From: Pantoea sp. alder81
GTDB lineage: Bacteria; Pseudomonadota; Gammaproteobacteria; Enterobacterales; Enterobacteriaceae
Assembly (NCBI RefSeq): GCF_020179835.1
Contig: NZ_JAIUDA010000001.1
Coordinates: 868,001 to 932,000, forward strand
Direction: 5' to 3'
Length of the DNA stretch: 64,000 nt
Below the pieces are notes generated by a model. That model worked only from the letters and a program-made list of their open reading frames with translations, searched no databases and was not told the DNA's origin. Of this stretch, positions 1 to 64,000 are shown in pieces (the first letter of the stretch is position 1; every line of letters starts with the position of its first letter). The position numbers and the translations under genes were made by a program.

Positions 1-1050
1 AAGACCTTTGTCTACGTCTCAGAAGCCGATGATGGCACCATCGCCCGCTACGCGTTGGACGAACAATCCGGCGCATTGCAATTGCTTGGCCGCACTCAGG
101 CAGGCGGAAAAGTGATGCCGCTGGCACTGAGTGCCGACCATCAGCATTTATATGCGGCCATTCGCAGCAAACCACTGCAACTGGTTAGCTGGCAGATCGA
201 TCGCGAAACCGGCGATCTTAATCAGAAGGCAGCAGTGCCGGCTACGGCCAGTTATCCCTATATCAGCACCGACAAGCAGGGGCGATTCCTGCTGGGTGCC
301 TCTTACGATGGCGATGTGGTGCATGTCTATCGGCTAGGCAAAGATGGCAAAGTGATCGCGCCACCGGTTGGCAGTTATAAAACCGGCCATGCGGCACATT
401 CGGTGATCGTTGATGATGCTGGTAAAACCGCCTACGTCGGCAATCTCGGCACTGACCGCGTATTGCAGTTGAAGCTGAGTGGTGAGGGTGAGTTAAGCGC
501 GCTGGGCAACGGTTATGTAAAAACCGCCGACGAAAATGGCCCGCGTCATTCGGTGTTATCACCGGATCAACGCTATCTATATAACGTCGGCGAGATGGGC
601 GGCATCATCACCCAGTTTCGCCGTGAACCGAGCGGCGAGCTGGTCAAAGTCAGTGAAACACCCAACGCTGTGGCCACAGAGTATAAGTTGCAGCATGGAC
701 TTGAGCGGCCAGCGGGCTACAGTGATACCACGCCACGGATTTGGTCAGCCGATATTCACCTAACGCCAAACGGTCATTTCCTGTATGTGACCGAACGTAC
801 CAGCAGCACGGTAAGCGGATACCAGGTTGATCCACACAGTGGCAAACTGACGCTAATTGGCAGTTGGCCGGTTGAGAAGCAGCCGCGCAGTATTGCCATA
901 ACGCCAGACGGAAAATGGCTCATCGCCAGCGGTGAAAAAAGCGCGGTGACAAGAAGCTACGCCATTGATGCCAAAAGTGGTTCGCTGAAGCGTGTGGGTG
1001 AAGCACCGGCTGGCAAAGATGCGAACTGGGTAATGGTGGTGAGCAACTGA
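1..1050 (+). CDS. Lactonase-family seven-bladed beta-propeller protein (5' end outside window)
   Basis: The reading frame is open from base 1, so the start codon lies upstream of the window and the N-terminus, including any signal peptide, is missing; at least 349 residues are present. Repeated blade-like segments of the kind SPDxRYLYNVGE, TPNGHFLYVTERTSS and TPDGKWLIASGEKS are typical of the 6-phosphogluconolactonase (Pgl/YbhE)/carboxymuconate-cyclase beta-propeller family. The segment around residues 240-260 (IWSADIHLTPNG) resembles the WAADIHITPDG segment of E. coli Pgl. The family hydrolyses sugar lactones, but many members have no proven substrate. A hairpin follows the stop codon. A cytosolic Pgl or a periplasmic paralogue cannot be told apart without the N-terminus. 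Confidence 0.85.
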   Translation, partial: KTFVYVSEADDGTIARYALDEQSGALQLLGRTQAGGKVMPLALSADHQHLYAAIRSKPLQLVSWQIDRETGDLNQKAAVPATASYPYISTDKQGRFLLGASYDGDVVHVYRLGKDGKVIAPPVGSYKTGHAAHSVIVDDAGKTAYVGNLGTDRVLQLKLSGEGELSALGNGYVKTADENGPRHSVLSPDQRYLYNVGEMGGIITQFRREPSGELVKVSETPNAVATEYKLQHGLERPAGYSDTTPRIWSADIHLTPNGHFLYVTERTSSTVSGYQVDPHSGKLTLIGSWPVEKQPRSIAITPDGKWLIASGEKSAVTRSYAIDAKSGSLKRVGEAPAGKDANWVMVVSN

Positions 1051-1066
1051 CTTTCACCTTGCGATG

Positions 1067-1092
1067 ATCTGGCGCAAATTTCTGCGCCAGAT
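1067..1092 (+). terminator. Stem-loop after the lactonase-like gene
   Basis: The arms ATCTGGCGCA (1067-1076) and TGCGCCAGAT (1083-1092) are perfectly complementary over 10 bp around a 6-base loop, 17 bases after the stop codon. A short T run comes only about 12 bases further on, so it may be a weak intrinsic terminator. Confidence 0.55.
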
Positions 1093-1142
1093 TGCGCGAA
1101 ATGTTTTTATGGAGCCGTTGTTATCACAGGGGTTATTTGGAA

Positions 1143-1164
1143 AAGTGTGATCCAGAACACATTT
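1143..1164. promoter_or_regulatory. Predicted CRP-cAMP binding site
   Basis: The core is TGTGA-N6-ACACA, and 19 of 22 positions agree with the symmetric CRP consensus; the left half is perfect and the right half has one mismatch. It lies about 235 bases upstream of the FUSC gene start in the 349-bp gap 1051-1399, which otherwise holds only the terminator-like hairpin. The most likely target is the FUSC gene. This is a prediction from sequence only. Confidence 0.45.
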
Positions 1165-1399
1165 ATCTGACTGATGACAAGTCTTGGATCAATAGGCTTA
1201 TAAATCATAGAGATTCTGTAAATGGATATGGATTTATTGCCTTGACCATTAGTAACCCTTAACAATTATCCTGATATTGATTGCCAGCCAATATCACCAA
1301 ATTTGATGCTGTAACAATCTGACATATTTATCGCCGTGAGTAGATTGAATATTCTGGCAGGATACGCCGCACTTAGTGCCGTCTGGTCTCAATACTGTC

Positions 1400-3499
1400 A
1401 TGCAGTGGTTTACAAAAAACACCGTTTTTTTTGCTGTAAAAACCTGTCTGGCTGCCTTTCTGGCATTGTACTTTTCACTCGAACTCAACCTGGATAAACC
1501 GGCCTGGGCGATTACCACGGTCTTCATCGCTTCCCAGCTTTATTCTGCGTCCACCATTTCAAAATCATTGTTTCGTATGCTCGGCACCTTGCTGGGCGGC
1601 GTGTTTATCTTCTTTGTTTTTCCCGTTACCGTTGAACACCCATTACTTTTCAGCTTCATCATTTCGCTGTGGGTGAGTGTGTGTCTTTACCTTTCGCTGC
1701 ACGATCGCACACCGAAAAGCTATGTGTTCATGCTGGCAGGCTACAGCGCCGCAATCATGGGTTTTCCTGAAGTCATGACGCCGTTGTCGATCACCAATAC
1801 CGTGTTATCCCGTATTGAAGAGATCGCGGTCGGTACAGTGTGCAGCAGTCTGGTGCACGCACTTTTGTTTCCGGTATCGATGCGTAGCTTGCTGGAGCAG
1901 AGTGTCAGCCAGTGGTATTTGAATGCCCGCAAGTTGTGCCACGATTTGCTGTCAGGCATTTCTGGCGATAAATCTCCTGAGCGCGATGAAATTCTGACGC
2001 GTATGGCGACTAATCCACAGCAAGTGGAAATTCTGATTACGCACTGCGTCTATGAAGGCGATGCGGCGCGGCGTTTGATTCGTCTGGTCAGCGTGCAGTA
2101 TCAACATCTCTCTTATTTGATCCCCACGCTCACCGCGATTGAGCTGCGCCTGCAGCGATTATCAGCGCTGCAGATTACCTTCCCGGACAACGTCGCGGTG
2201 GCGTTCCGTCTGTTTTTGCATTGGCTAAACGATGGCGAAGCCGTCGGGGAGACCAGCGGTATACAGTTGGAATTAAGTCGTTGTCAGAATGATATCAATC
2301 AAGCCTGGCGTAACGGGGAGTTACCGATTGAGCACTGCCTGCTGTTTACCGGTTTACTGGAGCGCATGGCGGACTTTGTGCGCATTGCGGGTGCCTATCA
2401 AAGCGTCGGCGGGCTGGTCAGCGATCTCTCGGGCGACACCACGCCCGCCCGCGGCAAACGCACCCATCGTTTCTACGACAAAGGGTTGATCAGACTTTCT
2501 GCATTAACCGCCTTTTGCGCGATTTTTGGTTCCTGTTTACTGTGGATTGGCACGGGTTGGCACGATGGCGCTTCGGCACCGGTGATGGCCGCCATCCTGA
2601 GTTCACTTTTTGCCAGTATGGATACGCCACTGACCTCAATGAAATTGTTTGTGCGCGGCGTGATTGTGGCCATCTTTATCAGCGTGATTTATGTGGCGCT
2701 GCTGTTGCCGCAGGCGACCTCATTTGAAGCACTGATTATTTGTCTGCTGCCGGGCTTATTGATACTGGGCCTGATGATTGCGCGCCCCTCAACCAATATG
2801 ATTGGTATCAGCGTTGCTATCCAGATTCCTGGTTTTATCGGTTTAGGCCATCATCTCAAGCCGGATCTGGTGTTGTTGATTAACAATGCGATTGCCTCGC
2901 TGGCTGGCGTGCTTTTTGCGGTGATTGTGACCGTGCTGATGCGCAACAAACGCCCCTCATGGACGGCGCGGCGCGCGGTACGTCAGGGGTTACGTGAGCT
3001 GTTGCGCTTCATTAAAGAACTTGAACGTACCGGTTCATCGCTGCTGGGCAGACAACGCTTTATCAGTTTGATGCTGGATAAAGTCAACGTGGTACTGCCG
3101 CGTTTACGACTGGATCCACAACCGGATATGTCGACTGCCGGAATGTTATTGACGGAAGTGTGGCTGGGCGTGAACAGTTTTGATTACTACGCCCGCCATA
3201 AAGATCTGCTGGCAAAACATCAGCTGGACAGCGGACAGATGTTTCACGAGTTGGCCTTGTTCCTGAAGCGTCGCCTGAAATCGCTGCAAACACCGCCTCA
3301 TCAGGATTTACTGGACGAACTCGACTGGCTGCTGCTGATGCTGGAACGGCTGGCAAAACAGGATGACGGTTTGCTGACGCCGCTGTTCCATCTGTTCAGC
3401 ATCCGGCTCTACCTGTTCCCGCAGCAACCGTGGCCCGTTGCTACGCCGCGCCAGCTGGAGAGGATGCAACTACAGGATTATCGTCAGCGCGCCTGGTAG
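1400..3499 (+). CDS. FUSC-family (fusaric acid resistance/AaeB-like) inner membrane protein
   Basis: The product has about 699 residues, with two blocks of hydrophobic helices (roughly residues 10-175 and 365-520), each followed by a soluble segment. This is the duplicated layout of FUSC proteins such as AaeB and YdhK. Members are linked to efflux of aromatic carboxylic acids and similar toxic compounds, in AaeB together with a membrane-fusion partner; no such partner is seen here. The start is uncertain. ATG 1400 begins MQWFTKNTVFFAVK, which fits the first helix of the family but lacks a clear ribosome binding site; an in-frame GTG at 1376 would add eight residues. The gene overlaps the convergent lhr gene by 16 bases at its 3' end. 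A CRP-like site lies upstream. Substrate unknown. Confidence 0.82.
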   Translation: MQWFTKNTVFFAVKTCLAAFLALYFSLELNLDKPAWAITTVFIASQLYSASTISKSLFRMLGTLLGGVFIFFVFPVTVEHPLLFSFIISLWVSVCLYLSLHDRTPKSYVFMLAGYSAAIMGFPEVMTPLSITNTVLSRIEEIAVGTVCSSLVHALLFPVSMRSLLEQSVSQWYLNARKLCHDLLSGISGDKSPERDEILTRMATNPQQVEILITHCVYEGDAARRLIRLVSVQYQHLSYLIPTLTAIELRLQRLSALQITFPDNVAVAFRLFLHWLNDGEAVGETSGIQLELSRCQNDINQAWRNGELPIEHCLLFTGLLERMADFVRIAGAYQSVGGLVSDLSGDTTPARGKRTHRFYDKGLIRLSALTAFCAIFGSCLLWIGTGWHDGASAPVMAAILSSLFASMDTPLTSMKLFVRGVIVAIFISVIYVALLLPQATSFEALIICLLPGLLILGLMIARPSTNMIGISVAIQIPGFIGLGHHLKPDLVLLINNAIASLAGVLFAVIVTVLMRNKRPSWTARRAVRQGLRELLRFIKELERTGSSLLGRQRFISLMLDKVNVVLPRLRLDPQPDMSTAGMLLTEVWLGVNSFDYYARHKDLLAKHQLDSGQMFHELALFLKRRLKSLQTPPHQDLLDELDWLLLMLERLAKQDDGLLTPLFHLFSIRLYLFPQQPWPVATPRQLERMQLQDYRQRAW

Positions 3500-6400
3500 C
3501 CGTCCCAGCTGTAGCCTTTGGGTACGCGGGAGAAACCGGCTTCTTTTAACGCGGTGAGCAGACTGGATTGTCCGACAGATTGATCGTTAATGCGCTCGAG
3601 GATGAAATTAAGGTGCTTCTCGCGCTTTAATGCCTGGCCCAGCGCTACCAGCGCGGCATGAAGGTCTTCGTCGCTATCCTGCGCATCAAAGGTCATCAGC
3701 TCTTTACCGCCAGGTGGAAGGTAAAGCAGCACGTGCCCACTGGCGATCACCACGAAAGCGCCCGTGCGGCGCGTGGGTTTGGCTCCGGTGATACTGAGCG
3801 GCCATGGCAGTGTTAAACCGTAGGGGTTCGCGGGGTCAACTGCAGATACGACGACGTGAGCATGCCGCACTGGCTTGCCCGCATCGAGTTGACGCAGTCG
3901 ATCAATAGCAGGGTTATCGGCAAACTGTGCCGCGCCCATGCCTGCAATGAAACGCCCGCGCAACAGTCGGCCGGCATCTTCCATCCCGCGCAGCACTGGT
4001 TGCAACGCCGGAAAGCCGCCGGGGATCTGCTCGGCGATAGCGGATCCCCGCGTGATGACACCAAATCGATCGAGCATATTTTCTGCTAATGCCAGCGCGC
4101 GTTCGGTGTCGGCAATCGGCTGGCGAGGGATCAACGACCAGCGACCGGCCATGGTGTTCAGTGATAAACGGGGTTCTGCGGCGCGACTGGCGTTAAAACT
4201 GGCGCGACTGTGCCGTCCGTGGCGTGCACGCACAGGGCGCGGTTTGGGTGTGATGGCCATTTGGCTAAGATGTCGCAACGCCGACCAGGTATCGATGGTG
4301 AGGACTCCGCGCCAGATCAGTTGCCAAAGAGCCTGATAAACGTCCGTTGGATCAATCATTTCTCCGTTATCCAGGCTTTCGGTTATGCGCGGGAGCAGCT
4401 GCCTGACGAACCAACCCGCGCCATCCTGCATCAGCGCCAGTAAGTACGCCTCAATGGGTGACAACGTCACTTGATTATCTAAAGCAGGGATTGTTTCGCT
4501 GGCGAACTCAGTCAAATGCAGGGAAACCAGACCGTCATGCACGTTTGATGAAGTATGACCGACCCAAATCACTTCTCCCGATGAAAACAATTCATCCAGC
4601 ATCGCAGGCTGATAATCCCGAACGCGTGCAGGGAAGATTTGTGATTCCCACAATGATACTGGCAGCACCACGCCCGCCAGTTGTTCAATGACTCTGACCA
4701 CGCCATTCAGCCCTGAGAAGGCGCCTTGTGTCTGCCGGGCGCTCGCATCACTCAACAGCCCCTGACGCTCAAGCAGAAACGCCACATAGGCGGCCGGTAC
4801 AACGGGTTGAGTCGCGTCGCGCGCGGACTGTAACGACCGCACGCGCAAGCGGCGGAACACGCTTTCGGCTGCCCACTGCGCGGACTCATCAGGTTCGGGG
4901 GACAGAAAATCGCCTTTAAACAATTTATTTTGCTGGCGAAGTTGTTCCAGAGCTTCATCGACAACGGCGCGTCCGAGGCCAAAACGTTGGGCTACCTGCA
5001 AACTGGTAAACACCGCATGCGTGCGTGCGTAGCGCCCCAGCAGATCATGCAATGGGCGGTTAACCGGTTCGAGCAGTGCAGCAGGGAGATTGTCAGGCAG
5101 AGCGCAACCCAGCGCATCATGCAGACGTATTGCATCTTCAGCCACCGTCCAGCACGCGGTACCCGCAATGTTTACATTGATGATTCGCTGCACCTGCTGC
5201 AGGGCGAGCAAACCGGGCTCAAGCGGGTCATCGCCCGTAAAACGGGCGGCAAGTTCTTCGGTTGATAGCGGACCCAGCTCGCGCAGCATATCTATCAGAG
5301 CTTCAATACTGCGCGCCTGATACTCCGCCACGGTACGCTGCAATTCCTGTTCAACACGCGCAATCACTGCGGGTTCCAGCAGTTCGCGCATATCCACCTG
5401 GCCCAGTAAATCACTCAGCAGATTGCTGTCGAGTGCCAGCATCGAAGCGCGCCGTTCCGCCTGAGGCGCATCGCTGGCATACATAAATTCGGCGACGTAA
5501 CCAAACAGCAGCGGTGCGGCAAACGGCGAGGGTGTTTCTGTCGTGACTTCGGTTAACCGCACGTCACCCTGATGGATACGTGCCATCAAATGATGCAGTG
5601 CAGGCAGGTCGTAAACGTCCTGCAAACATTCGCGTGCCGTCTCAATCAGGATGGGAAAGTCTGCAAACTGACGTGCCACCTCGAGCAATTGGCCTGCACG
5701 CAAACGTTGCTGCCAAAGCGGTGAACGTTTACCGGGATTGCGGCGCGGCAACAGCAGGGCGCGGGCAGCACATTCACGGAAACGGGCGGCAAACAGCGCC
5801 GAATGCCCAACGGATGCCGTCACGACGCGTTGCAGTTCATCGGGCTCGAACAAGAAGAGCTCGGCACCGGGCACCCGGCCTTCGCTATCGGGGAAACGTG
5901 CCACGATGCCATCATCGCTGGCGACCACGGCTGGATCGATGCCCATGATGCGCCCAATGCGTTCCGCAACCGCCAGCGCCCAGGGTGCATGCACACGCTG
6001 GCCATATGGCGAATGAAGGATCAGACGCCAGTCGCCGGTTTCATCCCGACAGCGCTCAATCAACAGGTTGCGATCGGTTGGCAATTCGCCCGTTGCCTGA
6101 ATTTGTTCTGCGATCAGGCTTTTTATATTGTGTCGGGCATTAGCGTCAAGACTGTCGCCGGGCAGTGACGCCTCATTACTGGCGTGTCGTAAATAGCCAC
6201 CAATCGTTTCACCGAGTGTCGCTGAACGGCCAAGGCTGTCGCCATGCCAGAATGGCAGACGCGCTGAACGGCCCGGCGCAGGCACCACCACAACCTGGTC
6301 ATGGGTGATTTGCTGAATACGCCAGGATGTCGCGCCCAGGGTAATGATGTCGTTAATTCGCGACTCATAGACCATCTCTTCATCCAGTTCCCCGACGCGA

Positions 6401-8085
6401 CGTGCGCCCGTCTGTTCTTCACCTTCGGGAAGCATAACGCTGAACATCCCACGATCCGGGATGGTGCCGCCGCTGGTGACGGCCAGATGCTGCGCGCCAG
6501 GCCGCCCGGTGAGGGTATTGTTTTGTCGATCCCAAATGACGCGGGGTCGCAGGTTGGCGAACTCATCGGAAGGATAACGCCCGGCTAGCATATCCAATAC
6601 GGCGTCAAATGCGTTACGCGGTAACGTTTTGAACGGTTCTGCGCGCCGCACCAGCTCAAACCAGCTGTCGATTTCCAGGGTGTCCATTGAGGCGGCGGCG
6701 ACCGTATGTTGCGCCAGCAGGTCCAGCGGACTGTGTGGCAGGGTAATCGCATCAAGTTCACCTGCCATCATTGACTCGACGATAACTGCCGCATCCACCA
6801 AATCGCGGCGGGTACGCGGCCAGATGATGCCTTTCGGCGTGCCACCGACCTGGTGACCCGCGCGCCCGACGCGCTGGAGCGCACTGGCAACCGAAGGCGG
6901 TGCACCCACCTGGATCACCAGATCGATATCGCCCATATCGATCCCCAGCTCCAGACTTGATGTGGCGACAACGCAGCGCAGTTCTCCCGCTTTGAGCGCG
7001 TTTTCAATTTCCAACCGTTGCTCTTTGGAGACAGAACCGTGGTGGGATCGGGCCAATAAGTCATCCGGTGTGATATTGCGTTTTTCCGTGCCGGCGGTAA
7101 AAGAACCGTAGGCAAAGGATGCTTCTGGCGCAGGGGGCTGTTCTCCCAGGCGGCGCATATAGAGTTCATTCAGTCGCGCAGTGAGTTTTTCAGCCAAGCC
7201 GCGAGAATTGGTAAACACCAATGTGGCGCGATGGCGTAATACCTCATCCAGAATCCCGGCTTCAATATGTGGCCAGATGGAACCGGCAGAGAGTGTGGCA
7301 TCCTGAACGGAACGGCTATCGGGGCGCTGCTGGATATCCGTCATATCTTCAACGGGTACACGGATGGTGAGCTGCAATGGACGCTGTGCGGCAGGATTAA
7401 CGATCAGCGTTTCGCGACTCCCGCCAAGAAACTGTGCGACGGCTTCCGGGGGTTTTACCGTGGCGGAGAGACCGATGCGCTGCGCAGGGTGCGCGAGCAG
7501 TGCATCCAGCCGTTCAAGACTGAGCGCCAGATGCGCGCCACGTTTACTGCCCGCCACGGCATGTACTTCATCAACAATCACGGTGGAGATGCCGCTCAGC
7601 GTGTCGCGAGCTTTCGACGTCAGCATCAGGAATAAGGATTCGGGCGTGGTGATCAATATGTCAGGTGGACGGCGCTGTAATTTTGCCCGCTCGCTGCTGA
7701 GCGTATCGCCTGAACGCATGCCCACCTCAATCGCGATCTCCGGTTCACCGAGTTTGCGCCGCTCGTCAGCCACTCCCGCCAAAGGTCGTTGCAAATTGCG
7801 CTGAACATCCGCCGCCAGTGCTTTGACCGGTGAAAGATAAAGAATGCGCGTCCTGTGGCTCCGCTCAGGCAGTTCTGCGCCACTGCGCTCACGGAACAGG
7901 GCATCAATCGCATAAAGAAATGCCGCCAGCGTTTTACCTGAACCGGTAGGCGCAATCACCAGGCAATTTTTACCGCTCGAAATGGCTCGCCAGGCTTGCT
8001 GTTGAGCGGGCGTCGCTGCTTTAAAAGTGTGGCGAAACCATTGCTGCGTGGCGGCGGTAAACAACGCGAGTGATGAGGCTGGCAT
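3484..8085 (-). CDS. lhr: Large ATP-dependent helicase Lhr
   Basis: This is a 1533-residue superfamily 2 DNA helicase, close in size to E. coli Lhr (about 1538). Walker A (APTGSGKT) lies at residues 45-52 and the DEVH box at 172-175 (VDEVHAV). The SF2 motif VGRAGHQVGG follows in the second RecA domain, and the rest is the long Lhr-specific winged-helix and C-terminal part. Lhr translocates 3' to 5' on single-stranded DNA and is linked to DNA repair, with a mild phenotype in E. coli. ATG 8085 is chosen over the longer frame (to 8136) because AGGAGC lies 6 bases upstream and MPASSLALFTAATQQWF aligns with the E. coli N-terminus. A matS site lies inside the gene. It is convergent with the FUSC gene. 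Confidence 0.95.
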   Translation of the reverse strand: MPASSLALFTAATQQWFRHTFKAATPAQQQAWRAISSGKNCLVIAPTGSGKTLAAFLYAIDALFRERSGAELPERSHRTRILYLSPVKALAADVQRNLQRPLAGVADERRKLGEPEIAIEVGMRSGDTLSSERAKLQRRPPDILITTPESLFLMLTSKARDTLSGISTVIVDEVHAVAGSKRGAHLALSLERLDALLAHPAQRIGLSATVKPPEAVAQFLGGSRETLIVNPAAQRPLQLTIRVPVEDMTDIQQRPDSRSVQDATLSAGSIWPHIEAGILDEVLRHRATLVFTNSRGLAEKLTARLNELYMRRLGEQPPAPEASFAYGSFTAGTEKRNITPDDLLARSHHGSVSKEQRLEIENALKAGELRCVVATSSLELGIDMGDIDLVIQVGAPPSVASALQRVGRAGHQVGGTPKGIIWPRTRRDLVDAAVIVESMMAGELDAITLPHSPLDLLAQHTVAAASMDTLEIDSWFELVRRAEPFKTLPRNAFDAVLDMLAGRYPSDEFANLRPRVIWDRQNNTLTGRPGAQHLAVTSGGTIPDRGMFSVMLPEGEEQTGARRVGELDEEMVYESRINDIITLGATSWRIQQITHDQVVVVPAPGRSARLPFWHGDSLGRSATLGETIGGYLRHASNEASLPGDSLDANARHNIKSLIAEQIQATGELPTDRNLLIERCRDETGDWRLILHSPYGQRVHAPWALAVAERIGRIMGIDPAVVASDDGIVARFPDSEGRVPGAELFLFEPDELQRVVTASVGHSALFAARFRECAARALLLPRRNPGKRSPLWQQRLRAGQLLEVARQFADFPILIETARECLQDVYDLPALHHLMARIHQGDVRLTEVTTETPSPFAAPLLFGYVAEFMYASDAPQAERRASMLALDSNLLSDLLGQVDMRELLEPAVIARVEQELQRTVAEYQARSIEALIDMLRELGPLSTEELAARFTGDDPLEPGLLALQQVQRIINVNIAGTACWTVAEDAIRLHDALGCALPDNLPAALLEPVNRPLHDLLGRYARTHAVFTSLQVAQRFGLGRAVVDEALEQLRQQNKLFKGDFLSPEPDESAQWAAESVFRRLRVRSLQSARDATQPVVPAAYVAFLLERQGLLSDASARQTQGAFSGLNGVVRVIEQLAGVVLPVSLWESQIFPARVRDYQPAMLDELFSSGEVIWVGHTSSNVHDGLVSLHLTEFASETIPALDNQVTLSPIEAYLLALMQDGAGWFVRQLLPRITESLDNGEMIDPTDVYQALWQLIWRGVLTIDTWSALRHLSQMAITPKPRPVRARHGRHSRASFNASRAAEPRLSLNTMAGRWSLIPRQPIADTERALALAENMLDRFGVITRGSAIAEQIPGGFPALQPVLRGMEDAGRLLRGRFIAGMGAAQFADNPAIDRLRQLDAGKPVRHAHVVVSAVDPANPYGLTLPWPLSITGAKPTRRTGAFVVIASGHVLLYLPPGGKELMTFDAQDSDEDLHAALVALGQALKREKHLNFILERINDQSVGQSSLLTALKEAGFSRVPKGYSWDGYQAR
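4458..4470. other. matS site (MatP binding, Ter macrodomain)
   Basis: GTGACAACGTCAC is a perfect match to the matS consensus GTGACRNYGTCAC. It lies inside the lhr coding region. MatP bound to such sites organises the terminus macrodomain in enterobacteria. A chance match of this strength in 64 kb is unlikely (I estimate about 0.015 expected), and a second perfect copy lies 4.3 kb away. Confidence 0.85.
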
Positions 8086-8197
8086 CCGATGCTCCTGCGT
8101 TTCAAAGAGGGCTTTCAGCAGTGTAGTCTGCGGCATGATTGTGATCAGGTTATATACTTGATGTTTTGGCTGATTTTTTCATCAACAGGAGTGAGAA

Positions 8198-8749
8198 ATG
8201 ATGATGTTCAAACGCGCACTATTATTGGCGCTGCTTCCGGGAACCGTACTGGCTGCCCCGGTATTTACGCTGCAATCATCGGATTTTAACGACAGTGCCA
8301 TGCTGGATAAAACCTTTGCGGGCAACAATAAAAGTAACCCGTCATGCACTGGCGACAATGTGTCGCCTGCTTTAAGCTGGTCAAATGCGCCGGCCGGCAC
8401 CCGCAGTTTTGCGCTGATGCTCACCGATCCCGTGGGTGGCAAAGGCTTAGGCGTGACGCACATGGTGGCCTATAACATCGCGGCGGATCGCACGCAGTTT
8501 GCGCAGGGCGAGTTAACTAAAGGCGAAGGTTATACCGGCGGTAAGAATTCGCCAGGCACCACAAGTTATTATGGTCCTTGTCCGCCGGTGGGAAGTGGTA
8601 TGCATCATTATAACTTCGTTATGGTGGCCACAGACTTGCCGGTGAATCAATTACCTGCGGGACTTACACATGATGAATTGATTGCCAAATTGAAAGGTCA
8701 CAGTTTGGGTGCCGCAACCCTTGTCGGGCGTTTTACTAACGATAAGTAA
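8198..8749 (+). CDS. YbhB/YbcL-family (PEBP-like) periplasmic protein
   Basis: The product has 183 residues, the same length as E. coli YbcL. A signal peptide occupies about residues 1-19 (KRALLLALLPGTVLAAP, cleavage after LAA), so the mature protein is periplasmic. The phosphatidylethanolamine-binding-protein fold is marked by GDNVSPALSW and YYGPCPPVGSGMHHY, the latter contributing the ligand-pocket motif. The biochemical role of bacterial members is poorly defined; a YbcL from uropathogenic E. coli affects neutrophil migration. The start is the first of three consecutive ATG codons, with AGGAG 8 bases upstream. The gene is divergent from lhr and ends at a strong GC-rich hairpin. Confidence 0.88.
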   Translation: MMMFKRALLLALLPGTVLAAPVFTLQSSDFNDSAMLDKTFAGNNKSNPSCTGDNVSPALSWSNAPAGTRSFALMLTDPVGGKGLGVTHMVAYNIAADRTQFAQGELTKGEGYTGGKNSPGTTSYYGPCPPVGSGMHHYNFVMVATDLPVNQLPAGLTHDELIAKLKGHSLGAATLVGRFTNDK

Positions 8750-8754
8750 AGAGA

Positions 8755-8778
8755 ACGGCCGCCTTAGACGGCGGCCGT
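8755..8778. terminator. GC-rich bidirectional stem-loop between convergent genes
   Basis: The 9-bp perfect arms ACGGCCGCC (8755-8763) and GGCGGCCGT (8770-8778) enclose a 6-base loop. The stem sits between the stop codons of the convergent YbcL-like and NCS1 permease genes. On the minus strand it is followed by a pyrimidine-rich TTCTCTTT stretch. It touches the matS site that starts at 8777. Confidence 0.6.
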
Positions 8779-8789
8779 GACAACGTCAC
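8777..8789. other. matS site (MatP binding, Ter macrodomain)
   Basis: GTGACAACGTCAC is again a perfect GTGACRNYGTCAC, identical to the site inside lhr. It covers the last codon and stop of the NCS1 permease gene and abuts the terminator stem. With the other copy and the dif site it supports a Ter-macrodomain location. Confidence 0.85.
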
Positions 8790-10216
8790 TCAGCAGGGTA
8801 GATTGACCTTTCCAGCGTCCCGCGTCGATCCCATCTACGCGCGGCTAACCACATTAATGCGGTGGCAAACCAGCCAATAATCCACGACACATCATTACCG
8901 GCAAATATCCAGGTTAATGAGCCATGGCGCAGCGGATTATCAATAAAGGGCAGTTGCACCATCACGCCGAGGCAATACACCACAATCCCAACCCAGTTCC
9001 AGCGGCCGTATCGGCCATCAGGCTGTGACAGCGCCGGAATATCCACGCGCCCTTTGGTGATCAGATAGAAATCGGTGAGGCTGATTGCGCTCCATGGGAC
9101 AAAGAAAGCGAGCAGGAACAACAGGAAATGGGTAAACGACTTGAGGAAGGCAGGCTCACTGATCAGGGCGATAATGCAGGCAATCGTGACCATCAGCACC
9201 ACAAACAAAATACGTCCGCCTCGGCTGAGGGACGTTTGCTGACGAAAGCCTGACACGATGGTGGTGAGTGACATAAAGCTGCCGTAGGCATTCAGAGTCG
9301 TGAAAGTAATCTTGCCAAAGCAGATGGCGAAGTAGATCACCATCGCCATAGTGGCGCTACTGCCCAGACCAACGATATATCCCACTTCATTACCGGAAAA
9401 CGCTTTTCCGGCAATTGCTGCCACAATGACGCCCAATGTCATCGAGGCTTGTGTGCCTAATACAGTGCCGAAAAACACCGAACTGAACAGCTTCTTCGCC
9501 GATACGTTAGCAGGCAGGTAGCGCGAGTAATCAGAAACATACGGGCAAAAGGCTATCTGCCAGGAAGATGAGAGTGAAACGGCCAGCAGGAAGTTGGCGA
9601 TAGTGAAGTGCTGATTCTGCCACACCGCCGATAAATCATGCGTGGAAAGCAGGGTGATGAACAGATAAGCGAAGGCCAGCACACCGATCACGCTCGCCAC
9701 TTTTCCCAGCTTGTGAATCACCCGGTATCCGAGCACCGCAATCACCACAATGATGGCGCTAAACAGGATCATACCCATCGCGTTGCTCACATTAATCAGC
9801 TTTGCCAGTGCCTGACCGGCCAGCACGGTGCCGCTGGCCGAAAATCCGACATACATAATGCATACCAGCACCAGCGGGATCACCGCACCAAACACACCAA
9901 ACTGCATGCGGCTGGTGATCATCTGCGGTAAGCCAAGACGCGGGCCCTGAATGGCATGCAACGACATAATGGCGGCACCGATAATCTGGCCCACCAACAG
10001 ACCCACAAGCGACCACACCACATCGCCGCCCAACACTACGGCGAGAGCACCGGTAACAATAGCGGTAATTTGCAGGTTACCGCCAAACCAGAGTGTGAAC
10101 TGGCTGAAAGGGTGGCCATGACGTTCGCGGAGCGGAATGTAATCGATTGATCGGGTTTCAGACAGGCGCTGGTTTTCTGTGCCTGAATAATCGGCTGCAG
10201 GTGATTCGGCTGACAT
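8786..10216 (-). CDS. NCS1-family purine/cytosine permease-like transporter
   Basis: This is a 476-residue protein with about 12 predicted membrane helices. The N-terminal segment RSIDYIPLRERHGHPFSQFTLWFGGNLQI is characteristic of the cytosine/purine, uracil, thiamine, allantoin permease family (NCS1, CodB-related). Such carriers import nucleobases or related ring compounds by cation symport. No deaminase or hydantoinase gene adjoins it, so the substrate is not defined by context. ATG 10216 follows a GCGAGGAAAC sequence on the minus strand, a good ribosome binding site. A perfect 24-bp palindrome 72 bases upstream probably controls it. It is convergent with the YbcL-like gene. Confidence 0.88.
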   Translation of the reverse strand: MSAESPAADYSGTENQRLSETRSIDYIPLRERHGHPFSQFTLWFGGNLQITAIVTGALAVVLGGDVVWSLVGLLVGQIIGAAIMSLHAIQGPRLGLPQMITSRMQFGVFGAVIPLVLVCIMYVGFSASGTVLAGQALAKLINVSNAMGMILFSAIIVVIAVLGYRVIHKLGKVASVIGVLAFAYLFITLLSTHDLSAVWQNQHFTIANFLLAVSLSSSWQIAFCPYVSDYSRYLPANVSAKKLFSSVFFGTVLGTQASMTLGVIVAAIAGKAFSGNEVGYIVGLGSSATMAMVIYFAICFGKITFTTLNAYGSFMSLTTIVSGFRQQTSLSRGGRILFVVLMVTIACIIALISEPAFLKSFTHFLLFLLAFFVPWSAISLTDFYLITKGRVDIPALSQPDGRYGRWNWVGIVVYCLGVMVQLPFIDNPLRHGSLTWIFAGNDVSWIIGWFATALMWLAARRWDRRGTLERSIYPAE

Positions 10217-10287
10217 AGTTTCCTCGCTGAAACAATGAACGCAGTGCGTTATGTTATTTTTTGTTTATCTGTTGTGATGGCATTAGG

Positions 10288-10311
10288 CGATACATGTATA
10301 TACATGTATCG
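10288..10311. promoter_or_regulatory. Perfect 24-bp palindromic operator upstream of the NCS1 permease
   Basis: Twelve bases, CGATACATGTAT, are followed directly by their reverse complement, giving a perfect palindrome without spacer. It begins 72 bases upstream of the permease ATG. On the minus strand a GTGACA element (10316-10321) lies just before it and TATACA-like bases lie inside it, so it should overlap the core promoter. The ATGTATATACAT centre looks like a GntR-type operator. No regulator gene adjoins. Confidence 0.6.
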
Positions 10312-10423
10312 ATATTGTCACGCGATAAACGAAGTTACAAGGCAGCCGGTCATTGGAAATTGTGATGACGCTGGCAAGGTTGTCATCAAAATGAAAGGGC
10401 GAGGAGAAGGTTAGCCGCTGTGT

Positions 10424-10702
10424 TTATTTTTGGCCCTGAGTCCAGGGGTTAAAATCGCTATCTACCGAATCTTGTTTGGTGGGTTCCTCGAGAGAGTCGA
10501 GGTAGAGTGCTTCCACTTCAGAACGTGCCCATGGCGTGCGGCGCAGGAATTTGAGGCTGGATTTTACGCTAGGATCGCTTTTGAAGCAGTTGATATTGAT
10601 AAGTTTACTGAGTTCGACCCAGCCATAACGCGCCACTAACGCATTAATAATCATTTCCAGCGTCACGCCGTGCATGGGATCTTTAGAAGAGTGAGTGGTC
10701 AT
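10424..10702 (-). CDS. VF530-family small DNA-binding protein (DUF2132)
   Basis: This is a 92-residue protein with the signature [19 protein letters not shown], then [25 protein letters not shown], which I recognise as the VF530/DUF2132 family. The structure of one member suggested double-stranded DNA binding, but the function is not established. The chosen ATG 10702 has AGGA about 7 bases upstream; a longer frame extends to 10792 but has no support. The tail from about residue 75 is acidic and likely disordered. It is divergently placed from the DUF3811 gene with about 110 bases between starts. Confidence 0.82.
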
Positions 10703-10811
10703 GTTACGTCCTAATTTGCAGGCGGATGATTGGCGGGCAAGATTACAAGAAAGCCGCGCCGGCAGCAATGGTGTAGACTTGAGCTTAGCCATTTACTGAG
10801 GAAATAACGCG

Positions 10812-11120
10812 ATGAGCGATAAGAAAATGATTTCAATCGACCAGTTTAATGAAGCTGAGCGAATTGAAGTGGATGAAATCTTCAAAGGGTTAATGGAAAA
10901 ACATCGCCAGCGCAGTGGTAAAGAGCCTGATGCGAAAAAAGAGAAAGAATATACCGCAGATGCGCGTCAGCAAGTCATGACCATTAAGTTAGCCAAAGAA
11001 AAAGCCAAAGCGGACAAAGCGAAAAAGACACCGACGCGCCGTAAGAAACCTGAAGCGCAGTCTGCCAGTGAGGTCAGTGACTTCAACTGGTCCGCAACCA
11101 TTAATAAAGGGCGTCGCTAA
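10812..11120 (+). CDS. DUF3811 (YjbD-type) small charged protein
   Basis: The product has 102 residues and is very rich in Lys, Glu, Ala and Arg. It has a long charged helix through residues 15-85 (KEKEYTADARQQVMTIKLAKEKAKADKAKK) and a C-terminal DFNWSATINKGRR that matches the FSWSAN...GRR end of E. coli YjbD. The function of the family is unknown. GAGGAAATAACGCG precedes the ATG, a sound ribosome binding site. Its stop codon is only 3 bases from that of the convergent DUF1345 gene. Confidence 0.78.
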   Translation: MSDKKMISIDQFNEAERIEVDEIFKGLMEKHRQRSGKEPDAKKEKEYTADARQQVMTIKLAKEKAKADKAKKTPTRRKKPEAQSASEVSDFNWSATINKGRR

Positions 11121-11123
11121 GCG

Positions 11124-11783
11124 CTAACTCAGCAATCCGGCCCCCACATTCACCGACAATCCCAGAATGGCCAGATTGAAAATAAACGAGATCACCGATT
11201 GCAGCAGCGCCAGCTTACGCATTTCGGTGGTGCCCGTTGCCACATCAGCGGTTTGTGATGCGACTGCGATGGTGAATGAGAAATAGAGAAAATCCCAGTA
11301 CGCCGGTTCGTCCGGTTTTTCTGGGAATATCATCGGTGTGACATCCTGACTACGCTGCAAGTAATGTTGATGTGCGTAATGCATGGCGAACGAACTCGGC
11401 AGTAATGCCCATGAGACAATCAACGTCATGGCGGTCAGCAGCAGATGCAATACACGCGGTGTGCCGGTGAGATGTTTGAGAGCCGGAAGCTCACTCATGA
11501 TCGCCACGATGCTGATCATGCAGGCCACAATGACCATGCCAAGAACCAACGCAGCGCTCTGATCTTGCATCTGAGCGATACGCTTGATTTCACCTGCATC
11601 GGTACGCAGCATGCGAAACCAGATAAACCACAGATAAAGCCACGCCAGCACATTCCAGCCAATCAATACGCGTTGCAGTTCTCCCAATTTTACAGGCAGC
11701 AATAAATAGCAGACAACACCGGCAACAATCGAGATCAATAGACGCAGCCGCGCGAACAGATGTGTGGTGAGAGAAAAGGGCAT
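11124..11783 (-). CDS. DUF1345-family inner membrane protein
   Basis: The product has 219 residues with about five hydrophobic helices. The block PAYWDFLYFSFTIAVASQTADVATGT near residues 155-180 and the final SVISFIFNLAILGLSVNV are the hallmark of DUF1345. That block resembles the pore/selectivity region of two-helix potassium channels, but no transport activity is established. ATG 11783 begins MPFSLTTHLFARLRLL. The gene is tail-to-tail with the DUF3811 gene. Downstream of it the window changes from core genes to an accessory patch. Confidence 0.8.
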   Translation of the reverse strand: MPFSLTTHLFARLRLLISIVAGVVCYLLLPVKLGELQRVLIGWNVLAWLYLWFIWFRMLRTDAGEIKRIAQMQDQSAALVLGMVIVACMISIVAIMSELPALKHLTGTPRVLHLLLTAMTLIVSWALLPSSFAMHYAHQHYLQRSQDVTPMIFPEKPDEPAYWDFLYFSFTIAVASQTADVATGTTEMRKLALLQSVISFIFNLAILGLSVNVGAGLLS

Positions 11784-11920
11784 GATGTTGTTTTTTATTG
11801 AGGTTTGAATCAGTTAACTGTAGTTGATGGCAGGAAAAACGCCTGAGCTGACGGCTGAGAATCCTATCGAAATCAGACGCGCTGACGGGTTAAAAGTTGA
11901 CTGAAAGCAATATTGGCTGA

Positions 11921-11992
11921 CGTCGCTACGTGAATTCTGAGATTACGCGTGTGGGATTGCTACTGATTATTGACGTAGCGATGCCTTTTTTT
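11921..11992 (+). terminator. Terminator-like inverted repeat with T tract in a gene-poor gap
   Basis: Bases 11921-11931 (CGTCGCTACGT) pair with 11973-11983 (ACGTAGCGATG), with one G-T wobble, around a 41-base loop. Seven T residues follow at 11986-11992. The large loop makes this a poor classical terminator. It could equally be a relic of an insertion boundary. The gap 11784-12064 shows no other gene. Confidence 0.3.
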
Positions 11993-12064
11993 GTCGGTAT
12001 TTTAAGCGATTCATGGAGGTTGAGGTGAATACCTCAGTGATATTAAACATGAGCATCGACTATC

Positions 12065-12084
12065 AAGTAAGTCTACATGAAGGC
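12065..12084. promoter_or_regulatory. Left AbiEi operator (inverted copy 1)
   Basis: The 20-base sequence containing AAGTCTACA is repeated in inverse orientation at 12159-12178 with 17 of 20 positions identical. It lies upstream of a TTGACG -35-like element at 12111-12116. AbiEi antitoxins are known to repress their own promoters by binding paired inverted repeats, so this is the expected operator. Confidence 0.65.
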
Positions 12085-12158
12085 TACACATATGGTGTTT
12101 TCATGTGCACTTGACGTTTTGGATGTGATTATGTTTACATATAAGTCATCTTTTATTG

Positions 12159-12178
12159 GCCTTTGTGTAGACTTAATT
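12159..12178. promoter_or_regulatory. Right AbiEi operator (inverted copy 2)
   Basis: This is the inverse copy of 12065-12084, with core TGTAGACTT. It ends one base before the ATG at 12179, so it would lie in the 5' leader and overlap the ribosome binding region. The pair brackets the presumed promoter and supports the choice of the downstream start codon for abiEi. Confidence 0.65.
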
Positions 12179-12724
12179 ATGAACAGAATGACGGCTATTA
12201 TGCAGCTGAACCTGTTTGATAAGAGAGGACGCTATGTCTTTACTCTTCGGGATTTAGCCAAAATTTTTTTTGAAGATAGCGCGAAAACCCTTAAAGCAGG
12301 TTTAAATCGACTAGTAAAAGACGGCATCCTTACACGTGCTATTCGAGGCGTTTATGTTTACGCCTTAGCCAGAAGTAAAGATGCCTACACGCTTGAAAGG
12401 GTGGTATTGGCGCTGCGTAGAGGGGAATACAACTATCTCAGTCTGGAATCAGCGTTATCTGCTTATGGTGCTATCTCACAGATTCCAATGAGCAGAATTA
12501 CAGTGATGACCACTGGACGTTCTGAAGAACATAAAACGCCCTATGGCGTCATTGAGTTTACGCACACCAAGCGTTCTCCCGAACAGATTTTGCAAGACAC
12601 ATACATCGGTGACTCGCCTTTACGTCAGGCAACGATGAAGACAGCACTTAGAGATTTGCGGCGGGTAGGGCGTAACCTGCATCTGGTCGATACAACGGAG
12701 CTCCAGAATGAATCAGAGGGTTAA
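12179..12724 (+). CDS. abiEi: AbiEi antitoxin (type IV toxin-antitoxin)
   Basis: The product has 181 residues from ATG 12179. An N-terminal winged helix (about residues 13-60: YVFTLRDLAKIFFEDSAKTLKAGLNRLVKDGILTRAIRGVYVY) is followed by the AbiEi antitoxin domain (YLSLESALSAYGAISQ, then TVMTTGRSEEHKTPYGVIEFTH). A longer frame opens at 12077, but the inverted repeats and the family start favour 12179. AbiEi represses the operon and neutralises the toxin without stable protein contact. It overlaps the toxin gene by 17 bases. Codon use and base composition look more AT-rich than in the flanking genes, which suggests acquisition. Phage defence by abortive infection is the known role of the family. 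Confidence 0.9.
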   Translation: MNRMTAIMQLNLFDKRGRYVFTLRDLAKIFFEDSAKTLKAGLNRLVKDGILTRAIRGVYVYALARSKDAYTLERVVLALRRGEYNYLSLESALSAYGAISQIPMSRITVMTTGRSEEHKTPYGVIEFTHTKRSPEQILQDTYIGDSPLRQATMKTALRDLRRVGRNLHLVDTTELQNESEG

Positions 12725-13625
12725 TTTTGCCGATTTGGTGGGTCAAGCCATGGAGTCAGCTGAACTTGATGGTATGCGAAATGTGGTTGAGAAAGAGCTA
12801 CTGCATTACGACATTCTATTTTGCCTGGATAGAGAAGGATTACTGCAGGACCTTACATTCCAGGGCGGTACCTCATTGAGGCTGTGCTATGGCGGCAATC
12901 GCTTTAGCGAAGACCTTGATTTTGCAGGTGGAATTGGTTTTTCTGGCACGGATCTTAAAAATCTTAAAAGCTGTATCGAGGATTACCTTGGCACTCGGTA
13001 TGGATTAGAAGTTGCGGTGAAAGAACCCGCTGAGTTAAGGAATGAACCCGGTTACGAAGAGATTCGAATTGATAAATGGCAGGTGTCAGTAACCACAGCA
13101 CCAGAAAGACGAGATATGCCGAAACAACGTATCAAGATCGAAATCGCTAATATTCCTGCATATACCAGAAAGCCGTTGTCATTGACACGCAATTACAGCG
13201 TTTTGCCTGATGGTTACAGCGATACGCTGGTTATGTGTGAATCTCTCGACGAAATCATGAGTGATAAGCTCATCTCATTAGCTGCAACCACCAGGTATAT
13301 TCGTTACCGCGATTTATGGGATTTGCCTTGGTTACTACAGCAGAATGCTGTTTATGAAATTGATTTAGTGAGGAAAAAAATTAATGACTATAAGATTCCT
13401 GACTATGAAGCGTTGCTGTCACAACGTATCCAAAGCGTTGGAACAATCGTAGGTGATGGACGCTTTTACAATGAGATGAAAAGATTCCTGCCACAGCAGG
13501 TTTTTGACCGGACATTAGGGCGCAAGGAATTCATCACTTATGCGAGCGAGCGGTTATTGTCGTTACTCGTATCGCTGCAGAATGAGTTGAGCGGTAAAGC
13601 CCAGGATGAGCCATTTACGATGTGA
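12708..13625 (+). CDS. abiEii: AbiEii nucleotidyltransferase toxin
   Basis: The product has 305 residues of the AbiEii/AbiGii family, DUF1814-type. The nucleotidyltransferase motif is intact: GGTSLRLCYGG at about residues 53-63, then SEDLDF at 67-72, the GS-x-DxD arrangement of this fold. Residues 185-215 (SLDEIMSDKLISLAATTRYIRYRDLWDLPWLLQQ) carry the conserved family block DK...R..RDLWD. Characterised AbiEii-type enzymes add nucleotides to tRNA acceptor ends or otherwise block growth. The start is ATG 12708, inside the antitoxin gene, so the two are translationally coupled. The toxin looks full length and active by motif. It ends 135 bases before dif. Confidence 0.9.
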   Translation: MNQRVNFADLVGQAMESAELDGMRNVVEKELLHYDILFCLDREGLLQDLTFQGGTSLRLCYGGNRFSEDLDFAGGIGFSGTDLKNLKSCIEDYLGTRYGLEVAVKEPAELRNEPGYEEIRIDKWQVSVTTAPERRDMPKQRIKIEIANIPAYTRKPLSLTRNYSVLPDGYSDTLVMCESLDEIMSDKLISLAATTRYIRYRDLWDLPWLLQQNAVYEIDLVRKKINDYKIPDYEALLSQRIQSVGTIVGDGRFYNEMKRFLPQQVFDRTLGRKEFITYASERLLSLLVSLQNELSGKAQDEPFTM

Positions 13626-13760
13626 ACGGCTGAGAAGTGAAGACAAGTGAGAAACGGAAGTCGTTTACGTCAGTACGGGGCATTAGCAATTTAGTGCAAC
13701 GCAATCAAATATCAGTAGGAGATAGCCCAGCGCAGTCTGGAGTGCGCCTTCAGATGCCTT

Positions 13761-13788
13761 ATTTAACATAATATACATTATGCGCCCT
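13761..13788 (-). other. dif: dif chromosome dimer resolution site (XerCD target)
   Basis: Read on the minus strand, the XerC arm is AGGGCGCATAA (13788-13778), the 6-base centre is TGTATA (13777-13772) and the XerD arm is TTATGTTAAAT (13771-13761). Compared with the E. coli dif sequence as I remember it, 26 of 28 bases agree; both differences are in the outer XerC arm. Centre and XerD arm are identical. The surrounding 368-bp gap 13626-13993 holds no convincing gene. Together with two matS sites this marks the replication terminus. Confidence 0.88.
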
Positions 13789-13993
13789 TTGATTATCTGG
13801 CTAACTTAAGATGACCGCCTCGAATATGCCTGTGTTTTGTTGAGCTGAATATGCTGTGTTGCGTTCTACTGGCGCTGCTGTTTCTAGCGCGGAACACTTA
13901 TGTGAGATGAAATTTGAAGGATTTAAACCAGATTGGATTTCCCGTCTGCAACACGCCAGCGAAGATGACCTGCCACTGACGGGAAATTGAAAA

Positions 13994-14164
13994 CTACTTC
14001 TTTTCGTTGCCTGCATCCCGCGCTTTCAAACGGCAAGCTTCAACTACCCAGGCTGAGAAGTTTTGAATGTTTTCGCTCTTCATACTCTCTTCGATCTGAT
14101 CAATCAGCAGATGTGGGAAACGAATATGCTTTCGTCGGGTTTTGGAGTTTGTCATTTTATCCAT
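13994..14164 (-). CDS. YlcI/YnfO-like small protein (DUF3950-type)
   Basis: This is a 56-residue basic protein, MDKMTNSKTRRKHIRFP and onwards, ending NFSAWVVEACRLKARDAGNEKK. The layout of a short beta strand (KHIRFP) followed by two helices is that of small ribbon-helix-helix-like proteins, often seen in prophages and accessory islands under the name YlcI/YnfO family. The start at ATG 14164 has AGGGATC 6-9 bases upstream; a second in-frame ATG lies at 14155. It stands alone beside dif and downstream of cydC. No function is assigned. Confidence 0.6.
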   Translation of the reverse strand: MDKMTNSKTRRKHIRFPHLLIDQIEESMKSENIQNFSAWVVEACRLKARDAGNEKK

Positions 14165-14214
14165 GGTGATCCCTGGTCAGTTATCTCACAAGTTTTATTA
14201 TTGTATTGATTAAG

Positions 14215-14243
14215 CATCTGCTCAGATTGACCCTAAGCAGATG
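14215..14243 (-). terminator. Stem-loop downstream of cydC
   Basis: CATCTGCT (14215-14222) pairs perfectly with AGCAGATG (14236-14243) around a 13-base loop, 36 bases beyond the cydC stop codon. On the minus strand it is followed by CTTAATCAAT and no real T tract. It is a weak terminator candidate for the cyd operon. Confidence 0.35.
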
Positions 14244-14278
14244 TAAATAAACCAAAAAACAGATCCCTGCTCTTGTTA

Positions 14279-15922
14279 TTATCTGTCGAGCAGTAACCGA
14301 CTATCCGCTAGAGAAAGTGGCTGAATCTGATGGGTCACCAGCAACGTGGTTTTACCCTTAATGAGTTCTTTCAAGCAGTTAAGTACCAATTCCGTATTCA
14401 CTGCGTCTAACCCTTCGGTGGGTTCATCCAGCAGTACGATCGGCGCGTGGGAAAGATAAGCGCGGGCAATCCCAATCCGGCGGGCTTGACCACCAGACAG
14501 ACGCCCTCCTAACTCGCCCACCAGGGTATCGAGCCCCAGCGGAAATGCACGGACTTCTTCGTCTAAGGCAGCACGTGCCAGTGCATCCCATAATGTCTCG
14601 TCATCCGCATCCGGTGAAACCAGCCGCAGGTTGTCTCGAATCGACGCGTTAAAGAGATAGGTTTTCTGGCCAACCACCGAAATCATCTGACGCAACGTAT
14701 CTTCTGAAAGCGTCCTGACCGGGCGACCACCAATAGACACATCTCCAGCTGTTGTTTCCCAGAATCCTTGCACCAGATTCAGTACGGTAGTTTTACCCGC
14801 TCCGCTAGGTCCCAAAATCGCCAGACAATGGCCGACGGGCACGGTAAAGCTCAGCTTATCCAGTACCTTAGGCGCATCAGGCGTGTAACGCATTGTCACA
14901 GCAGCAAATGATAATTCGCTGCTTTCCGGTATCGGGCTGGTTTCAGGCAAGACGATCGCCGGTGTCAACTCCGTCATGGAGAACAGACGGCGTGCCGCTT
15001 CACGCGTAGTGCCGAGTGCAGCAAAGGCAGCAGGCAATCCAGCCACCGCTTCAGTGCTCGCCAGTATGGTGAACAGCAACATCACGATTTCACTGGCAGA
15101 AATGCCGCTCGCGTGCCCGGTGTTGAAGAGCAGGATAAACGCGAAAAATAACCCGAGCTGTCCCATTAAGGCGCAGATCGCCCCGCCGCTGGCGCTGATC
15201 CAGGCTTGCCGACGCTGTGCGCTGATCAGTTGCTGAGAAAGCTGGCGCAAATGATCGGTTTGATGACTAACGGCGCCGACCATCTGTAACTCTGCTAATC
15301 CACGTACCAAATCGGTGGATGCAGCCTGAACGGATGAACGCACGGTGGCAATCTGGTTGCCACTGGCTTGCGTCAACGATGCCACAATCCATGGCACAAC
15401 CACGCCCGCAAGTATCAACACCACGGCATCAATGATTGCCACTGAAGGTGAGAACCAGCAAATCCCGGCCAAAATAATCAGCGCCGAGATCAGCCCTGCA
15501 ATCGCTGGGGTCAGAATGCGTAGATAGAAGTTGTCGAGGCTGTCAATATCAGCACGAAAACGCGCCAGCACATCCCCATCACGGAAATCCTGCAGTCGCG
15601 CGGGCGCAAGATCCGCTAACTGCTGATAGAACCAGACGCGTAAAACCGACAACAAGCGCAAGGTTGCGTCGTGCGTCACCAGTCTTTCCAGATAACGCGC
15701 GAAGGTACGTAATACCGCGAGCCCACGAATCGCCGCCGCCGGAGTGAAAAACTCCAGAGCCAGTGAGCCTACGCCAGCCAGCGCCATGGAAGTGATGAAC
15801 CAGCCGGATAAGGCGAGCAGCGCAACGTTGGAGAGAATCACAATCACAGAGAGCAAAATCCCCACCGCCATGCGTAAACGCCATGGCCGCGCCAGGCGCA
15901 GGAGATGGCAAAGATCATTCAT
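14279..15922 (-). CDS. cydC: CydC subunit of the heterodimeric CydDC ABC exporter
   Basis: The product has 547 residues: an exporter-type membrane domain with six helices (about 15-300) and a C-terminal ATPase. Walker A is GPSGAGKTTVLN near residue 365, the signature is LSGGQARR, and Walker B is APIVLLDEPTEGLD. CydDC exports reduced thiols (glutathione, cysteine) to the periplasm and is needed to assemble cytochrome bd. Its ATG overlaps the cydD stop by 4 bases (ATGA), so the two are translationally coupled. It is the last gene of the cydABDC operon. The usual enterobacterial neighbours aat and trxB are absent here. Confidence 0.92.
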   Translation of the reverse strand: MNDLCHLLRLARPWRLRMAVGILLSVIVILSNVALLALSGWFITSMALAGVGSLALEFFTPAAAIRGLAVLRTFARYLERLVTHDATLRLLSVLRVWFYQQLADLAPARLQDFRDGDVLARFRADIDSLDNFYLRILTPAIAGLISALIILAGICWFSPSVAIIDAVVLILAGVVVPWIVASLTQASGNQIATVRSSVQAASTDLVRGLAELQMVGAVSHQTDHLRQLSQQLISAQRRQAWISASGGAICALMGQLGLFFAFILLFNTGHASGISASEIVMLLFTILASTEAVAGLPAAFAALGTTREAARRLFSMTELTPAIVLPETSPIPESSELSFAAVTMRYTPDAPKVLDKLSFTVPVGHCLAILGPSGAGKTTVLNLVQGFWETTAGDVSIGGRPVRTLSEDTLRQMISVVGQKTYLFNASIRDNLRLVSPDADDETLWDALARAALDEEVRAFPLGLDTLVGELGGRLSGGQARRIGIARAYLSHAPIVLLDEPTEGLDAVNTELVLNCLKELIKGKTTLLVTHQIQPLSLADSRLLLDR

Positions 15923-17679
15923 GCGAGATCTCCTTTTTGCAGGCGTTCGAGTTCCGCGAATACGCCAGCGTGGTCGCGCAATGCCTGCGGCGTCCCCGAT
16001 TCAACCACCCGCCCTTTCTCCAGCACGATGACTCGGTCAGCCGTAGCGGCGATCTCCGTATCGTGGGTGATGATCAAGCGTGCGCTATCCGGTAATGAGT
16101 CACCCAAAGCGGCAATCATCTTCTGTGCCGTCTGGCGATCCAGCGCCACAGTGGGTTCATCGAGAACCACTACGGCTGGCGCACTCAATACAGCACGTGC
16201 CATCGCAATACGCTGAATCTGCCCACCGGACAGCCCTTTTCCACCGTCGCCCAGGCGGTAATCATATTGCGCCGGCAATGAATGGATAAACGTGTCAGCC
16301 TGAGCCAGCTGTGCCGCTGCTTCAACCTCCGCCTGGCTGATACCCGAACGCGACAACAGGATATTTTCAGCAATCGAACCGGCAAACAGAGTGGGCCGCT
16401 GCGGGAGCCAGCCAATCTGCTGCTGCCATGCGGGAAGATCTAATGAAGAAAGATCCTTGCCATCAATGACGATGCGCCCTGAGTTGGGCGAGATAAAGCC
16501 CAGTAGCATTCGCGATAAGGTGGTTTTACCGGCACCGCTGGTGCCGACGATTGCCAGTGTTTCCCCGCTACGCAAAGTAAAGGAAACATCCGTGACACCG
16601 CCACCCTCTTCATACTGGTAGCTAACGCCTTCGACGTTGATTTCACGCGGTTTCGCCGGAAGCACGTCATGACCCTCTGGCGATTCAGGCGCTTCCGCAT
16701 TCAGGATCGCCAGTAAACCTTCCGTCGCGCCAATCGCATCCATACGGGCATGGTAATGCGTGCCCAAATCGCGCAGCGGACGGAAAAATTCCGGTGCCAG
16801 CAACAAGGCAAACAGCCCTGGCAGAAAGCCCATCTCGCCATAGAACAGACGGAATCCCACATACACCGCCACCATTGCGGTGCTGATGGTGGCAAAAAAT
16901 TCCAGCACCAATGATGAAAGGAATGCCAGTCGCAACACCTTCATGGTGGTCTGGCGATAGCTGTCCGAGATCGCCGCGATAATGTTCGCTTGCCGACGCG
17001 CCGCATTGCTCTGACGTAATGTTGTCAGGCCAGCAATCACATCAAAGAAGTGCGCACTCATCAGGCTGAGTTTGTGCCACTGCTTCAGGCTCATTTTCTC
17101 CGCGCCCTTTCCTACCACGATCATGAACAGCGGCACCAGCGGTGCGGTGATGAGCATGATCAAGCCGGAAACCCAATCAAAAGGAAAAAGCGCCACCAAA
17201 ATGGCAAGCGGCACAATGCCGATGATGATTTTTTGCGGAAGAAAACCGGAAAAATAGGCTTCGATAGCTTCGACGCCTTCGCCAAGCGAGCTGGCGATAC
17301 TGCCCGTACGTTGATTCTGGCTCCATGCCGGACCCAGTGTGGCGATGCGGTCTAACAACATGCCGCGCAGACCCTGGCGGATGCGCGCGGACGCTTCGAA
17401 TGCAAAGCCTTGACGCAGGATATCGATACCTGAGCGCAGTAACATCACAACCGGCAGCAATAAGAGATATGGCAACAGCGCAGTGAAGTTTTTACCGCCG
17501 AGGACAGCGTTACTGATCAGCCAGGCTAACAGCCAGCACTGTGCAATCATCAGTATGGCATTGAGCGCCGCCATACTGATGGACAGTGAAAATAACCCGC
17601 CCGCCTGGCGACGCAGGCTCGAAAGCCAACGTTCTGCCAGGCGGGCAGCTATTCTACCAGGAGGAGAGCTAGCAGACAT
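15919..17679 (-). CDS. cydD: CydD subunit of the heterodimeric CydDC ABC exporter
   Basis: The product has 586 residues with six membrane helices in the first 320 and an ABC ATPase behind them: GTSGAGKTTLS (Walker A), LSGGQIQR (signature) and APAVVVLDEPTVALD (Walker B). The family segment LSLMSAHFFDVIAGLTTLRQSNAARRQ lies in the cytoplasmic loop. It pairs with CydC to form the exporter needed for maturation of bd oxidase. The ATG at 17679 is 6 bases after the cydB stop and has only a weak ribosome binding site, which points to coupling with cydB translation. Confidence 0.92.
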   Translation of the reverse strand: MSASSPPGRIAARLAERWLSSLRRQAGGLFSLSISMAALNAILMIAQCWLLAWLISNAVLGGKNFTALLPYLLLLPVVMLLRSGIDILRQGFAFEASARIRQGLRGMLLDRIATLGPAWSQNQRTGSIASSLGEGVEAIEAYFSGFLPQKIIIGIVPLAILVALFPFDWVSGLIMLITAPLVPLFMIVVGKGAEKMSLKQWHKLSLMSAHFFDVIAGLTTLRQSNAARRQANIIAAISDSYRQTTMKVLRLAFLSSLVLEFFATISTAMVAVYVGFRLFYGEMGFLPGLFALLLAPEFFRPLRDLGTHYHARMDAIGATEGLLAILNAEAPESPEGHDVLPAKPREINVEGVSYQYEEGGGVTDVSFTLRSGETLAIVGTSGAGKTTLSRMLLGFISPNSGRIVIDGKDLSSLDLPAWQQQIGWLPQRPTLFAGSIAENILLSRSGISQAEVEAAAQLAQADTFIHSLPAQYDYRLGDGGKGLSGGQIQRIAMARAVLSAPAVVVLDEPTVALDRQTAQKMIAALGDSLPDSARLIITHDTEIAATADRVIVLEKGRVVESGTPQALRDHAGVFAELERLQKGDLA

Positions 17680-17685
17680 GATGTC

Positions 17686-18735
17686 TTAGTGACCCCCGTG
17701 ACCAACCAGCTTGGAGATACGGCCGCGGAATACCCAGATCTGATACCAGTTGTACATCAGCATTACCGGTACAAACCCACCCATGGTCATGGTGAAGGTA
17801 ATCAGCGAAACCTGTGGACTGGCGCCCGCCCAGATGGTCCAGGTGCCTGGCACAATCCATGGGAACATGGTCAGCAGCATACCAAAGCCCAGAATGAACG
17901 CAGCGCCATTGAACCACAACACCGCGGCGAAATCTTTGTCCTTCAGGGTGTCACGACGAACCTGGTCGATACACACCAGCGCAATCAGACCAAACAAGCC
18001 CCAGATCCAGAAGTGAGGACCAAACCATTTCGTACGTGCCCAGTCAAAGATCACTGCACTCCATACCCAGGTAATCACCACGGCGGCGATGGCTAGCCAG
18101 AAAATTACCGCGGTCCAGCGAGCAGCGTCCTGACGAATCGGTTCGTTTTTCTCGAAGCGAGCACGCACGAACAATACGCCAGCCAGCGTCATGGCGACAC
18201 AAGAAGCCACACCGGTCCAGATGGAGAAAGCGGAGATGAAGTTAAATGCGCCACCCACGTAGGTCGGAACACCCTGTGCAGGAGAATCCATCTGGAAACC
18301 TTGCAGCAATGCGCCCACGCACATTCCACCAAAGAAGGTGACGGCGAGGCTGGCGACGCCGAAGATGCCGTCTGAGAACTTCTGCCAGAATGGCGAAGCC
18401 AGATGACGGAACTCCAGTGCCACGGCGCGGGACATAATGCCCCAAAGCACCAGCGACATCGGAACCATCAGGTAGCTAAAGGCCGAACCGTACACAAACG
18501 GGAAGGTGCCGAACATAATACCGCCGGCGACAATCAGCCAGGTTTCATTGGCATCCCAGGTGCCGGCCATCGCCGACATAATGGCACCGCGCTCGTCATG
18601 GTCGCGGACGAAGAGCGAGAAGATCCCCGCCCCCAGGTCGGCACCATCCAGTGCGATATATAAAAGAACGCTGATACCAAATGCTAACCACCAGGCGATG
18701 ATCAGGAAGTGCTGAGTCGAGTTAAGCATGTCCAT
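17686..18735 (-). CDS. cydB: Cytochrome bd ubiquinol oxidase subunit II
   Basis: The product has 349 residues and about nine membrane helices, somewhat shorter than E. coli CydB (379). The family blocks YIALDGADLGAGI (residues about 26-38) and AGTWDANETWLIVAGG (about 55-70) are intact. CydB packs against CydA, binds a structural quinone in E. coli, and contributes to the oxidase in the inner membrane. GGGAG precedes ATG 18735 by 10 bases. The gap to cydA is 15 bases. No cydX-like micropeptide gene fits between cydB and cydD, which are only 6 bases apart. Confidence 0.93.
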   Translation of the reverse strand: MDMLNSTQHFLIIAWWLAFGISVLLYIALDGADLGAGIFSLFVRDHDERGAIMSAMAGTWDANETWLIVAGGIMFGTFPFVYGSAFSYLMVPMSLVLWGIMSRAVALEFRHLASPFWQKFSDGIFGVASLAVTFFGGMCVGALLQGFQMDSPAQGVPTYVGGAFNFISAFSIWTGVASCVAMTLAGVLFVRARFEKNEPIRQDAARWTAVIFWLAIAAVVITWVWSAVIFDWARTKWFGPHFWIWGLFGLIALVCIDQVRRDTLKDKDFAAVLWFNGAAFILGFGMLLTMFPWIVPGTWTIWAGASPQVSLITFTMTMGGFVPVMLMYNWYQIWVFRGRISKLVGHGGH

Positions 18736-18750
18736 GGATTTCTTCTCCCA

Positions 18751-20193
18751 TCAAACCGGACGGATATATTCAGGATGGTCAGCATGACCACTGGCAGGCA
18801 TATCAAGGTGACCTAAATGCTCGTGCCCTTCGCCCGGTATTTTGCTGGTCAAATCTGGTCCCATACGCACCACTTTTGCCAGGAACCAGATGGTGCCCGC
18901 CACCACAGCGGTTTCAAAGATAGCGAAGCCCACCAGCCAGAAGATCGCCAGACCCATGGTCATCGGGCTCATGCCGTCTTCGGTGCGCATCAGGCCATAT
19001 ACGATCCATGGCTGACGGCCAATTTCGCGCGTCCACCAGCCCGCAATCACTGCGATATAAGGCAGGACTACCATGATAACGGCCAGCGCCAGGAACAGCT
19101 TATTGCGCGGAGCCAGCTCAGTGGTCATGCGACGACGTGCAATCAGCCAGACGCCCCAAAGGCTAACCAGCAGCATGGCACCCGCAGCACCCGACATGGC
19201 GCGGAAGGCGTAGAACGGTAATACCACAGGCGGTTGCTGATCTTTCGGGAAGCTGTTCAGGCCCGTTACCGTACCGTTCCAGGTTTTGGTTTCAATCAGG
19301 CTTAAACCGTGCGGAATGTCGATTGACCATGCGAGGCCGGTGCCTTCTTTGTTTGGCCAACCCAGGATGTGCCAGGCACTGTTGACGTTACCCGCAGAAT
19401 CATAGGTATCGTAGTGCCCTTCCATCGCTGCCAGCGCGGCCGGTTTATGTTCCAGCGTGGCTTCACCCAGCACGTCACCCATATAGATCTGAACGGCGGC
19501 AACCACGGCCAGCGCCATCAGTGAATACTTCAGCGGCTTCAGGAACAGATCAACATGACGCTGTTTCAGGACATACCAGGCGCAGGTGGCCACCACGAAG
19601 CACAGCGAGAGCTCGAAGCTCGCCAGCAGCATATGCGGGAAAGCACTGCGCGCATTCGGGTTAAACAGTGCGGCCAGCCAGTCGGTCACAATAAAGATGC
19701 CGTTATGCAGCTCAACGCCAGTCGGTGTCTGCATCCAGGAGTTAGCCACCAGGATCCACATCGCAGAAAGCGTCGAAGAGAGCGCCACGTTAAAGGTCGC
19801 AAACAGGTGCATCCCTTTACTGATCTTGCCCCAGCCAAAGATCATCAGTCCGATAAAGCCGGCTTCATACATAAAGGCAGTGATGGTCTCATAGCCGAGC
19901 ACCTGACCAAAGAACGGGCCGGCAGCCTGCGAGAAGCGGCCATAAAGAATACCAAAGGCCATTTCCATGGTGACACCGGTTGCCACGCCAGCACCGAAGT
20001 TAACGATAAACAGCTTTTCAAAGAAGCGACACAGGCGATACCACTTCTCATCTTGCTTCCTGACCCACATCAGTTCAGAGATGAACAACAGTGCAGCCAG
20101 TCCAATGGTTAGCGGGGGAAAAATGATGTGAATAGATGAAATTAGCGCGAAGTCAATACGCGTGATCAGCGATGTAAGATCGTTACTTAACAT
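18751..20193 (-). CDS. cydA: Cytochrome bd ubiquinol oxidase subunit I, short Q-loop type
   Basis: The product has 480 residues from ATG 20193 (GAAGAT upstream; the longer frame to 20235 adds an unlikely lysine-rich leader). It oxidises ubiquinol and reduces oxygen to water, conserving energy without proton pumping. Visible hallmarks are the haem-ligand His22 (SSIHIIFPPLT), the acidic pair region ETITAFMYEAGFIGLMIFGW, and the motif REIGRQPWIVYG. Between helices 6 and 7 the Q-loop runs only through IDIPHGLSLIETKTW...DQQPPVVLPFYAF, without the long C-terminal insertion of E. coli CydA. It therefore belongs to the short-loop (CIO-like) branch. It is first in the cydABDC operon. Confidence 0.92.
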   Translation of the reverse strand: MLSNDLTSLITRIDFALISSIHIIFPPLTIGLAALLFISELMWVRKQDEKWYRLCRFFEKLFIVNFGAGVATGVTMEMAFGILYGRFSQAAGPFFGQVLGYETITAFMYEAGFIGLMIFGWGKISKGMHLFATFNVALSSTLSAMWILVANSWMQTPTGVELHNGIFIVTDWLAALFNPNARSAFPHMLLASFELSLCFVVATCAWYVLKQRHVDLFLKPLKYSLMALAVVAAVQIYMGDVLGEATLEHKPAALAAMEGHYDTYDSAGNVNSAWHILGWPNKEGTGLAWSIDIPHGLSLIETKTWNGTVTGLNSFPKDQQPPVVLPFYAFRAMSGAAGAMLLVSLWGVWLIARRRMTTELAPRNKLFLALAVIMVVLPYIAVIAGWWTREIGRQPWIVYGLMRTEDGMSPMTMGLAIFWLVGFAIFETAVVAGTIWFLAKVVRMGPDLTSKIPGEGHEHLGHLDMPASGHADHPEYIRPV

Positions 20194-20604
20194 GACTATC
20201 TTCTTTTTTTGAGTGACCGAGTTAGTTAACGGCAATCCAGCGCCGTTTCACATGTTATGGAGTGAGATGAAGCAAGCTCGTGCATAACAAGTTGAAATCG
20301 GTACCGCACTGTCGTCTTTCTCTTAACTACGAGCAACAACCACAGTTTATTTTCCAGACAGGTGACGACTGGAAAATAGGATATTCACTTCGGCGTTCGT
20401 TCCGGAGAAAGAACGGGGAAAATAAATCATGATTGTTAACGAAATGTCTGTCGATAACACTTGCAGGCGTAGGTATCGACACGGCTCGTAATAAGAATTT
20501 TTCTGTAAATTATTCTATATTTTCGTTTACACAAAGGCATCCTAATTAAAGGGGTAACTTGTAACAAAAAGAAAAAATTCGCTGTATAAATGAATGATTT
20601 TCAT

Positions 20605-20619
20605 GTGAATTAAATGTAA
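20605..20619. promoter_or_regulatory. ArcA-like binding site upstream of cydA
   Basis: GTGAATTAAATGTAA agrees with the ArcA-P consensus GTTAATTAAATGTTA at 13 of 15 positions. A weaker related sequence (GTTAATTTATGAAT) follows about 22 bases on. It lies 26 bases from the FNR box. ArcA activates cydAB in E. coli, so the pairing is plausible. Confidence 0.45.
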
Positions 20620-20645
20620 TCAGGCAGTTAATTTATGAATAATCT

Positions 20646-20659
20646 TTGATTTTTATCAA
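20646..20659. promoter_or_regulatory. Perfect FNR box upstream of cydA
   Basis: TTGATTTTTATCAA is an exact match to the FNR consensus TTGAT-N4-ATCAA. It lies about 450 bases upstream of the cydA ATG in the leader of the cydABDC operon, so it implies oxygen-dependent control from a distal promoter. Confidence 0.65.
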
Positions 20660-21165
20660 CTTAATTCAAGGTTTTAGCGGGGTTTTGAGCGTTAATCATG
20701 TTGCATTGAAGGGAGAAATCATCAGCGTTCATCCCGCAATGATGCGATTATCTTATTATTTAGCAGGGTTACAATTACCGTAGACATACGGTCAACATCA
20801 ATAATACGGAATTTTAACAAGCATTGAGTTATTGTATTTTAATAACAGCTCGAGCGATTTAATTTAACAAACAAAAAACAATTATCACTTTCAGAACACT
20901 TAATTCCTGCGCCTTTAAATCTTTAAAAATCTCGCTATTAAATATACCGACTCGTAACATTAAAGACACACCGTGCGCACACTTGTCACATTAATAATGA
21001 ATTAGCCGACATTAATTTAAGGCAAATAAGGGGCTGGCCAGGCAGTGTGAGTGGAAGCATGAAGTTACGCGTGGAAACGAAGAGTTTTGCGAGCGAATGG
21101 AAAATGCCGGCAACCCATAAAGTTGTCAGCACAGGAGAACGTCAGCGTGCAGGGTATTTCGTGTT

Positions 21166-22236
21166 TTAGCGTGAGGCTGGAATGGCGACCCGTCCGTCAA
21201 ATAACAGTCGTGCCGTGCGTATCAAGCCGCTTTGCGTCACCTTCCCTGCCTCATCACAGGTCAGCATCACGCTAATCTCGCCGCTGGGATGCTCTACCGC
21301 CAGACGCTGCTGCCTGGCATCGGTAATCTGCGCGATTCCCTGCGTCACGGAACCGGGGATCAGGCAGGCTGTGGCCACACTCACCGCACCCAGTACACCA
21401 ATAGAAGCGTGACAGCGATGGGGAATAAATGTCCGCGTGGAGAGTGCACCGCCATTAGCGGGTGGCGCAATCAAAGTCATTTTCGGCACGGTTCGTTTGG
21501 TCACATCTCCAAGGTTCATCAGCGGACCGGCTTGCAGGCGGATGGATTCCAGACGGGCTTTTAACCCGGCGTTGCTTTCCAGCTGCTCGCGGGTTTCCTG
21601 TCCAGTGCATCCCACATCCTCAGCACGCAGGATCACCACGGGCATACCGTTATCAATGCAGGTCACCTCAATCCCGTCAAAACGATTACGCGCCTCTCCG
21701 GTCGGCAACAGCGATCCGCAGCTGGAACCGGCGATATCCTCGAATTGCAGAATTTGCTCTGCGCCAAAACCGGGCACGCCGTCTATCTGCGTATCGCCCT
21801 GATATTCCACCATGCCATCAGGCGTGGCGAGTTGCGCCACCGCGATTTGCCCGGTGTTGACCATAAAGATGCGCACGCGCGTGATGTCATCCTGCGCGCT
21901 TATCAGGCCTTTCTCTATTGCAAAGGGCGCCACCGCGGCAAGGATATTGCCACAGTTCTGTCCATAATCGACCACCGCTTTATCCACGTTAACCTGTGCA
22001 AACAGGTAATCGACATCCGCATCAGGCCGCGTCGAAGGTGAGATAATCGCGACTTTGCTGGTCAGCGGATCGGCTCCGCCAATGCCATCAATTTGACGGG
22101 GATCCGGTGAACCCATGACGGCCAGCAACACGCGGTCTCGCTGCGGTCCCGCTTCCGGCAGATCGCTGGCAAGGAAACAGGCGGCTTTAGAGGTGCCGCC
22201 TCGCATCAACACGCAGGGTATCAGCGTCTGTTTCAT
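21166..22236 (-). CDS. galD: 4-oxalomesaconate tautomerase-like protein (GalD, PrpF family)
   Basis: The product has 356 residues of the PrpF-like fold. It starts MKQTLIPCVLMRGGTSKAACF, and the RGGTSK motif near residues 12-17 is the family mark. GalD of Pseudomonas putida converts the keto to the enol form of 4-oxalomesaconate in gallate breakdown. It is the third gene of a tightly coupled operon galB-galC-galD; its ATG overlaps the galC stop by 4 bases. The order and company make a tautomerase role much more likely than the methylcitrate-pathway isomerase PrpF. The protein acts in the cytoplasm. Confidence 0.82.
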   Translation of the reverse strand: MKQTLIPCVLMRGGTSKAACFLASDLPEAGPQRDRVLLAVMGSPDPRQIDGIGGADPLTSKVAIISPSTRPDADVDYLFAQVNVDKAVVDYGQNCGNILAAVAPFAIEKGLISAQDDITRVRIFMVNTGQIAVAQLATPDGMVEYQGDTQIDGVPGFGAEQILQFEDIAGSSCGSLLPTGEARNRFDGIEVTCIDNGMPVVILRAEDVGCTGQETREQLESNAGLKARLESIRLQAGPLMNLGDVTKRTVPKMTLIAPPANGGALSTRTFIPHRCHASIGVLGAVSVATACLIPGSVTQGIAQITDARQQRLAVEHPSGEISVMLTCDEAGKVTQSGLIRTARLLFDGRVAIPASR

Positions 22237-22955
22237 AACGTACTCTTTTGCAAGGCATCCAGTGAATCGACATAGCGCAATCCCTTCTCCGCTAATGTGC
22301 CACGCATCTGATAAATATCCAGCCCAAGTTCCCCGGCAGCCAGTCTTACTCGTTTACTCTCCTCATTGGCGACCCGCTGTTGGGTTGCCTTGGCAACGGT
22401 GTTCGCATCCGCTCGCGGCACAATCACCACGCCGTCGTCATCGGCGACCACAATATCGCCGGGATACACCAGCTGGCCGGCACAGATAATTGGCACGTTC
22501 ACCGAGCCCAGCGTGGCTTTTACCGTTCCCTGAGCAAACACCGCTCGCGACCAGACCGGGAAACCCATTTCACGCAGGGTCTGGCTGTCACGGATACCGA
22601 TATCACCCACCAGCGCCACTACGCCGCGCGCTTTAAGCGAGGTGGCCAGCAGATCACCGAAAAAGCCGTCATGGCAATCCGAGGTCGGCGCCACCAGCAG
22701 CACATCGCCCGGCCGACACTGTTCCACGGCCACATGAAACATCCAGTTATCACCGGGAGAAACCAGCACCGTGACGGCACTGCCGGCGATCGAGCTGCCC
22801 TGCTGGATCGGCCGTATCCGCACATCAAGCAGACCTTGCCGCTGTTGCGCTTCGTGGACGGTCGCCACTCCGGCGTGAGCAAACTGCGCAATCAGAGCAG
22901 AATCGGCCCGCTCAATCTGCGTGACAACGATGCCTTTCTGGTTCACCGCGATCAT
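22233..22955 (-). CDS. galC: 4-carboxy-4-hydroxy-2-oxoadipate aldolase-like protein (GalC/RraA fold)
   Basis: The product has 240 residues of the class II pyruvate-aldolase family with the RraA fold. The segment VALVGDIGIRDSQTLREMGFPVWSRAVFAQG contains the Arg-Asp pair (near residues 120-125) that binds substrate and metal in HMG/CHA aldolases. LVYPGDIVVADDDGVVIVP near 165-185 is equally typical. The enzyme splits 4-carboxy-4-hydroxy-2-oxoadipate to pyruvate and oxaloacetate and often also decarboxylates oxaloacetate. It overlaps galB upstream and galD downstream by 4 bases each. Confidence 0.85.
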   Translation of the reverse strand: MIAVNQKGIVVTQIERADSALIAQFAHAGVATVHEAQQRQGLLDVRIRPIQQGSSIAGSAVTVLVSPGDNWMFHVAVEQCRPGDVLLVAPTSDCHDGFFGDLLATSLKARGVVALVGDIGIRDSQTLREMGFPVWSRAVFAQGTVKATLGSVNVPIICAGQLVYPGDIVVADDDGVVIVPRADANTVAKATQQRVANEESKRVRLAAGELGLDIYQMRGTLAEKGLRYVDSLDALQKSTL

Positions 22956-23689
22956 GAGAGATCCTCCGTTACCCGTGGGAACAGGCTTTGATAGCCTTCG
23001 CCGTGGGTGATGACACGCGTCGAAGCAATCCCCGTATTACGTTTGGCCTGAACACCGCGCTGCAATGCCACGCGGGTGTAGTATTCCCACAGGTGTTCCT
23101 GACCGGCCATACACTGAATCGCCTGGTATTTCTTTTCCCAAACCGGGGTGATATCCAGCAGCACATCCGGTTTCCACAAGCATTGTTCAGGTTGATGCGG
23201 TTCAAAACAGTAAACCGGCGGTGCGCCGATAATCGGTTCTCCCGGACGATACCCTTCTGCCTGCGCAATGATGCGCGCTTCCTGCGTAAGATTTGCCGCC
23301 AGTGGATGATCGTAGTTATAAGGATCGGCAATCGAGTGCGTCAGAACAAAGTGTGGCTGCACGCGGCGAAACACATCGGCCAGGCGGAACAGCGTTTCCT
23401 TATCTGCGCGTAGGGGATAATCGCCAAGATCGAAGAACTCAATGCTCGCACCTAACACATCCGCTGCCCGTTCGGCCTCGGCCTGTCGATGCTGCTTCAC
23501 GGTCTGCTCGGTCATGTTGCCTTTGCGCCACAGTTTTGCCGACTCACCGCGCTCCCCGTAAGAGAGGCAGACAACGTGTACGTCATAGCCGCTCGCACTG
23601 TGTAAAGCGATGGCACCGCCTGCGCGCCAGACAAAGTCAGCTGAATGGGCACTGACCACCAGAGCACTCTTTTTCACTGCGTTTTCCAT
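22952..23689 (-). CDS. galB: 4-oxalomesaconate hydratase-like protein (GalB, PIG-L/LmbE fold)
   Basis: The product has 245 residues from ATG 23689, which has AGGGG 7 bases upstream; the longer frame to 23734 is not supported. The N-terminus SALVVSAHSADFVWRAGGAIALHSASGYDVHVVCLSYGERGES is that of PIG-L-type zinc proteins, with the usual HxDD metal motif replaced by HSADF as in the GalB branch. LTHSIADPYNYDHPLAA near residues 120-136 provides further His/Asp ligands. GalB of P. putida hydrates 4-oxalomesaconate to 4-carboxy-4-hydroxy-2-oxoadipate. It is the first gene of galBCD, divergent from the LysR gene. Confidence 0.85.
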   Translation of the reverse strand: MENAVKKSALVVSAHSADFVWRAGGAIALHSASGYDVHVVCLSYGERGESAKLWRKGNMTEQTVKQHRQAEAERAADVLGASIEFFDLGDYPLRADKETLFRLADVFRRVQPHFVLTHSIADPYNYDHPLAANLTQEARIIAQAEGYRPGEPIIGAPPVYCFEPHQPEQCLWKPDVLLDITPVWEKKYQAIQCMAGQEHLWEYYTRVALQRGVQAKRNTGIASTRVITHGEGYQSLFPRVTEDLS

Positions 23690-23818
23690 TGTGTTCCCCT
23701 TCTGTTGCGTTTTTTTCATCCTGACACGCAGCATCCAGGCCGAATAATGCCTTTCATTGTACGAGCTATGATTTTTATTTATGTTGTGATCACTATCAGA
23801 GGATCAGGAGCAGAAGGC
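23690..23818. promoter_or_regulatory. Divergent promoter region between galB and the LysR regulator
   Basis: These 129 bases contain a GTGATCAC palindrome at about 23786-23793 within an AT-rich stretch, as expected for a LysR-type control region that serves both directions. Exact promoter elements were not assigned. Confidence 0.4.
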
Positions 23819-25048
23819 ATGCTGGAAAGTGAAGACGGTAACCACATTAAAATCATGCAGCTAAGGTCACTTTGTATGATTGCCGAACGGGGAACTGTCT
23901 CGGAAGCTGCAGGAGATTTATTTCGCACGCAATCGGCAGTAACGCGATCGATACGTGATCTGGAACACACTCTGGCGACGCCTTTGTTTGAACGTCATGC
24001 CAGCGGGATGCTGCTTACCGAGAAGGGAAAATGCGTGCTGCCCCGCGCCCAGCGCGCCCTTCAGGAACTCAAACAGATACCCGCACTTCTCGCCCGGTTT
24101 AAACAGCGCGAATCTATGCGTGATGACGCCGAACCGATTTGGTTGTTCAACGTCAGACGCCTGCAGATATTTTTACGGCTGTTTCATTTGCAGCACACGC
24201 AAAGCGTGGCCAGCTCGCTGGATATCAGCCAGCCCGCCGTCAGTGCCGCGCTCAAGGTGCTGGAGAAAGGAGCCAATATTGTGCTGTTCCAGCGCTCCCC
24301 GCGAGGTATGCAGCCGACGGCCGCCGCACGTGAAATGGCGCCACATGTCAGCCGCGCCCTGAATGAAATTCGCCATATCCCGGAAGATCTTGCCGCACAG
24401 CAAGGGGTTTTGCAGGGCACCGTGCATATTGGTGCCCTGCCATTGTGTCGCAGTGTGTTATTGCCCCGCGCGATCACCCGCCTGGTGACGGCACATCCGG
24501 CGATCAAGGTCGTGACCAATGAAAGTGCCTTTAGCACGCTGATTACCGAACTCCGCGCAGGCGACGTTGACCTGATTGTCGGTGCCTTGCGTCATGACAG
24601 CAACGTCACTGATATCGATAATCGCCGACTGTTTAGCGAAGAACTGGTGCTGCTCGCCAGGCCACAACACCCGTTAGCCGGTCGAACGTTAACCGCTGCC
24701 GATCTCGCCGACACACAGTGGATTCTGCCACGTGAAAACAGCCCGGCCCGCCATCTGTTAGAACACGCCCTTGCCACGTTGCACATTCCGGCACCCAAAC
24801 CCGTGGTGGAGAGCGGTGACCTGGCGATCGTGCGCGGCTTATTAATGGACTCCGACATGGTGGCAGCCGTGTCATGGCACCAACTGGAGTACGAATTGAA
24901 GTCGGGCACGCTCAAACCTTTATCCTTCACTCTGCCCGATACGCATCGTGATATTGGCATCACATTGCGCGCGGGTGCGCTGCATTCCCCGGCCACGCTG
25001 GCACTGATTAAGTGCATCAACGCCGAAGCTCATACAACAGCGACCTAA
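23819..25048 (+). CDS. LysR-type regulator with two tandem N-terminal HTH domains
   Basis: The product has 409 residues from ATG 23819 (AGGAGCAGAAGGC upstream). The open frame reaches back to 23645, but that part overlaps galB. Two LysR-like winged helices are visible. The first spans about residues 13-75 (LRSLCMIAERGTVSEAAGDLFRTQSAVTRSIRDLEHTL). The second spans about 114-176 (LQIFLRLFHLQHTQSVASSLDISQPAVSAALKVLEK). The co-inducer domain follows from about 190. A normal LysR protein has one HTH and about 300 residues, so this is an extended form. By position it should control galBCD leftward and the permease-dioxygenase genes rightward, with an aromatic acid or ring-cleavage product as inducer. 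Confidence 0.85.
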   Translation: MLESEDGNHIKIMQLRSLCMIAERGTVSEAAGDLFRTQSAVTRSIRDLEHTLATPLFERHASGMLLTEKGKCVLPRAQRALQELKQIPALLARFKQRESMRDDAEPIWLFNVRRLQIFLRLFHLQHTQSVASSLDISQPAVSAALKVLEKGANIVLFQRSPRGMQPTAAAREMAPHVSRALNEIRHIPEDLAAQQGVLQGTVHIGALPLCRSVLLPRAITRLVTAHPAIKVVTNESAFSTLITELRAGDVDLIVGALRHDSNVTDIDNRRLFSEELVLLARPQHPLAGRTLTAADLADTQWILPRENSPARHLLEHALATLHIPAPKPVVESGDLAIVRGLLMDSDMVAAVSWHQLEYELKSGTLKPLSFTLPDTHRDIGITLRAGALHSPATLALIKCINAEAHTTAT

Positions 25049-25284
25049 ACGAAATTCATACAATGTTAGTACGCCGTTTACCCATACCCCCTTTCCACCG
25101 GGCAGCACAAACCCGCATTTACACCGTGGATTATGACAACTCGCTCACAATATAAACGTAACTCATACCGCTAAAAGCCTTTTTTGACAGACAGCCTGCG
25201 GCACGGTGCTTACCGTGGAGCTGGATGAGTTAATCATGACTTGTCATTCAATAGACTTTGCGTGCCCGTAGAGAGAGCGAACGT

Positions 25285-26661
25285 ATGAATACAAATAAGC
25301 TGGTCGACATCAAAGCCTGGATTGATTCACGACCCATTTCGGCCTTTCAATGGCGCGTGTTATTCCTCTGCCTGATCATCATTATGTTCGACGGTTACGA
25401 TGCCGCCGTGATGGGATTTATTGCGCCGGCGCTGATAGAGCAGTGGCATATCTCACGCGCCGCGATGGGGCCGATTCTGGGCGCGGCGATGTTTGGCGTG
25501 GCGATTGGCGCACTGATCGCCGGTCCCTTATCCGATCGCTTTGGCCGTAAAAAAATCATCCTGCTCGCGGTACTGATGTTCTCCGCTTTCAGTCTGATCT
25601 GCGCCTTCGCCACCACGCCGCTGCAAATGGCGATGATACGATTCATTGCCGGACTCGGGCTGGGCGCAGTCATGCCCAACTGTGTCACGCTGCTGGCAGA
25701 ATATATGCCTGAGCGTCGCAAAGGCGTGATGATTACCCTGATGTTCAGCGGTTTTAATATCGGTTCCGGGCTGGGTGGCTTTATCGCCGCGGGATTGCTG
25801 GCGCACTATCACTGGAATGCTGTGCTCATTTTCGGCGGTGCACTGCCGCTGCTTCTGTTGCCCTTATTAAGTTATCTGCTACCTGAATCTGCGTTGAATT
25901 TGGTGGTGCGCCGGGCACCACGCGTGCAGATTGCCGCGCTGCTTAATCGCATGGGCGGCCAGTTTCAGCAGGATACGGCGTTCGTGCTCAACTCTCCCCG
26001 GATCAATCGCAACAGCACCATTTCCCAGCTCTTCCACCACGGTTTTGCCCGCGGCACGATCATTCTGTGGGTGACATATTTCATGGGGCTGTTTGTGATT
26101 TATCTGCTCAACGGCTGGCTGCCGACCATTATGCGTTCGGGCGGCATTTCCCTTGAACAAGCGGCGATTCTGGCGGGATTATTCCAGTTAGGCGGACCAC
26201 TTGGCGGTATTCTGGTCGGTGCATTGATGGATAAGTGCAACGCGAGAGTGGTAATTGGCGTGGTCTATCTGCTGGGTTGTCTCTGCTTGTTAGCACAGGG
26301 CATCTTCGCGTTTACCGGGGTGGCGTTGGGCATATTCATTTTCATTATCGGCATGTGTATTAATGGCGCACAGAATGGTCTGCAGGTTTATTCTCCTGCT
26401 TATTACCCTACTGAAATGCGCGCCACCGGGGTGAGCTGGATGCACGGCATTGGCCGCACCGGTGCGATCCTGAGTTCTTCGATTGGCGGATTGCTGATGG
26501 GCGCATTCCCGGCGCAGTCGGCAATTTTCTATATTCTTGCTCTACCCGCTTTACTGGCCGCGATCAGTATTGTGCTTCATCGTAATGTTTCTCTGTCTCT
26601 GAAAATAAAGGGCGCAGCGCTGGATGACCTTCCGACGCTGTCACAAACCCTCAATAAATAG
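25285..26661 (+). CDS. MFS aromatic acid:H+ symporter (AAHS family, GalT/PcaK-like)
   Basis: The product has 458 residues and 12 predicted helices. MNTNKLVDIKAWIDSRPIS then FQWRVLFLCLIIIMFDGYDAAVMGFIAP is the AAHS N-terminus with the DGYD motif in helix 1. GPLSDRFGRKK between helices 2 and 3 is the MFS loop motif. The family imports benzoate-, protocatechuate- or gallate-type acids with protons. ATG 25285 with GAGAGAG upstream is preferred over the TTG at 25258. The dioxygenase gene begins 10 bases after its stop, so the two form one transcript. The 236-bp gap before it (25049-25284) shows no gene and may hold a promoter. Confidence 0.88.
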   Translation: MNTNKLVDIKAWIDSRPISAFQWRVLFLCLIIIMFDGYDAAVMGFIAPALIEQWHISRAAMGPILGAAMFGVAIGALIAGPLSDRFGRKKIILLAVLMFSAFSLICAFATTPLQMAMIRFIAGLGLGAVMPNCVTLLAEYMPERRKGVMITLMFSGFNIGSGLGGFIAAGLLAHYHWNAVLIFGGALPLLLLPLLSYLLPESALNLVVRRAPRVQIAALLNRMGGQFQQDTAFVLNSPRINRNSTISQLFHHGFARGTIILWVTYFMGLFVIYLLNGWLPTIMRSGGISLEQAAILAGLFQLGGPLGGILVGALMDKCNARVVIGVVYLLGCLCLLAQGIFAFTGVALGIFIFIIGMCINGAQNGLQVYSPAYYPTEMRATGVSWMHGIGRTGAILSSSIGGLLMGAFPAQSAIFYILALPALLAAISIVLHRNVSLSLKIKGAALDDLPTLSQTLNK

Positions 26662-26671
26662 GAATGGCCTC

Positions 26672-27652
26672 ATGACATCTCAACTTTCTGAACCCTGCTT
26701 CGATATTGCACATCTTGCTCACGTGGAGCTTTACACCGACAAGTTTGAAGAGAGCCTCAACTTCTTCGTCAATGTTTATGGCTTAACGATCACCGCGCAG
26801 GACGACGATCACGCCTGGCTGCGCGCCTGGGATGATTATGAATTTCACAGCCTGAAACTCACGCGGCATCACACTACCGGCGTGGGTCATATTGCCTATC
26901 GCGCCGCCTCGCAGGCCGCGCTGGAACGACGAGTAGCGGCGATTGAAGCCAGCCCCTATGAAGTGCTCGGTTGGGTCAACGACGATCAGGGCCACGGCCA
27001 GGCATTTCGCTTTACCGATCCCTTTGGCCACATTTTTGAGATCTATTACGACACGGTCCGATATCAGGCTCCCGACGATCAACGCCCGTCGCTGAAAAAT
27101 CTGTCTCAGCGTTACCATGCGCGTGGCGCCTGTCCGCGCCGTCTCGATCATCTCAACCTGTTGGCAGCCGATGTCAGTGAGTTCAAGCGCTTCATGGAAA
27201 CCTGCTTAGGCTCCCGCGTAACAGAGATGATTCAGCTGGATAATGGCCGCGTTGGTGGCTGCTGGTTCACCATCAATAATAAAACCTATGATTTGGCCTG
27301 TACCGAAGAGCACGGTGGCGGCAACGGGCGACTGCATCATGTGACCTACGCCACCGACACGCGGGAAGACATTCTGCGCGCGGCCGACATCTTCCTGGAA
27401 AACGGCGTGCACATTGAAACCGGCCCACACAAACATGCCATTCAGGGCACATTTTTCCTCTATGTCTGGGAACCGGCGGGAAATCGTGTCGAGCTGGCCA
27501 ATTCCGGCGCTCGTCTGATTCTGGCGCCGGACTGGCAGACAGTGGTCTGGACGGAAAGCGAACGCAAGAAAGGCCAGGCGTGGGGCCTGAAAACCATTGA
27601 GACGTTTCATACTCATGGCACACCGCCAATGCCCAAATCGCAAAATCATTAA
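26672..27652 (+). CDS. Type I (VOC) extradiol ring-cleavage dioxygenase with an altered active-site residue
   Basis: The product has 326 residues from ATG 26672. Two vicinal-oxygen-chelate modules (about 12-128 and 155-275) show the catechol 2,3-dioxygenase layout. Iron ligands are His160 (RRLDHLNLL), His223 (GRLHHVTY) and Glu274 (GNRVELAN). Second-sphere His255 and Tyr264 are also present. By alignment from memory with XylE (TKAHDVAF...GRLHHVSF), the position of its catalytic acid-base His199 is Tyr206 here (KTYDLAC...GRLHHVTY). It should open a dihydroxylated ring next to the hydroxyls. In gal operons this step is done by an unrelated LigB-type enzyme, so this protein may replace it or act on another substrate. 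Confidence 0.82.
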   Translation: MTSQLSEPCFDIAHLAHVELYTDKFEESLNFFVNVYGLTITAQDDDHAWLRAWDDYEFHSLKLTRHHTTGVGHIAYRAASQAALERRVAAIEASPYEVLGWVNDDQGHGQAFRFTDPFGHIFEIYYDTVRYQAPDDQRPSLKNLSQRYHARGACPRRLDHLNLLAADVSEFKRFMETCLGSRVTEMIQLDNGRVGGCWFTINNKTYDLACTEEHGGGNGRLHHVTYATDTREDILRAADIFLENGVHIETGPHKHAIQGTFFLYVWEPAGNRVELANSGARLILAPDWQTVVWTESERKKGQAWGLKTIETFHTHGTPPMPKSQNH

Positions 27653-27747
27653 CCCTTCAACAGAACATCGGATAGCGATGCTGTCCGATGCGTCATTACT
27701 TTTCTCCATAGTTATCAGTGGAAAAAATCACAGCACAGCGCTTATCG

Positions 27748-27779
27748 CTCCTTGTAGGGTAATTCTCCCCTACAAGGAG
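27748..27779 (+). promoter_or_regulatory. Perfect 12-bp stem-loop that contains the ribosome binding site of the amidohydrolase
   Basis: CTCCTTGTAGGG (27748-27759) and CCCTACAAGGAG (27768-27779) are perfect reverse complements around an 8-base loop. The AGGAG of the 3' arm is the only Shine-Dalgarno sequence for the ATG at 27790. In RNA the stem would hide it. As DNA it could be an operator. It lies in the 137-bp gap between the dioxygenase and amidohydrolase genes. Confidence 0.7.
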
Positions 27780-27789
27780 AAAATAACCT

Positions 27790-29160
27790 ATGAGCCTCAT
27801 GACTTCCGGCAACCGCCGGGACTTTCTTTCCGCTGGCATCAAACTCACTGCGGCAGGTACGCTGCTCAGTGCCGGATTAAGTAGCCGTACCGCTGCAGCG
27901 GCTGCCTGTAGCCCTGAAAACCTGACGCACATCGATGTCAGCCACTATCTGTTGCGCAATGTGCGTCTGGAAGAAGCCTTTGTACGTCATCATGGCGTTA
28001 TTACCGCGACGCGCACCGGTTTGTACGATATCGAAATCAACGGCGCAACTATCGCGGGTATCCACGCGGCGGGTTTCAGCAGCACCCTTCCCGCCTGGGA
28101 TGCAGCGGGTCACATCCTGCTTCCCGCAACGCGCGATATGCATATCCACCTCGATAAAACCTTTTATGGCGATGGCTGGCGCGCTCCGCTGCCGCGTAAG
28201 AGCGTGATTGATATGATTCATCAGGAGGAACAGATTCTTCCTGAGATTGTGCCGACCTCAGAAATGCGTGCCGAGAAGCTGATTGGCCTGCTGCAATCGA
28301 AAGGCAGCACCGAAGCGCGCAGCCACTGCAATATCGATCCGATCAGCAAGCTGGACGGGTTGGCGCACTTGCAACAGGCGATTGCTAACCACCGTCAGGA
28401 CTTTACCGCGAAGATTGTCGCCTTTCCGCAGCATGGGCTGTTGCGGTCCAGGGTCGAAGGTATGATGCGTGAAGCGATGAAAATGGGCGCCAATTTTGTC
28501 GGCGGCCTGGATCCGACCAACGTTGATGGCGCGATGGAGAAGTCGCTGGATACCATGTTCAGCATCGCGCTCGATTTTGCTGCGCCGGTGGATATCCACC
28601 TGCATGAAACCGAACCGCACGGCTTGGCCGCGATACGCTATATGCTTAAAACGGTGCGCGAGAATCCGCAGCTAAAAGGCAAAGTCACCATCAGCCATGC
28701 GTTTGCGCTGGGCACGTTGTCCGGTAAAGAACTGGATGCGATGATCGAGGAGCTCAAAGAACAGCAGTTCAGCATCGCCACCACCGTGCCGATTGGGCGC
28801 GTCATCATGCCGTTGCCACAACTGCGTGCGGCGGGCGTCCCGGTATGGTCCGGCACCGATACCATTGCCGACCACTGGCAACCCTTTGGCAGCGGCAGCA
28901 TGCTGGAAAAAGCCAATGTCTATGCACAGCTGTATCGTGGCCCGGATGAGTTTTCACTGAGTCGCGCATTGGGTATCGCCACCAATGAGGTGCTGCCGCT
29001 GAACAGCCAGGGAGAACAGCAGTGGCCGAAGTTACAGGATAGCGCGACGATGATGTTAGTGGCGGCGAGTTGTTCTGCTGAAGCGGTGGCGCATGTTGCT
29101 CCGGTGATGGCGACATTCCATAACGGTAAACAGGTATTTGGCCAGCTAAAGAAAATTTAA
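27790..29160 (+). CDS. Tat-exported amidohydrolase of the cytosine deaminase-like family
   Basis: The product has 456 residues. The N-terminus MTSGNRRDFLSAGIKLTAA carries a twin-arginine motif (Arg9-Arg10, RRDFL) followed by a hydrophobic stretch and an alanine-rich cleavage region, so a folded periplasmic enzyme is predicted. RDMHIHLDKTF near 120 supplies the HxH metal pair, HCNID and VDIHLHETEPHG further ligands, and WSGTDTIADHW the conserved Asp near the C-terminus. The family (CodA/AtzC-related) deaminates or hydrolyses ring or side-chain C-N bonds. Its position after the permease and dioxygenase suggests it prepares an aromatic or heterocyclic substrate outside the cytoplasm. The start at 27790 uses AGGAG in a hairpin; ATG 27799 is an alternative. 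Confidence 0.8.
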   Translation: MSLMTSGNRRDFLSAGIKLTAAGTLLSAGLSSRTAAAAACSPENLTHIDVSHYLLRNVRLEEAFVRHHGVITATRTGLYDIEINGATIAGIHAAGFSSTLPAWDAAGHILLPATRDMHIHLDKTFYGDGWRAPLPRKSVIDMIHQEEQILPEIVPTSEMRAEKLIGLLQSKGSTEARSHCNIDPISKLDGLAHLQQAIANHRQDFTAKIVAFPQHGLLRSRVEGMMREAMKMGANFVGGLDPTNVDGAMEKSLDTMFSIALDFAAPVDIHLHETEPHGLAAIRYMLKTVRENPQLKGKVTISHAFALGTLSGKELDAMIEELKEQQFSIATTVPIGRVIMPLPQLRAAGVPVWSGTDTIADHWQPFGSGSMLEKANVYAQLYRGPDEFSLSRALGIATNEVLPLNSQGEQQWPKLQDSATMMLVAASCSAEAVAHVAPVMATFHNGKQVFGQLKKI

Positions 29161-29189
29161 TGGATAAATAGAGGCAAAGTGTTTTCGGC

Positions 29190-29226
29190 ATTATTTCGTC
29201 GCACATTCAGTGTGCGACGAAATAAT
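29190..29226. terminator. Bidirectional intrinsic terminator between the amidohydrolase and osmB
   Basis: The arms 29190-29205 (beginning ATTATTTCGTCGC) and 29211-29226 are perfectly complementary over 16 bp around a 5-base loop. The AT-rich outer base pairs provide a T-rich end on both strands. It sits between convergent stop codons at 29160 and 29240. Confidence 0.85.
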
Positions 29227-29239
29227 TTAGCGGAAAGTA

Positions 29240-29449
29240 TTAACGGCTGACTTCATGACCAATTAAACCACCGATGGCCGCACCACCCAGCGTACCAAAG
29301 GTACTTCCGCCGGTTAATACCGCGCCACCTACTGCGCCAACGCCCGCACCAATCGCCGTATTACGTCCACGGTGCGACATGCCACAAGCGGTAACCGATA
29401 AACAGACTAATGCGACAATGGCGAAACTGCAGCTGCGTTTTAAAAGCAT
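29240..29449 (-). CDS. osmB: OsmB-like glycine-zipper lipoprotein
   Basis: The product has 69 residues against 72 in E. coli OsmB. A lipoprotein signal (MLLKRSCSFAIVALVCLSVTACG, lipobox VTAC) is followed by RNTAIGAGVGAVGGAVLTGGSTFGTLGGAAIGGLIGHEV, nearly the same as the E. coli glycine-zipper stretch. OsmB is an osmotically induced outer-membrane-associated lipoprotein under RpoS and Rcs control in E. coli; its exact role is not settled. ATG 29449 is chosen because GAGGAT lies 8 bases upstream; the frame extends to 29467. It shares a bidirectional terminator with the amidohydrolase. Confidence 0.88.
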   Translation of the reverse strand: MLLKRSCSFAIVALVCLSVTACGMSHRGRNTAIGAGVGAVGGAVLTGGSTFGTLGGAAIGGLIGHEVSR

Positions 29450-29695
29450 CGAAATCCTCATTACCATTAAAAATGGAATGCAATAGTTTTTAATTTGATT
29501 GTTGTTAAGACACCAAATCGTTGGCGACTTGCACTGCTCGTCGGCGCTAATTTAAGAGGATTTGTGAAACGGCGGAAGGTAAAAATTCCTATTTTCAGGC
29601 GGTACTGGCGAAGCGGCGAGAATCCGTGCAAAACGTCCCTTTTTCGGCGCCTGACGGGCGTTTAAACCTGCTGTGCTTTACTGATAATCCATTCC

Positions 29696-29725
29696 TTGAC
29701 TGCCAACCTACCAACTAGTAGATTA
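29696..29725 (+). promoter_or_regulatory. Promoter with TetR-type operator upstream of the small gene
   Basis: TTGACT (29696-29701) and TAGATT (29719-29724) are 17 bases apart and form a sigma-70-like promoter. The 22-base sequence 29704-29725 that fills the spacer and covers the -10 matches, in 19 of 22 positions, the inverted copy of the perfect operator at 32354-32375. The rest of the 319-bp gap 29450-29768 shows nothing else. Confidence 0.65.
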
Positions 29726-29768
29726 ATGTTTATTCAGCTAACGCTAGCGACATATTTCAGGGGGCAAC

Positions 29769-29969
29769 GTGAGTGTCATTCATTTTCCCAACCAACATCC
29801 CGCCCACCGGATCCCCGATTCTGGATCTACGCAATCGGATAAGCAGAAAATACGCGACTTTGCGTTGAATATTGCCGCGCAATTACGCAATGATCCTGAA
29901 TTAAATAAACAGGCACCTTATCTGGTCGATAAAGTGATTCTGTTACTGATGAAAGAGTCGCGAGGCTAA
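29769..29969 (+). CDS. Small hypothetical protein under TetR-type control
   Basis: The product has 66 residues from a GTG codon with GGGGG 5-6 bases upstream: MSVIHFPNQHPAHRIPDSGS, then a helical part KIRDFALNIAAQLRNDPELNKQAPYLVDKVILLLMKESRG. I do not recognise the family. The first 25 residues look disordered; the rest should form two amphipathic helices. No signal peptide or membrane segment is seen. The promoter carries an operator shared with the peroxidase operon, so it is likely part of the same stress or redox response. It converges on the tetR gene, 15 bases away. Confidence 0.65.
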   Translation: MSVIHFPNQHPAHRIPDSGSTQSDKQKIRDFALNIAAQLRNDPELNKQAPYLVDKVILLLMKESRG

Positions 29970-29984
29970 ATGGCCGCAAGGCTA

Positions 29985-30575
29985 TTATGCGGCAACAACC
30001 AGATTGTTCAGCACCGGTTTAATCATTAATAAGAACAGTTCGGGGTTATTAAACGCTCGCGCGGCTATCATCGCGCCGTGCACTGTCGCCATCAGCGATT
30101 TGGCTTCCCTTTCCGCCCCTTCCCGCAGAATAAACACCCCGCGCTTTTCGCCCTTAGTTAACACGTCTGTCAGCCACGCGGAAAGATCGGTGAAATGGCC
30201 GGTCACTTCAGCCGCCACCTCTTGCGGCAAGGTCGGCAATTCCACCGCCAGCATCACGCAAATACAGAACGGCGAGCTGTTTTCCTTAATGCAGGTTGCC
30301 CAGAAGTTCACATAACCGTTTAGTTCCGCCAGCGGATCATCGCTGAAATGCTCACTGGTCGCGGCCATACCGGCTCGCGCTTCCTCACGATAATCACTCA
30401 CCACCGCCAGCACCAGATCGGCCTTACCCGGAAAGTGATGATGGATACTGGCTTTACGAATCTGCACGCGCTCTGCCAAATCGGCATAGCTGAAACTTTT
30501 GTAACCGCCGGAGGTGAGCAGCGTTCGGGTGTGATTAATGATTTCGGTGGCTTTGGGCGAACGTTCGACGGTCAT
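29985..30575 (-). CDS. TetR/AcrR-family regulator
   Basis: The product has 196 residues. The N-terminal HTH (about residues 10-55: TLLTSGGYKSFSYADLAERVQIRKASIHHHFPGKADLV) is typical of TetR proteins, and a helical ligand domain follows. It is last in line after the peroxidase and cytochrome b561 genes on the same strand, with a 78-base gap. It is probably both co-transcribed and autoregulated. Two copies of a CAATCTAC-N6-GTAGATTG operator, one in the promoter of this operon and one in the promoter of the small divergent gene, are its probable targets. The inducer is unknown. Confidence 0.88.
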   Translation of the reverse strand: MTVERSPKATEIINHTRTLLTSGGYKSFSYADLAERVQIRKASIHHHFPGKADLVLAVVSDYREEARAGMAATSEHFSDDPLAELNGYVNFWATCIKENSSPFCICVMLAVELPTLPQEVAAEVTGHFTDLSAWLTDVLTKGEKRGVFILREGAEREAKSLMATVHGAMIAARAFNNPELFLLMIKPVLNNLVVAA

Positions 30576-30653
30576 GCGGGGCTCCGGCAGCGAAGATGAA
30601 ATGGCTGCAAATCAGTAAATTGGCACTGAACCTACTGACCTGCAGCCGGGATG

Positions 30654-31205
30654 TCAAGGCGCTTCAGGGCGCTTACGGCGGCCGGTCATACTTCTGAACA
30701 CACCATCCCGCAGAATCAGCGCATGGAACAACGCAGCGGCAAGATGCAGCATCACCGTGACGAACAGCGCTAAGGCAACCCAGGTATGCAACGGACGCAA
30801 CCAGGCATACAGGTCATTACTGATTGGCGTGATCGGCGGCAGCACCAGACTGCTCCCCAGACTCACCGGATAGCCTGCCGCCGACAGCATCGCCCAACCT
30901 ATCAATGGTTGCGCTAGCATCATGGCGTACAGCGCCCAATGTGAAAGATGGGCCAGCACTTTTTGCCCGTTTGATAACGTGGACGGCAGCGCGGGTTTGA
31001 CGGTGGTAAAGCGCAGCCACAATCGCACCACCACCAACAGCAAAATCATCACGCCCAGCGGTTTATGAATCGCCACCAGCAGGCTGTGCAGTGACGAGAC
31101 GGTGGCGACCATGGCTACGCCAATAAACAACATGGCCATAATGGCGGCGGCCATCAGCCAGTGAATGGCGCGCAGCGCCGGATGGAAAGTCTCAGTGTGT
31201 TTCAT
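30654..31205 (-). CDS. Cytochrome b561-type membrane protein
   Basis: The product has 183 residues and four predicted helices, starting MKHTETFHPALRAIHWLMAAAIMAMLFIG. Histidines of HWLM (helix 1), HKPLGVMILL (helix 2), HWALYAMMLAQPLIGW (helix 3) and LHLAAALFHALILRDG (helix 4) fit b-type haem ligation as in CybB. Such proteins pass electrons from quinol to periplasmic acceptors. Its ATG overlaps the stop of the peroxidase gene by one base (TGATG), so the two are coupled and probably form one redox system, with the cytochrome as electron donor to the periplasmic peroxidase. Confidence 0.88.
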   Translation of the reverse strand: MKHTETFHPALRAIHWLMAAAIMAMLFIGVAMVATVSSLHSLLVAIHKPLGVMILLLVVVRLWLRFTTVKPALPSTLSNGQKVLAHLSHWALYAMMLAQPLIGWAMLSAAGYPVSLGSSLVLPPITPISNDLYAWLRPLHTWVALALFVTVMLHLAAALFHALILRDGVFRSMTGRRKRPEAP

Positions 31206-32248
31206 CAGTGTGCTCCTGCCTGTTCACGGGTGCGGGCGTTGTAGGATTTGGCATACGCCGATGAACGAGCATTGAGGATCGGGTCGTCTGAAGCAGTGAT
31301 GCCCTCGGGCAGGATCAGAGGATCGTAATTGATATCGTTACACGCGCCCTGCTGCTGCGGCGTGGTTTGGTTGATGGTCAGGGTGCCCGCATTGACGGTC
31401 TGACGGTCCGCTGGCCACGCAATCGAGGCATCGCTGCTTTTATCCTGTGCGTCTGCGACAGTGATGATCAGATCCCACTGCAGCGGCCCTTTAGTAAGAC
31501 GCTGTTGCAAATCGCTCTGCAGGAAGTTGCTGTCATTTTTATCGGCGGCGTTAATCGGCTGATATTCGGTGTGCGGCACCATACTCCAGCGAACCACATG
31601 GCTCTTGCCGGCCGAATCAACAAAGTTGAAGGCGTTAAGGCTATTAAAGCGATCGCTTGCCCAGCTTGAGGAAGGAACATACTGCTGCGCCCAGCCAAAG
31701 AATGGCTTTATTTCGGGATGTTTTTGGACAAAGGCCTGAATTTTTGCGGGGTCGGGCTTGCCTGTTTTCGCATCGGGCAGCGTGGCAATTTGCAGGTCGT
31801 AAAACCCTTCCACGCTATTCACCGGAAATATCGGCATGGCATTCATCCCGGTGCGCCATTGCTGACCATCTTTTTGATAAAACGCTAACGCCATGCTGCG
31901 CACCGGCACGGCATAATCCGGGGCGTTCGGATTACCACCGGCAATGGCAAAGCGCCCAATCACCGGGGTTTCGCCCGGCGCAAACAGCCCGGCACGCGAC
32001 AGCACGCTGGCATTGCCGTTAGCGGCAAAGCTGCCGTTGATGCACACGCCTTTGGCATGATTGCGCCGATAACCGGGATGCTCCCCGCCAGATTTTTGTA
32101 GCACGGTAATGAGCTTATCGGAGGTTAACTTATCCGGTGTTAACCAGCCGCCCGCCCAAAGAAACAGCGCGATGACTATCAATGGAACCACTGCAATAGC
32201 GGCCAGACGGGTGAGTGTCTGGCCGGTCGTAAGAGAAGGCTTGTTCAT
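31205..32248 (-). CDS. Membrane-anchored or periplasmic catalase-family peroxidase (SrpA-like)
   Basis: The product has 347 residues from ATG 32248 (GAGCGAACC upstream; an ATG at 32263 is less likely). An N-terminal hydrophobic segment (LAAIAVVPLIVIALFLWAGGWL) targets it to the membrane or periplasm. GGEHPGYRRNHAKGVCINGSFAANGNAS near residues 55-80 holds the distal His of the catalase fold. VPVRSMALAFYQKDG follows, and RSSAYAKSYNARTRE near the C-terminus could hold the haem-ligand Tyr. It is shorter than true catalases (about 480), as usual for this class, which acts as an organic peroxidase. It is first gene of a TetR-controlled operon. Confidence 0.85.
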   Translation of the reverse strand: MNKPSLTTGQTLTRLAAIAVVPLIVIALFLWAGGWLTPDKLTSDKLITVLQKSGGEHPGYRRNHAKGVCINGSFAANGNASVLSRAGLFAPGETPVIGRFAIAGGNPNAPDYAVPVRSMALAFYQKDGQQWRTGMNAMPIFPVNSVEGFYDLQIATLPDAKTGKPDPAKIQAFVQKHPEIKPFFGWAQQYVPSSSWASDRFNSLNAFNFVDSAGKSHVVRWSMVPHTEYQPINAADKNDSNFLQSDLQQRLTKGPLQWDLIITVADAQDKSSDASIAWPADRQTVNAGTLTINQTTPQQQGACNDINYDPLILPEGITASDDPILNARSSAYAKSYNARTREQAGAH

Positions 32249-32353
32249 AGGTTCGCTCAACATGGCATAAATTAAGACAAGGCAGTTACCCGAGCTGAAT
32301 GATTAGCGCGTGGCAATCAATTGCACCGTCATCATTCACGGTTGCAGAGGTGC

Positions 32354-32384
32354 CAATCTACTAGTAGGTAGATTGGGTTGTCAA
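32354..32384 (-). promoter_or_regulatory. Peroxidase operon promoter with a perfect TetR-type operator
   Basis: On the minus strand TTGACA (32384-32379) and TAGATT (32360-32355) are separated by 18 bases. Bases 32354-32375 form CAATCTAC-N6-GTAGATTG, with perfect 8-bp arms. The operator thus fills the spacer and covers the -10, the same arrangement as at 29696-29725. Binding would block RNA polymerase directly. Confidence 0.7.
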
Positions 32385-32467
32385 ACCCATTTGCAGGCAG
32401 GATAACGACTGTCGCGGCCGACCGACCGCGCACTATGATATCTGAATGGGTAAATCTACAGAGGGAA

Positions 32468-33334
32468 TCAGACTTCTTCGCGCAAGATAGCGTGGGTCTT
32501 CATGGGCGCAACCACAACGTTCACACCCAAATCCTGCAGACGACGCAGCACCGGCACCGGCGTGCCCTGATTGACAATCACCACATCAAACTCGCTGAGA
32601 TGGGCAAAACGGTGCAGCGCCCGGCGTTCGAATTTGGTGTTATCCATCATCAGAATGCGTTTCTGCGCGGCATCAAACATCGCTCGTTTGGTTTCGACGG
32701 TTTCCGCGGACTGATGAAACACCGCGTCATCGATGATGGCGGACATGCTGACAAAGAACACGTCGGCGCGCAGGCTGGCGATCTCTTCACGCGTCATGCG
32801 GCCCATAAAGGCATTACACCAGTGATAAAACTGACCGCCCAGCCCCATCAGCGTGATATCGCGGCCGTTGCGCATCTCATTCATCAGCGTCAGGGAGTTG
32901 GTGATCACCGTTAACGGTGCGCGCGCCGGTAGCAAACGCGCCATCTGCAATACCGTGGTGGAATCATCGAGGAAGATCGCCTGGCCCGGTTCCAGGTAAG
33001 TAGCCGCCACTTCAGCAATGGCTTGCTTCTCTTCCAGCTGACGCGTCGCACGATAGATATCACTGGATTCCACTAAGCTGGTTGGCGTGGCGGAGACCAC
33101 TCCACGCGATTTGTGCAGCAACCCGCGTTCAACCATCTCATCAATATCACGGTGCGCGGTCATCAGGCTGATGCCGAAACGATCGGTGATATCTTCAATG
33201 CGAATAGCGCCTTCTGCCATCACGGCTTCCGCGATCAATTGACGTCGCGCCAGCTGGCGCGCCTGACGGCTGTCGCTGGGTAAGGGTTCGGCCATGAAGA
33301 CGTTTAGAGAAGAGTCCTGCGGGTTGTGCGCCAT
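32468..33334 (-). CDS. DeoR-family regulator of the polyol locus
   Basis: The product has 288 residues from ATG 33334 (GGACG upstream); the frame reaches back to 33490 without support. The HTH RRQLIAEAVMAEGAIRIEDITDRFGISLMTAHRDIDEMVERGLLHKSRG (about 30-80) is followed by the DeoR sensor domain with FLDDSTTVLQMARLLP and the C-terminal DNTKFERRALHRF. These regulators respond to sugar phosphates. It is the last gene behind the ABC importer, as the DeoR-type eryR lies in the erythritol regions of rhizobia. A second regulator (SorC type) closes the divergent eryABCD-like operon, so the locus has two-way control. Confidence 0.82.
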   Translation of the reverse strand: MAHNPQDSSLNVFMAEPLPSDSRQARQLARRQLIAEAVMAEGAIRIEDITDRFGISLMTAHRDIDEMVERGLLHKSRGVVSATPTSLVESSDIYRATRQLEEKQAIAEVAATYLEPGQAIFLDDSTTVLQMARLLPARAPLTVITNSLTLMNEMRNGRDITLMGLGGQFYHWCNAFMGRMTREEIASLRADVFFVSMSAIIDDAVFHQSAETVETKRAMFDAAQKRILMMDNTKFERRALHRFAHLSEFDVVIVNQGTPVPVLRRLQDLGVNVVVAPMKTHAILREEV

Positions 33335-33461
33335 ATTTCGTCCAGGAAAGTGATGCAGAAATGCGGGTTCGGGGTGATTACAACGCGGAAACGCGCCTTT
33401 TGCAAATGATGTGAAGTTCGGACGGTTGCAGCGGCGCACCGAAGCGCGTCCGCTGGACAGT

Positions 33462-33481
33462 GTGCGGCCCGAAAGCCGCAC
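33462..33481 (-). other. Stem-loop after the substrate-binding protein gene
   Basis: GTGCGGC (33462-33468) pairs with GCCGCAC (33475-33481) around a 6-base loop, directly downstream of the binding-protein stop codon and within the 155-bp gap before the DeoR gene. Such stems after binding-protein genes often protect the upstream message and reduce read-through. No T tract follows. Confidence 0.45.
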
Positions 33482-33489
33482 TTCACGCA

Positions 33490-34437
33490 TTACTGCTTCA
33501 ACACAAACGGTGACGCGAAGTTACCGGCGTTCTCTTTGGTAATCAAAATGCAGTCAAACAGCTGCTTTTCCGATGCTGCGCCAGTTTTACCGGTTTTCAG
33601 GAAGCTATCGGCCTGCTCTACCGCTTTCTGCGCGAACTGCGCCACTGGCTGCATCACGGTATACGCCAGCGTCCCGGCTTTCACGGCATCAACCGCATCC
33701 GGCGAACCATCAAAACCACCGACTTTGATTTGGTTCAGCTTGCCGGCTTCTTTCAGTGCGGCAATCGCTCCCAGTGCCATCTCATCGTTACCACTGATCA
33801 CGCCTTTAATGTTCGGATTAGCCTGCAGCAGTGACTGCATCTTGTTAAAGCCCTGGGTACGATCCCAGTTGGCCACTTCCTGACCCACTTTCTTCAGCGT
33901 GGGGTACTGTGACAGCACAGTATCAAAGCCGTTGGCGCGGGTGGCGGCGTTGTTATCTGACGGCGGGCCGACCAGCTCAACGTAGTTGGCGGTGTCGCCC
34001 ACCTGCTTCACCCACTCCATCGCGCCGACCGCCGCGCCCTGCGCATTGTTAGAAACCAGCTGTGCTTTGGCCAATCCGCTCTGGTTCAGCTCGGCATTGA
34101 TAATAAACACCGGGATATTCGCCGCGATGGCTTTTTTCACCGATCCCACGGAACCGTCGGCATTGGCAGGATCGAGGATGATCGCTTTGGATTTGTTGGT
34201 GATCGCCGTATCAATCAGCTGGCTTTCGGTATTGGTATCGCCTTTGTGCGCGCTGACTTTCGCGCTGTAGCCGAGTTTCTCAGCCGCTTTCTGCGCCACC
34301 TGGCCTTCCGTCAGCCAGTATGGGTTGGAGGGATCGTTAACAATGATGGTCATCAACCCATTGTCCGCCCAGGTGGGTGCGGCGAAAGTAGTGATCGCCA
34401 TAGCGGCGGCAGCAATAAACAGACGTTTTGTGAACAT
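33490..34437 (-). CDS. Polyol/sugar ABC importer, periplasmic substrate-binding protein
   Basis: The product has 315 residues. A signal peptide (MFTKRLFIAAAAMAITTFAAPTWA, cleavage near residue 24) precedes a type I periplasmic binding fold of the RbsB kind: IIVNDPSNPYWLTEGQVAQKAAEKLG, DPANADGSVGSVKKA and GNDEMALGAIAALKEAG. It delivers the substrate to the permease and ATPase encoded upstream. A hairpin lies between the permease gene and this gene, and another behind it, which should raise its message level over the membrane parts. In context the ligand is most likely erythritol or a similar four-carbon polyol, but this is inference. Confidence 0.88.
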   Translation of the reverse strand: MFTKRLFIAAAAMAITTFAAPTWADNGLMTIIVNDPSNPYWLTEGQVAQKAAEKLGYSAKVSAHKGDTNTESQLIDTAITNKSKAIILDPANADGSVGSVKKAIAANIPVFIINAELNQSGLAKAQLVSNNAQGAAVGAMEWVKQVGDTANYVELVGPPSDNNAATRANGFDTVLSQYPTLKKVGQEVANWDRTQGFNKMQSLLQANPNIKGVISGNDEMALGAIAALKEAGKLNQIKVGGFDGSPDAVDAVKAGTLAYTVMQPVAQFAQKAVEQADSFLKTGKTGAASEKQLFDCILITKENAGNFASPFVLKQ

Positions 34438-34479
34438 AGGTGCTCCGTTATTATTTAGGGTACAGGTTTTACGGATAAC

Positions 34480-34502
34480 CGCGCGCTGCCAGACAGCGCG
34501 CG
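34480..34502 (-). other. Stem-loop between permease and binding-protein genes
   Basis: CGCGCGCTG (34480-34488) and CAGCGCGCG (34494-34502) form a perfect 9-bp stem with a 5-base loop in the 69-bp gap. It could act as a processing or stability element that separates the expression of the binding protein from that of the membrane components. Confidence 0.5.
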
Positions 34503-34506
34503 TGAG

Positions 34507-35562
34507 TTAGCGACCGCGCTTGCCGTATTGCAGGGTGTTGAGCAATACCGCCAGCACAATCACGGCGCCAGTGAACACCGTCTGCCAGTAGGCAGAGACG
34601 CCGATAATCACTAAGCCATCAGAGAGAAAACCGATTACAAATGCGCCCAACAGCGTGCCGCGCACGTTACCGCGACCACCGGTTAAGGCCGCACCGCCAA
34701 TCACCACCGCGGCAATCGCGGTCAATTCATAAGTGGTGCCCGCCGTTGGACCGGCTGAAGTGAGCTGTGAAGAGAGCACCAGCCCCGCCATCGCGGCACA
34801 GATACCCGACAACACGTAAACGCTGATTTTGATGCGTTTCACCGGTACGCCGGAGAGATCGGCGGCGCGCTCATTACCCCCCGAGGCATACAGCCAGCGT
34901 CCAAACGCCGAACGGCTCAGCAGAAAACCACAGGCCAGCGCCACCACGCCCAGCACCAGTACGCCAACCGGGATATTGAAGATGCGATTAAAGCCGAGCC
35001 AGTCAAAGCCAGTGTTGCCCAACGCTTCAGTGCCAGAGAGTTTGTTGTAGGTCAGACCGTTAGTGATCAGCAGGGCAATACCGCGCGCTACATACATGGT
35101 GCCGAGCGTGGCAACAAACGCCGGGACGCGAAACCAGGCGATCAGCACACCATTCACCAATCCCACCAGCGCACCAATCACCAGCGTTAATATCGCCACT
35201 GCCCACACCGGCAGATACAGCACCACGCCCAGCGCTTCAAGGTTGATGCCCTGCATCATAAATCCGGCCATCACCCCGGCCAGACCCAGCGTCGAGCCCA
35301 CGGACAAATCAATCCCGCCGTTGAGGATCACCAGCAGCATGCCAATCGCCGGTAAGCCAAAAATTGCCACGTGCGATGCCATGGTCAGGAAATTGGCGCC
35401 GGTAAAGTAGTTAGGCGAGAGCAGGGAAAAAGTGGCAATAATCACCAGCAGCGCAATAAAGGCGCGCCCTTCCAGCAGCAGTCGCGCCAGATTAAGGCTT
35501 TTGTCAGCCTTCTTTTTGCTCGCGACTGGCGGCGAATCCAGCGTGTGTGTTCTGTCTGTCAT
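34507..35562 (-). CDS. Polyol/sugar ABC importer, permease
   Basis: The product has 351 residues of the RbsC/BPD_transp_2 family with about nine to ten helices. The conserved GGIDLSVGSTLGLAGVMAG block lies near residues 85-105 and ELTAIAAVVIGGAALTGGRGNVRGTLLGA near 265-295. ATG 35562 (GGAG 9 bases upstream) is preferred; an ATG at 35583, one base past the ATPase stop codon, would add seven residues. It forms the membrane channel of the importer. Confidence 0.88.
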   Translation of the reverse strand: MTDRTHTLDSPPVASKKKADKSLNLARLLLEGRAFIALLVIIATFSLLSPNYFTGANFLTMASHVAIFGLPAIGMLLVILNGGIDLSVGSTLGLAGVMAGFMMQGINLEALGVVLYLPVWAVAILTLVIGALVGLVNGVLIAWFRVPAFVATLGTMYVARGIALLITNGLTYNKLSGTEALGNTGFDWLGFNRIFNIPVGVLVLGVVALACGFLLSRSAFGRWLYASGGNERAADLSGVPVKRIKISVYVLSGICAAMAGLVLSSQLTSAGPTAGTTYELTAIAAVVIGGAALTGGRGNVRGTLLGAFVIGFLSDGLVIIGVSAYWQTVFTGAVIVLAVLLNTLQYGKRGR

Positions 35563-35584
35563 ACCGTTTGCTCCGTTTTTCATG

Positions 35585-37123
35585 TCATGCCACCAGAGAC
35601 TCGCCTGAAGCGGCCATAATGCGTTCTTTACTCACGCTGGAATCGAAGATGGCGTTAATGCGCCCTTTGCTCATCACCACAATGCGATGAGCAATACTCA
35701 GGCATTCGCCCACTTCCGAGGTGGTGTACACCACCGCCAGCCCCTTTTTGGCGTTCTCCGCCAGCAGACGAAACACTTCCGCTTTGGCGCCGATATCGAT
35801 GCCGCGGCTGGGTTCATCCAGCAGGATCACTTTTGGACGGGTGGCCAGCATTTTGCCGATCACCACTTTTTGCTGATTGCCGCCGGAGAGCGAACCGATG
35901 GCCGCCTCGCCGCCTGCGGTTTTCACCGTGACGTTGCGGATGCTCTCCGTCACCAGCTGCTTTTCACGCCGCGGTGACAGCACCAGTCCGCGCACAAATT
36001 CGCTGATACTGGCGAGCGACAGGTTTTCGCCCACCGACATGGTCTGCACCAGGCCATCGCGCTGCCGATCTTCCGGCACCAGCGCGAGGCCGATTTGAAT
36101 ACGTTGTTGAATGGTTAACCCGCTGACATCGGTATCCTGCAGCAGAACGCGGCCCTGGCTTTGATGAATACGGCCGGCGATGCACTCCAGCAGTTCGGTG
36201 CGACCCGCGCCCATCAGGCCGTAGATGCAGACAATTTCCCCGGCTTTCACTGCCAGCGAGAGGTTATCCACCAGCCGAATCCCGGTTTTGCTTTTCACCG
36301 TCAGGTCTTGCACGGTCAGCGCCTGTTCGCCAAAGTCATACCCTTCTGGTGGCGAGCCGAGGTCAAAGTGATCGCCCACCATATTGCGCACGATCCATTC
36401 AAGATCGATCTCATCGCGTTTGGCGTAGGCGGTCATCACGCCATCACGCAGCACCACGGCGCGATCGGTGATCTCCAGCGCCTCTTCCAGATGGTGGGAG
36501 ATATACACAATCGCCACGCCCTGACTGGTGAGATCGCGGATCACCTGGAATAGCACCGCGACTTCCGTGGCACTGAGCGCCGATGTCGGTTCATCCATAA
36601 TCAAAATCTGTGAATTCACCGACAGCGCACGGGCAATTTCCACAATCTGCTGTTGCCCTAAACGCAGGTTTTCCACTGGCGTCAGCGGATCAATCTCCTC
36701 CTCCAGCGCCGCCATCAGATGGGCGGTAATGCGCGCTTCTTCCGCATAATCCACCCCACCCGGCTTCATGATTTCGCGCCCCATAAAAATGTTGTCGCGC
36801 ACGTTCATGTTGGGAGCCAGATTCAACTCCTGATGGATAATCGAGATGCCGCAGTCGCGCGCTTCGGTGGCGGAACGAAACACTTTCTCTTCGCCGTTGT
36901 AGAGAATTTCCCCGGATGTTGGCGTAATCACGCCAGACAAAATTTTCATTAGCGTGGATTTGCCTGCGCCGTTCTCACCAAACAGCGTGGTGACTTCACC
37001 GCGACGAATTTCAAAATTCACGCCCTTCAATGCATGGGTCGATCCATAGATCTTGCTGATGTTGCGCGCTTCAAGGATCACTTCGCCTTTCAGCAGCGCT
37101 GGATTCACGTTGAAAGGTTTCAT
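35585..37123 (-). CDS. Polyol/sugar ABC importer, tandem ATPase
   Basis: The product has 512 residues with two ABC domains in one chain, as in RbsA and MglA. The first holds GENGAGKSTLMK, LRLGQQQIVEIARAL and LIMDEPTSALS. The second has the degenerate Walker A GLMGAGRTELLE and the intact signature LSGGNQQKVVIGK with LLDEPSRGIDIGAK, the usual asymmetry of this class. It powers import through the adjoining permease. The ATG overlaps the stop of the DUF2291 gene by 4 bases. Confidence 0.92.
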   Translation of the reverse strand: MKPFNVNPALLKGEVILEARNISKIYGSTHALKGVNFEIRRGEVTTLFGENGAGKSTLMKILSGVITPTSGEILYNGEEKVFRSATEARDCGISIIHQELNLAPNMNVRDNIFMGREIMKPGGVDYAEEARITAHLMAALEEEIDPLTPVENLRLGQQQIVEIARALSVNSQILIMDEPTSALSATEVAVLFQVIRDLTSQGVAIVYISHHLEEALEITDRAVVLRDGVMTAYAKRDEIDLEWIVRNMVGDHFDLGSPPEGYDFGEQALTVQDLTVKSKTGIRLVDNLSLAVKAGEIVCIYGLMGAGRTELLECIAGRIHQSQGRVLLQDTDVSGLTIQQRIQIGLALVPEDRQRDGLVQTMSVGENLSLASISEFVRGLVLSPRREKQLVTESIRNVTVKTAGGEAAIGSLSGGNQQKVVIGKMLATRPKVILLDEPSRGIDIGAKAEVFRLLAENAKKGLAVVYTTSEVGECLSIAHRIVVMSKGRINAIFDSSVSKERIMAASGESLVA

Positions 37124-37773
37124 TTCACCTCCAGACTGACCGGCGTCACCATCCAGTTGTTCGGTGTCAGCAGGCGGAACACGCCCACCACCTGCACTGT
37201 TTTGCCGGGCAACGTGTCGCGCTCCAGTTTATCGAGCACTTTGGCTTTCATGGCGCGATTGATCGCCGATCCGGCATTTTGATACTCAATCTGGTTGGTA
37301 AAATCGCCGAACTGGATTTTGCCGCTGGCGTCACGCAAATCGGTGCCGGTGATGGCCGGACCGGTTTGCAGGCGAATCACATTTCCGTCCGGTAAACCGT
37401 CCACTTTCACCGGGAAAATGCCCATCTGCCCTGGCTGAACCACACCTTCCAGCTTGACGGGGATCACCGGTAATGGCGAACCCACACCGTATTTCTGCAC
37501 CGCTTCCTGTTGATTGGCTTTCAGCGCATCGGCGAGGGTTTTGGCATCCACTGCGCGCGCTTCCACATCCTGCTGAATACCGGGAAAAGTTTTCTCACCA
37601 AAGCTATCGGGGGAGAAACCCTGCTCTTGCACATCTTGTTCGGAACCGATCTTCACGACTTTGGTATCCAGCGCCATGGCAGCGATCACGGCGACCACTA
37701 CGACACCGATAATGCTGTAGCGGCGGATGCGCTTCCGGGAGAGCTGCTGTGCCAGCATTGAGACATCGGACAT
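37120..37773 (-). CDS. DUF2291-family lipoprotein-like or membrane-anchored accessory protein
   Basis: The product has 217 residues from ATG 37773 (GAGAGG 8 bases upstream). A single N-terminal membrane anchor (IRRYSIIGVVVVAVIAAMALDTKVV) precedes a periplasmic domain with NGN-free beta-rich sequence, GFSPDSFGEKTFPGIQQDVEARAVDAKTLADAL and GTDLRDASGKIQFGDFTNQIEYQNAGSAIN, which are the DUF2291 marks. The family accompanies sugar ABC importers in erythritol-type loci; its role is unknown. It is first in the importer operon and faces the eryA-like gene across a 412-bp divergent region. Confidence 0.8.
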   Translation of the reverse strand: MSDVSMLAQQLSRKRIRRYSIIGVVVVAVIAAMALDTKVVKIGSEQDVQEQGFSPDSFGEKTFPGIQQDVEARAVDAKTLADALKANQQEAVQKYGVGSPLPVIPVKLEGVVQPGQMGIFPVKVDGLPDGNVIRLQTGPAITGTDLRDASGKIQFGDFTNQIEYQNAGSAINRAMKAKVLDKLERDTLPGKTVQVVGVFRLLTPNNWMVTPVSLEVK

Positions 37774-37981
37774 TACGTGACCTCTCACTGTTATCTGCTG
37801 CGATAATCGCCGCATTAAATGTTATAAATGTGATAACTCTTGTGATGAGAATTGTGCTGATGTGACTAAATTGTCAACAGCAGACGCACGAATTTTTCAG
37901 GAGCGCGATCTGGATCGCTAAATTCCCTCCCTCACACGCATTTGCGCTAAAGATGCCCGCCATACAAGCCTTCCTCATGTG

Positions 37982-38084
37982 ATATCTCATTTCACTTTGC
38001 AGGTGATCATCGCCATTTTCGTGATCGAACTCGCTAACTGAAGTGAAATTTATTCGTTTTATCGAAAAATAATACATGAGATAT
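37982..38084. promoter_or_regulatory. Nested inverted repeats in the divergent polyol promoter region
   Basis: The outer pair is ATATCTCAT (37982-37990) with ATGAGATAT (38076-38084). The inner pair is ATTTCACTT (37989-37997) with AAGTGAAAT (38041-38049). Both are perfect 9-bp inverse repeats. They lie in the 412-bp region 37774-38185 between the importer operon and the eryA-like operon, where the DeoR and SorC regulators should bind. No further gene is seen in the region. Confidence 0.5.
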
Positions 38085-38185
38085 GTTATCTCCATGGGAA
38101 GTGGTGTAAGACATTATTTAGCAAATTCATCACAGGGAATTAACACAGCGTGATGAGTCAACTTTTCTTCCCTTCGGAGGTGTAC

Positions 38186-39736
38186 GTGGGTAACAGCGAT
38201 ATCATTCTGGGTCTGGATTCCGGCACCTCAGTGGTGAAAGCGGTGGCGTTTGATCTGGAAGGCACACAGCTGGCGTGCGCCTCCGTGCGTAACCGCTATT
38301 ACCGCAGCGAAGGCGGTGCCGCGCAGCAATCCATGTCGCAGACCTGGCAAGATGCCGTGGACGCGATAAAGAAACTGGGCGATCGCGTGGAGAACCTCGC
38401 TTCCCGCGTGGTGGCTGTTGCCGTTACCGCGCAAGGGGATGGGACCTGGCTGGTGGGCGCCAACAATCAGCCAGTGGGAGATGCCTGGATCTGGCTGGAT
38501 GCGCGTGCGGCGCATACCGTGGATGCTTTAAATCAACACGCCCTGGCGGCCGAGCGTTTTAAAGCCACCGGTACCGGGCTGAACACCTGCCAGCAGGGTT
38601 CGCAGATGGCGCATATGGACCAGCACTTTCCCGAGCTGCTGGCGAAGAGCGAAGTGGCGCTGCATTGCAAAGACTGGCTTTACCTCAATCTAACGGGCGT
38701 ACGTGCCACCGATCCTTCCGAGGCCAGCTTCACCTTTGGTAACTTCCGCACCCAGCGTTATGACGATACCGTTATCGCGGCGCTGGGGCTGGAACATCGC
38801 CGCTATCTGCTGCCGGAAATTATTGATGGCACGCAAATCACCCATCCGTTAACCGCTGAGGCCGCTGTTCTCACCGGTCTGCGCGCCGGTACACCGATCT
38901 CGCTGGGTTACGTGGACATGGCGATGACCGCACTGGGCGCGGGCGTGCACACCGGCGAATCCAATACCGCCTGCTCGATTGTCGGTTCCACTGGCGTGCA
39001 CCTGCGCAGCGTGACCATTGATGAGGTGTGGCTCAATCCGGCGCAAACTGGTTATGTCATTCCGCTGCCGTGGCCAGGCTATGTGACGCAGGTGCAGACC
39101 AATATGGCATCCACCCTCAATCTCGACTGGCTGCTGAACGTGGCGAGTGAATTGCTGAGCGGTTTCGGCTGTGAGATCGATCATGCGCGGCTGGTGGCGC
39201 ACATCGACCAGTGGCTCAATAAAACTGAACCCGGCACGCTGCTGTTCCATCCCTACATCTCGATTGCCGGTGAACGCGGGCCGTTCGTCAACGCCGATGC
39301 GCGCGCCAGCTTCACCGGACTCAACTACCAGCACAACTTTGCCGACCTGGTGCGCGGCGTGATTGAAGGCATTGGTATGGCCGCGCGTGATTGTTATCAG
39401 GCGATGGGTAGTACTTTGCCGGGTGAAATTCGTCTCACTGGCGGCGCGGTACGTTCTCAACCGCTGCGACAGATTCTCTCTTCCTGCATTGGTGCGCCGG
39501 TACGTATCAGCCAGCGTGATGAAGCCGGTGCAGCGGGCGCTGCGATGATGGCCGCGGTGGCGATTGGCGCGTATCCCTCCATGGCACAGTGCGTGGAAAC
39601 CTGGGTACGCCCGCTGCTGGATGCGCCTGAACCGCCCTCCGCTGAGCTGTCGCAGCGCTATAACCAGCTGTTTCCCCATTATCAGCAGATCCGCAGCGAT
39701 CTCCCTGCCGCCTGGCACGCACTGAATAAGTTTTAA
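38186..39736 (+). CDS. eryA: Erythritol kinase-like FGGY carbohydrate kinase
   Basis: The product has 516 residues from GTG 38186, close to Brucella EryA (about 519). GGAGG lies 5 bases upstream of this GTG, much better than for the ATG at 38153. The phosphate-binding loop ILGLDSGTSVVKAVAFD starts at about residue 7. GDAWIWLDARA near 95-105 and RLTGGAVRSQPLRQILSS near 415 are FGGY marks. It would phosphorylate erythritol to L-erythritol 4-phosphate in the cytoplasm. It is first gene of the rightward operon eryA-eryB-eryC-eryD, with a 10-bp gap to eryB. A related polyol remains possible. Confidence 0.82.
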   Translation: MGNSDIILGLDSGTSVVKAVAFDLEGTQLACASVRNRYYRSEGGAAQQSMSQTWQDAVDAIKKLGDRVENLASRVVAVAVTAQGDGTWLVGANNQPVGDAWIWLDARAAHTVDALNQHALAAERFKATGTGLNTCQQGSQMAHMDQHFPELLAKSEVALHCKDWLYLNLTGVRATDPSEASFTFGNFRTQRYDDTVIAALGLEHRRYLLPEIIDGTQITHPLTAEAAVLTGLRAGTPISLGYVDMAMTALGAGVHTGESNTACSIVGSTGVHLRSVTIDEVWLNPAQTGYVIPLPWPGYVTQVQTNMASTLNLDWLLNVASELLSGFGCEIDHARLVAHIDQWLNKTEPGTLLFHPYISIAGERGPFVNADARASFTGLNYQHNFADLVRGVIEGIGMAARDCYQAMGSTLPGEIRLTGGAVRSQPLRQILSSCIGAPVRISQRDEAGAAGAAMMAAVAIGAYPSMAQCVETWVRPLLDAPEPPSAELSQRYNQLFPHYQQIRSDLPAAWHALNKF

Positions 39737-39746
39737 GGAGTAAACC

Positions 39747-41273
39747 ATGAGTGAAAATACGCTGGATCTGTTTGTCATTGGCGGTGGCATTAATGGCGCG
39801 GGCATCGCACGTGATGCGGCCGGGCGCGGCTTGTCCGTGATGATGTGTGAAAAGGATGACCTGGCACAGGGCACCTCCTCGCGCTCGGGCAAACTGGTGC
39901 ACGGCGGGCTGCGCTATCTCGAATACTATGAATTCCGACTGGTGCGTGAGGCGCTGATCGAGCGCGAAGTACTGCTGAATGCCGCGCCGCACATTATCTG
40001 GCCGATGCGCTTTGTATTACCGCATAGCCCGACCGACCGGCCGGCGTGGCTGGTGCGTTTAGGGCTGTTCCTCTATGACAACTTAGGCGGGCGTAAAAAG
40101 CTGCCGGGCACGCGATCCCTCGACCTGATGCGCGATCCCGAAGGCGCCCCAATCCTTGATAGCTACAGCAAAGGCTTCGAGTACTCCGATTGCTGGGTCG
40201 ATGATGCACGCCTGGTCGCGCTCAATGCCGTGGATGCCGCAGAGCGCGGCGCGACAATTCTGCCGCGTACCCGCTGTGTCTCCGCCAAACGCGTCAGCGG
40301 CAAGTGGGAAGTGATGATTCAGGATGAGGCCAGCGGCGCTCAACGTACGGTGTTTGCCAAAGTGCTGGTGAATGCGGCGGGGCCGTGGGTGCTGGATATC
40401 GTTAACCAGGTCACCCAGACCAAAAGCAACCGCAGCGTGCGGCTGGTGAAAGGTTCACACATCATCGTGCCGAAATTCTGGGAAGGTCAGCAGGCCTACC
40501 TGGTGCAAAACACCGACAAGCGTGTCATTTTCATCAACCCTTATGAAGGTGATAAGGCGTTAATCGGTACCACCGATATCCCATGGCAGGGCAAGGCAGA
40601 AGCGGTGACCGCCGATGACAGCGAGCAGCAATATCTGATCGATGTGGTCAACCGCTACTTCAAAGTGAAACTGCGCGCCAGCGATGTGATTACGCGATTC
40701 TCGGGCGTGCGTCCGCTGTTTGATGATGGTAAAGGGAATCCTTCTGCTGTCACCCGTGATTACGTGTTCGATCTCGACGATCAGCAAAACGCCCCGCTGC
40801 TGCATGTGTTTGGCGGCAAAATTACCACCTTCCGCAAGCTGGCAGAGCACGCTATCCAGAAACTCGCGCCCTTCTTCCCCAATATGGGAACAGACTGGAC
40901 ACGCGAGGCCACTTTGCCGGGCGGTGACATGGCGAATGGCGATTTCGAGAGCTTCCTCGAGCAAGTGAAAACGCGCTGGCCATGGCTACCCGCGTCGCTG
41001 CGTAAACACTATGCACGCCTGTATGGCACGCGCATTGAGAAAGTGCTGGGCCATGCCGGTGAGTTGAGCGATCTTGGCCGCCATTTCGGCGCACAGCTGT
41101 ATGAAGCCGAAGTGCGTTATCTGGTAGAAAATGAGTGGGCGCAACAGGCGGAAGATGTGCTGTGGCGTCGCACTAAGCACAAGTTGCATCTGACCGAAGT
41201 TCAGCAGCAGGATTTTGCCCAATGGTTTGACGCGACCTTTGCTGCCGCTGTACCCCTGCGTAAGGAGGCGTAA
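39747..41273 (+). CDS. eryB: Erythritol phosphate dehydrogenase-like FAD enzyme (GlpD family)
   Basis: The product has 508 residues. FAD-binding GGGINGAG lies at 12-19, followed by DDLAQGTSSRSGKLVHGGLRYLEYYEFRLVREALIER, and ALIGTTDIPW and VFGGKITTFRKLAE further on, as in glycerol-3-phosphate dehydrogenase. In Brucella EryB oxidises L-erythritol 4-phosphate to the tetrulose phosphate and passes electrons to quinone at the membrane. TTAAGGAGTAAACC gives a strong ribosome binding site. Only 2 bases separate it from eryC. A true glycerol-3-phosphate dehydrogenase is unlikely with these neighbours. Confidence 0.85.
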   Translation: MSENTLDLFVIGGGINGAGIARDAAGRGLSVMMCEKDDLAQGTSSRSGKLVHGGLRYLEYYEFRLVREALIEREVLLNAAPHIIWPMRFVLPHSPTDRPAWLVRLGLFLYDNLGGRKKLPGTRSLDLMRDPEGAPILDSYSKGFEYSDCWVDDARLVALNAVDAAERGATILPRTRCVSAKRVSGKWEVMIQDEASGAQRTVFAKVLVNAAGPWVLDIVNQVTQTKSNRSVRLVKGSHIIVPKFWEGQQAYLVQNTDKRVIFINPYEGDKALIGTTDIPWQGKAEAVTADDSEQQYLIDVVNRYFKVKLRASDVITRFSGVRPLFDDGKGNPSAVTRDYVFDLDDQQNAPLLHVFGGKITTFRKLAEHAIQKLAPFFPNMGTDWTREATLPGGDMANGDFESFLEQVKTRWPWLPASLRKHYARLYGTRIEKVLGHAGELSDLGRHFGAQLYEAEVRYLVENEWAQQAEDVLWRRTKHKLHLTEVQQQDFAQWFDATFAAAVPLRKEA

Positions 41274-41275
41274 TC

Positions 41276-42214
41276 ATGCCCTTGACGCTCTCACTGAATA
41301 CCAATCCGCTGGTGAATCGCTTTGCCGATCCGCAGGATCTGATTCACACCGTGGCACAGCAGATCCGCATCCGCGATCTGCAATTAACGCATGAATTTAT
41401 TAATCCCGGCTGGCCCGCCGCCACCATCAAGCGCATGACACGCCTGATGCAGCAGGCGCTGCGAGAAACTGGCGTGCGGGTGACGTCGGGTATGACCGGT
41501 CCTTATGGTCGGCTCAACCATTTTGGTCATCCGGACGTTGAAGTGCGGCGCTACTACGTGGACTGGTTTAAAACCTTCGCCGATATCACCGCAGAACTGG
41601 GTGGCGATGCTGTTGGATCGCAGTTCGCCATTTTTACGCAGCAGGATTTCAACGATGCGGCGCGGCGGGACGCGTTGATCGATATCGCGATAGATTGCTG
41701 GGCCGAGGTGGCTGAGCATGCCCAATCTGCCGGATTGAAGTACCTGTTTTGGGAACCGATGAGCATCGGACGCGAGTTTGGTGAAACCATTCCGGCTTGC
41801 CTCGCACTGCAGCAGCGTTTGAGCAGTGAGTCCTTTGCCCTGCCGATGTGGATGATGGCGGATATCGATCATGGCGATGTGACTTCTGCGGACCCACGTG
41901 ATTACGACCCTTACGCGTGGGCAGAAGCGGTGCCGCGATACTCGCCGATTATTCATATAAAACAAAGCATGATGGACAAAGGCGGTCACAGACCTTTCAC
42001 ATTGCAGTACAATGCGGGCGGCCGCATTCAGCCGCAGCCATTGCTGGATGCACTGTCGCGCGGCGGCGCAACGGATAACGAGATTTGCCTTGAGCTGAGT
42101 TTTAAGGAACGTGAACCCACAGACCGTCAGGTGGTGGCAGATATCGCGGAAAGCGTTGCGTTTTGGGCACCGCATATTGATACAGGCGTGCAGGATTTGC
42201 ATCTGGCTTCCTAA
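41276..42214 (+). CDS. eryC: EryC-like TIM-barrel sugar phosphate isomerase/epimerase
   Basis: The product has 312 residues of the xylose-isomerase-like TIM-barrel (AP-endonuclease family 2). RDLQLTHEFINPGW, MTGPYGRLNHFGHPD, LKYLFWEPMSIGREFGET and WMMADIDHGD supply acidic and histidine residues expected for the divalent metal site. In Brucella EryC interconverts tetrulose 4-phosphate forms on the way to D-erythrose 4-phosphate. It lies 2 bases behind eryB with GGAGG upstream. The further isomerases of the Brucella pathway (TpiA2/EryH and RpiB/EryI) are not in the window. Confidence 0.82.
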   Translation: MPLTLSLNTNPLVNRFADPQDLIHTVAQQIRIRDLQLTHEFINPGWPAATIKRMTRLMQQALRETGVRVTSGMTGPYGRLNHFGHPDVEVRRYYVDWFKTFADITAELGGDAVGSQFAIFTQQDFNDAARRDALIDIAIDCWAEVAEHAQSAGLKYLFWEPMSIGREFGETIPACLALQQRLSSESFALPMWMMADIDHGDVTSADPRDYDPYAWAEAVPRYSPIIHIKQSMMDKGGHRPFTLQYNAGGRIQPQPLLDALSRGGATDNEICLELSFKEREPTDRQVVADIAESVAFWAPHIDTGVQDLHLAS

Positions 42215-42237
42215 GCCTAATCATCAGGAAAAGAAAC

Positions 42238-43194
42238 ATGAAACCGGCTCCAACTCCCGCTGAACGCGATGACTCTCTGGCCCTGCGTGCCGCATGGCTG
42301 CACTACGTGGGCGGCCTGACCCAGGCTGAAGTCGCCAAACGTTTGGGATTACCCTCCGTTAAAACCCATCGCATGATTGCCAAAATGGTCGCGGAGGGCG
42401 CGGTGAAGGTGTCGATTGATGGCGATATCATGGCGTGCGTGGCGCTGGAAGATCAGCTGCGCGAAAAGCACGGACTGCGGTTTTGCCACGTTGCGCCTGA
42501 CCTCGGTGAAGAAGGCTTGCCGGTGCGAACGCTTGGCATGGCTGGCGCAGATTACCTGCGCAATCTCCTCACGGCTCAGCCTGCTATTACGCTGGGACTG
42601 GGACATGGCCGCACCCTTTCCGCAGCTATTCACCAACTCCCACGCATTGACGCCCCGCATATGCGATTCGTTTCGCTGCTGGGCTGTCTGACGCGCAACT
42701 ACGCGCTCAATCCACATGATGTAATGCATCGCATAGCGGAAAAAACCGGTGCGCAAGCGTATATGATGCCGGTGCCGTTTTTCGCCAACACGCAGGAAGA
42801 TCGCGACGTGCTGCTTAAACAGCGCGGCGTCAGCGAAGTGTTTGCCATGGCGGCGCAGAGCGAGGTGAAACTGGTGGGGATCGGCACCGTAGAACCTGCC
42901 GCGCAGTTGGTTGAAGCGGGCATGATCGATGAAGCTGAAATTAACGATATTTCTGCTGCAGGCGCCGTCGGTGAACTGCTCGGCCATTTCTTCGATGCCA
43001 ACGGACAGATGATCCACAACAGCCTGACGGCGCGTACGCTGTCGGTGGAACTGGATCTTGCTCACCGCGCGGAAATTGTCGCGCTGGTGGGCGGATTAAG
43101 CAAAGTCGACGCGATTCGCGCGGTGCTGGCCAGCGGTCTAGTAACCGGATTAATTACCGATGAGTTAACGGCACAGGCGTTAATTGCAGATTAG
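42238..43194 (+). CDS. eryD: EryD-like SorC-family sugar-binding regulator
   Basis: The product has 318 residues. The N-terminal HTH AAWLHYVGGLTQAEVAKRLGLPSVKTHRMIAKMVAEGAVKV (about 18-58) is followed by the phosphosugar-sensing domain with AITLGLGHGRTLSAAIHQLP, VKLVGIGTVEPAAQLV and ALVGGLSKVDAIRAVLASGLVTGLITDE. In Brucella EryD represses the ery operon until erythritol relieves it. It closes the eryABCD operon, 23 bases behind eryC. Its stop codon overlaps that of the convergent GNAT gene by 4 bases. Confidence 0.85.
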   Translation: MKPAPTPAERDDSLALRAAWLHYVGGLTQAEVAKRLGLPSVKTHRMIAKMVAEGAVKVSIDGDIMACVALEDQLREKHGLRFCHVAPDLGEEGLPVRTLGMAGADYLRNLLTAQPAITLGLGHGRTLSAAIHQLPRIDAPHMRFVSLLGCLTRNYALNPHDVMHRIAEKTGAQAYMMPVPFFANTQEDRDVLLKQRGVSEVFAMAAQSEVKLVGIGTVEPAAQLVEAGMIDEAEINDISAAGAVGELLGHFFDANGQMIHNSLTARTLSVELDLAHRAEIVALVGGLSKVDAIRAVLASGLVTGLITDELTAQALIAD

Positions 43195-43730
43195 AGTGGC
43201 ATTAATTCATCCGCGAATAACCCAAACACCCAATCGTCCCGCCACTCACCGGCGAGGTTATAACTTTTCCGCAAAGTGCCTTCCTGCTGAAATCCTACTT
43301 TAAGTAACGTTCTACGTGAGGGCTCATTTCCGGCGGTTACGGTGGCAACCAGCTTACGGAAGCCCAGATCCTTCAGCGCATAACGCGCAATATCGTGAAG
43401 TGATTCGGTACCAAACCCTTTGCCCTGAGACTCTGCTGCCAGCAAAAAACCGACTTCCACGATGCCGTCACCGCGATCGATAAATCCGGTGACACCTAGC
43501 GGCGCTGAACAACCCTTCTCTATTATCACCAGGCACAACCAATGGGTGCTGCCTTTCTGCCAGCGTGGCAATCTTATCTCGAACCTGTCACGTCGAATCT
43601 CTTCTTCAGATTGAGGATCGGCCACATAACGCATCACGCGCTCATCCTGTTGCAGCGAGAGAAAGAATCGCCAGTCATCGGCAACTAACTGGCGATAGTG
43701 CAGTCTTTTGGAGGTGATTTCAGGGAACAT
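43191..43730 (-). CDS. GNAT-family N-acetyltransferase (RimJ/RimL type)
   Basis: The product has 179 residues. TSKRLHYRQLVADDWRFFLSLQQDERVMRYV is the usual N-terminal part of the RimJ/RimL subgroup. The acetyl-CoA site VGFLLAAESQGKGFGTESLHDIARYAL lies at about 93-118, and TAGNEPSRRTLLKVGFQQEGTLRKSY at about 130-155. It should acetylate an amino group of a protein or small molecule; the substrate is unknown. AAGGATTCA precedes the ATG. It lies between two catabolic loci, downstream of the second importer, and has no evident link with either. Confidence 0.88.
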   Translation of the reverse strand: MFPEITSKRLHYRQLVADDWRFFLSLQQDERVMRYVADPQSEEEIRRDRFEIRLPRWQKGSTHWLCLVIIEKGCSAPLGVTGFIDRGDGIVEVGFLLAAESQGKGFGTESLHDIARYALKDLGFRKLVATVTAGNEPSRRTLLKVGFQQEGTLRKSYNLAGEWRDDWVFGLFADELMPL

Positions 43731-43757
43731 TGAATCCTTATTCGCCTTTTTGATGTT

Positions 43758-44765
43758 TTATTTAGCCATACGCAGTTTAATCTGAGAGAACAATCCCCGG
43801 AACACCACAATCGCGATAATTATCGCACCCCATGTCGCGGTAATCATAAAAGGATCGAGGCGCAACAGGTTCAATCCGCTGGATATCATCTGCAGGATAA
43901 TCACCGCCAGAACCACACCCGAAACCCGGCCGAATCCCCCAAACGGACTCACTTTGCCGAGAAAGGCGGCCAGTACCGCCACCAGCAGATAAGAATCCGC
44001 ATAGCTGGCTTTGACCGAGTTAAGTTGCCCCATCATCACCAGCGAAGTCAACGCCGCAAACGTCGAGGAGAACACATATTGCATCACAGTGATTTTCACC
44101 AGATTAACGTTGGCGTACTGTGCCGCCGTCGCGTTTGAACCCATCATATACAGGCTAAAACCAAATCGGGTTTTGTTCAGGATGATTGACGCCACAATAG
44201 CCGCCACCACAAACAGAATCAGCGCGTTCGGGATGCCGAAACTGGTGCCATTGCCAATATTTAGCAGTGAATCAGGAAAACCCGACAGTGTGTAACCGCG
44301 AGTCAGCACTACATTTAGTCCGGCAATCAGCGTCATAGTACCTAGTGTGACCAGAATGTCGGGGATCTTGAGGATCGAGATCAGCAAGCCGTTGATCACC
44401 CCCACCAGCAGGCAGGCTACAAACCCGAGCAGTACGGCGAGTAACACCAGTTCCACACCCGCCAGTTTCATGCCCTGTGAGGAGAGGGCTTGCAGGACGA
44501 GGGCGATAATAATGCCATTGAGGTTTGCCGTTGAGATGATGGAGAGATTGATTCCGCCGGACAGCATTGAAATCATCATGCCAATCGCCAGCAAACCCAC
44601 AATCGGTAACTGATAGGCCATCGATATCAGGTTCTGCGTGCGAATAAACTTCTCGCCGTTGAGTGCGAACATCAGGATAAATACTGCAATCAGCACCACA
44701 TACAGTGACAGATTCTCCGCAATAACGGCACTGAGACGCAGGCGCGCGGGCGCGTAAGTTTTCAT
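43758..44765 (-). CDS. Sugar ABC importer permease 2 of the SIS/VOC operon
   Basis: The product has 335 residues of the RbsC type. GMMISMLSGGINLSIISTANLNGIIIAL is near residues 60-90 and LLVAVLAAFLGKVSPFGGFGRVSGVVLA near 260. ATG 44765 has GAGGAG 8 bases upstream and is preferred to the ATG at 44780, which overlaps the previous gene. It is the last gene of a six-gene operon. Two different permeases in one operon imply a heterodimeric channel, as in the rhamnose (RhaPQ) and AI-2 (LsrCD) importers. Confidence 0.85.
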   Translation of the reverse strand: MKTYAPARLRLSAVIAENLSLYVVLIAVFILMFALNGEKFIRTQNLISMAYQLPIVGLLAIGMMISMLSGGINLSIISTANLNGIIIALVLQALSSQGMKLAGVELVLLAVLLGFVACLLVGVINGLLISILKIPDILVTLGTMTLIAGLNVVLTRGYTLSGFPDSLLNIGNGTSFGIPNALILFVVAAIVASIILNKTRFGFSLYMMGSNATAAQYANVNLVKITVMQYVFSSTFAALTSLVMMGQLNSVKASYADSYLLVAVLAAFLGKVSPFGGFGRVSGVVLAVIILQMISSGLNLLRLDPFMITATWGAIIIAIVVFRGLFSQIKLRMAK

Positions 44766-44776
44766 GGCTTTGCTCC

Positions 44777-45784
44777 TCATTGTTCCACCACCACACGCAC
44801 CTGCGCCCTTTTCTGCCGCAGAATTTGCAGCGCATTGAGTGACACGCTAAATAGAATCACCAAACCGGTGAAGACGTTGTAGTAGTAAGGCGAGACTTTC
44901 AGCAGTGTCAGGCTATTGCTGAGGATTGCGAACAGCAATACGCCTAGCAGGGTTCCCGCTACGCTGCCACGCCCACCGGTGACCGATGCACCTCCCAGTA
45001 CCACGGCTGCAATTACCTGCAACTCAGAGCCCACAATGGAATTGGGGATCACCGTCTGCACAATCGACACCTGAATAATGCTGGCAAATCCCGAAATGGC
45101 CCCGACAAAGGTATAAATGAACAACGTTGTGCGACGCAGGTTGAAACCTACGCGCTCCGCAGAGAGCGCATTGCCACCTACCGCGTATATGCTGCGCCCC
45201 AGCACGGTATGTTTGAGAAACAGATGCAGGAAAATCGCCAGAGCAAACCACAAACAGGTCACCAGGCTTAAGCCATACCAGGCGCCGTTTGCCGCCTGTA
45301 ACGGGAAGATTTTGATCTCAGCCAGGCTGAGCAGTGATGGCGGCAAGTCGTAAATCAAATCACCCTGAGTCACCACGTACAGAGTGCCGTAAAACAGACT
45401 GTTAGTGGCTATCGTCACAATGATGGCGGTGATCTTGAAGTAATAAATGATGATACCGTTTAGCAGTCCCATTAATGCGCCGAGGATCAATGCACATAAT
45501 ATCGCCAGCCAGATATTATCGAGTCCGAGTTGCAAGAACCAGAATACCACCACGTATTGCGCCACCTGAGCGATGGCGGTAAACGAAACGTCAAACCCAC
45601 CGGAAATCAGCACCAGTAACACACCCAATGCAAAGATGCCCAGTACCGTCCAGGATTTCAGCAGGTCGGTCAGATTATCAAAGCTGATGAAGTTGGGATT
45701 GATGCTGGTGATCACAATCGACAGCACGACGATCAGCACCAACAGCAAGGTCTCACGCGCTTTGAGCAGTTTCATCATATCCAC
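44777..45784 (-). CDS. Sugar ABC importer permease 1 of the SIS/VOC operon
   Basis: The product has 335 residues with about nine helices of the RbsC/LsrC family. GVLLVLISGGFDVSFTAIAQVAQYVV near 55-80 and ELQVIAAVVLGGASVTGGRGSVAGTLLGVLLFAILSNSL near 250-290 are the conserved blocks. A GTG at 45784 with GGAGGAG 6 bases upstream fits best; ATG 45778 is an alternative. It pairs with the downstream permease to form the channel. It is about 25% of the way along the LsrB/RhaS-type class by appearance, so rhamnose- or AI-2-like ligands are possible, but the neighbouring enzymes do not match either pathway. Confidence 0.83.
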   Translation of the reverse strand: MDMMKLLKARETLLLVLIVVLSIVITSINPNFISFDNLTDLLKSWTVLGIFALGVLLVLISGGFDVSFTAIAQVAQYVVVFWFLQLGLDNIWLAILCALILGALMGLLNGIIIYYFKITAIIVTIATNSLFYGTLYVVTQGDLIYDLPPSLLSLAEIKIFPLQAANGAWYGLSLVTCLWFALAIFLHLFLKHTVLGRSIYAVGGNALSAERVGFNLRRTTLFIYTFVGAISGFASIIQVSIVQTVIPNSIVGSELQVIAAVVLGGASVTGGRGSVAGTLLGVLLFAILSNSLTLLKVSPYYYNVFTGLVILFSVSLNALQILRQKRAQVRVVVEQ

Positions 45785-45805
45785 GATACTCTCCTCCGGC
45801 GGGCG

Positions 45806-47287
45806 TTATTGCCGCTCCATCTCATGTTGCAGCGTTTCATTATCAATTTCGTCACTGCGCCAGCTTTTGCCCAGCCTGCCGCGCTGCATCATGATGATGC
45901 GGTCACAGTTGGCCAACAGCTCTGGCAGCTCATCGGAAATAAAAATGATGCCCATGCCTTCCTGCGCTTTCGCTTTCACGGTTTGATAGATGTAGTTTTT
46001 GGCACCCACATCAATGCCCACGGTTGGGCTGTCCAGAATGAACACCTGAGGTCGCATCGCCAGCCATTTTGCCAGCACCACTTTTTGCTGATTGCCACCG
46101 GAAAGCATGCGAATCGGTTGGTCCTGACTGCCGTATTTCACCTGCATTCCCTTAAGCAAGTCCTCAACCGTATCGCGCATTTTTTGACTGTTAAGCAGTC
46201 GCATCGGGGTCAGAAAGTGATCCAGGGTGCAAATGGCCGCATTTGCCGCGATGCTCTGCTCCATAATGAGCCCTTGTGCCAGACGATCTTCGGGAACATA
46301 GGCGATACCGTGTTTTACCGCAGCATGGATGCTGTTGATGGTGACGGGTTGGCCATGCAAATAAATCTCGCCGCTTTGTGCCGGTTCCACGCCAAACAGC
46401 GCCATGGCCAGTTCGGTGCGTCCGGCACCTAATAGACCGGCAATGCCTAAGACTTCACCTTTGCGTAATTCAAAACTGACGTCCTGAAAGCTGTTGCGTT
46501 TGCTGAGATGGCGCACACTGAGCAGCACGTCATCAGTCGCACTCGATGCCCGCGTTTCAAAAGTCAGGGCATAGCCCAACATCAGATTTTCAATATCACC
46601 GCTGGTGAGTTTTTCCGTGGGCTGGCAGTCAATCACTTTGCCATCGCGCATTACGGTAACGCGATCGCAGATCTCCAGTAATTCATTCAGCTTGTGGCTG
46701 ATAAAAATGAAGGCGATGCCTTGCTGCTTTAACTGGCGCAAAATGGCAAACAGGTTGTTGATTTCACTGCGTGTCAGTGCGGTCGTAGGTTCATCGAGAA
46801 TGATCAGTTTTGATTGATTAACCAGCGCACGTGCAATCGCCACCAATTGTTGTTTGGCAATCGGCAGTTCGTCTACCGTCGCGTCTAAATCGAGATGAAT
46901 CCCCAATTGAGCGATGATTTTGACGACGTTATCTTTGTAAGCGCTGCTGCGCACCAGTGCTTTACGGTCATTCAGCATCTGGCTGATATAGATGTTTTCT
47001 AACACGCTGAGATTGGGAAACAGCGAGAGATCCTGATAGATGATGCCAATGCCCTGCTTCACCGCATCCATGGCGGTGAAACGCTGGATGGACTGATTTT
47101 TGATGGCCAGGCTGCCGCGATCGCGTGATTCAACACCAGCAATGATCTTCATTAAGGTGGATTTACCGCAGCCGTTTTCACCCACCAGGCCGTGCACCTC
47201 ACCTTCATTGATATCAAAACTGACATCGTTGAGTGCGGTCACGCCGCCAAATTTTTTCGTGACGTTCGCCACAGACAAAAACTGCAT
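45806..47287 (-). CDS. Sugar ABC importer tandem ATPase of the SIS/VOC operon
   Basis: The product has 493 residues from ATG 47287 (GGAGG 5 bases upstream). The first ABC domain has GENGCGKSTLMK and LIILDEPTTALT, with the signature region LPIAKQQLVAIARAL. The second has GLLGAGRTELAM, LSGGNQQKVVLAKWLA and FILDSPTVGIDVGAK. In the latter the catalytic Glu after Walker B is replaced by Ser, whereas the first retains its Glu. It energises the two-permease importer. It lies 100 bases behind the binding-protein gene. Confidence 0.9.
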   Translation of the reverse strand: MQFLSVANVTKKFGGVTALNDVSFDINEGEVHGLVGENGCGKSTLMKIIAGVESRDRGSLAIKNQSIQRFTAMDAVKQGIGIIYQDLSLFPNLSVLENIYISQMLNDRKALVRSSAYKDNVVKIIAQLGIHLDLDATVDELPIAKQQLVAIARALVNQSKLIILDEPTTALTRSEINNLFAILRQLKQQGIAFIFISHKLNELLEICDRVTVMRDGKVIDCQPTEKLTSGDIENLMLGYALTFETRASSATDDVLLSVRHLSKRNSFQDVSFELRKGEVLGIAGLLGAGRTELAMALFGVEPAQSGEIYLHGQPVTINSIHAAVKHGIAYVPEDRLAQGLIMEQSIAANAAICTLDHFLTPMRLLNSQKMRDTVEDLLKGMQVKYGSQDQPIRMLSGGNQQKVVLAKWLAMRPQVFILDSPTVGIDVGAKNYIYQTVKAKAQEGMGIIFISDELPELLANCDRIIMMQRGRLGKSWRSDEIDNETLQHEMERQ

Positions 47288-47389
47288 ACGACCTCCGCAC
47301 ACTCTGCGGTGATAGAGACGGGCATCATCGATGACGCCTCAACAATAAAACGTTCAGGGTTTGGGGCGACACGAATGCCGCCCTTATGA

Positions 47390-48379
47390 TTAAAAATCGT
47401 ACTTGCTGTAATTGTCTTTGGTGACCGTCAGTGGTTTATCAAAGATGATGTTTTGACCATTGATGGTCGGGACGCCAAGCGTGGGGATTTCCAAACCTTG
47501 TTTAATCTGATCCCGCTTGCCATCGAGCACCATTTTGGCAATGTAGGCCATGGCGTAAGAGGCTTCACCCGGGCTCCAGAGAATCGATTCGGTTAAGGAA
47601 CCATCCTTCAGGAAGGTGGCACTCTCTTTCGGGGACGTCGTTCCGATGACAGTGAGTTTGCCCACCAGACCTTTTTCGCGCAGCGCTTGTGCCGCACCTG
47701 GACCACCCTGACTGCCAAATGCCAGCACGCCTTTCAAATCTGGATAGGTAGAGAGCAACTCCAGTGTTTTCTGACGCGAGGCGTTGCGATCTTCACTCAC
47801 CGGGAAGCGATCGGAGACCAGCTTCATATCGGGATATTTCTCTTTCATTTCTTTGATCGCGGCATCTGCCCAGGTGTTGTGCGCAGGTACAGTCAGTGAA
47901 CCTACATAAATGGCAAACTCTCCTTTGCCACCGGCATGTTTGGCGAATTCATCCATCATGTAGCGACCAAATTTTTCGTTTTCGATCATCTCAACGTCAT
48001 AGTCGGCGCCCGGTTGGTTCACTGATTCATGGGTGATGACCACAATCTTCTGACTGCGCGCACGGTTAAACACAGGCTCGACCGAGCTGGCATTATTCGG
48101 CACCACCAGCAGGGCATTGGCACCCTGAGTAATACTGTCTTCGATAATGCGCACCTGCTGCGCTTCATCAGCGGAGGCTGGCGCCTGCTGATAGGCATCG
48201 ATTTTGAAATCTTTGGCGGCTTTTTTCAGACCGGTTTCATAGTCGTTAAACCACGCAGAACGCAGCTTGGGAATGCCGACCATAGTGTATTCATCTGCCG
48301 CCTGTGCTGGCAGCGATGCGCAGAGTGAGGTTATGCCCAGCAGCAGTGCTAACGTCAGAGCATTACGCGTTTTCATCAT
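47390..48379 (-). CDS. RhaS/LsrB-like sugar ABC importer substrate-binding protein
   Basis: The product has 329 residues with a signal peptide (MMKTRNALTLALLLGITSLCASLPAQA). The mature part YTMVGIPKLRSAWFNDYETGLKKAAKDFKIDAYQ, VRIIEDSITQGANALLVVPNN and VLAFGSQGGPGAAQALREKGL follows the LsrB/RhaS group of type I binding proteins, which bind rhamnose, AI-2 or related small sugars. It is encoded between the VOC gene and the ATPase gene in one operon. AGGA lies 10 bases before the ATG. The true ligand is open. Confidence 0.87.
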   Translation of the reverse strand: MMKTRNALTLALLLGITSLCASLPAQAADEYTMVGIPKLRSAWFNDYETGLKKAAKDFKIDAYQQAPASADEAQQVRIIEDSITQGANALLVVPNNASSVEPVFNRARSQKIVVITHESVNQPGADYDVEMIENEKFGRYMMDEFAKHAGGKGEFAIYVGSLTVPAHNTWADAAIKEMKEKYPDMKLVSDRFPVSEDRNASRQKTLELLSTYPDLKGVLAFGSQGGPGAAQALREKGLVGKLTVIGTTSPKESATFLKDGSLTESILWSPGEASYAMAYIAKMVLDGKRDQIKQGLEIPTLGVPTINGQNIIFDKPLTVTKDNYSKYDF

Positions 48380-48394
48380 GATATGTGTCCTTTA

Positions 48395-48868
48395 TCAGGC
48401 GGGATAGCGCCGTTCAGGTTCAGGAATGGAGCCAGCGTTACCGATTTCGATCACGGCACCCTGAAAACGCTCCTCGGTATCGAGGTAATAGAAAACGTCA
48501 TCACCAATGTTGCCGCTCTGCACGACGTCATATCCGCGTGCCTTGTAGGTTTCGAGCGCCTTTTCACAATCGGCAAAATAGAGTTTGAGATGATGTAAGC
48601 CGTACCCGTGCTTTTCGATGTATTCGTCATAGATGCTGTAGCCAGAGACTGGCTGCATCAATTCCATCTGTACGCCATTAATCCAGCACACAGCAATTTT
48701 GTAGATGTGCTCTGCTGGCTGGCCACGGTAAATCGACTGATTCACGTTATGTGGCCCGTAGGTATAGACATCCCACGGGCCCATGTTGAAGGCTTCCCAG
48801 TAGTGCTGCATTGCCGCATCAAGATCTTCTACCAGATGAGCAATCTGAATGATGTCACCGTCTTTCAT
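48395..48868 (-). CDS. VOC-family protein of the unknown sugar operon
   Basis: The product has 157 residues with one vicinal-oxygen-chelate module or a paired half-module. IIQIAHLVEDLDAAMQHYWEAFNMGPWDVYTY supplies the first His, WINGVQMELMQPVSG a Glu, KHGYGLHHLKLYFADCEKALETYKARGY a second His, and FQGAVIEIGN a final Glu. This is the ligand set of methylmalonyl-CoA-epimerase-like isomerases rather than of ring dioxygenases. It should carry out a metal-dependent isomerisation or epimerisation next to a carbonyl. It lies between the SIS gene and the binding-protein gene, so it is probably a catabolic enzyme of the same sugar. Confidence 0.82.
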   Translation of the reverse strand: MKDGDIIQIAHLVEDLDAAMQHYWEAFNMGPWDVYTYGPHNVNQSIYRGQPAEHIYKIAVCWINGVQMELMQPVSGYSIYDEYIEKHGYGLHHLKLYFADCEKALETYKARGYDVVQSGNIGDDVFYYLDTEERFQGAVIEIGNAGSIPEPERRYPA

Positions 48869-48882
48869 CGCATGCGCTCCGC

Positions 48883-49455
48883 TCAGGCAAACTTATGAGG
48901 CAACCCTTCGAGGTTGGTGTGGCTGGCTTTCATCGCATCCATCTGGATACCGCACTGCTCGATCAGCATCATGGTGACGATATCGGTGAAGAGGAATAGC
49001 GACTGTTCCAGTAAGGTGGACATTGGCTGAATGGAGGGAATTTCCTGATCGCCGCCAAATATCTGGCCGGGTACACGCACGGCTAAATCCGCATATTGAC
49101 CATGTTCATTTTCAGGGTGGGCAGTGAGCAACACGATGCGCGCACCGGCTTCTTTCGCCAGCTTGATGATATTCAGTTCTACGTTGGTGACGGCACAATG
49201 CACGATGAGCAAATCACCCTTGCCAAGATAGGGCGACGTGGTGTCATAAACGACGTAACTGTCAAATCCCATATGCTTAAGGCGCATGGCAAAGCCACGC
49301 ACTGAAAGTTGCATGCGGCCCATGGCATAGAGCTGGATGGTTTTCGCCTGGCGGATTTCTGTGATGAGCTGGTCAATTTGCTGCGGATCAACCGCCAACA
49401 GCGTGTCGCGGTTTTCATTAATGACCTTCTCTACCAATGCTGCGTATTGAGACAT
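48883..49455 (-). CDS. SIS-domain sugar phosphate isomerase (HxlB-like)
   Basis: The product has 190 residues: an SIS fold as in 6-phospho-3-hexuloisomerase. IRQAKTIQLYAMGRMQLSVRGFAMRLKHMGFDSYVVYD is at about 33-70 and GKGDLLIVHCAVTNVELNIIKLAKEAGARIVLLTAHP near 77-114. The usual SGSG/T-type phosphate loop is changed to HCAVT, so the substrate may differ from hexulose 6-phosphate. No HxlA (hexulose-phosphate synthase) homologue is present. It is the first gene of the six-gene operon, 48 bases from a perfect operator. GAGGAATGACAC precedes the ATG. Confidence 0.82.
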   Translation of the reverse strand: MSQYAALVEKVINENRDTLLAVDPQQIDQLITEIRQAKTIQLYAMGRMQLSVRGFAMRLKHMGFDSYVVYDTTSPYLGKGDLLIVHCAVTNVELNIIKLAKEAGARIVLLTAHPENEHGQYADLAVRVPGQIFGGDQEIPSIQPMSTLLEQSLFLFTDIVTMMLIEQCGIQMDAMKASHTNLEGLPHKFA

Positions 49456-49502
49456 GTGTCATTCCTCAGTTGGCCCTAAAAGGCACAGATGTAGGGTTTA
49501 TG

Positions 49503-49518
49503 TTTACAAATTTGTAAA
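49503..49518. promoter_or_regulatory. Perfect palindromic operator, SIS-side
   Basis: TTTACAAATTTGTAAA is a perfect 16-bp palindrome 48 bases upstream of the SIS gene. A 13/16 copy is at 49729-49744, near the divergent regulator. The sequence resembles operators of AraR-like GntR/LacI hybrids. The 371-bp gap 49456-49826 contains no gene but also has two TTGATCACAA repeats at about 49577 and 49639 that may be CRP half-sites. Confidence 0.65.
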
Positions 49519-49728
49519 ATTAAATGCCTGACAACTGATGACAACCTTACGCAACATTTTTACTTTTTCTTTTGGAATTGATCACAAATCAAACACAAAT
49601 GGATTACATATCGAGCAGAAAAAGAGGTTTAGAGAAGTTGATCACAAGTTTTCGCTCGGAATGTGCGCTATTTTCCTTTCAAGCCGTTCAGATGTAATCA
49701 TTCCATATTCATCTTCATCCACAGATAG

Positions 49729-49744
49729 TTTACAAATTTGCACG
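49729..49744. promoter_or_regulatory. Second operator copy, regulator-side
   Basis: TTTACAAATTTGCACG matches the perfect operator at 49503-49518 in 13 of 16 positions, the first 12 being identical. It lies about 85 bases upstream of the regulator start and suggests autoregulation or loop formation over about 226 bp. Confidence 0.5.
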
Positions 49745-49826
49745 TTTTTCAGATTGTTGATTTTACTTATTAACTCCCTTAATGTGTTCCATCGCTGGAA
49801 TTGTTGATCAACGGGCAAACCGCACT

Positions 49827-50942
49827 ATGGCGAAATCAGGCAAGCTGGATCGCGTTTATCTTGAATTAACCCAACGTATTCAACGTGGCGATTACGCCAG
49901 CGGTGAACGTTTGCCGACGGAAATGATGCTGTGTGCTGAGCTGAATGTTTCACGCCCAACGCTGTCTCGCGCATTGTCACGCTTGCGAGAACAGGGACTC
50001 ATCAGCAGTACCCAGGGTTCGGGTCATTACATTACCTATTCTGAACCCAGTCAGATTGCTCACCTGCCTCCCGCGATGGCGCTGGGTATTCTTTCGCCAC
50101 GCATGGAAGCCAATGAAAGTGGATTTCTGTTTGAACAGATCTTCAAATCCATTGCCGCCTTGTCTCAGCCCTTCAACTTTGATCTGGTGTGGAACGGTGT
50201 CATGACGCTGGGCACGGGAGCTTCGCGGCAGGCCATCATCAGCAAGATTGAGGGTGTGATTGAGCGCTATCAACGTAGCGGTGTGAAAGGCGTGTTCTTT
50301 ATACCCATTGAATTTCATCCCTTCGCTGCTGAAATCAATCAACTGATTCTCAGTAAACTGGAACGCGACGGCATGAGTGTGGTGCTGCTTGACAGTGACG
50401 TGGTGCGCTGGCCCGCGCGCAGCCGATGGGATTTAATTGGCATCGATAACGTCGCAGCAGGTGCCGTGATGACGCGCCATTTACTGGCCGATCGCCCTCG
50501 CCGCATTGATTTCCTTTGTGAACGTTTCTCCGCAAACACGGTTTATATGCGCATGCTTGGCTATCAACTGGCGTTGCAGGAAGCCGGCATTTCTCCCCAG
50601 CCGGAATGGCAGCATGAAGGCGAACTGAATCACGCTGATTTTATCCACCAGTTGCTGGCCAGTGGCGCGCGTGATGTGGTGTGTGCCAATGACTTTACCG
50701 CGATGAAGTTGCTATCCCTCTGCAGTCAGCAGGGAGTCAAAATCAACGTCGTGGGTTTTGATGACAATGAATATTCCGCGTTACTGGGTATCCCGTTAAC
50801 CACCTGGAAACAGCCCTTCAATGCTATTGGACATAATGCGGTGGTGGCGATGAAGCACCGTCTGGACAATCCTGAGGCCAGCCCACTCCACCTTATCGCA
50901 CAGGGTGAACTGATCGTACGTGCTTCCTGTCACGCCTGTTAG
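49827..50942 (+). CDS. GntR/LacI hybrid regulator (AraR-like)
   Basis: The product has 371 residues from ATG 49827; the frame extends to 49782 but the HTH begins directly after the chosen start. A GntR winged helix (KLDRVYLELTQRIQRGDYASGERLPTEMMLCAELNVSRPTLSRALSRLREQGLISSTQGSGHYI, about 6-68) is fused to a LacI/periplasmic-binding-type sensor (LGILSPRMEANESGFLFEQIFKSIA to VGFDDNEYSALLGIPLTTWKQPFNAIGHNAV). This arrangement is that of Bacillus AraR. The ligand should be the free sugar imported by the divergent ABC system. The two palindromes in the gap are its likely sites. No strong ribosome binding site is seen. Confidence 0.87.
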   Translation: MAKSGKLDRVYLELTQRIQRGDYASGERLPTEMMLCAELNVSRPTLSRALSRLREQGLISSTQGSGHYITYSEPSQIAHLPPAMALGILSPRMEANESGFLFEQIFKSIAALSQPFNFDLVWNGVMTLGTGASRQAIISKIEGVIERYQRSGVKGVFFIPIEFHPFAAEINQLILSKLERDGMSVVLLDSDVVRWPARSRWDLIGIDNVAAGAVMTRHLLADRPRRIDFLCERFSANTVYMRMLGYQLALQEAGISPQPEWQHEGELNHADFIHQLLASGARDVVCANDFTAMKLLSLCSQQGVKINVVGFDDNEYSALLGIPLTTWKQPFNAIGHNAVVAMKHRLDNPEASPLHLIAQGELIVRASCHAC

Positions 50943-50953
50943 CCTCCTTCTCG

Positions 50954-51694
50954 CTAAATCAGCGTTAACTCCATTGGCTGCTGGCGCAATATATCCTGAT
51001 ACACCGGAGAAAGCTGGCTATCGGTGATCACCTGCTTAAACGGCAGCGTGGGTGCCAGAGCGAAAGGGTGTATCTGACCAAATTTGGATGAATCGGTGAG
51101 CGCCACAGTGTGCGTCTGCTTTTCCATGATGGCGTTAACCACGTCGCAGCGCAGCATGTCTCGGCCGGTAAAACCGGTGATGGCATCCCAGCCGTCGATA
51201 CCGATAAAGGCTTTATGGAAGTTAAGGTGCTGGATGCACAATCTCGTCAGCGGCCCCACTACCGACTCACTGCTCTTCTGGAACAACCCGCCAAGAATGA
51301 TCACATCACCGCCCTTTTCTCGCAGCAATCCCGCGATGTAATGGCTGACGGTAATGATCGTGATATCACCGCGTTCGCTCAGCTCGCGTGCCAGCAAGGC
51401 GTTAGTACTGCCGCCTTCGATAAACACCGTCTCACCCGCATTAACCAGCGAAGCGGCGTACTCCGCCAGACGTTTTTTGACGGCAAAACGCGTTTGCATG
51501 CGTGCGCCGACATCATCGCTTTCTGGCGCCACGGCAGAACCGTGCACGCGGCGCAGAAAGCCACCCTTTTCCAGAACATTCAGATCCTGACGCACCGTCA
51601 CCTCGGAAACACCGGTGGTCTGCGCCAGTTCACTGACGCTGACGCTGCCGCGTTCGCTGACCAGTTGGATAATGTGCTGATGACGTGCGTTCAT
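50954..51694 (-). CDS. yciT: DeoR-family regulator, YciT homologue
   Basis: The product has 246 residues (E. coli YciT has 249) with many identical blocks: SVSELAQTTGVSEVTVRQDLNVLEKGGFLRRVHG (HTH, about 18-52), FIEGGSTNALLARELSERGDITIITVSHYIA, ESVVGPLTRLCIQHLNFHKAFIGIDGWDAITGFTGRDM and ALTDSSKFG. YciT is a DeoR-type repressor linked to osmotic stress or sugar-phosphate sensing in E. coli, not fully characterised. It is convergent with the GntR/LacI gene (11 bases between stops) and shares orientation with ybiU 42 bases upstream. Confidence 0.88.
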   Translation of the reverse strand: MNARHQHIIQLVSERGSVSVSELAQTTGVSEVTVRQDLNVLEKGGFLRRVHGSAVAPESDDVGARMQTRFAVKKRLAEYAASLVNAGETVFIEGGSTNALLARELSERGDITIITVSHYIAGLLREKGGDVIILGGLFQKSSESVVGPLTRLCIQHLNFHKAFIGIDGWDAITGFTGRDMLRCDVVNAIMEKQTHTVALTDSSKFGQIHPFALAPTLPFKQVITDSQLSPVYQDILRQQPMELTLI

Positions 51695-51736
51695 AGTGCC
51701 TGCTTCAATTTAAATTTTATTCAGCTTACCAGAAAC

Positions 51737-52999
51737 TTAACCCAATCCGAGACTGCGACGCCCGTTGCTGTTTAACGCGTCCAGAGTGAAACGATCGCGC
51801 CAGCTGGCTTCGTAGTCCTCTTTAGGGAAATCACCCGGTGAGGCACCGGTTGCCAGCGCCTGGGCAACCTGAGTGGCGTAGGCGGCATTCTTCTCGCACA
51901 GAGGTGCAGCCGGAATGTACATCACATTACCCCAACCTTGCTGATCCTCAACCGGTGCAACCGAATGGATGACGTCGCAGTGCCACCAGACAGAATCACC
52001 CGCTTCCATTGCTGGAATGGAACACAATCCCTCGATCAGTTCAGGATGCCACTGCTCTGTGATGGGCAGTACTTTGCCCGGCGCAACACCGCAGAGTTCA
52101 TCCTCTGGCACATCTTTCAGCAGCGGACGCAGCAACAGATACGCCATCGCTTCCGGTACTGGCACCACATGCAGCAAGCCCTGACCCAATTGCATATCTG
52201 ACAGCGCAGTCCATCCCTGGAAAGTGCGGAAGACTGAACATTTGGTGGTGGTGCCGGCCTGATATTCATTCACTTCCGTGCGATGTGCCGCATCCCAGGG
52301 ATCGTATTGATCGAATTGGTTATTGAAGATTTTACTGAACACCTGCTGATAAGCCGGCAGTAACCAGCGTTCCAGCGCGCCAGAATCGGTATGCGCACCC
52401 AGCCCTTTTGATGTGGTGCCTGGTAAGCGACGGCGAATACGATCGGGGTAGATAATGCTGACATCAGGATCGAACCAGCGCGTGCCGTTGGACTCAAATC
52501 TCCACAGGCGATTCAGGAAGGATTGGGTTTGTGCCATGGCGTCGCTCTGACGCGCCGACATCTGCGCTTCACTCCAGTAGATCGGATAGATTTCAGGGCG
52601 TGAGGCATCGAGGCTGCCAAAGAAGTTGTCACCCGGTCCCTTATAAACTTCATCAAAATCATTTTCATCAAGGTATTCCAGCATCGATGCATCCCAGCCC
52701 AGCGCCTGCTCGCGCGCAAAGGTCTGTTTCACCACCACGCAACCGCGACGACGAATATGATCCTTCACCTCTTCGGAAATACGCCCTGCGGCGATGTCCT
52801 CCCAATGTACCTGCGGCCAGGCTGTGCCATTTCGCGCTTCTTCCTCGCGTGCTGCAGCAATTTCGCTGAGGATTTTGCTCCTGACCTGCTCAAACAGCCC
52901 CTCAACATCGCCGATTTGCTCTCTGAGCACCTGTTTCATCAGGCGGATTTGCTGCTTTGCATCTTCGGGTTGTTGTACTGAGGTAAAGGATGTATTCAT
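51737..52999 (-). CDS. ybiU: DUF1479 protein YbiU, putative Fe(II)/2-oxoglutarate dioxygenase
   Basis: The product has 420 residues (E. coli YbiU has 421) from ATG 52999, with GGAG 8 bases upstream; the frame reaches back to 53068. The sequence follows YbiU closely: FDEVYKGPGDNFFG, RPEIYPIYWSEAQMSARQSD, PGTTSKGLGAHTDSGALERWLLPAY and GDSVWWHCDVIHSVAPVE. His203-x-Asp205 and a distal His (340 or 345) form the facial triad of non-haem iron dioxygenases. The substrate is unknown. It may be controlled by the adjoining YciT-like regulator. Confidence 0.93.
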   Translation of the reverse strand: MNTSFTSVQQPEDAKQQIRLMKQVLREQIGDVEGLFEQVRSKILSEIAAAREEEARNGTAWPQVHWEDIAAGRISEEVKDHIRRRGCVVVKQTFAREQALGWDASMLEYLDENDFDEVYKGPGDNFFGSLDASRPEIYPIYWSEAQMSARQSDAMAQTQSFLNRLWRFESNGTRWFDPDVSIIYPDRIRRRLPGTTSKGLGAHTDSGALERWLLPAYQQVFSKIFNNQFDQYDPWDAAHRTEVNEYQAGTTTKCSVFRTFQGWTALSDMQLGQGLLHVVPVPEAMAYLLLRPLLKDVPEDELCGVAPGKVLPITEQWHPELIEGLCSIPAMEAGDSVWWHCDVIHSVAPVEDQQGWGNVMYIPAAPLCEKNAAYATQVAQALATGASPGDFPKEDYEASWRDRFTLDALNSNGRRSLGLG

Positions 53000-53138
53000 T
53001 TTGTCGCTCCAATTGCTTCGAATGAAACTAAGTTTAGCTTCATTCATAACAATCGTTCGACATTTCACCTAACGTCAGGGCGCGATTTTATGAAATGCAT
53101 CACATTAAATCGCGACTGAGGCTTTCAAGCGTAAGTAG

Positions 53139-53157
53139 ACCGGGATGAATTCCCGGT
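53139..53157 (-). terminator. Short stem-loop between the LuxR-type gene and ybiU
   Basis: ACCGGGA (53139-53145) and TCCCGGT (53151-53157) form a perfect 7-bp stem with a 5-base loop, 54 bases beyond the LuxR-type gene stop codon. There is no T tract, so it is only a weak terminator candidate. Confidence 0.35.
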
Positions 53158-53210
53158 TAGAAAGATGTGCGATTGACCCGCGGTGTGCTGTAAGGCAATG
53201 AGCGGGCGCT

Positions 53211-53888
53211 CTATTCCAGCCAGGCGTGATAGCGTTGATGGAGTTCAGCCAGGTTTCTCACATTAAGTTTGCGCATCGCAGCCTGTTTTTGGCTGCTGAT
53301 AGTTTTAATGCTTTTATCTTTGGCAACAGCAATATCCGTGACGGTGCGGCCGCGATAAATTGAGCGGATGATCGTTCTTTCAGTAGTGGTAAGAGAGAGC
53401 ATCGCTTCTTCATACATTCTCGATGAAAATAACTGTCGAGGGGATGTATCCTTTTGCGGCGTAGCAATTTTTACTTCAAATCCCCATATCCGATGCTCAA
53501 GCACCGCGGTTACCGCATCTTCAACCTCGCGCTGACTGCTTTTTCTATTTAATATCGCTTGCACACCTGATTTTTTATATTTTTGTAACAGTCTGATATC
53601 AGAAGCACGGGTCAATATCATGACGGATGCAGTGGGTGAGTAAGATTTTATCAGCACCGAGATGACATCTGCATTTCCCACCTCGGTGTCGATAATAATA
53701 AGATCTAAATCCTTATCAATGATACTGATCTGTTCATCATGGGTTTGGATGGGGTGATGTGTCACAGAAACACCATTCAAAGTTGTCAACATGGCGCGAA
53801 TGCCGTAGTAAGTAATCGCGCTCGGCGTCATGATAGCGATGTTTTTATGTTTAATTCTACTTGTCGTTATTCTAATGGCGCTATGCAT
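53211..53888 (-). CDS. LuxR/RcsB-like response-regulator-type transcription factor
   Basis: The product has 225 residues. The N-terminal part follows a receiver fold (IIIDTEVGNADVISVLIKSYSPTASVMILTRASDIRLLQKYKKSGVQAILNRKSSQREVEDAV). At the phosphorylation strand it reads DTEV, and the upstream acidic pair is not evident (NIAIMTPSAITYYGI instead), so it may work without phosphorylation. The C-terminal HTH LTTTERTIIRSIYRGRTVTDIAVAKDKSIKTISSQKQAAMRKLNVRNLAELHQRYHAWLE (about 165-225) is of LuxR/FimZ/RcsB type. GAGGAATATT precedes the ATG. Base composition is AT-rich. It is divergent from the ToxR-like gene across about 290 bp without other genes. Confidence 0.82.
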   Translation of the reverse strand: MHSAIRITTSRIKHKNIAIMTPSAITYYGIRAMLTTLNGVSVTHHPIQTHDEQISIIDKDLDLIIIDTEVGNADVISVLIKSYSPTASVMILTRASDIRLLQKYKKSGVQAILNRKSSQREVEDAVTAVLEHRIWGFEVKIATPQKDTSPRQLFSSRMYEEAMLSLTTTERTIIRSIYRGRTVTDIAVAKDKSIKTISSQKQAAMRKLNVRNLAELHQRYHAWLE

Positions 53889-54178
53889 AGTTAATATTCC
53901 TCAATTGTAATCACACCCACATCTCATTATTACAGATTCATCTGAACGATATTAAATCATGCCATGCGATTAATCTGATGCGCATATTATTCGCCTGATT
54001 AAAGGCTTTCAATATGCTGGCGAAAATGTCACTTAAAAGTCACCGCAATTCATATTATTATGTTATAAATCATCATGATAAACCTGTGACAAAGCTGTTA
54101 CCTACCTGATTAACATCCTCTACATGCCCTTTTTTCAGACCGTGTTATAATCAGCTCAATGTAAAGTGCGCCTTGGCG

Positions 54179-54970
54179 ATGCGCTGCGGGGATAGAGCAG
54201 AAGTGACAATTATTTTTTTTACCGATACCGGTCTGATCAGGCTGGGAGATAAAGAGATTATCCTTAGCAGGCAAAGTAAAAGTTGCCTGATGTACCTGTG
54301 TGAGCATGAAGGCAATATTGTCTCCAAAGAAGCATTGCATGATGCCTGCTGGAAAAATCATGGTGCTGTAGTCTCCGATAATACCGTGCGGCAAACTCTC
54401 TTTCGCATCCGAAAATCACTGGCATCGCTGGATATTGAAGAAGAGATCCTCGAAACACTGGGATACATGGGCTATCGCTTAAAACCCAATTGCATCACGC
54501 TGATTTCCGACTCGCAGAGTTATTTATTACCAGAACCTCACAGCACCGATAATGAATACAGCGGAGCCTCAGAGTTATCTGCTCCAACCGCACCGATATC
54601 AGACCTAAAGAAGAAATCGTTTAAAATAAGATTAATTCTTATTACGCTAGGTATTTCCTGCCTGTTTTTTATAGCGGGCGCCCTGCTTCGCGGCCAACAA
54701 TTGATTCATCCATTGAGTTATGGTGAACCACTCCAGCTGAATGGACACACTTTGCTGTTTTCACAGTATGTGGAAAATGACAAAACAGAGTCGGCAACAC
54801 GCGTTAATTACTGGCTCAGCAAAATGCAGGTCTCGCTTACCCCGCAAAGCAAAATCTATATTAATGCCGATCGTGGCAACTCTATTAATTTCTTTGTGTG
54901 CGATGGCGAACTTGAACTGAAGACGACCACTTGCCAAACATTTGCGGTTATCGGGAGGAACCATCCATGA
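54179..54970 (+). CDS. ToxR/CadC-like membrane-anchored transcription regulator
   Basis: The product has about 263 residues. An OmpR-type winged helix (about 20-100: LIRLGDKEIILSRQSKSCLMYLCEHEGNIVSKEALHDACWKNHGAVVSDNTVRQTLFRIRKSL) is followed by a linker, one membrane helix (IRLILITLGISCLFFIAGALL) and a periplasmic domain of about 85 residues with two Cys. It should sense a periplasmic signal and act on DNA from the membrane. The start is unclear: ATG 54179 lacks a ribosome binding site, and GTG 54203 is an alternative. Its stop overlaps the start of the FidL-like gene by 4 bases (ATGA). Confidence 0.8.
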   Translation: MRCGDRAEVTIIFFTDTGLIRLGDKEIILSRQSKSCLMYLCEHEGNIVSKEALHDACWKNHGAVVSDNTVRQTLFRIRKSLASLDIEEEILETLGYMGYRLKPNCITLISDSQSYLLPEPHSTDNEYSGASELSAPTAPISDLKKKSFKIRLILITLGISCLFFIAGALLRGQQLIHPLSYGEPLQLNGHTLLFSQYVENDKTESATRVNYWLSKMQVSLTPQSKIYINADRGNSINFFVCDGELELKTTTCQTFAVIGRNHP

Positions 54971-55446
54971 AAATCGCTGTTTCTGCGGCATGCTGTTTGT
55001 TGGCGTTGTTCCTTGGCTGGTTTTCACTGCCCTACTTTGTTCGGCCATTATCTGGCGATTGCCGGGCCGAGACCTATATCATTTACGATGAACCTGACCG
55101 GACCGTGATAAGCCATGGCTATTGGGATATTTTGAGCGGCAGTCGTGAAGGTCATTTAAATGCTTATCTGGCATTTATGTCGCCGCAGGGAGTTGAAAGC
55201 AGGATTAACGTTGATCGCACCGTGAACCTTGATTATGACTACCACCCCGATTCGTTCACGGTATCCACTCGCAAATCTTTTCGCATTGCGGGTCCCGATA
55301 CACAGGATCCCGCCGTCGGGAAATATATTGATCCGCTGGCTGACGAGAATTTCACTGCCCGCATCTACCTGTTTAAAGTGGGCAATCAGATTATCTCAGG
55401 CTTCCATTACCGGCCGCTCAACCGCTGTATGAAACCTGGGTTTTGA
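54967..55446 (+). CDS. FidL-like periplasmic/inner-membrane partner protein
   Basis: The product has 159 residues from ATG 54967, with GGAGGA 9 bases upstream. An N-terminal signal anchor (MKIAVSAACCLLALFLGWFSLPYFV) precedes a beta-rich periplasmic domain with CRAETYIIYDEPDRTVISHGYWDILSGSREGHLNAYLAF and two further blocks. FidL-like proteins are encoded beside ToxR-like regulators, as fidL is beside marT in Salmonella pathogenicity island 3. By analogy with ToxS it may modulate its coupled regulator. Family assignment is by recollection of the pattern and needs a profile search. Confidence 0.68.
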   Translation: MKIAVSAACCLLALFLGWFSLPYFVRPLSGDCRAETYIIYDEPDRTVISHGYWDILSGSREGHLNAYLAFMSPQGVESRINVDRTVNLDYDYHPDSFTVSTRKSFRIAGPDTQDPAVGKYIDPLADENFTARIYLFKVGNQIISGFHYRPLNRCMKPGF

Positions 55447-55466
55447 GGCGGTGAATGACCGCCAAA

Positions 55467-55616
55467 TCATTTGTTCTGATACAGGTCCCAGCGGTTGCCG
55501 TAGAGATCCTCGAAGACCACCACCGTGCCATACTCCTCTTCACGGGGTTCAATCGCGCGGTCATAATCATCCACCACGATAGCGATATATCCCATACAAC
55601 GCTTTTGTGTTCTCAC
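55467..55616 (-). pseudogene. VOC/glyoxalase-like gene with a large internal deletion
   Basis: Only 49 codons remain, from GTG 55616 with a very good AGGAG 6 bases upstream. The product joins the usual N-terminus (RTQKRCMGYIAIVVDDYDRAIE) directly to the usual C-terminus (PREEEYGTVVVFEDLYGNRWDLYQ) of a glyoxalase-like family whose members have about 125 residues. About 75 codons of the middle are absent and the frame is kept. One metal ligand region and most of the fold are lost, so the protein cannot be functional in the usual way. It is convergent with the FidL-like gene. Confidence 0.75.
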
Positions 55617-55688
55617 GCTTATCTCCTTAATATTCTGGACGGAATAACCTGATACCAGAATAAACCACAATAACGCAAGGAGCGTTGC

Positions 55689-56321
55689 ATGCCGGAACTG
55701 TCGAGTTGGTTTGCCTTTGCATTGGTGGCATTGGGATTGGTGCTCACTCCCGGCCCCAATATGATCTACCTGGTTTCGCGTTCGCTGTGCCAGGGAAAGC
55801 GGGCGGGATATATCTCCCTTGGCGGCGTCGCGTTAGGTTTTGTGTTTTATATGCTGTGCGCGGCGCTCGGTATCACAGCGTGGCTATTGGCTGTCCCCTG
55901 GGCCTATGACGCGTTGCGTTTCGGCGGCGCATTCTATTTGCTGTATCTTGCGTGGCAGGCACTTAAGCCCGGTGGACGCTCGCCTTTCGCGGTTCGCGAT
56001 CTCCCCGCCGACAATCCGCGTAAACTGTTCACCATGGGTTTCCTCACTAACCTCGCAAACCCGAAAATCGCCATGATGTTTCTGTCGCTGTTGCCGCAGT
56101 TTATCAGTCCGAATCACGGCAGCGTGCTGCTGCAGTCGCTGGTATTGGGCGTCACCCAAATTGTGATTAGCCTGACGGTGAATGCGATTTTCATTACCAC
56201 CGCCGGTCAGGTCTCCACATTTTTACTGGCGCGACCCAGCTGGCAACGTATGCAGCGCTGGCTGATGGGAACGGTGTTGGCAGGAATGGCCGTCAAACTC
56301 GCACTGGATGCACGAAAGTAA
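55689..56321 (+). CDS. LysE/RhtB-family amino acid exporter
   Basis: The product has 210 residues and six predicted helices. FALVALGLVLTPGPNMIYLVSRSLCQGKRAGYISLGGVALG (about 8-48) contains the TPGPN motif of the family. NPRKLFTMGFLTNLANPKIAMMFLSLLPQFI (about 108-138) includes the conserved NPK. The family exports amino acids or homoserine lactones; the substrate of this member is not defined. AGGAG lies 8 bases before the ATG. It stands alone, with a small GC-rich hairpin (about 56337-56357) before the convergent beta-lactamase stop. Confidence 0.9.
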   Translation: MPELSSWFAFALVALGLVLTPGPNMIYLVSRSLCQGKRAGYISLGGVALGFVFYMLCAALGITAWLLAVPWAYDALRFGGAFYLLYLAWQALKPGGRSPFAVRDLPADNPRKLFTMGFLTNLANPKIAMMFLSLLPQFISPNHGSVLLQSLVLGVTQIVISLTVNAIFITTAGQVSTFLLARPSWQRMQRWLMGTVLAGMAVKLALDARK

Positions 56322-56364
56322 CCGGCCATTTAATCGGGGGCGACGAGGTGCGCCCCGCCGTCAG

Positions 56365-57483
56365 TTACTGACCCAGCGCCTGAATAATTTTGTCCGCTGC
56401 GATGACACGATCGTCATTCGGGAACCATTTATTCGCCAGCATAATCACCGCAATTTTCTGCGACGGAATAAACACTGCGTAGGTCGAGAAGCCATTGGTC
56501 GATCCGGTTTTGTTATACCAAGCCTGGTGCGGTGCGGCCTGCGGTGGCGAGATCAATGTGGCCGACATCCCTTTCATGATGCGCTGACCGCTGTTGCCCT
56601 CCACCAACTGCTGCGATGAAACAGGCAGCGGATAGTATTCCCACATCATCGCCTGCGTAAAAGCTTCGGTTTTGTAGTAGCCCTGATGCGTGGTGGCAAT
56701 CGCCTGCTGCCACTCCGCCGCAACCTTCTGTTCATCCAGTTGAATCGCCAGCCAGCGAATCAAGTCAGCGGATGTCGATTTCAGTCCATAGGATTCCGCG
56801 TCCAACGGGCCTGGCGTCACACGCACCGGCTTGTCTTGCTTGTTATAGCCTTGCGCATATTGACCCATGGCTGATGCAGGCACCTGAACATAGGTGTGAC
56901 GCATGCCCATCGCAGGCAGCAATTGCTGTTCCATTGCGCTAATAAACGGCTGATGCAAACTTTTGGCAGCGATCATGCCCAGCATGCCAATTCCTAAGTT
57001 GGAGTAGACACGCTGTGTGCCTGGTTGAGCCTGTGGCTGCCAGTGTTTGTACCAGTTCATCAGTTCCTGCTGATTGGTCACATCGTCTGGCACAAACAGC
57101 GGCGTGCCCGAAGTGTGCGTGGCGAGATTGAGCAGGGAAACCTGATCAAAAGCGCTGCCCTGCAGTTCCGGCAACCATGTGCTGGCTTTATCACTAAACT
57201 GCAGTTTTTTCTGCTGAGCCGCATAGCTCGCTAAGGTAGCGGTAAAGGTTTTACTCAGCGACCCGATTTCAAACATGGTTTGCGCGGTGATCGGTTGCTG
57301 AGTCTCTTTGGATGCTACACCGTAGTTGTAAAATTCGGTTTTTCCATCGTGCAAGATGGCCACCGCCATGCCCGGAATCTGATATTGCTGCATCAAGGGT
57401 TTGATAATGGCGTCGGGCGAAGTGGTTTGTGCGAGGACACTGGTGCTCGCCAAAAGCGTGAGCGCGGTAAGGGATAAACGCAT
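56365..57483 (-). CDS. ampC: Class C (AmpC-type) serine beta-lactamase
   Basis: The product has 372 residues from ATG 57483 (AAGGAA 8 bases upstream); the frame extends to 57543. A signal peptide ([18 protein letters not shown]) directs it to the periplasm. The active-site motifs are complete: Ser75-Leu-Ser-Lys78, Tyr160-Ser-Asn162 and Lys324-Thr-Gly326 ([11 protein letters not shown]). It hydrolyses beta-lactams, typically cephalosporins. A divergent ampR gene, normal for inducible AmpC, is absent; the next gene upstream codes for an ABC binding protein. Expression is therefore likely low and constitutive, or controlled differently. Confidence 0.9.
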
Positions 57484-57656
57484 GAAAATTCCTTTTCTTT
57501 CAGTTAGCCACAATTTCAGCGCGTGATTATAAAATCCCGCCACGGTTTCACCTAACCAAATGTCCTGCTATCCGCGGGAAAGTGAAGGCGATCACAACCG
57601 AGAAACATTTCATTAACCATTAATTGATCTTTTTTCCGCCAGCTTTTATAGCTTAT

Positions 57657-57688
57657 GAAAATTATTTCAATCATCAGAAATAATTTTC
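57657..57688. promoter_or_regulatory. Perfect 12-bp inverted repeat upstream of the third ABC importer
   Basis: GAAAATTATTTC (57657-57668) and GAAATAATTTTC (57677-57688) are perfect reverse complements with an 8-base centre. The repeat ends 81 bases before the binding-protein ATG in the 286-bp divergent gap to ampC. It is AT-rich, which suits an operator better than a terminator; the SorC-type regulator of the operon is the obvious candidate ligand. Confidence 0.6.
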
Positions 57689-57769
57689 AAAGTGAACCCC
57701 GGCTCGTTTTTCCGCGTTAAGTCGTCACGGCTGAGCCCCCAAAATTCAGCGCCTGCTCCGGGGAAAAAT

Positions 57770-58798
57770 ATGAAAAAAATCGCCATCCTTCTGGCTAGCC
57801 TTACGTTTGCCAGTACATTCGCCAGCACCGCACGTGCCGCCGATGAATCACCACAGTTCCGCTGCAAACCCGGCGAAACCTACTACATGAACGTCATGGT
57901 CACCGGGGTTGAATACTGGTTTCCGGTGTACGAGATGTTTAAACAAGCTGCGCATCAATTGGGCTGTAAAACCGTTTATGGTGGTACACCCGCTTATGAC
58001 GTCAACCAGCAGTTAGCCAGTTTCGAACAGATTCTGGCGCAGAAACCCGCCGGGATTTTCCTCCATCCGATGAACCCCGACCCGTTTATCGAACCGATTA
58101 ATCGTGCGGCAGAGATGGGCATTCCGGTGGTCACGTTCGCTGCCGACTCTCCCAACAGCAAGCGCGTCGCTTACATCACCTCAGACAATTTCCGTGAAGG
58201 TAAAGCCGCCGCCGATGAATTGGGTAAAGCCATGGGCAAAGGCGCTGAGTATGCCGTACTGGAGAACCCGGGCCAGGACAATCATGATCGTCGTGTTACG
58301 GCTTTCATTAATGAGATGAAAGCCGCGTTTCCTGATAGCAAGCTTGTCGCGCGTGCCGCCACCAATCAGGACCCGTCTAAAGCCTACAATGCAGTGTTGT
58401 CGATGTTGCAAGCGAATCCCAATCTGAAAGGCATCTTCATGCCCGAAGCGAGTTCCGCCATTGGTGCCGCTCAAGCGGTGGTGGAGAACGGTGGCAAAGT
58501 GAAAGTGATGACTGTAGATGTCAATGCCAAAGTGCTGGACATGATCAAAAGCGGCGAAGTGTTTGGTGCCATCAACCCCAATCAGGGCATACAGGGCTAT
58601 ATGGGCTTTATGACTCTGTTTCTCGCAGCACATCCCGAGTTAATCGACCCAATGAACGATGCCAAACGCAACGGCCTAAATCCCTTCTCGTTCCCAATCC
58701 TCGACAATGGTTATGCCGTGGTGACCAAAGAAAATGCCGATGATTTCCGCTGGGACCGTTACCTGAAACGTCGTGGAACCAAAGGCATCAACGAGTAA
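57770..58798 (+). CDS. Third sugar/polyol ABC importer, substrate-binding protein
   Basis: The product has 342 residues from ATG 57770 (GGGGAAAAAT upstream; the frame extends to 57692). A signal peptide (MKKIAILLASLTFASTFASTARA) precedes a type I binding fold: YYMNVMVTGVEYWFPVYEMFKQAAHQLGC, PAGIFLHPMNPDPFIEPINRAAEMGIPVVTF and GIFMPEASSAIGAAQAVVENGGKVKVMTVD. It carries an unusual pair of Cys residues near positions 34 and 69 of the precursor that may form a disulfide. It starts an operon with its ATPase, permease, a SorC regulator and a GlpD-like enzyme. A polyol ligand is inferred from the last of these. Confidence 0.87.
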   Translation: MKKIAILLASLTFASTFASTARAADESPQFRCKPGETYYMNVMVTGVEYWFPVYEMFKQAAHQLGCKTVYGGTPAYDVNQQLASFEQILAQKPAGIFLHPMNPDPFIEPINRAAEMGIPVVTFAADSPNSKRVAYITSDNFREGKAAADELGKAMGKGAEYAVLENPGQDNHDRRVTAFINEMKAAFPDSKLVARAATNQDPSKAYNAVLSMLQANPNLKGIFMPEASSAIGAAQAVVENGGKVKVMTVDVNAKVLDMIKSGEVFGAINPNQGIQGYMGFMTLFLAAHPELIDPMNDAKRNGLNPFSFPILDNGYAVVTKENADDFRWDRYLKRRGTKGINE

Positions 58799-58808
58799 GG
58801 GGATGATG

Positions 58809-60311
58809 ATGACGGCACTGCTTGAGTTACGCGGGATCTCTAAAAGTTTTGGCGCGGTGCGGGCGCTGCAGGACGTTGATCTGACGCTAAGGGCCGGTGA
58901 AATTCATGCGCTTGCAGGTGAAAACGGCGCGGGTAAATCAACGCTGATGAATATCATTGATGGCATCCTGCGCCCCGACAGTGGGGAAATAGTAATGGAT
59001 GGACACCTGGTCACTATTCGTTCACCCCGTGAAGCACAGCAGTTGGGGATCGGGCTAGTGCATCAGGAGATCGCGTTATGCCCGGATATCAGCGTATATG
59101 AAAATATCTGGATGGCACATCAGCAGCGCGGCTTTCTATTACCGCATAAAACCTTAAGGGAGAAGGCGCAGCAAGTCATGAATCGCCTTGCGCCTATTCC
59201 AGTAAGTAAAAAGGTTAGCGAACTGTCGTTGTCACAACAGCAACTGGTGGAGATTGCCAAAGCACTGACGCTGGATTGTCGTTTACTGATTCTGGATGAG
59301 CCCACTGCAGCGCTAACGGAACCAGAAGCGCAGACGCTGTTCACCATCGTGCGTCAACTGCGCGATCAGGGCATCACGGTGGTGTATATCAGTCATCGCA
59401 TGGCCGAGATTTTTGCGCTTTGTCAGCACATCACCATTCTGCGCGATGGCCGTACTGTGCATAGTGCGCCATTGAGCAGCATGACACCGGATGAAGTCAT
59501 TACGCGCCTCGTCGGTCGGGAACTGTCGCAACTCTATCCCGATAAACGTCCACCTCAAACTGCCGCACCCTTGCTGGAGGTCCGTGCGCTGAGCGATGGT
59601 CAGCGTTTCTACAACATCAACTTCAATTTGCATCCCGGCGAGATTCTGGGCATTGGCGGCTTGATGGGCGCGGGGCGTAGCGAAATCGCTCAGGGCGTAT
59701 GTGCACTGCAACCTGTCACTCACGGAACGATTCGCATTAAGGGCCAGCCGGTAAAACTGAAGGATTACGCCGCCAGTATCCAGCAGCGCATGGTTTACTT
59801 GTCCGAAGACCGCAAAGACGCCGGGCTATTTTTGGCGATGCCAATTGACTGGAACATCTCGGCTCTGGATGTCCGTGCCATTAGCCATCACGGTTTGACG
59901 CTTAGCCCGAGCCGCGAACGTGCTCAGGCGGAAGCCCTCGCGCAGCAGGTCAAACTGAAACGCGGCAAATTGAGCGACCTGGTGTCATCGCTTTCTGGCG
60001 GCAATCAGCAAAAAGTGGCGCTGGCGCGTGTGCTGTCAGTGCACCCCGAAATCATCTTTCTTGATGAACCGACGCGCGGCGTCGATGTCAGCGCCAAGGC
60101 AGAGATCTACCAGATCCTCGCCCAATTAGCGCATGACGGTGTCGGACTGGTGGTGATTTCGTCAGAGTTACCTGAACTGATTGGTTTATGTGACCGCATT
60201 ATCGTGATTCATGAAGGGCATATCACCGGTGAAGTGACCGGCGATGCGATGACCGAAGAGAATCTGATGAGACTGGCAGCTGGCATCACCCCTGAAGTGG
60301 AGGCCCTATGA
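58809..60311 (+). CDS. Third sugar/polyol ABC importer, tandem ATPase
   Basis: The product has 500 residues. Three ATG codons lie in a row after AAGGGG; the third (58809) has the proper spacing. The first ABC domain has GENGAGKSTLMN, LSLSQQQLVEIAKAL and LLILDEPTAALT. The second has GLMGAGRSEIAQ, LSGGNQQKVALARVL and IIFLDEPTRGVDVSAK. This is the RbsA/MglA tandem form. The permease gene overlaps its stop by 4 bases. Confidence 0.92.
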   Translation: MTALLELRGISKSFGAVRALQDVDLTLRAGEIHALAGENGAGKSTLMNIIDGILRPDSGEIVMDGHLVTIRSPREAQQLGIGLVHQEIALCPDISVYENIWMAHQQRGFLLPHKTLREKAQQVMNRLAPIPVSKKVSELSLSQQQLVEIAKALTLDCRLLILDEPTAALTEPEAQTLFTIVRQLRDQGITVVYISHRMAEIFALCQHITILRDGRTVHSAPLSSMTPDEVITRLVGRELSQLYPDKRPPQTAAPLLEVRALSDGQRFYNINFNLHPGEILGIGGLMGAGRSEIAQGVCALQPVTHGTIRIKGQPVKLKDYAASIQQRMVYLSEDRKDAGLFLAMPIDWNISALDVRAISHHGLTLSPSRERAQAEALAQQVKLKRGKLSDLVSSLSGGNQQKVALARVLSVHPEIIFLDEPTRGVDVSAKAEIYQILAQLAHDGVGLVVISSELPELIGLCDRIIVIHEGHITGEVTGDAMTEENLMRLAAGITPEVEAL

Positions 60312-61303
60312 CCATGAATACGACCTTGCCCGGTGCAGGCAAATCCCGGCTGTCATTATTTGGCGGCCTGCACAAGCAGCGGGAAATCGGCTTGATTGTG
60401 ATCATCGCGTTAATCTTTATCGTGATGAGTTTTACCTCACCCTACTTCCTGACTTGGGCCAATATGAAAGCGATGCTGCTGTCGTTTTCGATTGAAGGCA
60501 TTGTGGTGATCGGTATGACGATCTTATTGATCGTCGGCGGTATCGATCTCTCGGTCGGCGCCGTGGTGTGCCTTTCTATGGTGGTCGCGGGACAACTGTT
60601 TCTCAGCGGGGTGGATCCCTGGCTGGCCAGCCTGGGTGGAATAGTTGCCGCTGCACTGGTGGGCTTGCTGATGGGTTTAACAGTGACCAAAATCGGCCTG
60701 AGTCATTTCATTGCCTCCCTGGCAGCGATGGTGATTGTGCGCGGGCTTTGCATGATCATCACCCAGGGCACGCCACTGTCGCTGTTCACACTTCCCGTCA
60801 GTTTCAAATTCATCGGCCAGGGTGCCATGTGGGGCATCCCGTTTGTCATCCTGCTGTTCTTTATATTGGTCGCCTTGTTCGATTTCCTGCTGCGCAAAGC
60901 CACTCTGTTCCGCAAAGTGTTTTATACCGGCAGTAATGAGCGTGCGGCGGCCTATTCCGGCATCAACATCAACCGCATCAAACTGTGGGTCACAGTACTC
61001 ACCTCAACACTAGCGGGTGTAGCCGGCATCATTTATATGGCGCGTTTAGGCTCAGCTACCCCGACCTTTGGCGTGGGGATGGAACTGAACGTGATAGCGG
61101 CGGCGGTGATCGGCGGCGCGAGCCTTAAAGGCGGCACCGGCTCAATTCTGGGTGCAGTTTTAGGCGTCGCGTTGCTCTCGATTGTCACCAGTTCGCTGAT
61201 TCTGATAAACGTTTCCGTTTACTGGCAGGACCTGATTAAAGGTTTAATTCTGTTGGCCGCGGTATCGATTGACCACCTGCTGAATAAATACCGGGCAGCA
61301 TAA
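60308..61303 (+). CDS. Third sugar/polyol ABC importer, permease
   Basis: The product has 331 residues of the RbsC type with about nine helices. IVVIGMTILLIVGGIDLSVGAVVCLSMVVAG (about 57-88) and MELNVIAAAVIGGASLKGGTGSILGAVLGVALLSIV (about 255-290) are the conserved permease blocks. Its ATG overlaps the ATPase stop (ATGA), so the two are translationally coupled. A single permease suggests a homodimeric channel, unlike the second importer of this window. Confidence 0.9.
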   Translation: MTMNTTLPGAGKSRLSLFGGLHKQREIGLIVIIALIFIVMSFTSPYFLTWANMKAMLLSFSIEGIVVIGMTILLIVGGIDLSVGAVVCLSMVVAGQLFLSGVDPWLASLGGIVAAALVGLLMGLTVTKIGLSHFIASLAAMVIVRGLCMIITQGTPLSLFTLPVSFKFIGQGAMWGIPFVILLFFILVALFDFLLRKATLFRKVFYTGSNERAAAYSGININRIKLWVTVLTSTLAGVAGIIYMARLGSATPTFGVGMELNVIAAAVIGGASLKGGTGSILGAVLGVALLSIVTSSLILINVSVYWQDLIKGLILLAAVSIDHLLNKYRAA

Positions 61304-61316
61304 GGACGCAACATCA

Positions 61317-62309
61317 ATGGAATTCGACAGCGAACATCCAGCATTTCACAGTGCACGCCAGATCTATCAGGTATTGGTGATGTATTACCTCGACGGCAAA
61401 AAGCAGTCGGAGATTGCAGTGGAAACCGGGTTGTCGGTCGCCAGCGTGAATCGCCTGATTCGTCAGGGTAAAGAGAGCGGCATGGTGGAAATCACCATAA
61501 AATCGCCCTGGCTGTCGGCCCACCAACTCGAAAGTGATCTGCAGCAATGGGGTCAACTGCAACAGGTGGTGGTGGCACCCAATGTCGCGCGCAGTGATGA
61601 GCAGAATTTACAAATGGTTGGCACGGCGGCAGCGGATTATTTGCTATCACGTTTAAAAGATGGCGATGTCATTGCCATTACCGGTGGCAAAGGCGTGAGC
61701 GCTCTGGTGGAGGCACTGCACCCCTCGCGCAAATACGATGTTCAGGTCGTGCCTGCATTGGGGTGCGTGCAAGGAAAGCATTATACCGACGTGAATCATG
61801 TTGCCTCTGAAATGGCGGCTCGGCTTGGCGGCCATGCCTGGCAAATTCATGCCCCGCTCTTCACTGACTCGGCTGCTGAACGTGACATGTTAATGGGCAT
61901 CAGTGCCGTAGAAAGGGTGCTGGATAAAGCGCGTAACGCCACGCTGGCAGTGGTCGGTCTTGGTTCTATTCACAGCGACAGTTCCAGCTACTACGATTTG
62001 AATCTGGCTGCTCGTCACGCATCCGCCAGCATTGAAACCAGTGGCGCACGTAGCGAACTGCTGGCCTGGTTACTTGATGCACAAGGTCAGCCCGCGCCGT
62101 TTGACGCCAATCAGCGGCTGGTTGGGCTGACCTTATCGGAGCTACAACGTATTCCCTTTTCTATGGCGGTGGTGGCCGGACGCGACAAGGTGGATCCAAT
62201 CCACTGCGCGCTGCAAGGCAAGTGGCTGAAAGGCATGGTAACAGACGAATCCACCGCAGCAGGCGTACTCGAAATGGCCAAGAGCCGGGGAGCAACCCAT
62301 GGAGAATAA
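61317..62309 (+). CDS. SorC-family regulator of the third importer operon
   Basis: The product has 330 residues. The HTH QIYQVLVMYYLDGKKQSEIAVETGLSVASVNRLIRQGKESGMVEI (about 15-60) is followed by the SorC sensor domain with GDVIAITGGKGVSALVEALHP, ATLAVVGLGSIHSDSSSYYDLN and GRDKVDPIHCALQGKWLKGMVTDEST. It is related to the EryD-like protein of this window but is a separate paralogue. It is co-transcribed with the importer 13 bases upstream and overlaps the dehydrogenase gene by 11 bases. The 12-bp inverted repeat upstream of the operon is its probable site. Confidence 0.86.
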   Translation: MEFDSEHPAFHSARQIYQVLVMYYLDGKKQSEIAVETGLSVASVNRLIRQGKESGMVEITIKSPWLSAHQLESDLQQWGQLQQVVVAPNVARSDEQNLQMVGTAAADYLLSRLKDGDVIAITGGKGVSALVEALHPSRKYDVQVVPALGCVQGKHYTDVNHVASEMAARLGGHAWQIHAPLFTDSAAERDMLMGISAVERVLDKARNATLAVVGLGSIHSDSSSYYDLNLAARHASASIETSGARSELLAWLLDAQGQPAPFDANQRLVGLTLSELQRIPFSMAVVAGRDKVDPIHCALQGKWLKGMVTDESTAAGVLEMAKSRGATHGE

Positions 62310-64000
62310 TGCAACACGCGAGCAGCGATTTAGCGCACTGCGACAACGCACGTCCACACCGGTGTTGATTGTCGGTGGTGGCATCAATGGCATCAGCACA
62401 TTTCGCGAACTGGCGTTGCAGGGTATTCCCGCGATTCTGGTGGAAAAAGGTGACTGGTGCCAGGCGGCCAGCGGTGCTTTATCGCGCATGATCCACGGCG
62501 GACTGCGCTATCTGGAAACCGGCGAGTTTACGCTGGTCAAAGAGTCGGTGATTGAGCGTGACCGGCTACTGAAAAACGCGGCACACTATGTTTTTCCGCT
62601 GCGCACCACCGTCCCCATCGACAACCTCGGCGGCGGTTTAATTAATGCCACGCGGCGTTTTCTGCGTTTAAGCGACAAACCCACGCGCCGCGGCGCACTA
62701 CTGATCAAAACCGGTCTGAGTCTTTACGATGTCTACACCAGACAGTACGGCTCAATGCCTAAACATCAGGTGCGCGGCGAGGCAGCCACGCGCGACCGCT
62801 GGCCCGCATTTGCTCCCTGGGTGAAATACAGCGCCAGTTACTACGATGCCTGGATAAGCGCGCCGGAACGACTGGGTTATGAATTGATTGAAGATGCCGA
62901 GCGTGCCTGCCCAGACGCACTGGCGCTTAATTATCTGCAACTGGTCAGCGCCGACGGCGAATCTGTCACTTTGCAGGATGCACTCAGTGGTGAGCATTTT
63001 ACCTTGCAGCCGCATGTGCTGGTGAATGCCGGCGGTGCGTGGATAGATCAGCTCAATCAGCGCCTGGCGCCCACTGAACATTTCACCAAACTGATTGGCG
63101 GTACTAAGGGTTCGCATCTGATCATCGATCACCCCGAACTGTTACACCTGCTCGACGGCGAGATGGTCTATTTCGAAAACCAGGAAGGCCGCGTCTGCAT
63201 CATGTTTCCCTGGTTCGGCAAGGTGCTGCTCGGTTCCACGGATATCCGCGTGGACGATCCGGATAGCGTGGTGTGTGAGGAAGAGGAGAAAGCCTACATT
63301 CTTGAATCGTTACGCTTTGTTTTCCCAGATGTTGTGGTACCCGAATCGTCAATTCTCTACACCTTCTGCGGTGTACGCCCGCTTCCTGCCAGCGATGCCA
63401 AAGTGAATGGGCAAATCTCACGTAACCACTCTCTGGTGCTGCTGCCACCCGACGCCGCACATGCTTACAGTCTGCTGTGCCTGGTCGGTGGAAAATGGAC
63501 CACCTTCCGTCAGTTTGGTGAAGAAGCCGCGGATCGGGTGTTGCGTCTGATCGGAGAAAAACGCCGGGTGTCGAGCGGCGATCTACCCATCGGCGGCGGA
63601 CGCGACTTCCCTGCACCTTCCGGGCAAACCGCGTGGCTTGCCCAACTCGCACAGCAATATTCACTGCCCTTATCCCGCGTATCGCAGTTAGTCCGCCGTT
63701 ATGGCAGCCGCGCCCTGCCAATCCTGCAGCTGATCCAGCAGCAGGGGGAGCAGCCGCTGCTGCATCATGCAGGATATAGCGCACTGGAACTCCGATACCT
63801 CATTGAGCATGAGCAGGTACAACAACTTGAGGACCTGCTGGTGCGACGCACCTCGCTGGCGATTTGCGGAGAATTAACACCCTCGCTGGTGACAGAAATT
63901 GCTGAATTGATGGCCGACCTGCGCGGCTGGAACGTCACTCAACGACAACATCATCTGCAAAGCAGTTGCGCCAGTCTGGCGCGTCAGCACGGTTTGACCG
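62299..64000 (+). CDS. GlpD-like FAD-dependent polyol phosphate dehydrogenase (3' end outside window)
   Basis: ATG 62299 has GGGGAG 6-7 bases upstream and overlaps the SorC gene by 11 bases. The frame is open to the last base, giving at least 567 residues, already longer than EryB (508) or E. coli GlpD (501). LIVGGGINGIS at 23-33 is the FAD motif. SGALSRMIHGGLRYLETGEFTLVKESVIERDRLL, GTKGSHLIIDHPE, LLGSTDIRVDDPDS and CLVGGKWTTFRQFGEEAADRV complete the family pattern. It should oxidise a polyol phosphate and feed electrons to quinone. A kinase is expected downstream of the window. Confidence 0.85.
   Translation, partial: MENNATREQRFSALRQRTSTPVLIVGGGINGISTFRELALQGIPAILVEKGDWCQAASGALSRMIHGGLRYLETGEFTLVKESVIERDRLLKNAAHYVFPLRTTVPIDNLGGGLINATRRFLRLSDKPTRRGALLIKTGLSLYDVYTRQYGSMPKHQVRGEAATRDRWPAFAPWVKYSASYYDAWISAPERLGYELIEDAERACPDALALNYLQLVSADGESVTLQDALSGEHFTLQPHVLVNAGGAWIDQLNQRLAPTEHFTKLIGGTKGSHLIIDHPELLHLLDGEMVYFENQEGRVCIMFPWFGKVLLGSTDIRVDDPDSVVCEEEEKAYILESLRFVFPDVVVPESSILYTFCGVRPLPASDAKVNGQISRNHSLVLLPPDAAHAYSLLCLVGGKWTTFRQFGEEAADRVLRLIGEKRRVSSGDLPIGGGRDFPAPSGQTAWLAQLAQQYSLPLSRVSQLVRRYGSRALPILQLIQQQGEQPLLHHAGYSALELRYLIEHEQVQQLEDLLVRRTSLAICGELTPSLVTEIAELMADLRGWNVTQRQHHLQSSCASLARQHGLT

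Follow-up and report, generated by a model that had tools for sequence, protein, structure and literature searches.

The breakdown routes of tannins and of syringyl lignin come together at gallate. The published background was taken from passages on the gallate pathway and on dioxygenases in PMC4250580, PMC12311729, PMC8671467, PMC12314914 and PMC3962378. In the passage on Pseudomonas putida KT2440, gallate is split to 4-oxalomesaconate, which is then passed to GalD, GalB and GalC; in the excerpt on AromaDeg, gallate dioxygenases are assigned to the LigB superfamily (type II). The excerpt from the DesB paper places the catalytic His of DesB and that of the type I enzyme BphC in the same position, so that, to the extent of this excerpt, both known classes use His there. 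A search of titles and abstract openings in the open-access literature gave no report of a type I (VOC) gallate dioxygenase, which does not prove the absence of one.

The stretch of DNA analysed here (64,000 nucleotides of Pantoea sp. alder81, contig NZ_JAIUDA010000001.1) is referred to as the window. A gene on its plus strand (26672..27652) starts with ATG at 26672, ends with a stop codon closing at 27652, the boundaries of the original prediction being retained, and encodes a VOC (type I) dioxygenase of 326 amino acids, a proposed gallate dioxygenase in which Tyr206 occupies the position of the catalytic His. PF00903 was matched in two stretches, as two tandem VOC modules (E = 4.8e-20, 72.6 bits versus 20.6 in Pfam). 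Only VOC-type Pfam families were found, and the LigB and LigA domains of GalA and DesB were not among them. Judged by its sequence, the protein is placed in the type I family by descent, as a variant clade rather than a canonical member; it is not a GalA, though it may work like one. E. coli genomes gave no match, and four scans of viral contigs yielded no diverse relatives.

The top NCBIfam model was TIGR03211, catechol 2,3-dioxygenase (E = 1.1e-87), and two relatives sharing the Tyr (L028 and L030) score above its cut-off, which counts against a gallate dioxygenase and in favour of an ordinary catechol 2,3-dioxygenase lying beside gal genes by chance. This latter reading is highly improbable, as the window protein itself stays below the equivalog cut-off (294.2 versus 320.2 bits), its residues T250, H253 and R281 differ from those of XylE, HpaD and PDB entry 3lm4, and the operon is found in 60 of 78 related loci, with interchange with GalA (see below).

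Active-site residues were assigned by alignment with XylE (pWW0, L164), HpaD (L165), PDB entry 3lm4 and PDB entry 1f1x. The iron ligands originally claimed, H160, H223 and E274, all align with the corresponding columns of these references to give a 2-His-1-Glu site, and the claimed second-sphere residues H255 and Y264 also lie in conserved columns. Codon 206 (TAT, Tyr; 27287..27289, plus strand) is aligned with His in nine of nine His-type rows (XylE, HpaD, 3lm4, 1f1x and five more), in a column that we take to be XylE His199 and His200 of homoprotocatechuate 2,3-dioxygenase (HPCD); Arg243, His248, Tyr257 and Arg293 of HPCD are likewise names presumed for aligned columns. A careful alignment had been named in the original prediction as a possible refutation of the Tyr at the XylE His199 position, and it keeps Tyr206 there.

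Tyr206 is the mark of one clade, with a single origin, and is no mutation of a single strain. A large alignment of 112 rows (redundant, with many close relatives and some genomes present twice) has Tyr in 102 rows, His in nine and a gap in one (L063, aligned by the wrong domain); because 102 of the 112 rows carry it, the Tyr is no sequencing accident. A second alignment has Tyr at position 206 in each of its 43 rows, L063 included, and a small one has it in 10 of 10 rows, at identities down to 58% (Thermus oshimai). In a tree of 29 rows, the 20 Tyr rows form a single group (support 99/97) against nine His rows, and one His/Tyr change was found in 98% of the bootstrap trees, long branches being flagged among the His rows. 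The Tyr clade takes in homologues from Thermus oshimai, Nonomuraea and PDB entry 9wgj. Since Tyr is common to the whole clade, it predates the exchange in Pantoea described below and was not acquired on entering the gal cluster.

With the acid/base residue of this fold replaced, the protein might be a weak or non-catalytic VOC protein (a binding protein or a remover of side products), the ring being cleaved by another enzyme. The Tyr rows retain H160, H223, E274, H255 and Y264 without exception (102 of 102), which is unexpected for a dead enzyme, and T250, H253 and R281 in 101 of 102, the exception being 9wgj. HPCD variants at His200 retain activity with some substrates, which also speaks against a loss of catalysis. 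The cited passage on the type II enzyme DesB points the other way, with His192 as the catalytic base and a His124Phe variant that has no detectable activity. The VOC gene also alternates with GalA in the genus, and a non-catalytic role is considered very improbable.

The stop codon of a gene for a PcaK-like MFS transporter of aromatic acids (25285..26661, plus strand) lies 10 bases upstream of the dioxygenase ATG. The transporter open reading frame is listed from TTG 25258, ATG 25285 being the likelier start, and the best models, PcaK NF053517 (429.6 bits, cut-off 770) and TIGR00895 (391.7 bits, cut-off 418.55), were both matched below cut-off. A LysR-type regulator (23645..25048, plus strand; true start probably further downstream), to which the role of galR is provisionally given, has two HTH_1 stretches and a LysR_substrate domain; its top NCBIfam model, PcaQ, was also matched below cut-off. 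The doubled HTH_1, an unusual LysR build, is likewise seen in the operon regulator of Agrobacterium vitis (L023, 4186-5388).

Three pathway genes are found on the minus strand. That for the PIG-L-type 4-oxalomesaconate hydratase homologue (22952..23734, PF02585) is named galB from the Pfam PIG-L match, synteny, a galB label in the operon of a relative and the published pathway, all its NCBIfam matches being below cut-off. The galC gene (22233..22955), for 4-carboxy-4-hydroxy-2-oxoadipate aldolase, matches NF006731 (395.2 bits, cut-off 179) and TIGR02798 (343.2 bits) above cut-off, and galD (21166..22236), for 4-oxalomesaconate tautomerase, matches NF033377 (544.1 bits, cut-off 440). With galB, galC, galD, a regulator and a transporter, the components of a gallate 4,5-cleavage cluster are present. 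The gallate-type operon of the original prediction stands as regards its galBCD homologues, with the correction that it is a two-part divergent cluster, with galB-galC-galD on the minus strand and galR, the transporter and the VOC gene on the plus strand.

A strong hairpin with a 12-pair stem (27748..27779, plus strand; -21.9 kcal/mol, z -4.75) follows the dioxygenase gene, ahead of its downstream neighbour. It has no T run and is a possible end of the transcript; the terminator scan does not list it, and the scan for promoters and terminators gave nothing above chance. On its 3' side, 27790-29160 encodes a cytosine-deaminase-like Amidohydro_3 protein with a Tat-signal-like N-terminus (NRRDFL). 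Among the loci examined, the window's subclade is the only one in which this gene adjoins the VOC gene.

The window genome, in 35 contigs and with a listed completeness of 100%, was searched for other ring-cleavage enzymes. PF02900 gave one match, a protein of 261 amino acids that is not a LigB+LigA fusion and that we take to be a YgiD homologue; E. coli also gives a match in this search. A GalA is thus missing from the genome as predicted, the search proposed at the outset as a refuting test having found no LigB-type gallate dioxygenase elsewhere. PF00775, for intradiol enzymes, had no match in the window genome.

The distribution of the two enzymes was determined in 61 genomes of the window's genus, a GalA-type LigB being called at E <=1e-45. 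Of these genomes, 31 carry galD, 19 the VOC gene and 10 a GalA-type LigB; the pattern was the same in an initial subset of 40. The genomes hold 28 galR-galB-galC-galD clusters, 18 with the Tyr-type VOC enzyme, 10 with a canonical GalA and none with neither. Where galD scores at least 536 bits (27 genomes), 17 genomes have the VOC gene only, nine GalA only, one both and none neither. Two GalA proteins tested are canonical by NF009904 (787 and 839 bits, cut-off 412) and one tested with Pfam is LigB+LigA. One genome (G107; L175, L176) has two complete gal clusters that differ in the enzyme, GalA in the first case and VOC in the other.

In all 10 GalA clusters, the gene that directly follows the MFS transporter is GalA. 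The VOC gene is directly behind the transporter in eight of 18 VOC clusters (the window, G000, and G017, G021, G035, G063, G093, G099 and G100) and elsewhere within 20 kb of galD in seven; in the remaining three (G010, G022 and G030) it is on a different contig from galD, which counts against the reading as a replacement. Also to be counted against it are four genomes (G020, G027, G102 and G106) with a lower-scoring galD (512-520 bits) and neither enzyme, one with a VOC gene and no galD (G098), a VOC gene in pieces (G060, L172) and two with a frame break near the C-terminus (G005, L154; G026, L155). The 20 kb fetched around the lone galD of G020, G027, G102 and G106 yielded neither galB nor galC. 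In Pantoea sp. At-9b (G022; L151, L169), the VOC gene is on plasmid pPAT9B03, where its neighbours are flavin monooxygenases and ABC transporters of the peptide type, and it is not linked to galBCD; in G017 (L156) the transporter is split over two frames.

A cluster tree was calculated from GalR+GalB+GalC+GalD of the 28 clusters with a midpoint root. This tree requires a minimum of two switches of enzyme type, GalA clusters G006, G034 and G091 being sister to VOC clusters G022 and G030 (support 100/100); an earlier version with 20 clusters also shows exchange. The original prediction had offered either a non-orthologous replacement or a new ring-cleavage reaction. The absence of GalA from the window genome, the 28 clusters with one enzyme or the other, the common slot behind the transporter and the exchange on the cluster tree all favour the former, and the latter is not needed to explain the data. 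That the VOC enzyme is a non-orthologous replacement of GalA is strongly supported, by genetics rather than biochemistry.

Between Pantoea (five loci) and Rhizobiaceae (12 loci), the median identity is 83.3% for the VOC enzyme, compared with 59.3% for GalB, 60.5% for GalC and 59.6% for GalD, and the window LysR is 31% identical to the Rhizobiaceae LysR (n = 11). The medians between Rhizobiaceae and Rhodobacterales and others (11 loci) are 80.8% (VOC), 82.2% (GalB), 78.3% (GalC) and 71.4% (GalD), and those within Pantoea 88.6, 89.3, 79.0 and 80.6%, respectively. The VOC tree groups Pantoea with Rhizobiaceae (support 98/95). Slow evolution of the VOC enzyme, which might mimic a lone transfer, was rejected, as VOC and GalB diverge equally within Alphaproteobacteria. 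Given this equal conservation, the difference between 83% for the VOC enzyme and about 60% for the pathway enzymes indicates that the VOC gene moved alone; it seems to have travelled by itself and to have been plugged into a pre-existing gallate cluster. These Erwiniaceae probably obtained it, unaccompanied, from a Rhizobiaceae-like donor, the direction into Pantoea being taken from the nesting.

Related loci were collected as the best 80 at >=75% identity to the dioxygenase, several genomes being represented twice. In the 78 loci L033-L110, mostly from Rhizobiales and Rhodobacterales, galB, galC and galD accompany the VOC gene in 60, the order being galB-VOC-galC in 45; seven have part of the gal set and 11 none, four of these 11 being shorter than 14 kb. 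The best reading is that the VOC enzyme is common in Alphaproteobacteria as galB-VOC-galC-galD. LigB proteins were surveyed in the genomes of 24 alphaproteobacterial VOC loci, hand-picked from the 80 and including some MAGs: none was found in nine, only matches of <=115 bits in seven and matches of >=190 bits in eight. Strict exclusivity of VOC and LigB enzymes outside the genus was rejected, both being present in those eight of 24 genomes. A GalA-like gene lies <=10 kb from the VOC gene in four loci (L029, L056, L103 and L109), which is counted against the replacement.

A DUF1932/6-phosphogluconate-dehydrogenase-like gene accompanies GalA-type and VOC-type clusters alike (35 of 55 loci with full flanks). 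It is beside galD in L034, L140-L143, L147, L149 and others and near galB in many alphaproteobacterial loci; in the subclade of the window itself, no such gene was seen next to galD. As a pointer to protocatechuate as the substrate it was rejected, since it is also beside galD in GalA clusters. On a plasmid of Thermus oshimai (L030), the Tyr-type homologue is found with genes for a PobA-like hydroxylase, ring-hydroxylating dioxygenase subunits, an aldehyde dehydrogenase, DUF6282, a PIG-L protein and a galC-like protein, a set that may form a related pathway of ring cleavage in this thermophile.

The PobA-like hydroxylase, aldehyde dehydrogenase and galB-/galC-like genes of L030 would suit a protocatechuate 4,5-dioxygenase, the semialdehyde product of which would be oxidized to pyrone-dicarboxylate and hydrolysed to 4-oxalomesaconate, with the same galBCD genes serving. 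Amidohydro_2 genes near the homologues in six of the 55 full-flank loci and the lack of a PF00775 intradiol enzyme in the window genome are in keeping with such a route. The amidohydrolase queries gave no match in the other 49 of these loci, a scan of seven window proteins around the VOC gene turned up no semialdehyde dehydrogenase and no Amidohydro_2 protein, and it is GalA, an NF009904 gallate dioxygenase, with which the VOC enzyme is exchanged in the genus. Protocatechuate 4,5-cleavage is considered distinctly unlikely.

The product of the gene is very probably a gallate dioxygenase of type I (VOC fold, two domains, Fe(II)) that replaces the LigB-type GalA, a reading in which the metal, the gallate substrate, the 4-oxalomesaconate product and the role of Tyr206 are all deduced. 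Gallate would enter through the MFS transporter, two of its adjacent hydroxyls would bind at the iron held by His160, His223 and Glu274, and the C4-C5 bond would be opened to 4-oxalomesaconate, to be converted into pyruvate and oxaloacetate by GalD, GalB and GalC. As the same downstream orthologues accompany either enzyme, the product of the VOC enzyme is most likely to be that of GalA. Tyr206 would replace His as a second-sphere acid/base or hydrogen-bond donor, and the third hydroxyl of a pyrogallol-type substrate might make the Tyr tolerable by sharing the proton task.

HPCD variant H200F shifts toward intradiol cleavage. Relative to the 3,4-diol of gallate, cleavage of the C4-C5 bond is extradiol; relative to the 4,5-diol it is intradiol, and 4-oxalomesaconate results either way. 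Since the cleaved bond joins two hydroxylated carbons and both routes give one product, the pressure to keep an extradiol-enforcing His may be gone. A bolder reading, which we regard as unlikely, is that gallate dioxygenase evolved a second time, independently, and that the loss of His serves a function. The protein would then be a natural VOC enzyme able to work in an intradiol mode, the proton being moved by Tyr206 and the third hydroxyl. The Tyr clade offers a natural test of the function of the conserved second-sphere His, as the whole clade is without it and, within one genus, trades places at this step with an unrelated enzyme.

In the records examined, the VOC genes are labelled catechol 2,3-dioxygenase, bphC or VOC family protein. 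A 2025 study of syringate, in the portion cited, called the pathway by galA, desB and ligAB. Because surveys call the pathway by LigB-type genes, a widespread alphaproteobacterial VOC route would be missed. Some plant-associated bacteria appear to cleave gallic acid, a common building block of plant tannins, with an enzyme of another family than that known for this step.

The nearest solved chain is PDB entry 9wgj_A (363 bits), which has Tyr at the catalytic position and belongs to the same clade; it differs in having Leu250, Ser253 and Tyr281 for Thr, His and Arg and lies outside the gal-linked group. It was deposited as a catechol 1,2-dioxygenase, which is counted against the gallate reading; this name, an intradiol one, may be an error or may point to intradiol activity. 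No paper naming 9WGJ was found in the open-access literature searched. The type I catechol 2,3-dioxygenases XylE and 3lm4/7q2a have in common with the window enzyme two VOC modules (by sequence), the 2-His-1-Glu site and H255/Y264; the window enzyme is set apart from them by Tyr206 for His, by T250, H253 and R281, by its gal context and by a TIGR03211 score below the cut-off. HPCD (1f1x/1q0c) is also type I, acts on a carboxylated catechol and has the same metal site, whereas its Arg243, Arg292/293 and His200 (HPCD numbering, presumed roles) correspond to Thr250, Lys299/300 and Tyr206 of the window enzyme.

GalA of P. putida KT2440 and DesB of Sphingobium SYK-6 (type II, LigB superfamily), as described in the passages cited, resemble the window enzyme in the proposed reaction, in the place in the pathway and in the downstream GalD, GalB and GalC, and the slot of the Pantoea GalA behind the transporter is held in the window by the VOC gene. 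They are of an unrelated family, with PF02900 and PF07746 rather than the PF00903 of the VOC enzyme, and, in the excerpt on DesB, that enzyme has a catalytic His where the window enzyme has Tyr. What appears to be new here is a member of the type I enzyme family that would do the work of the known type II gallate dioxygenase.
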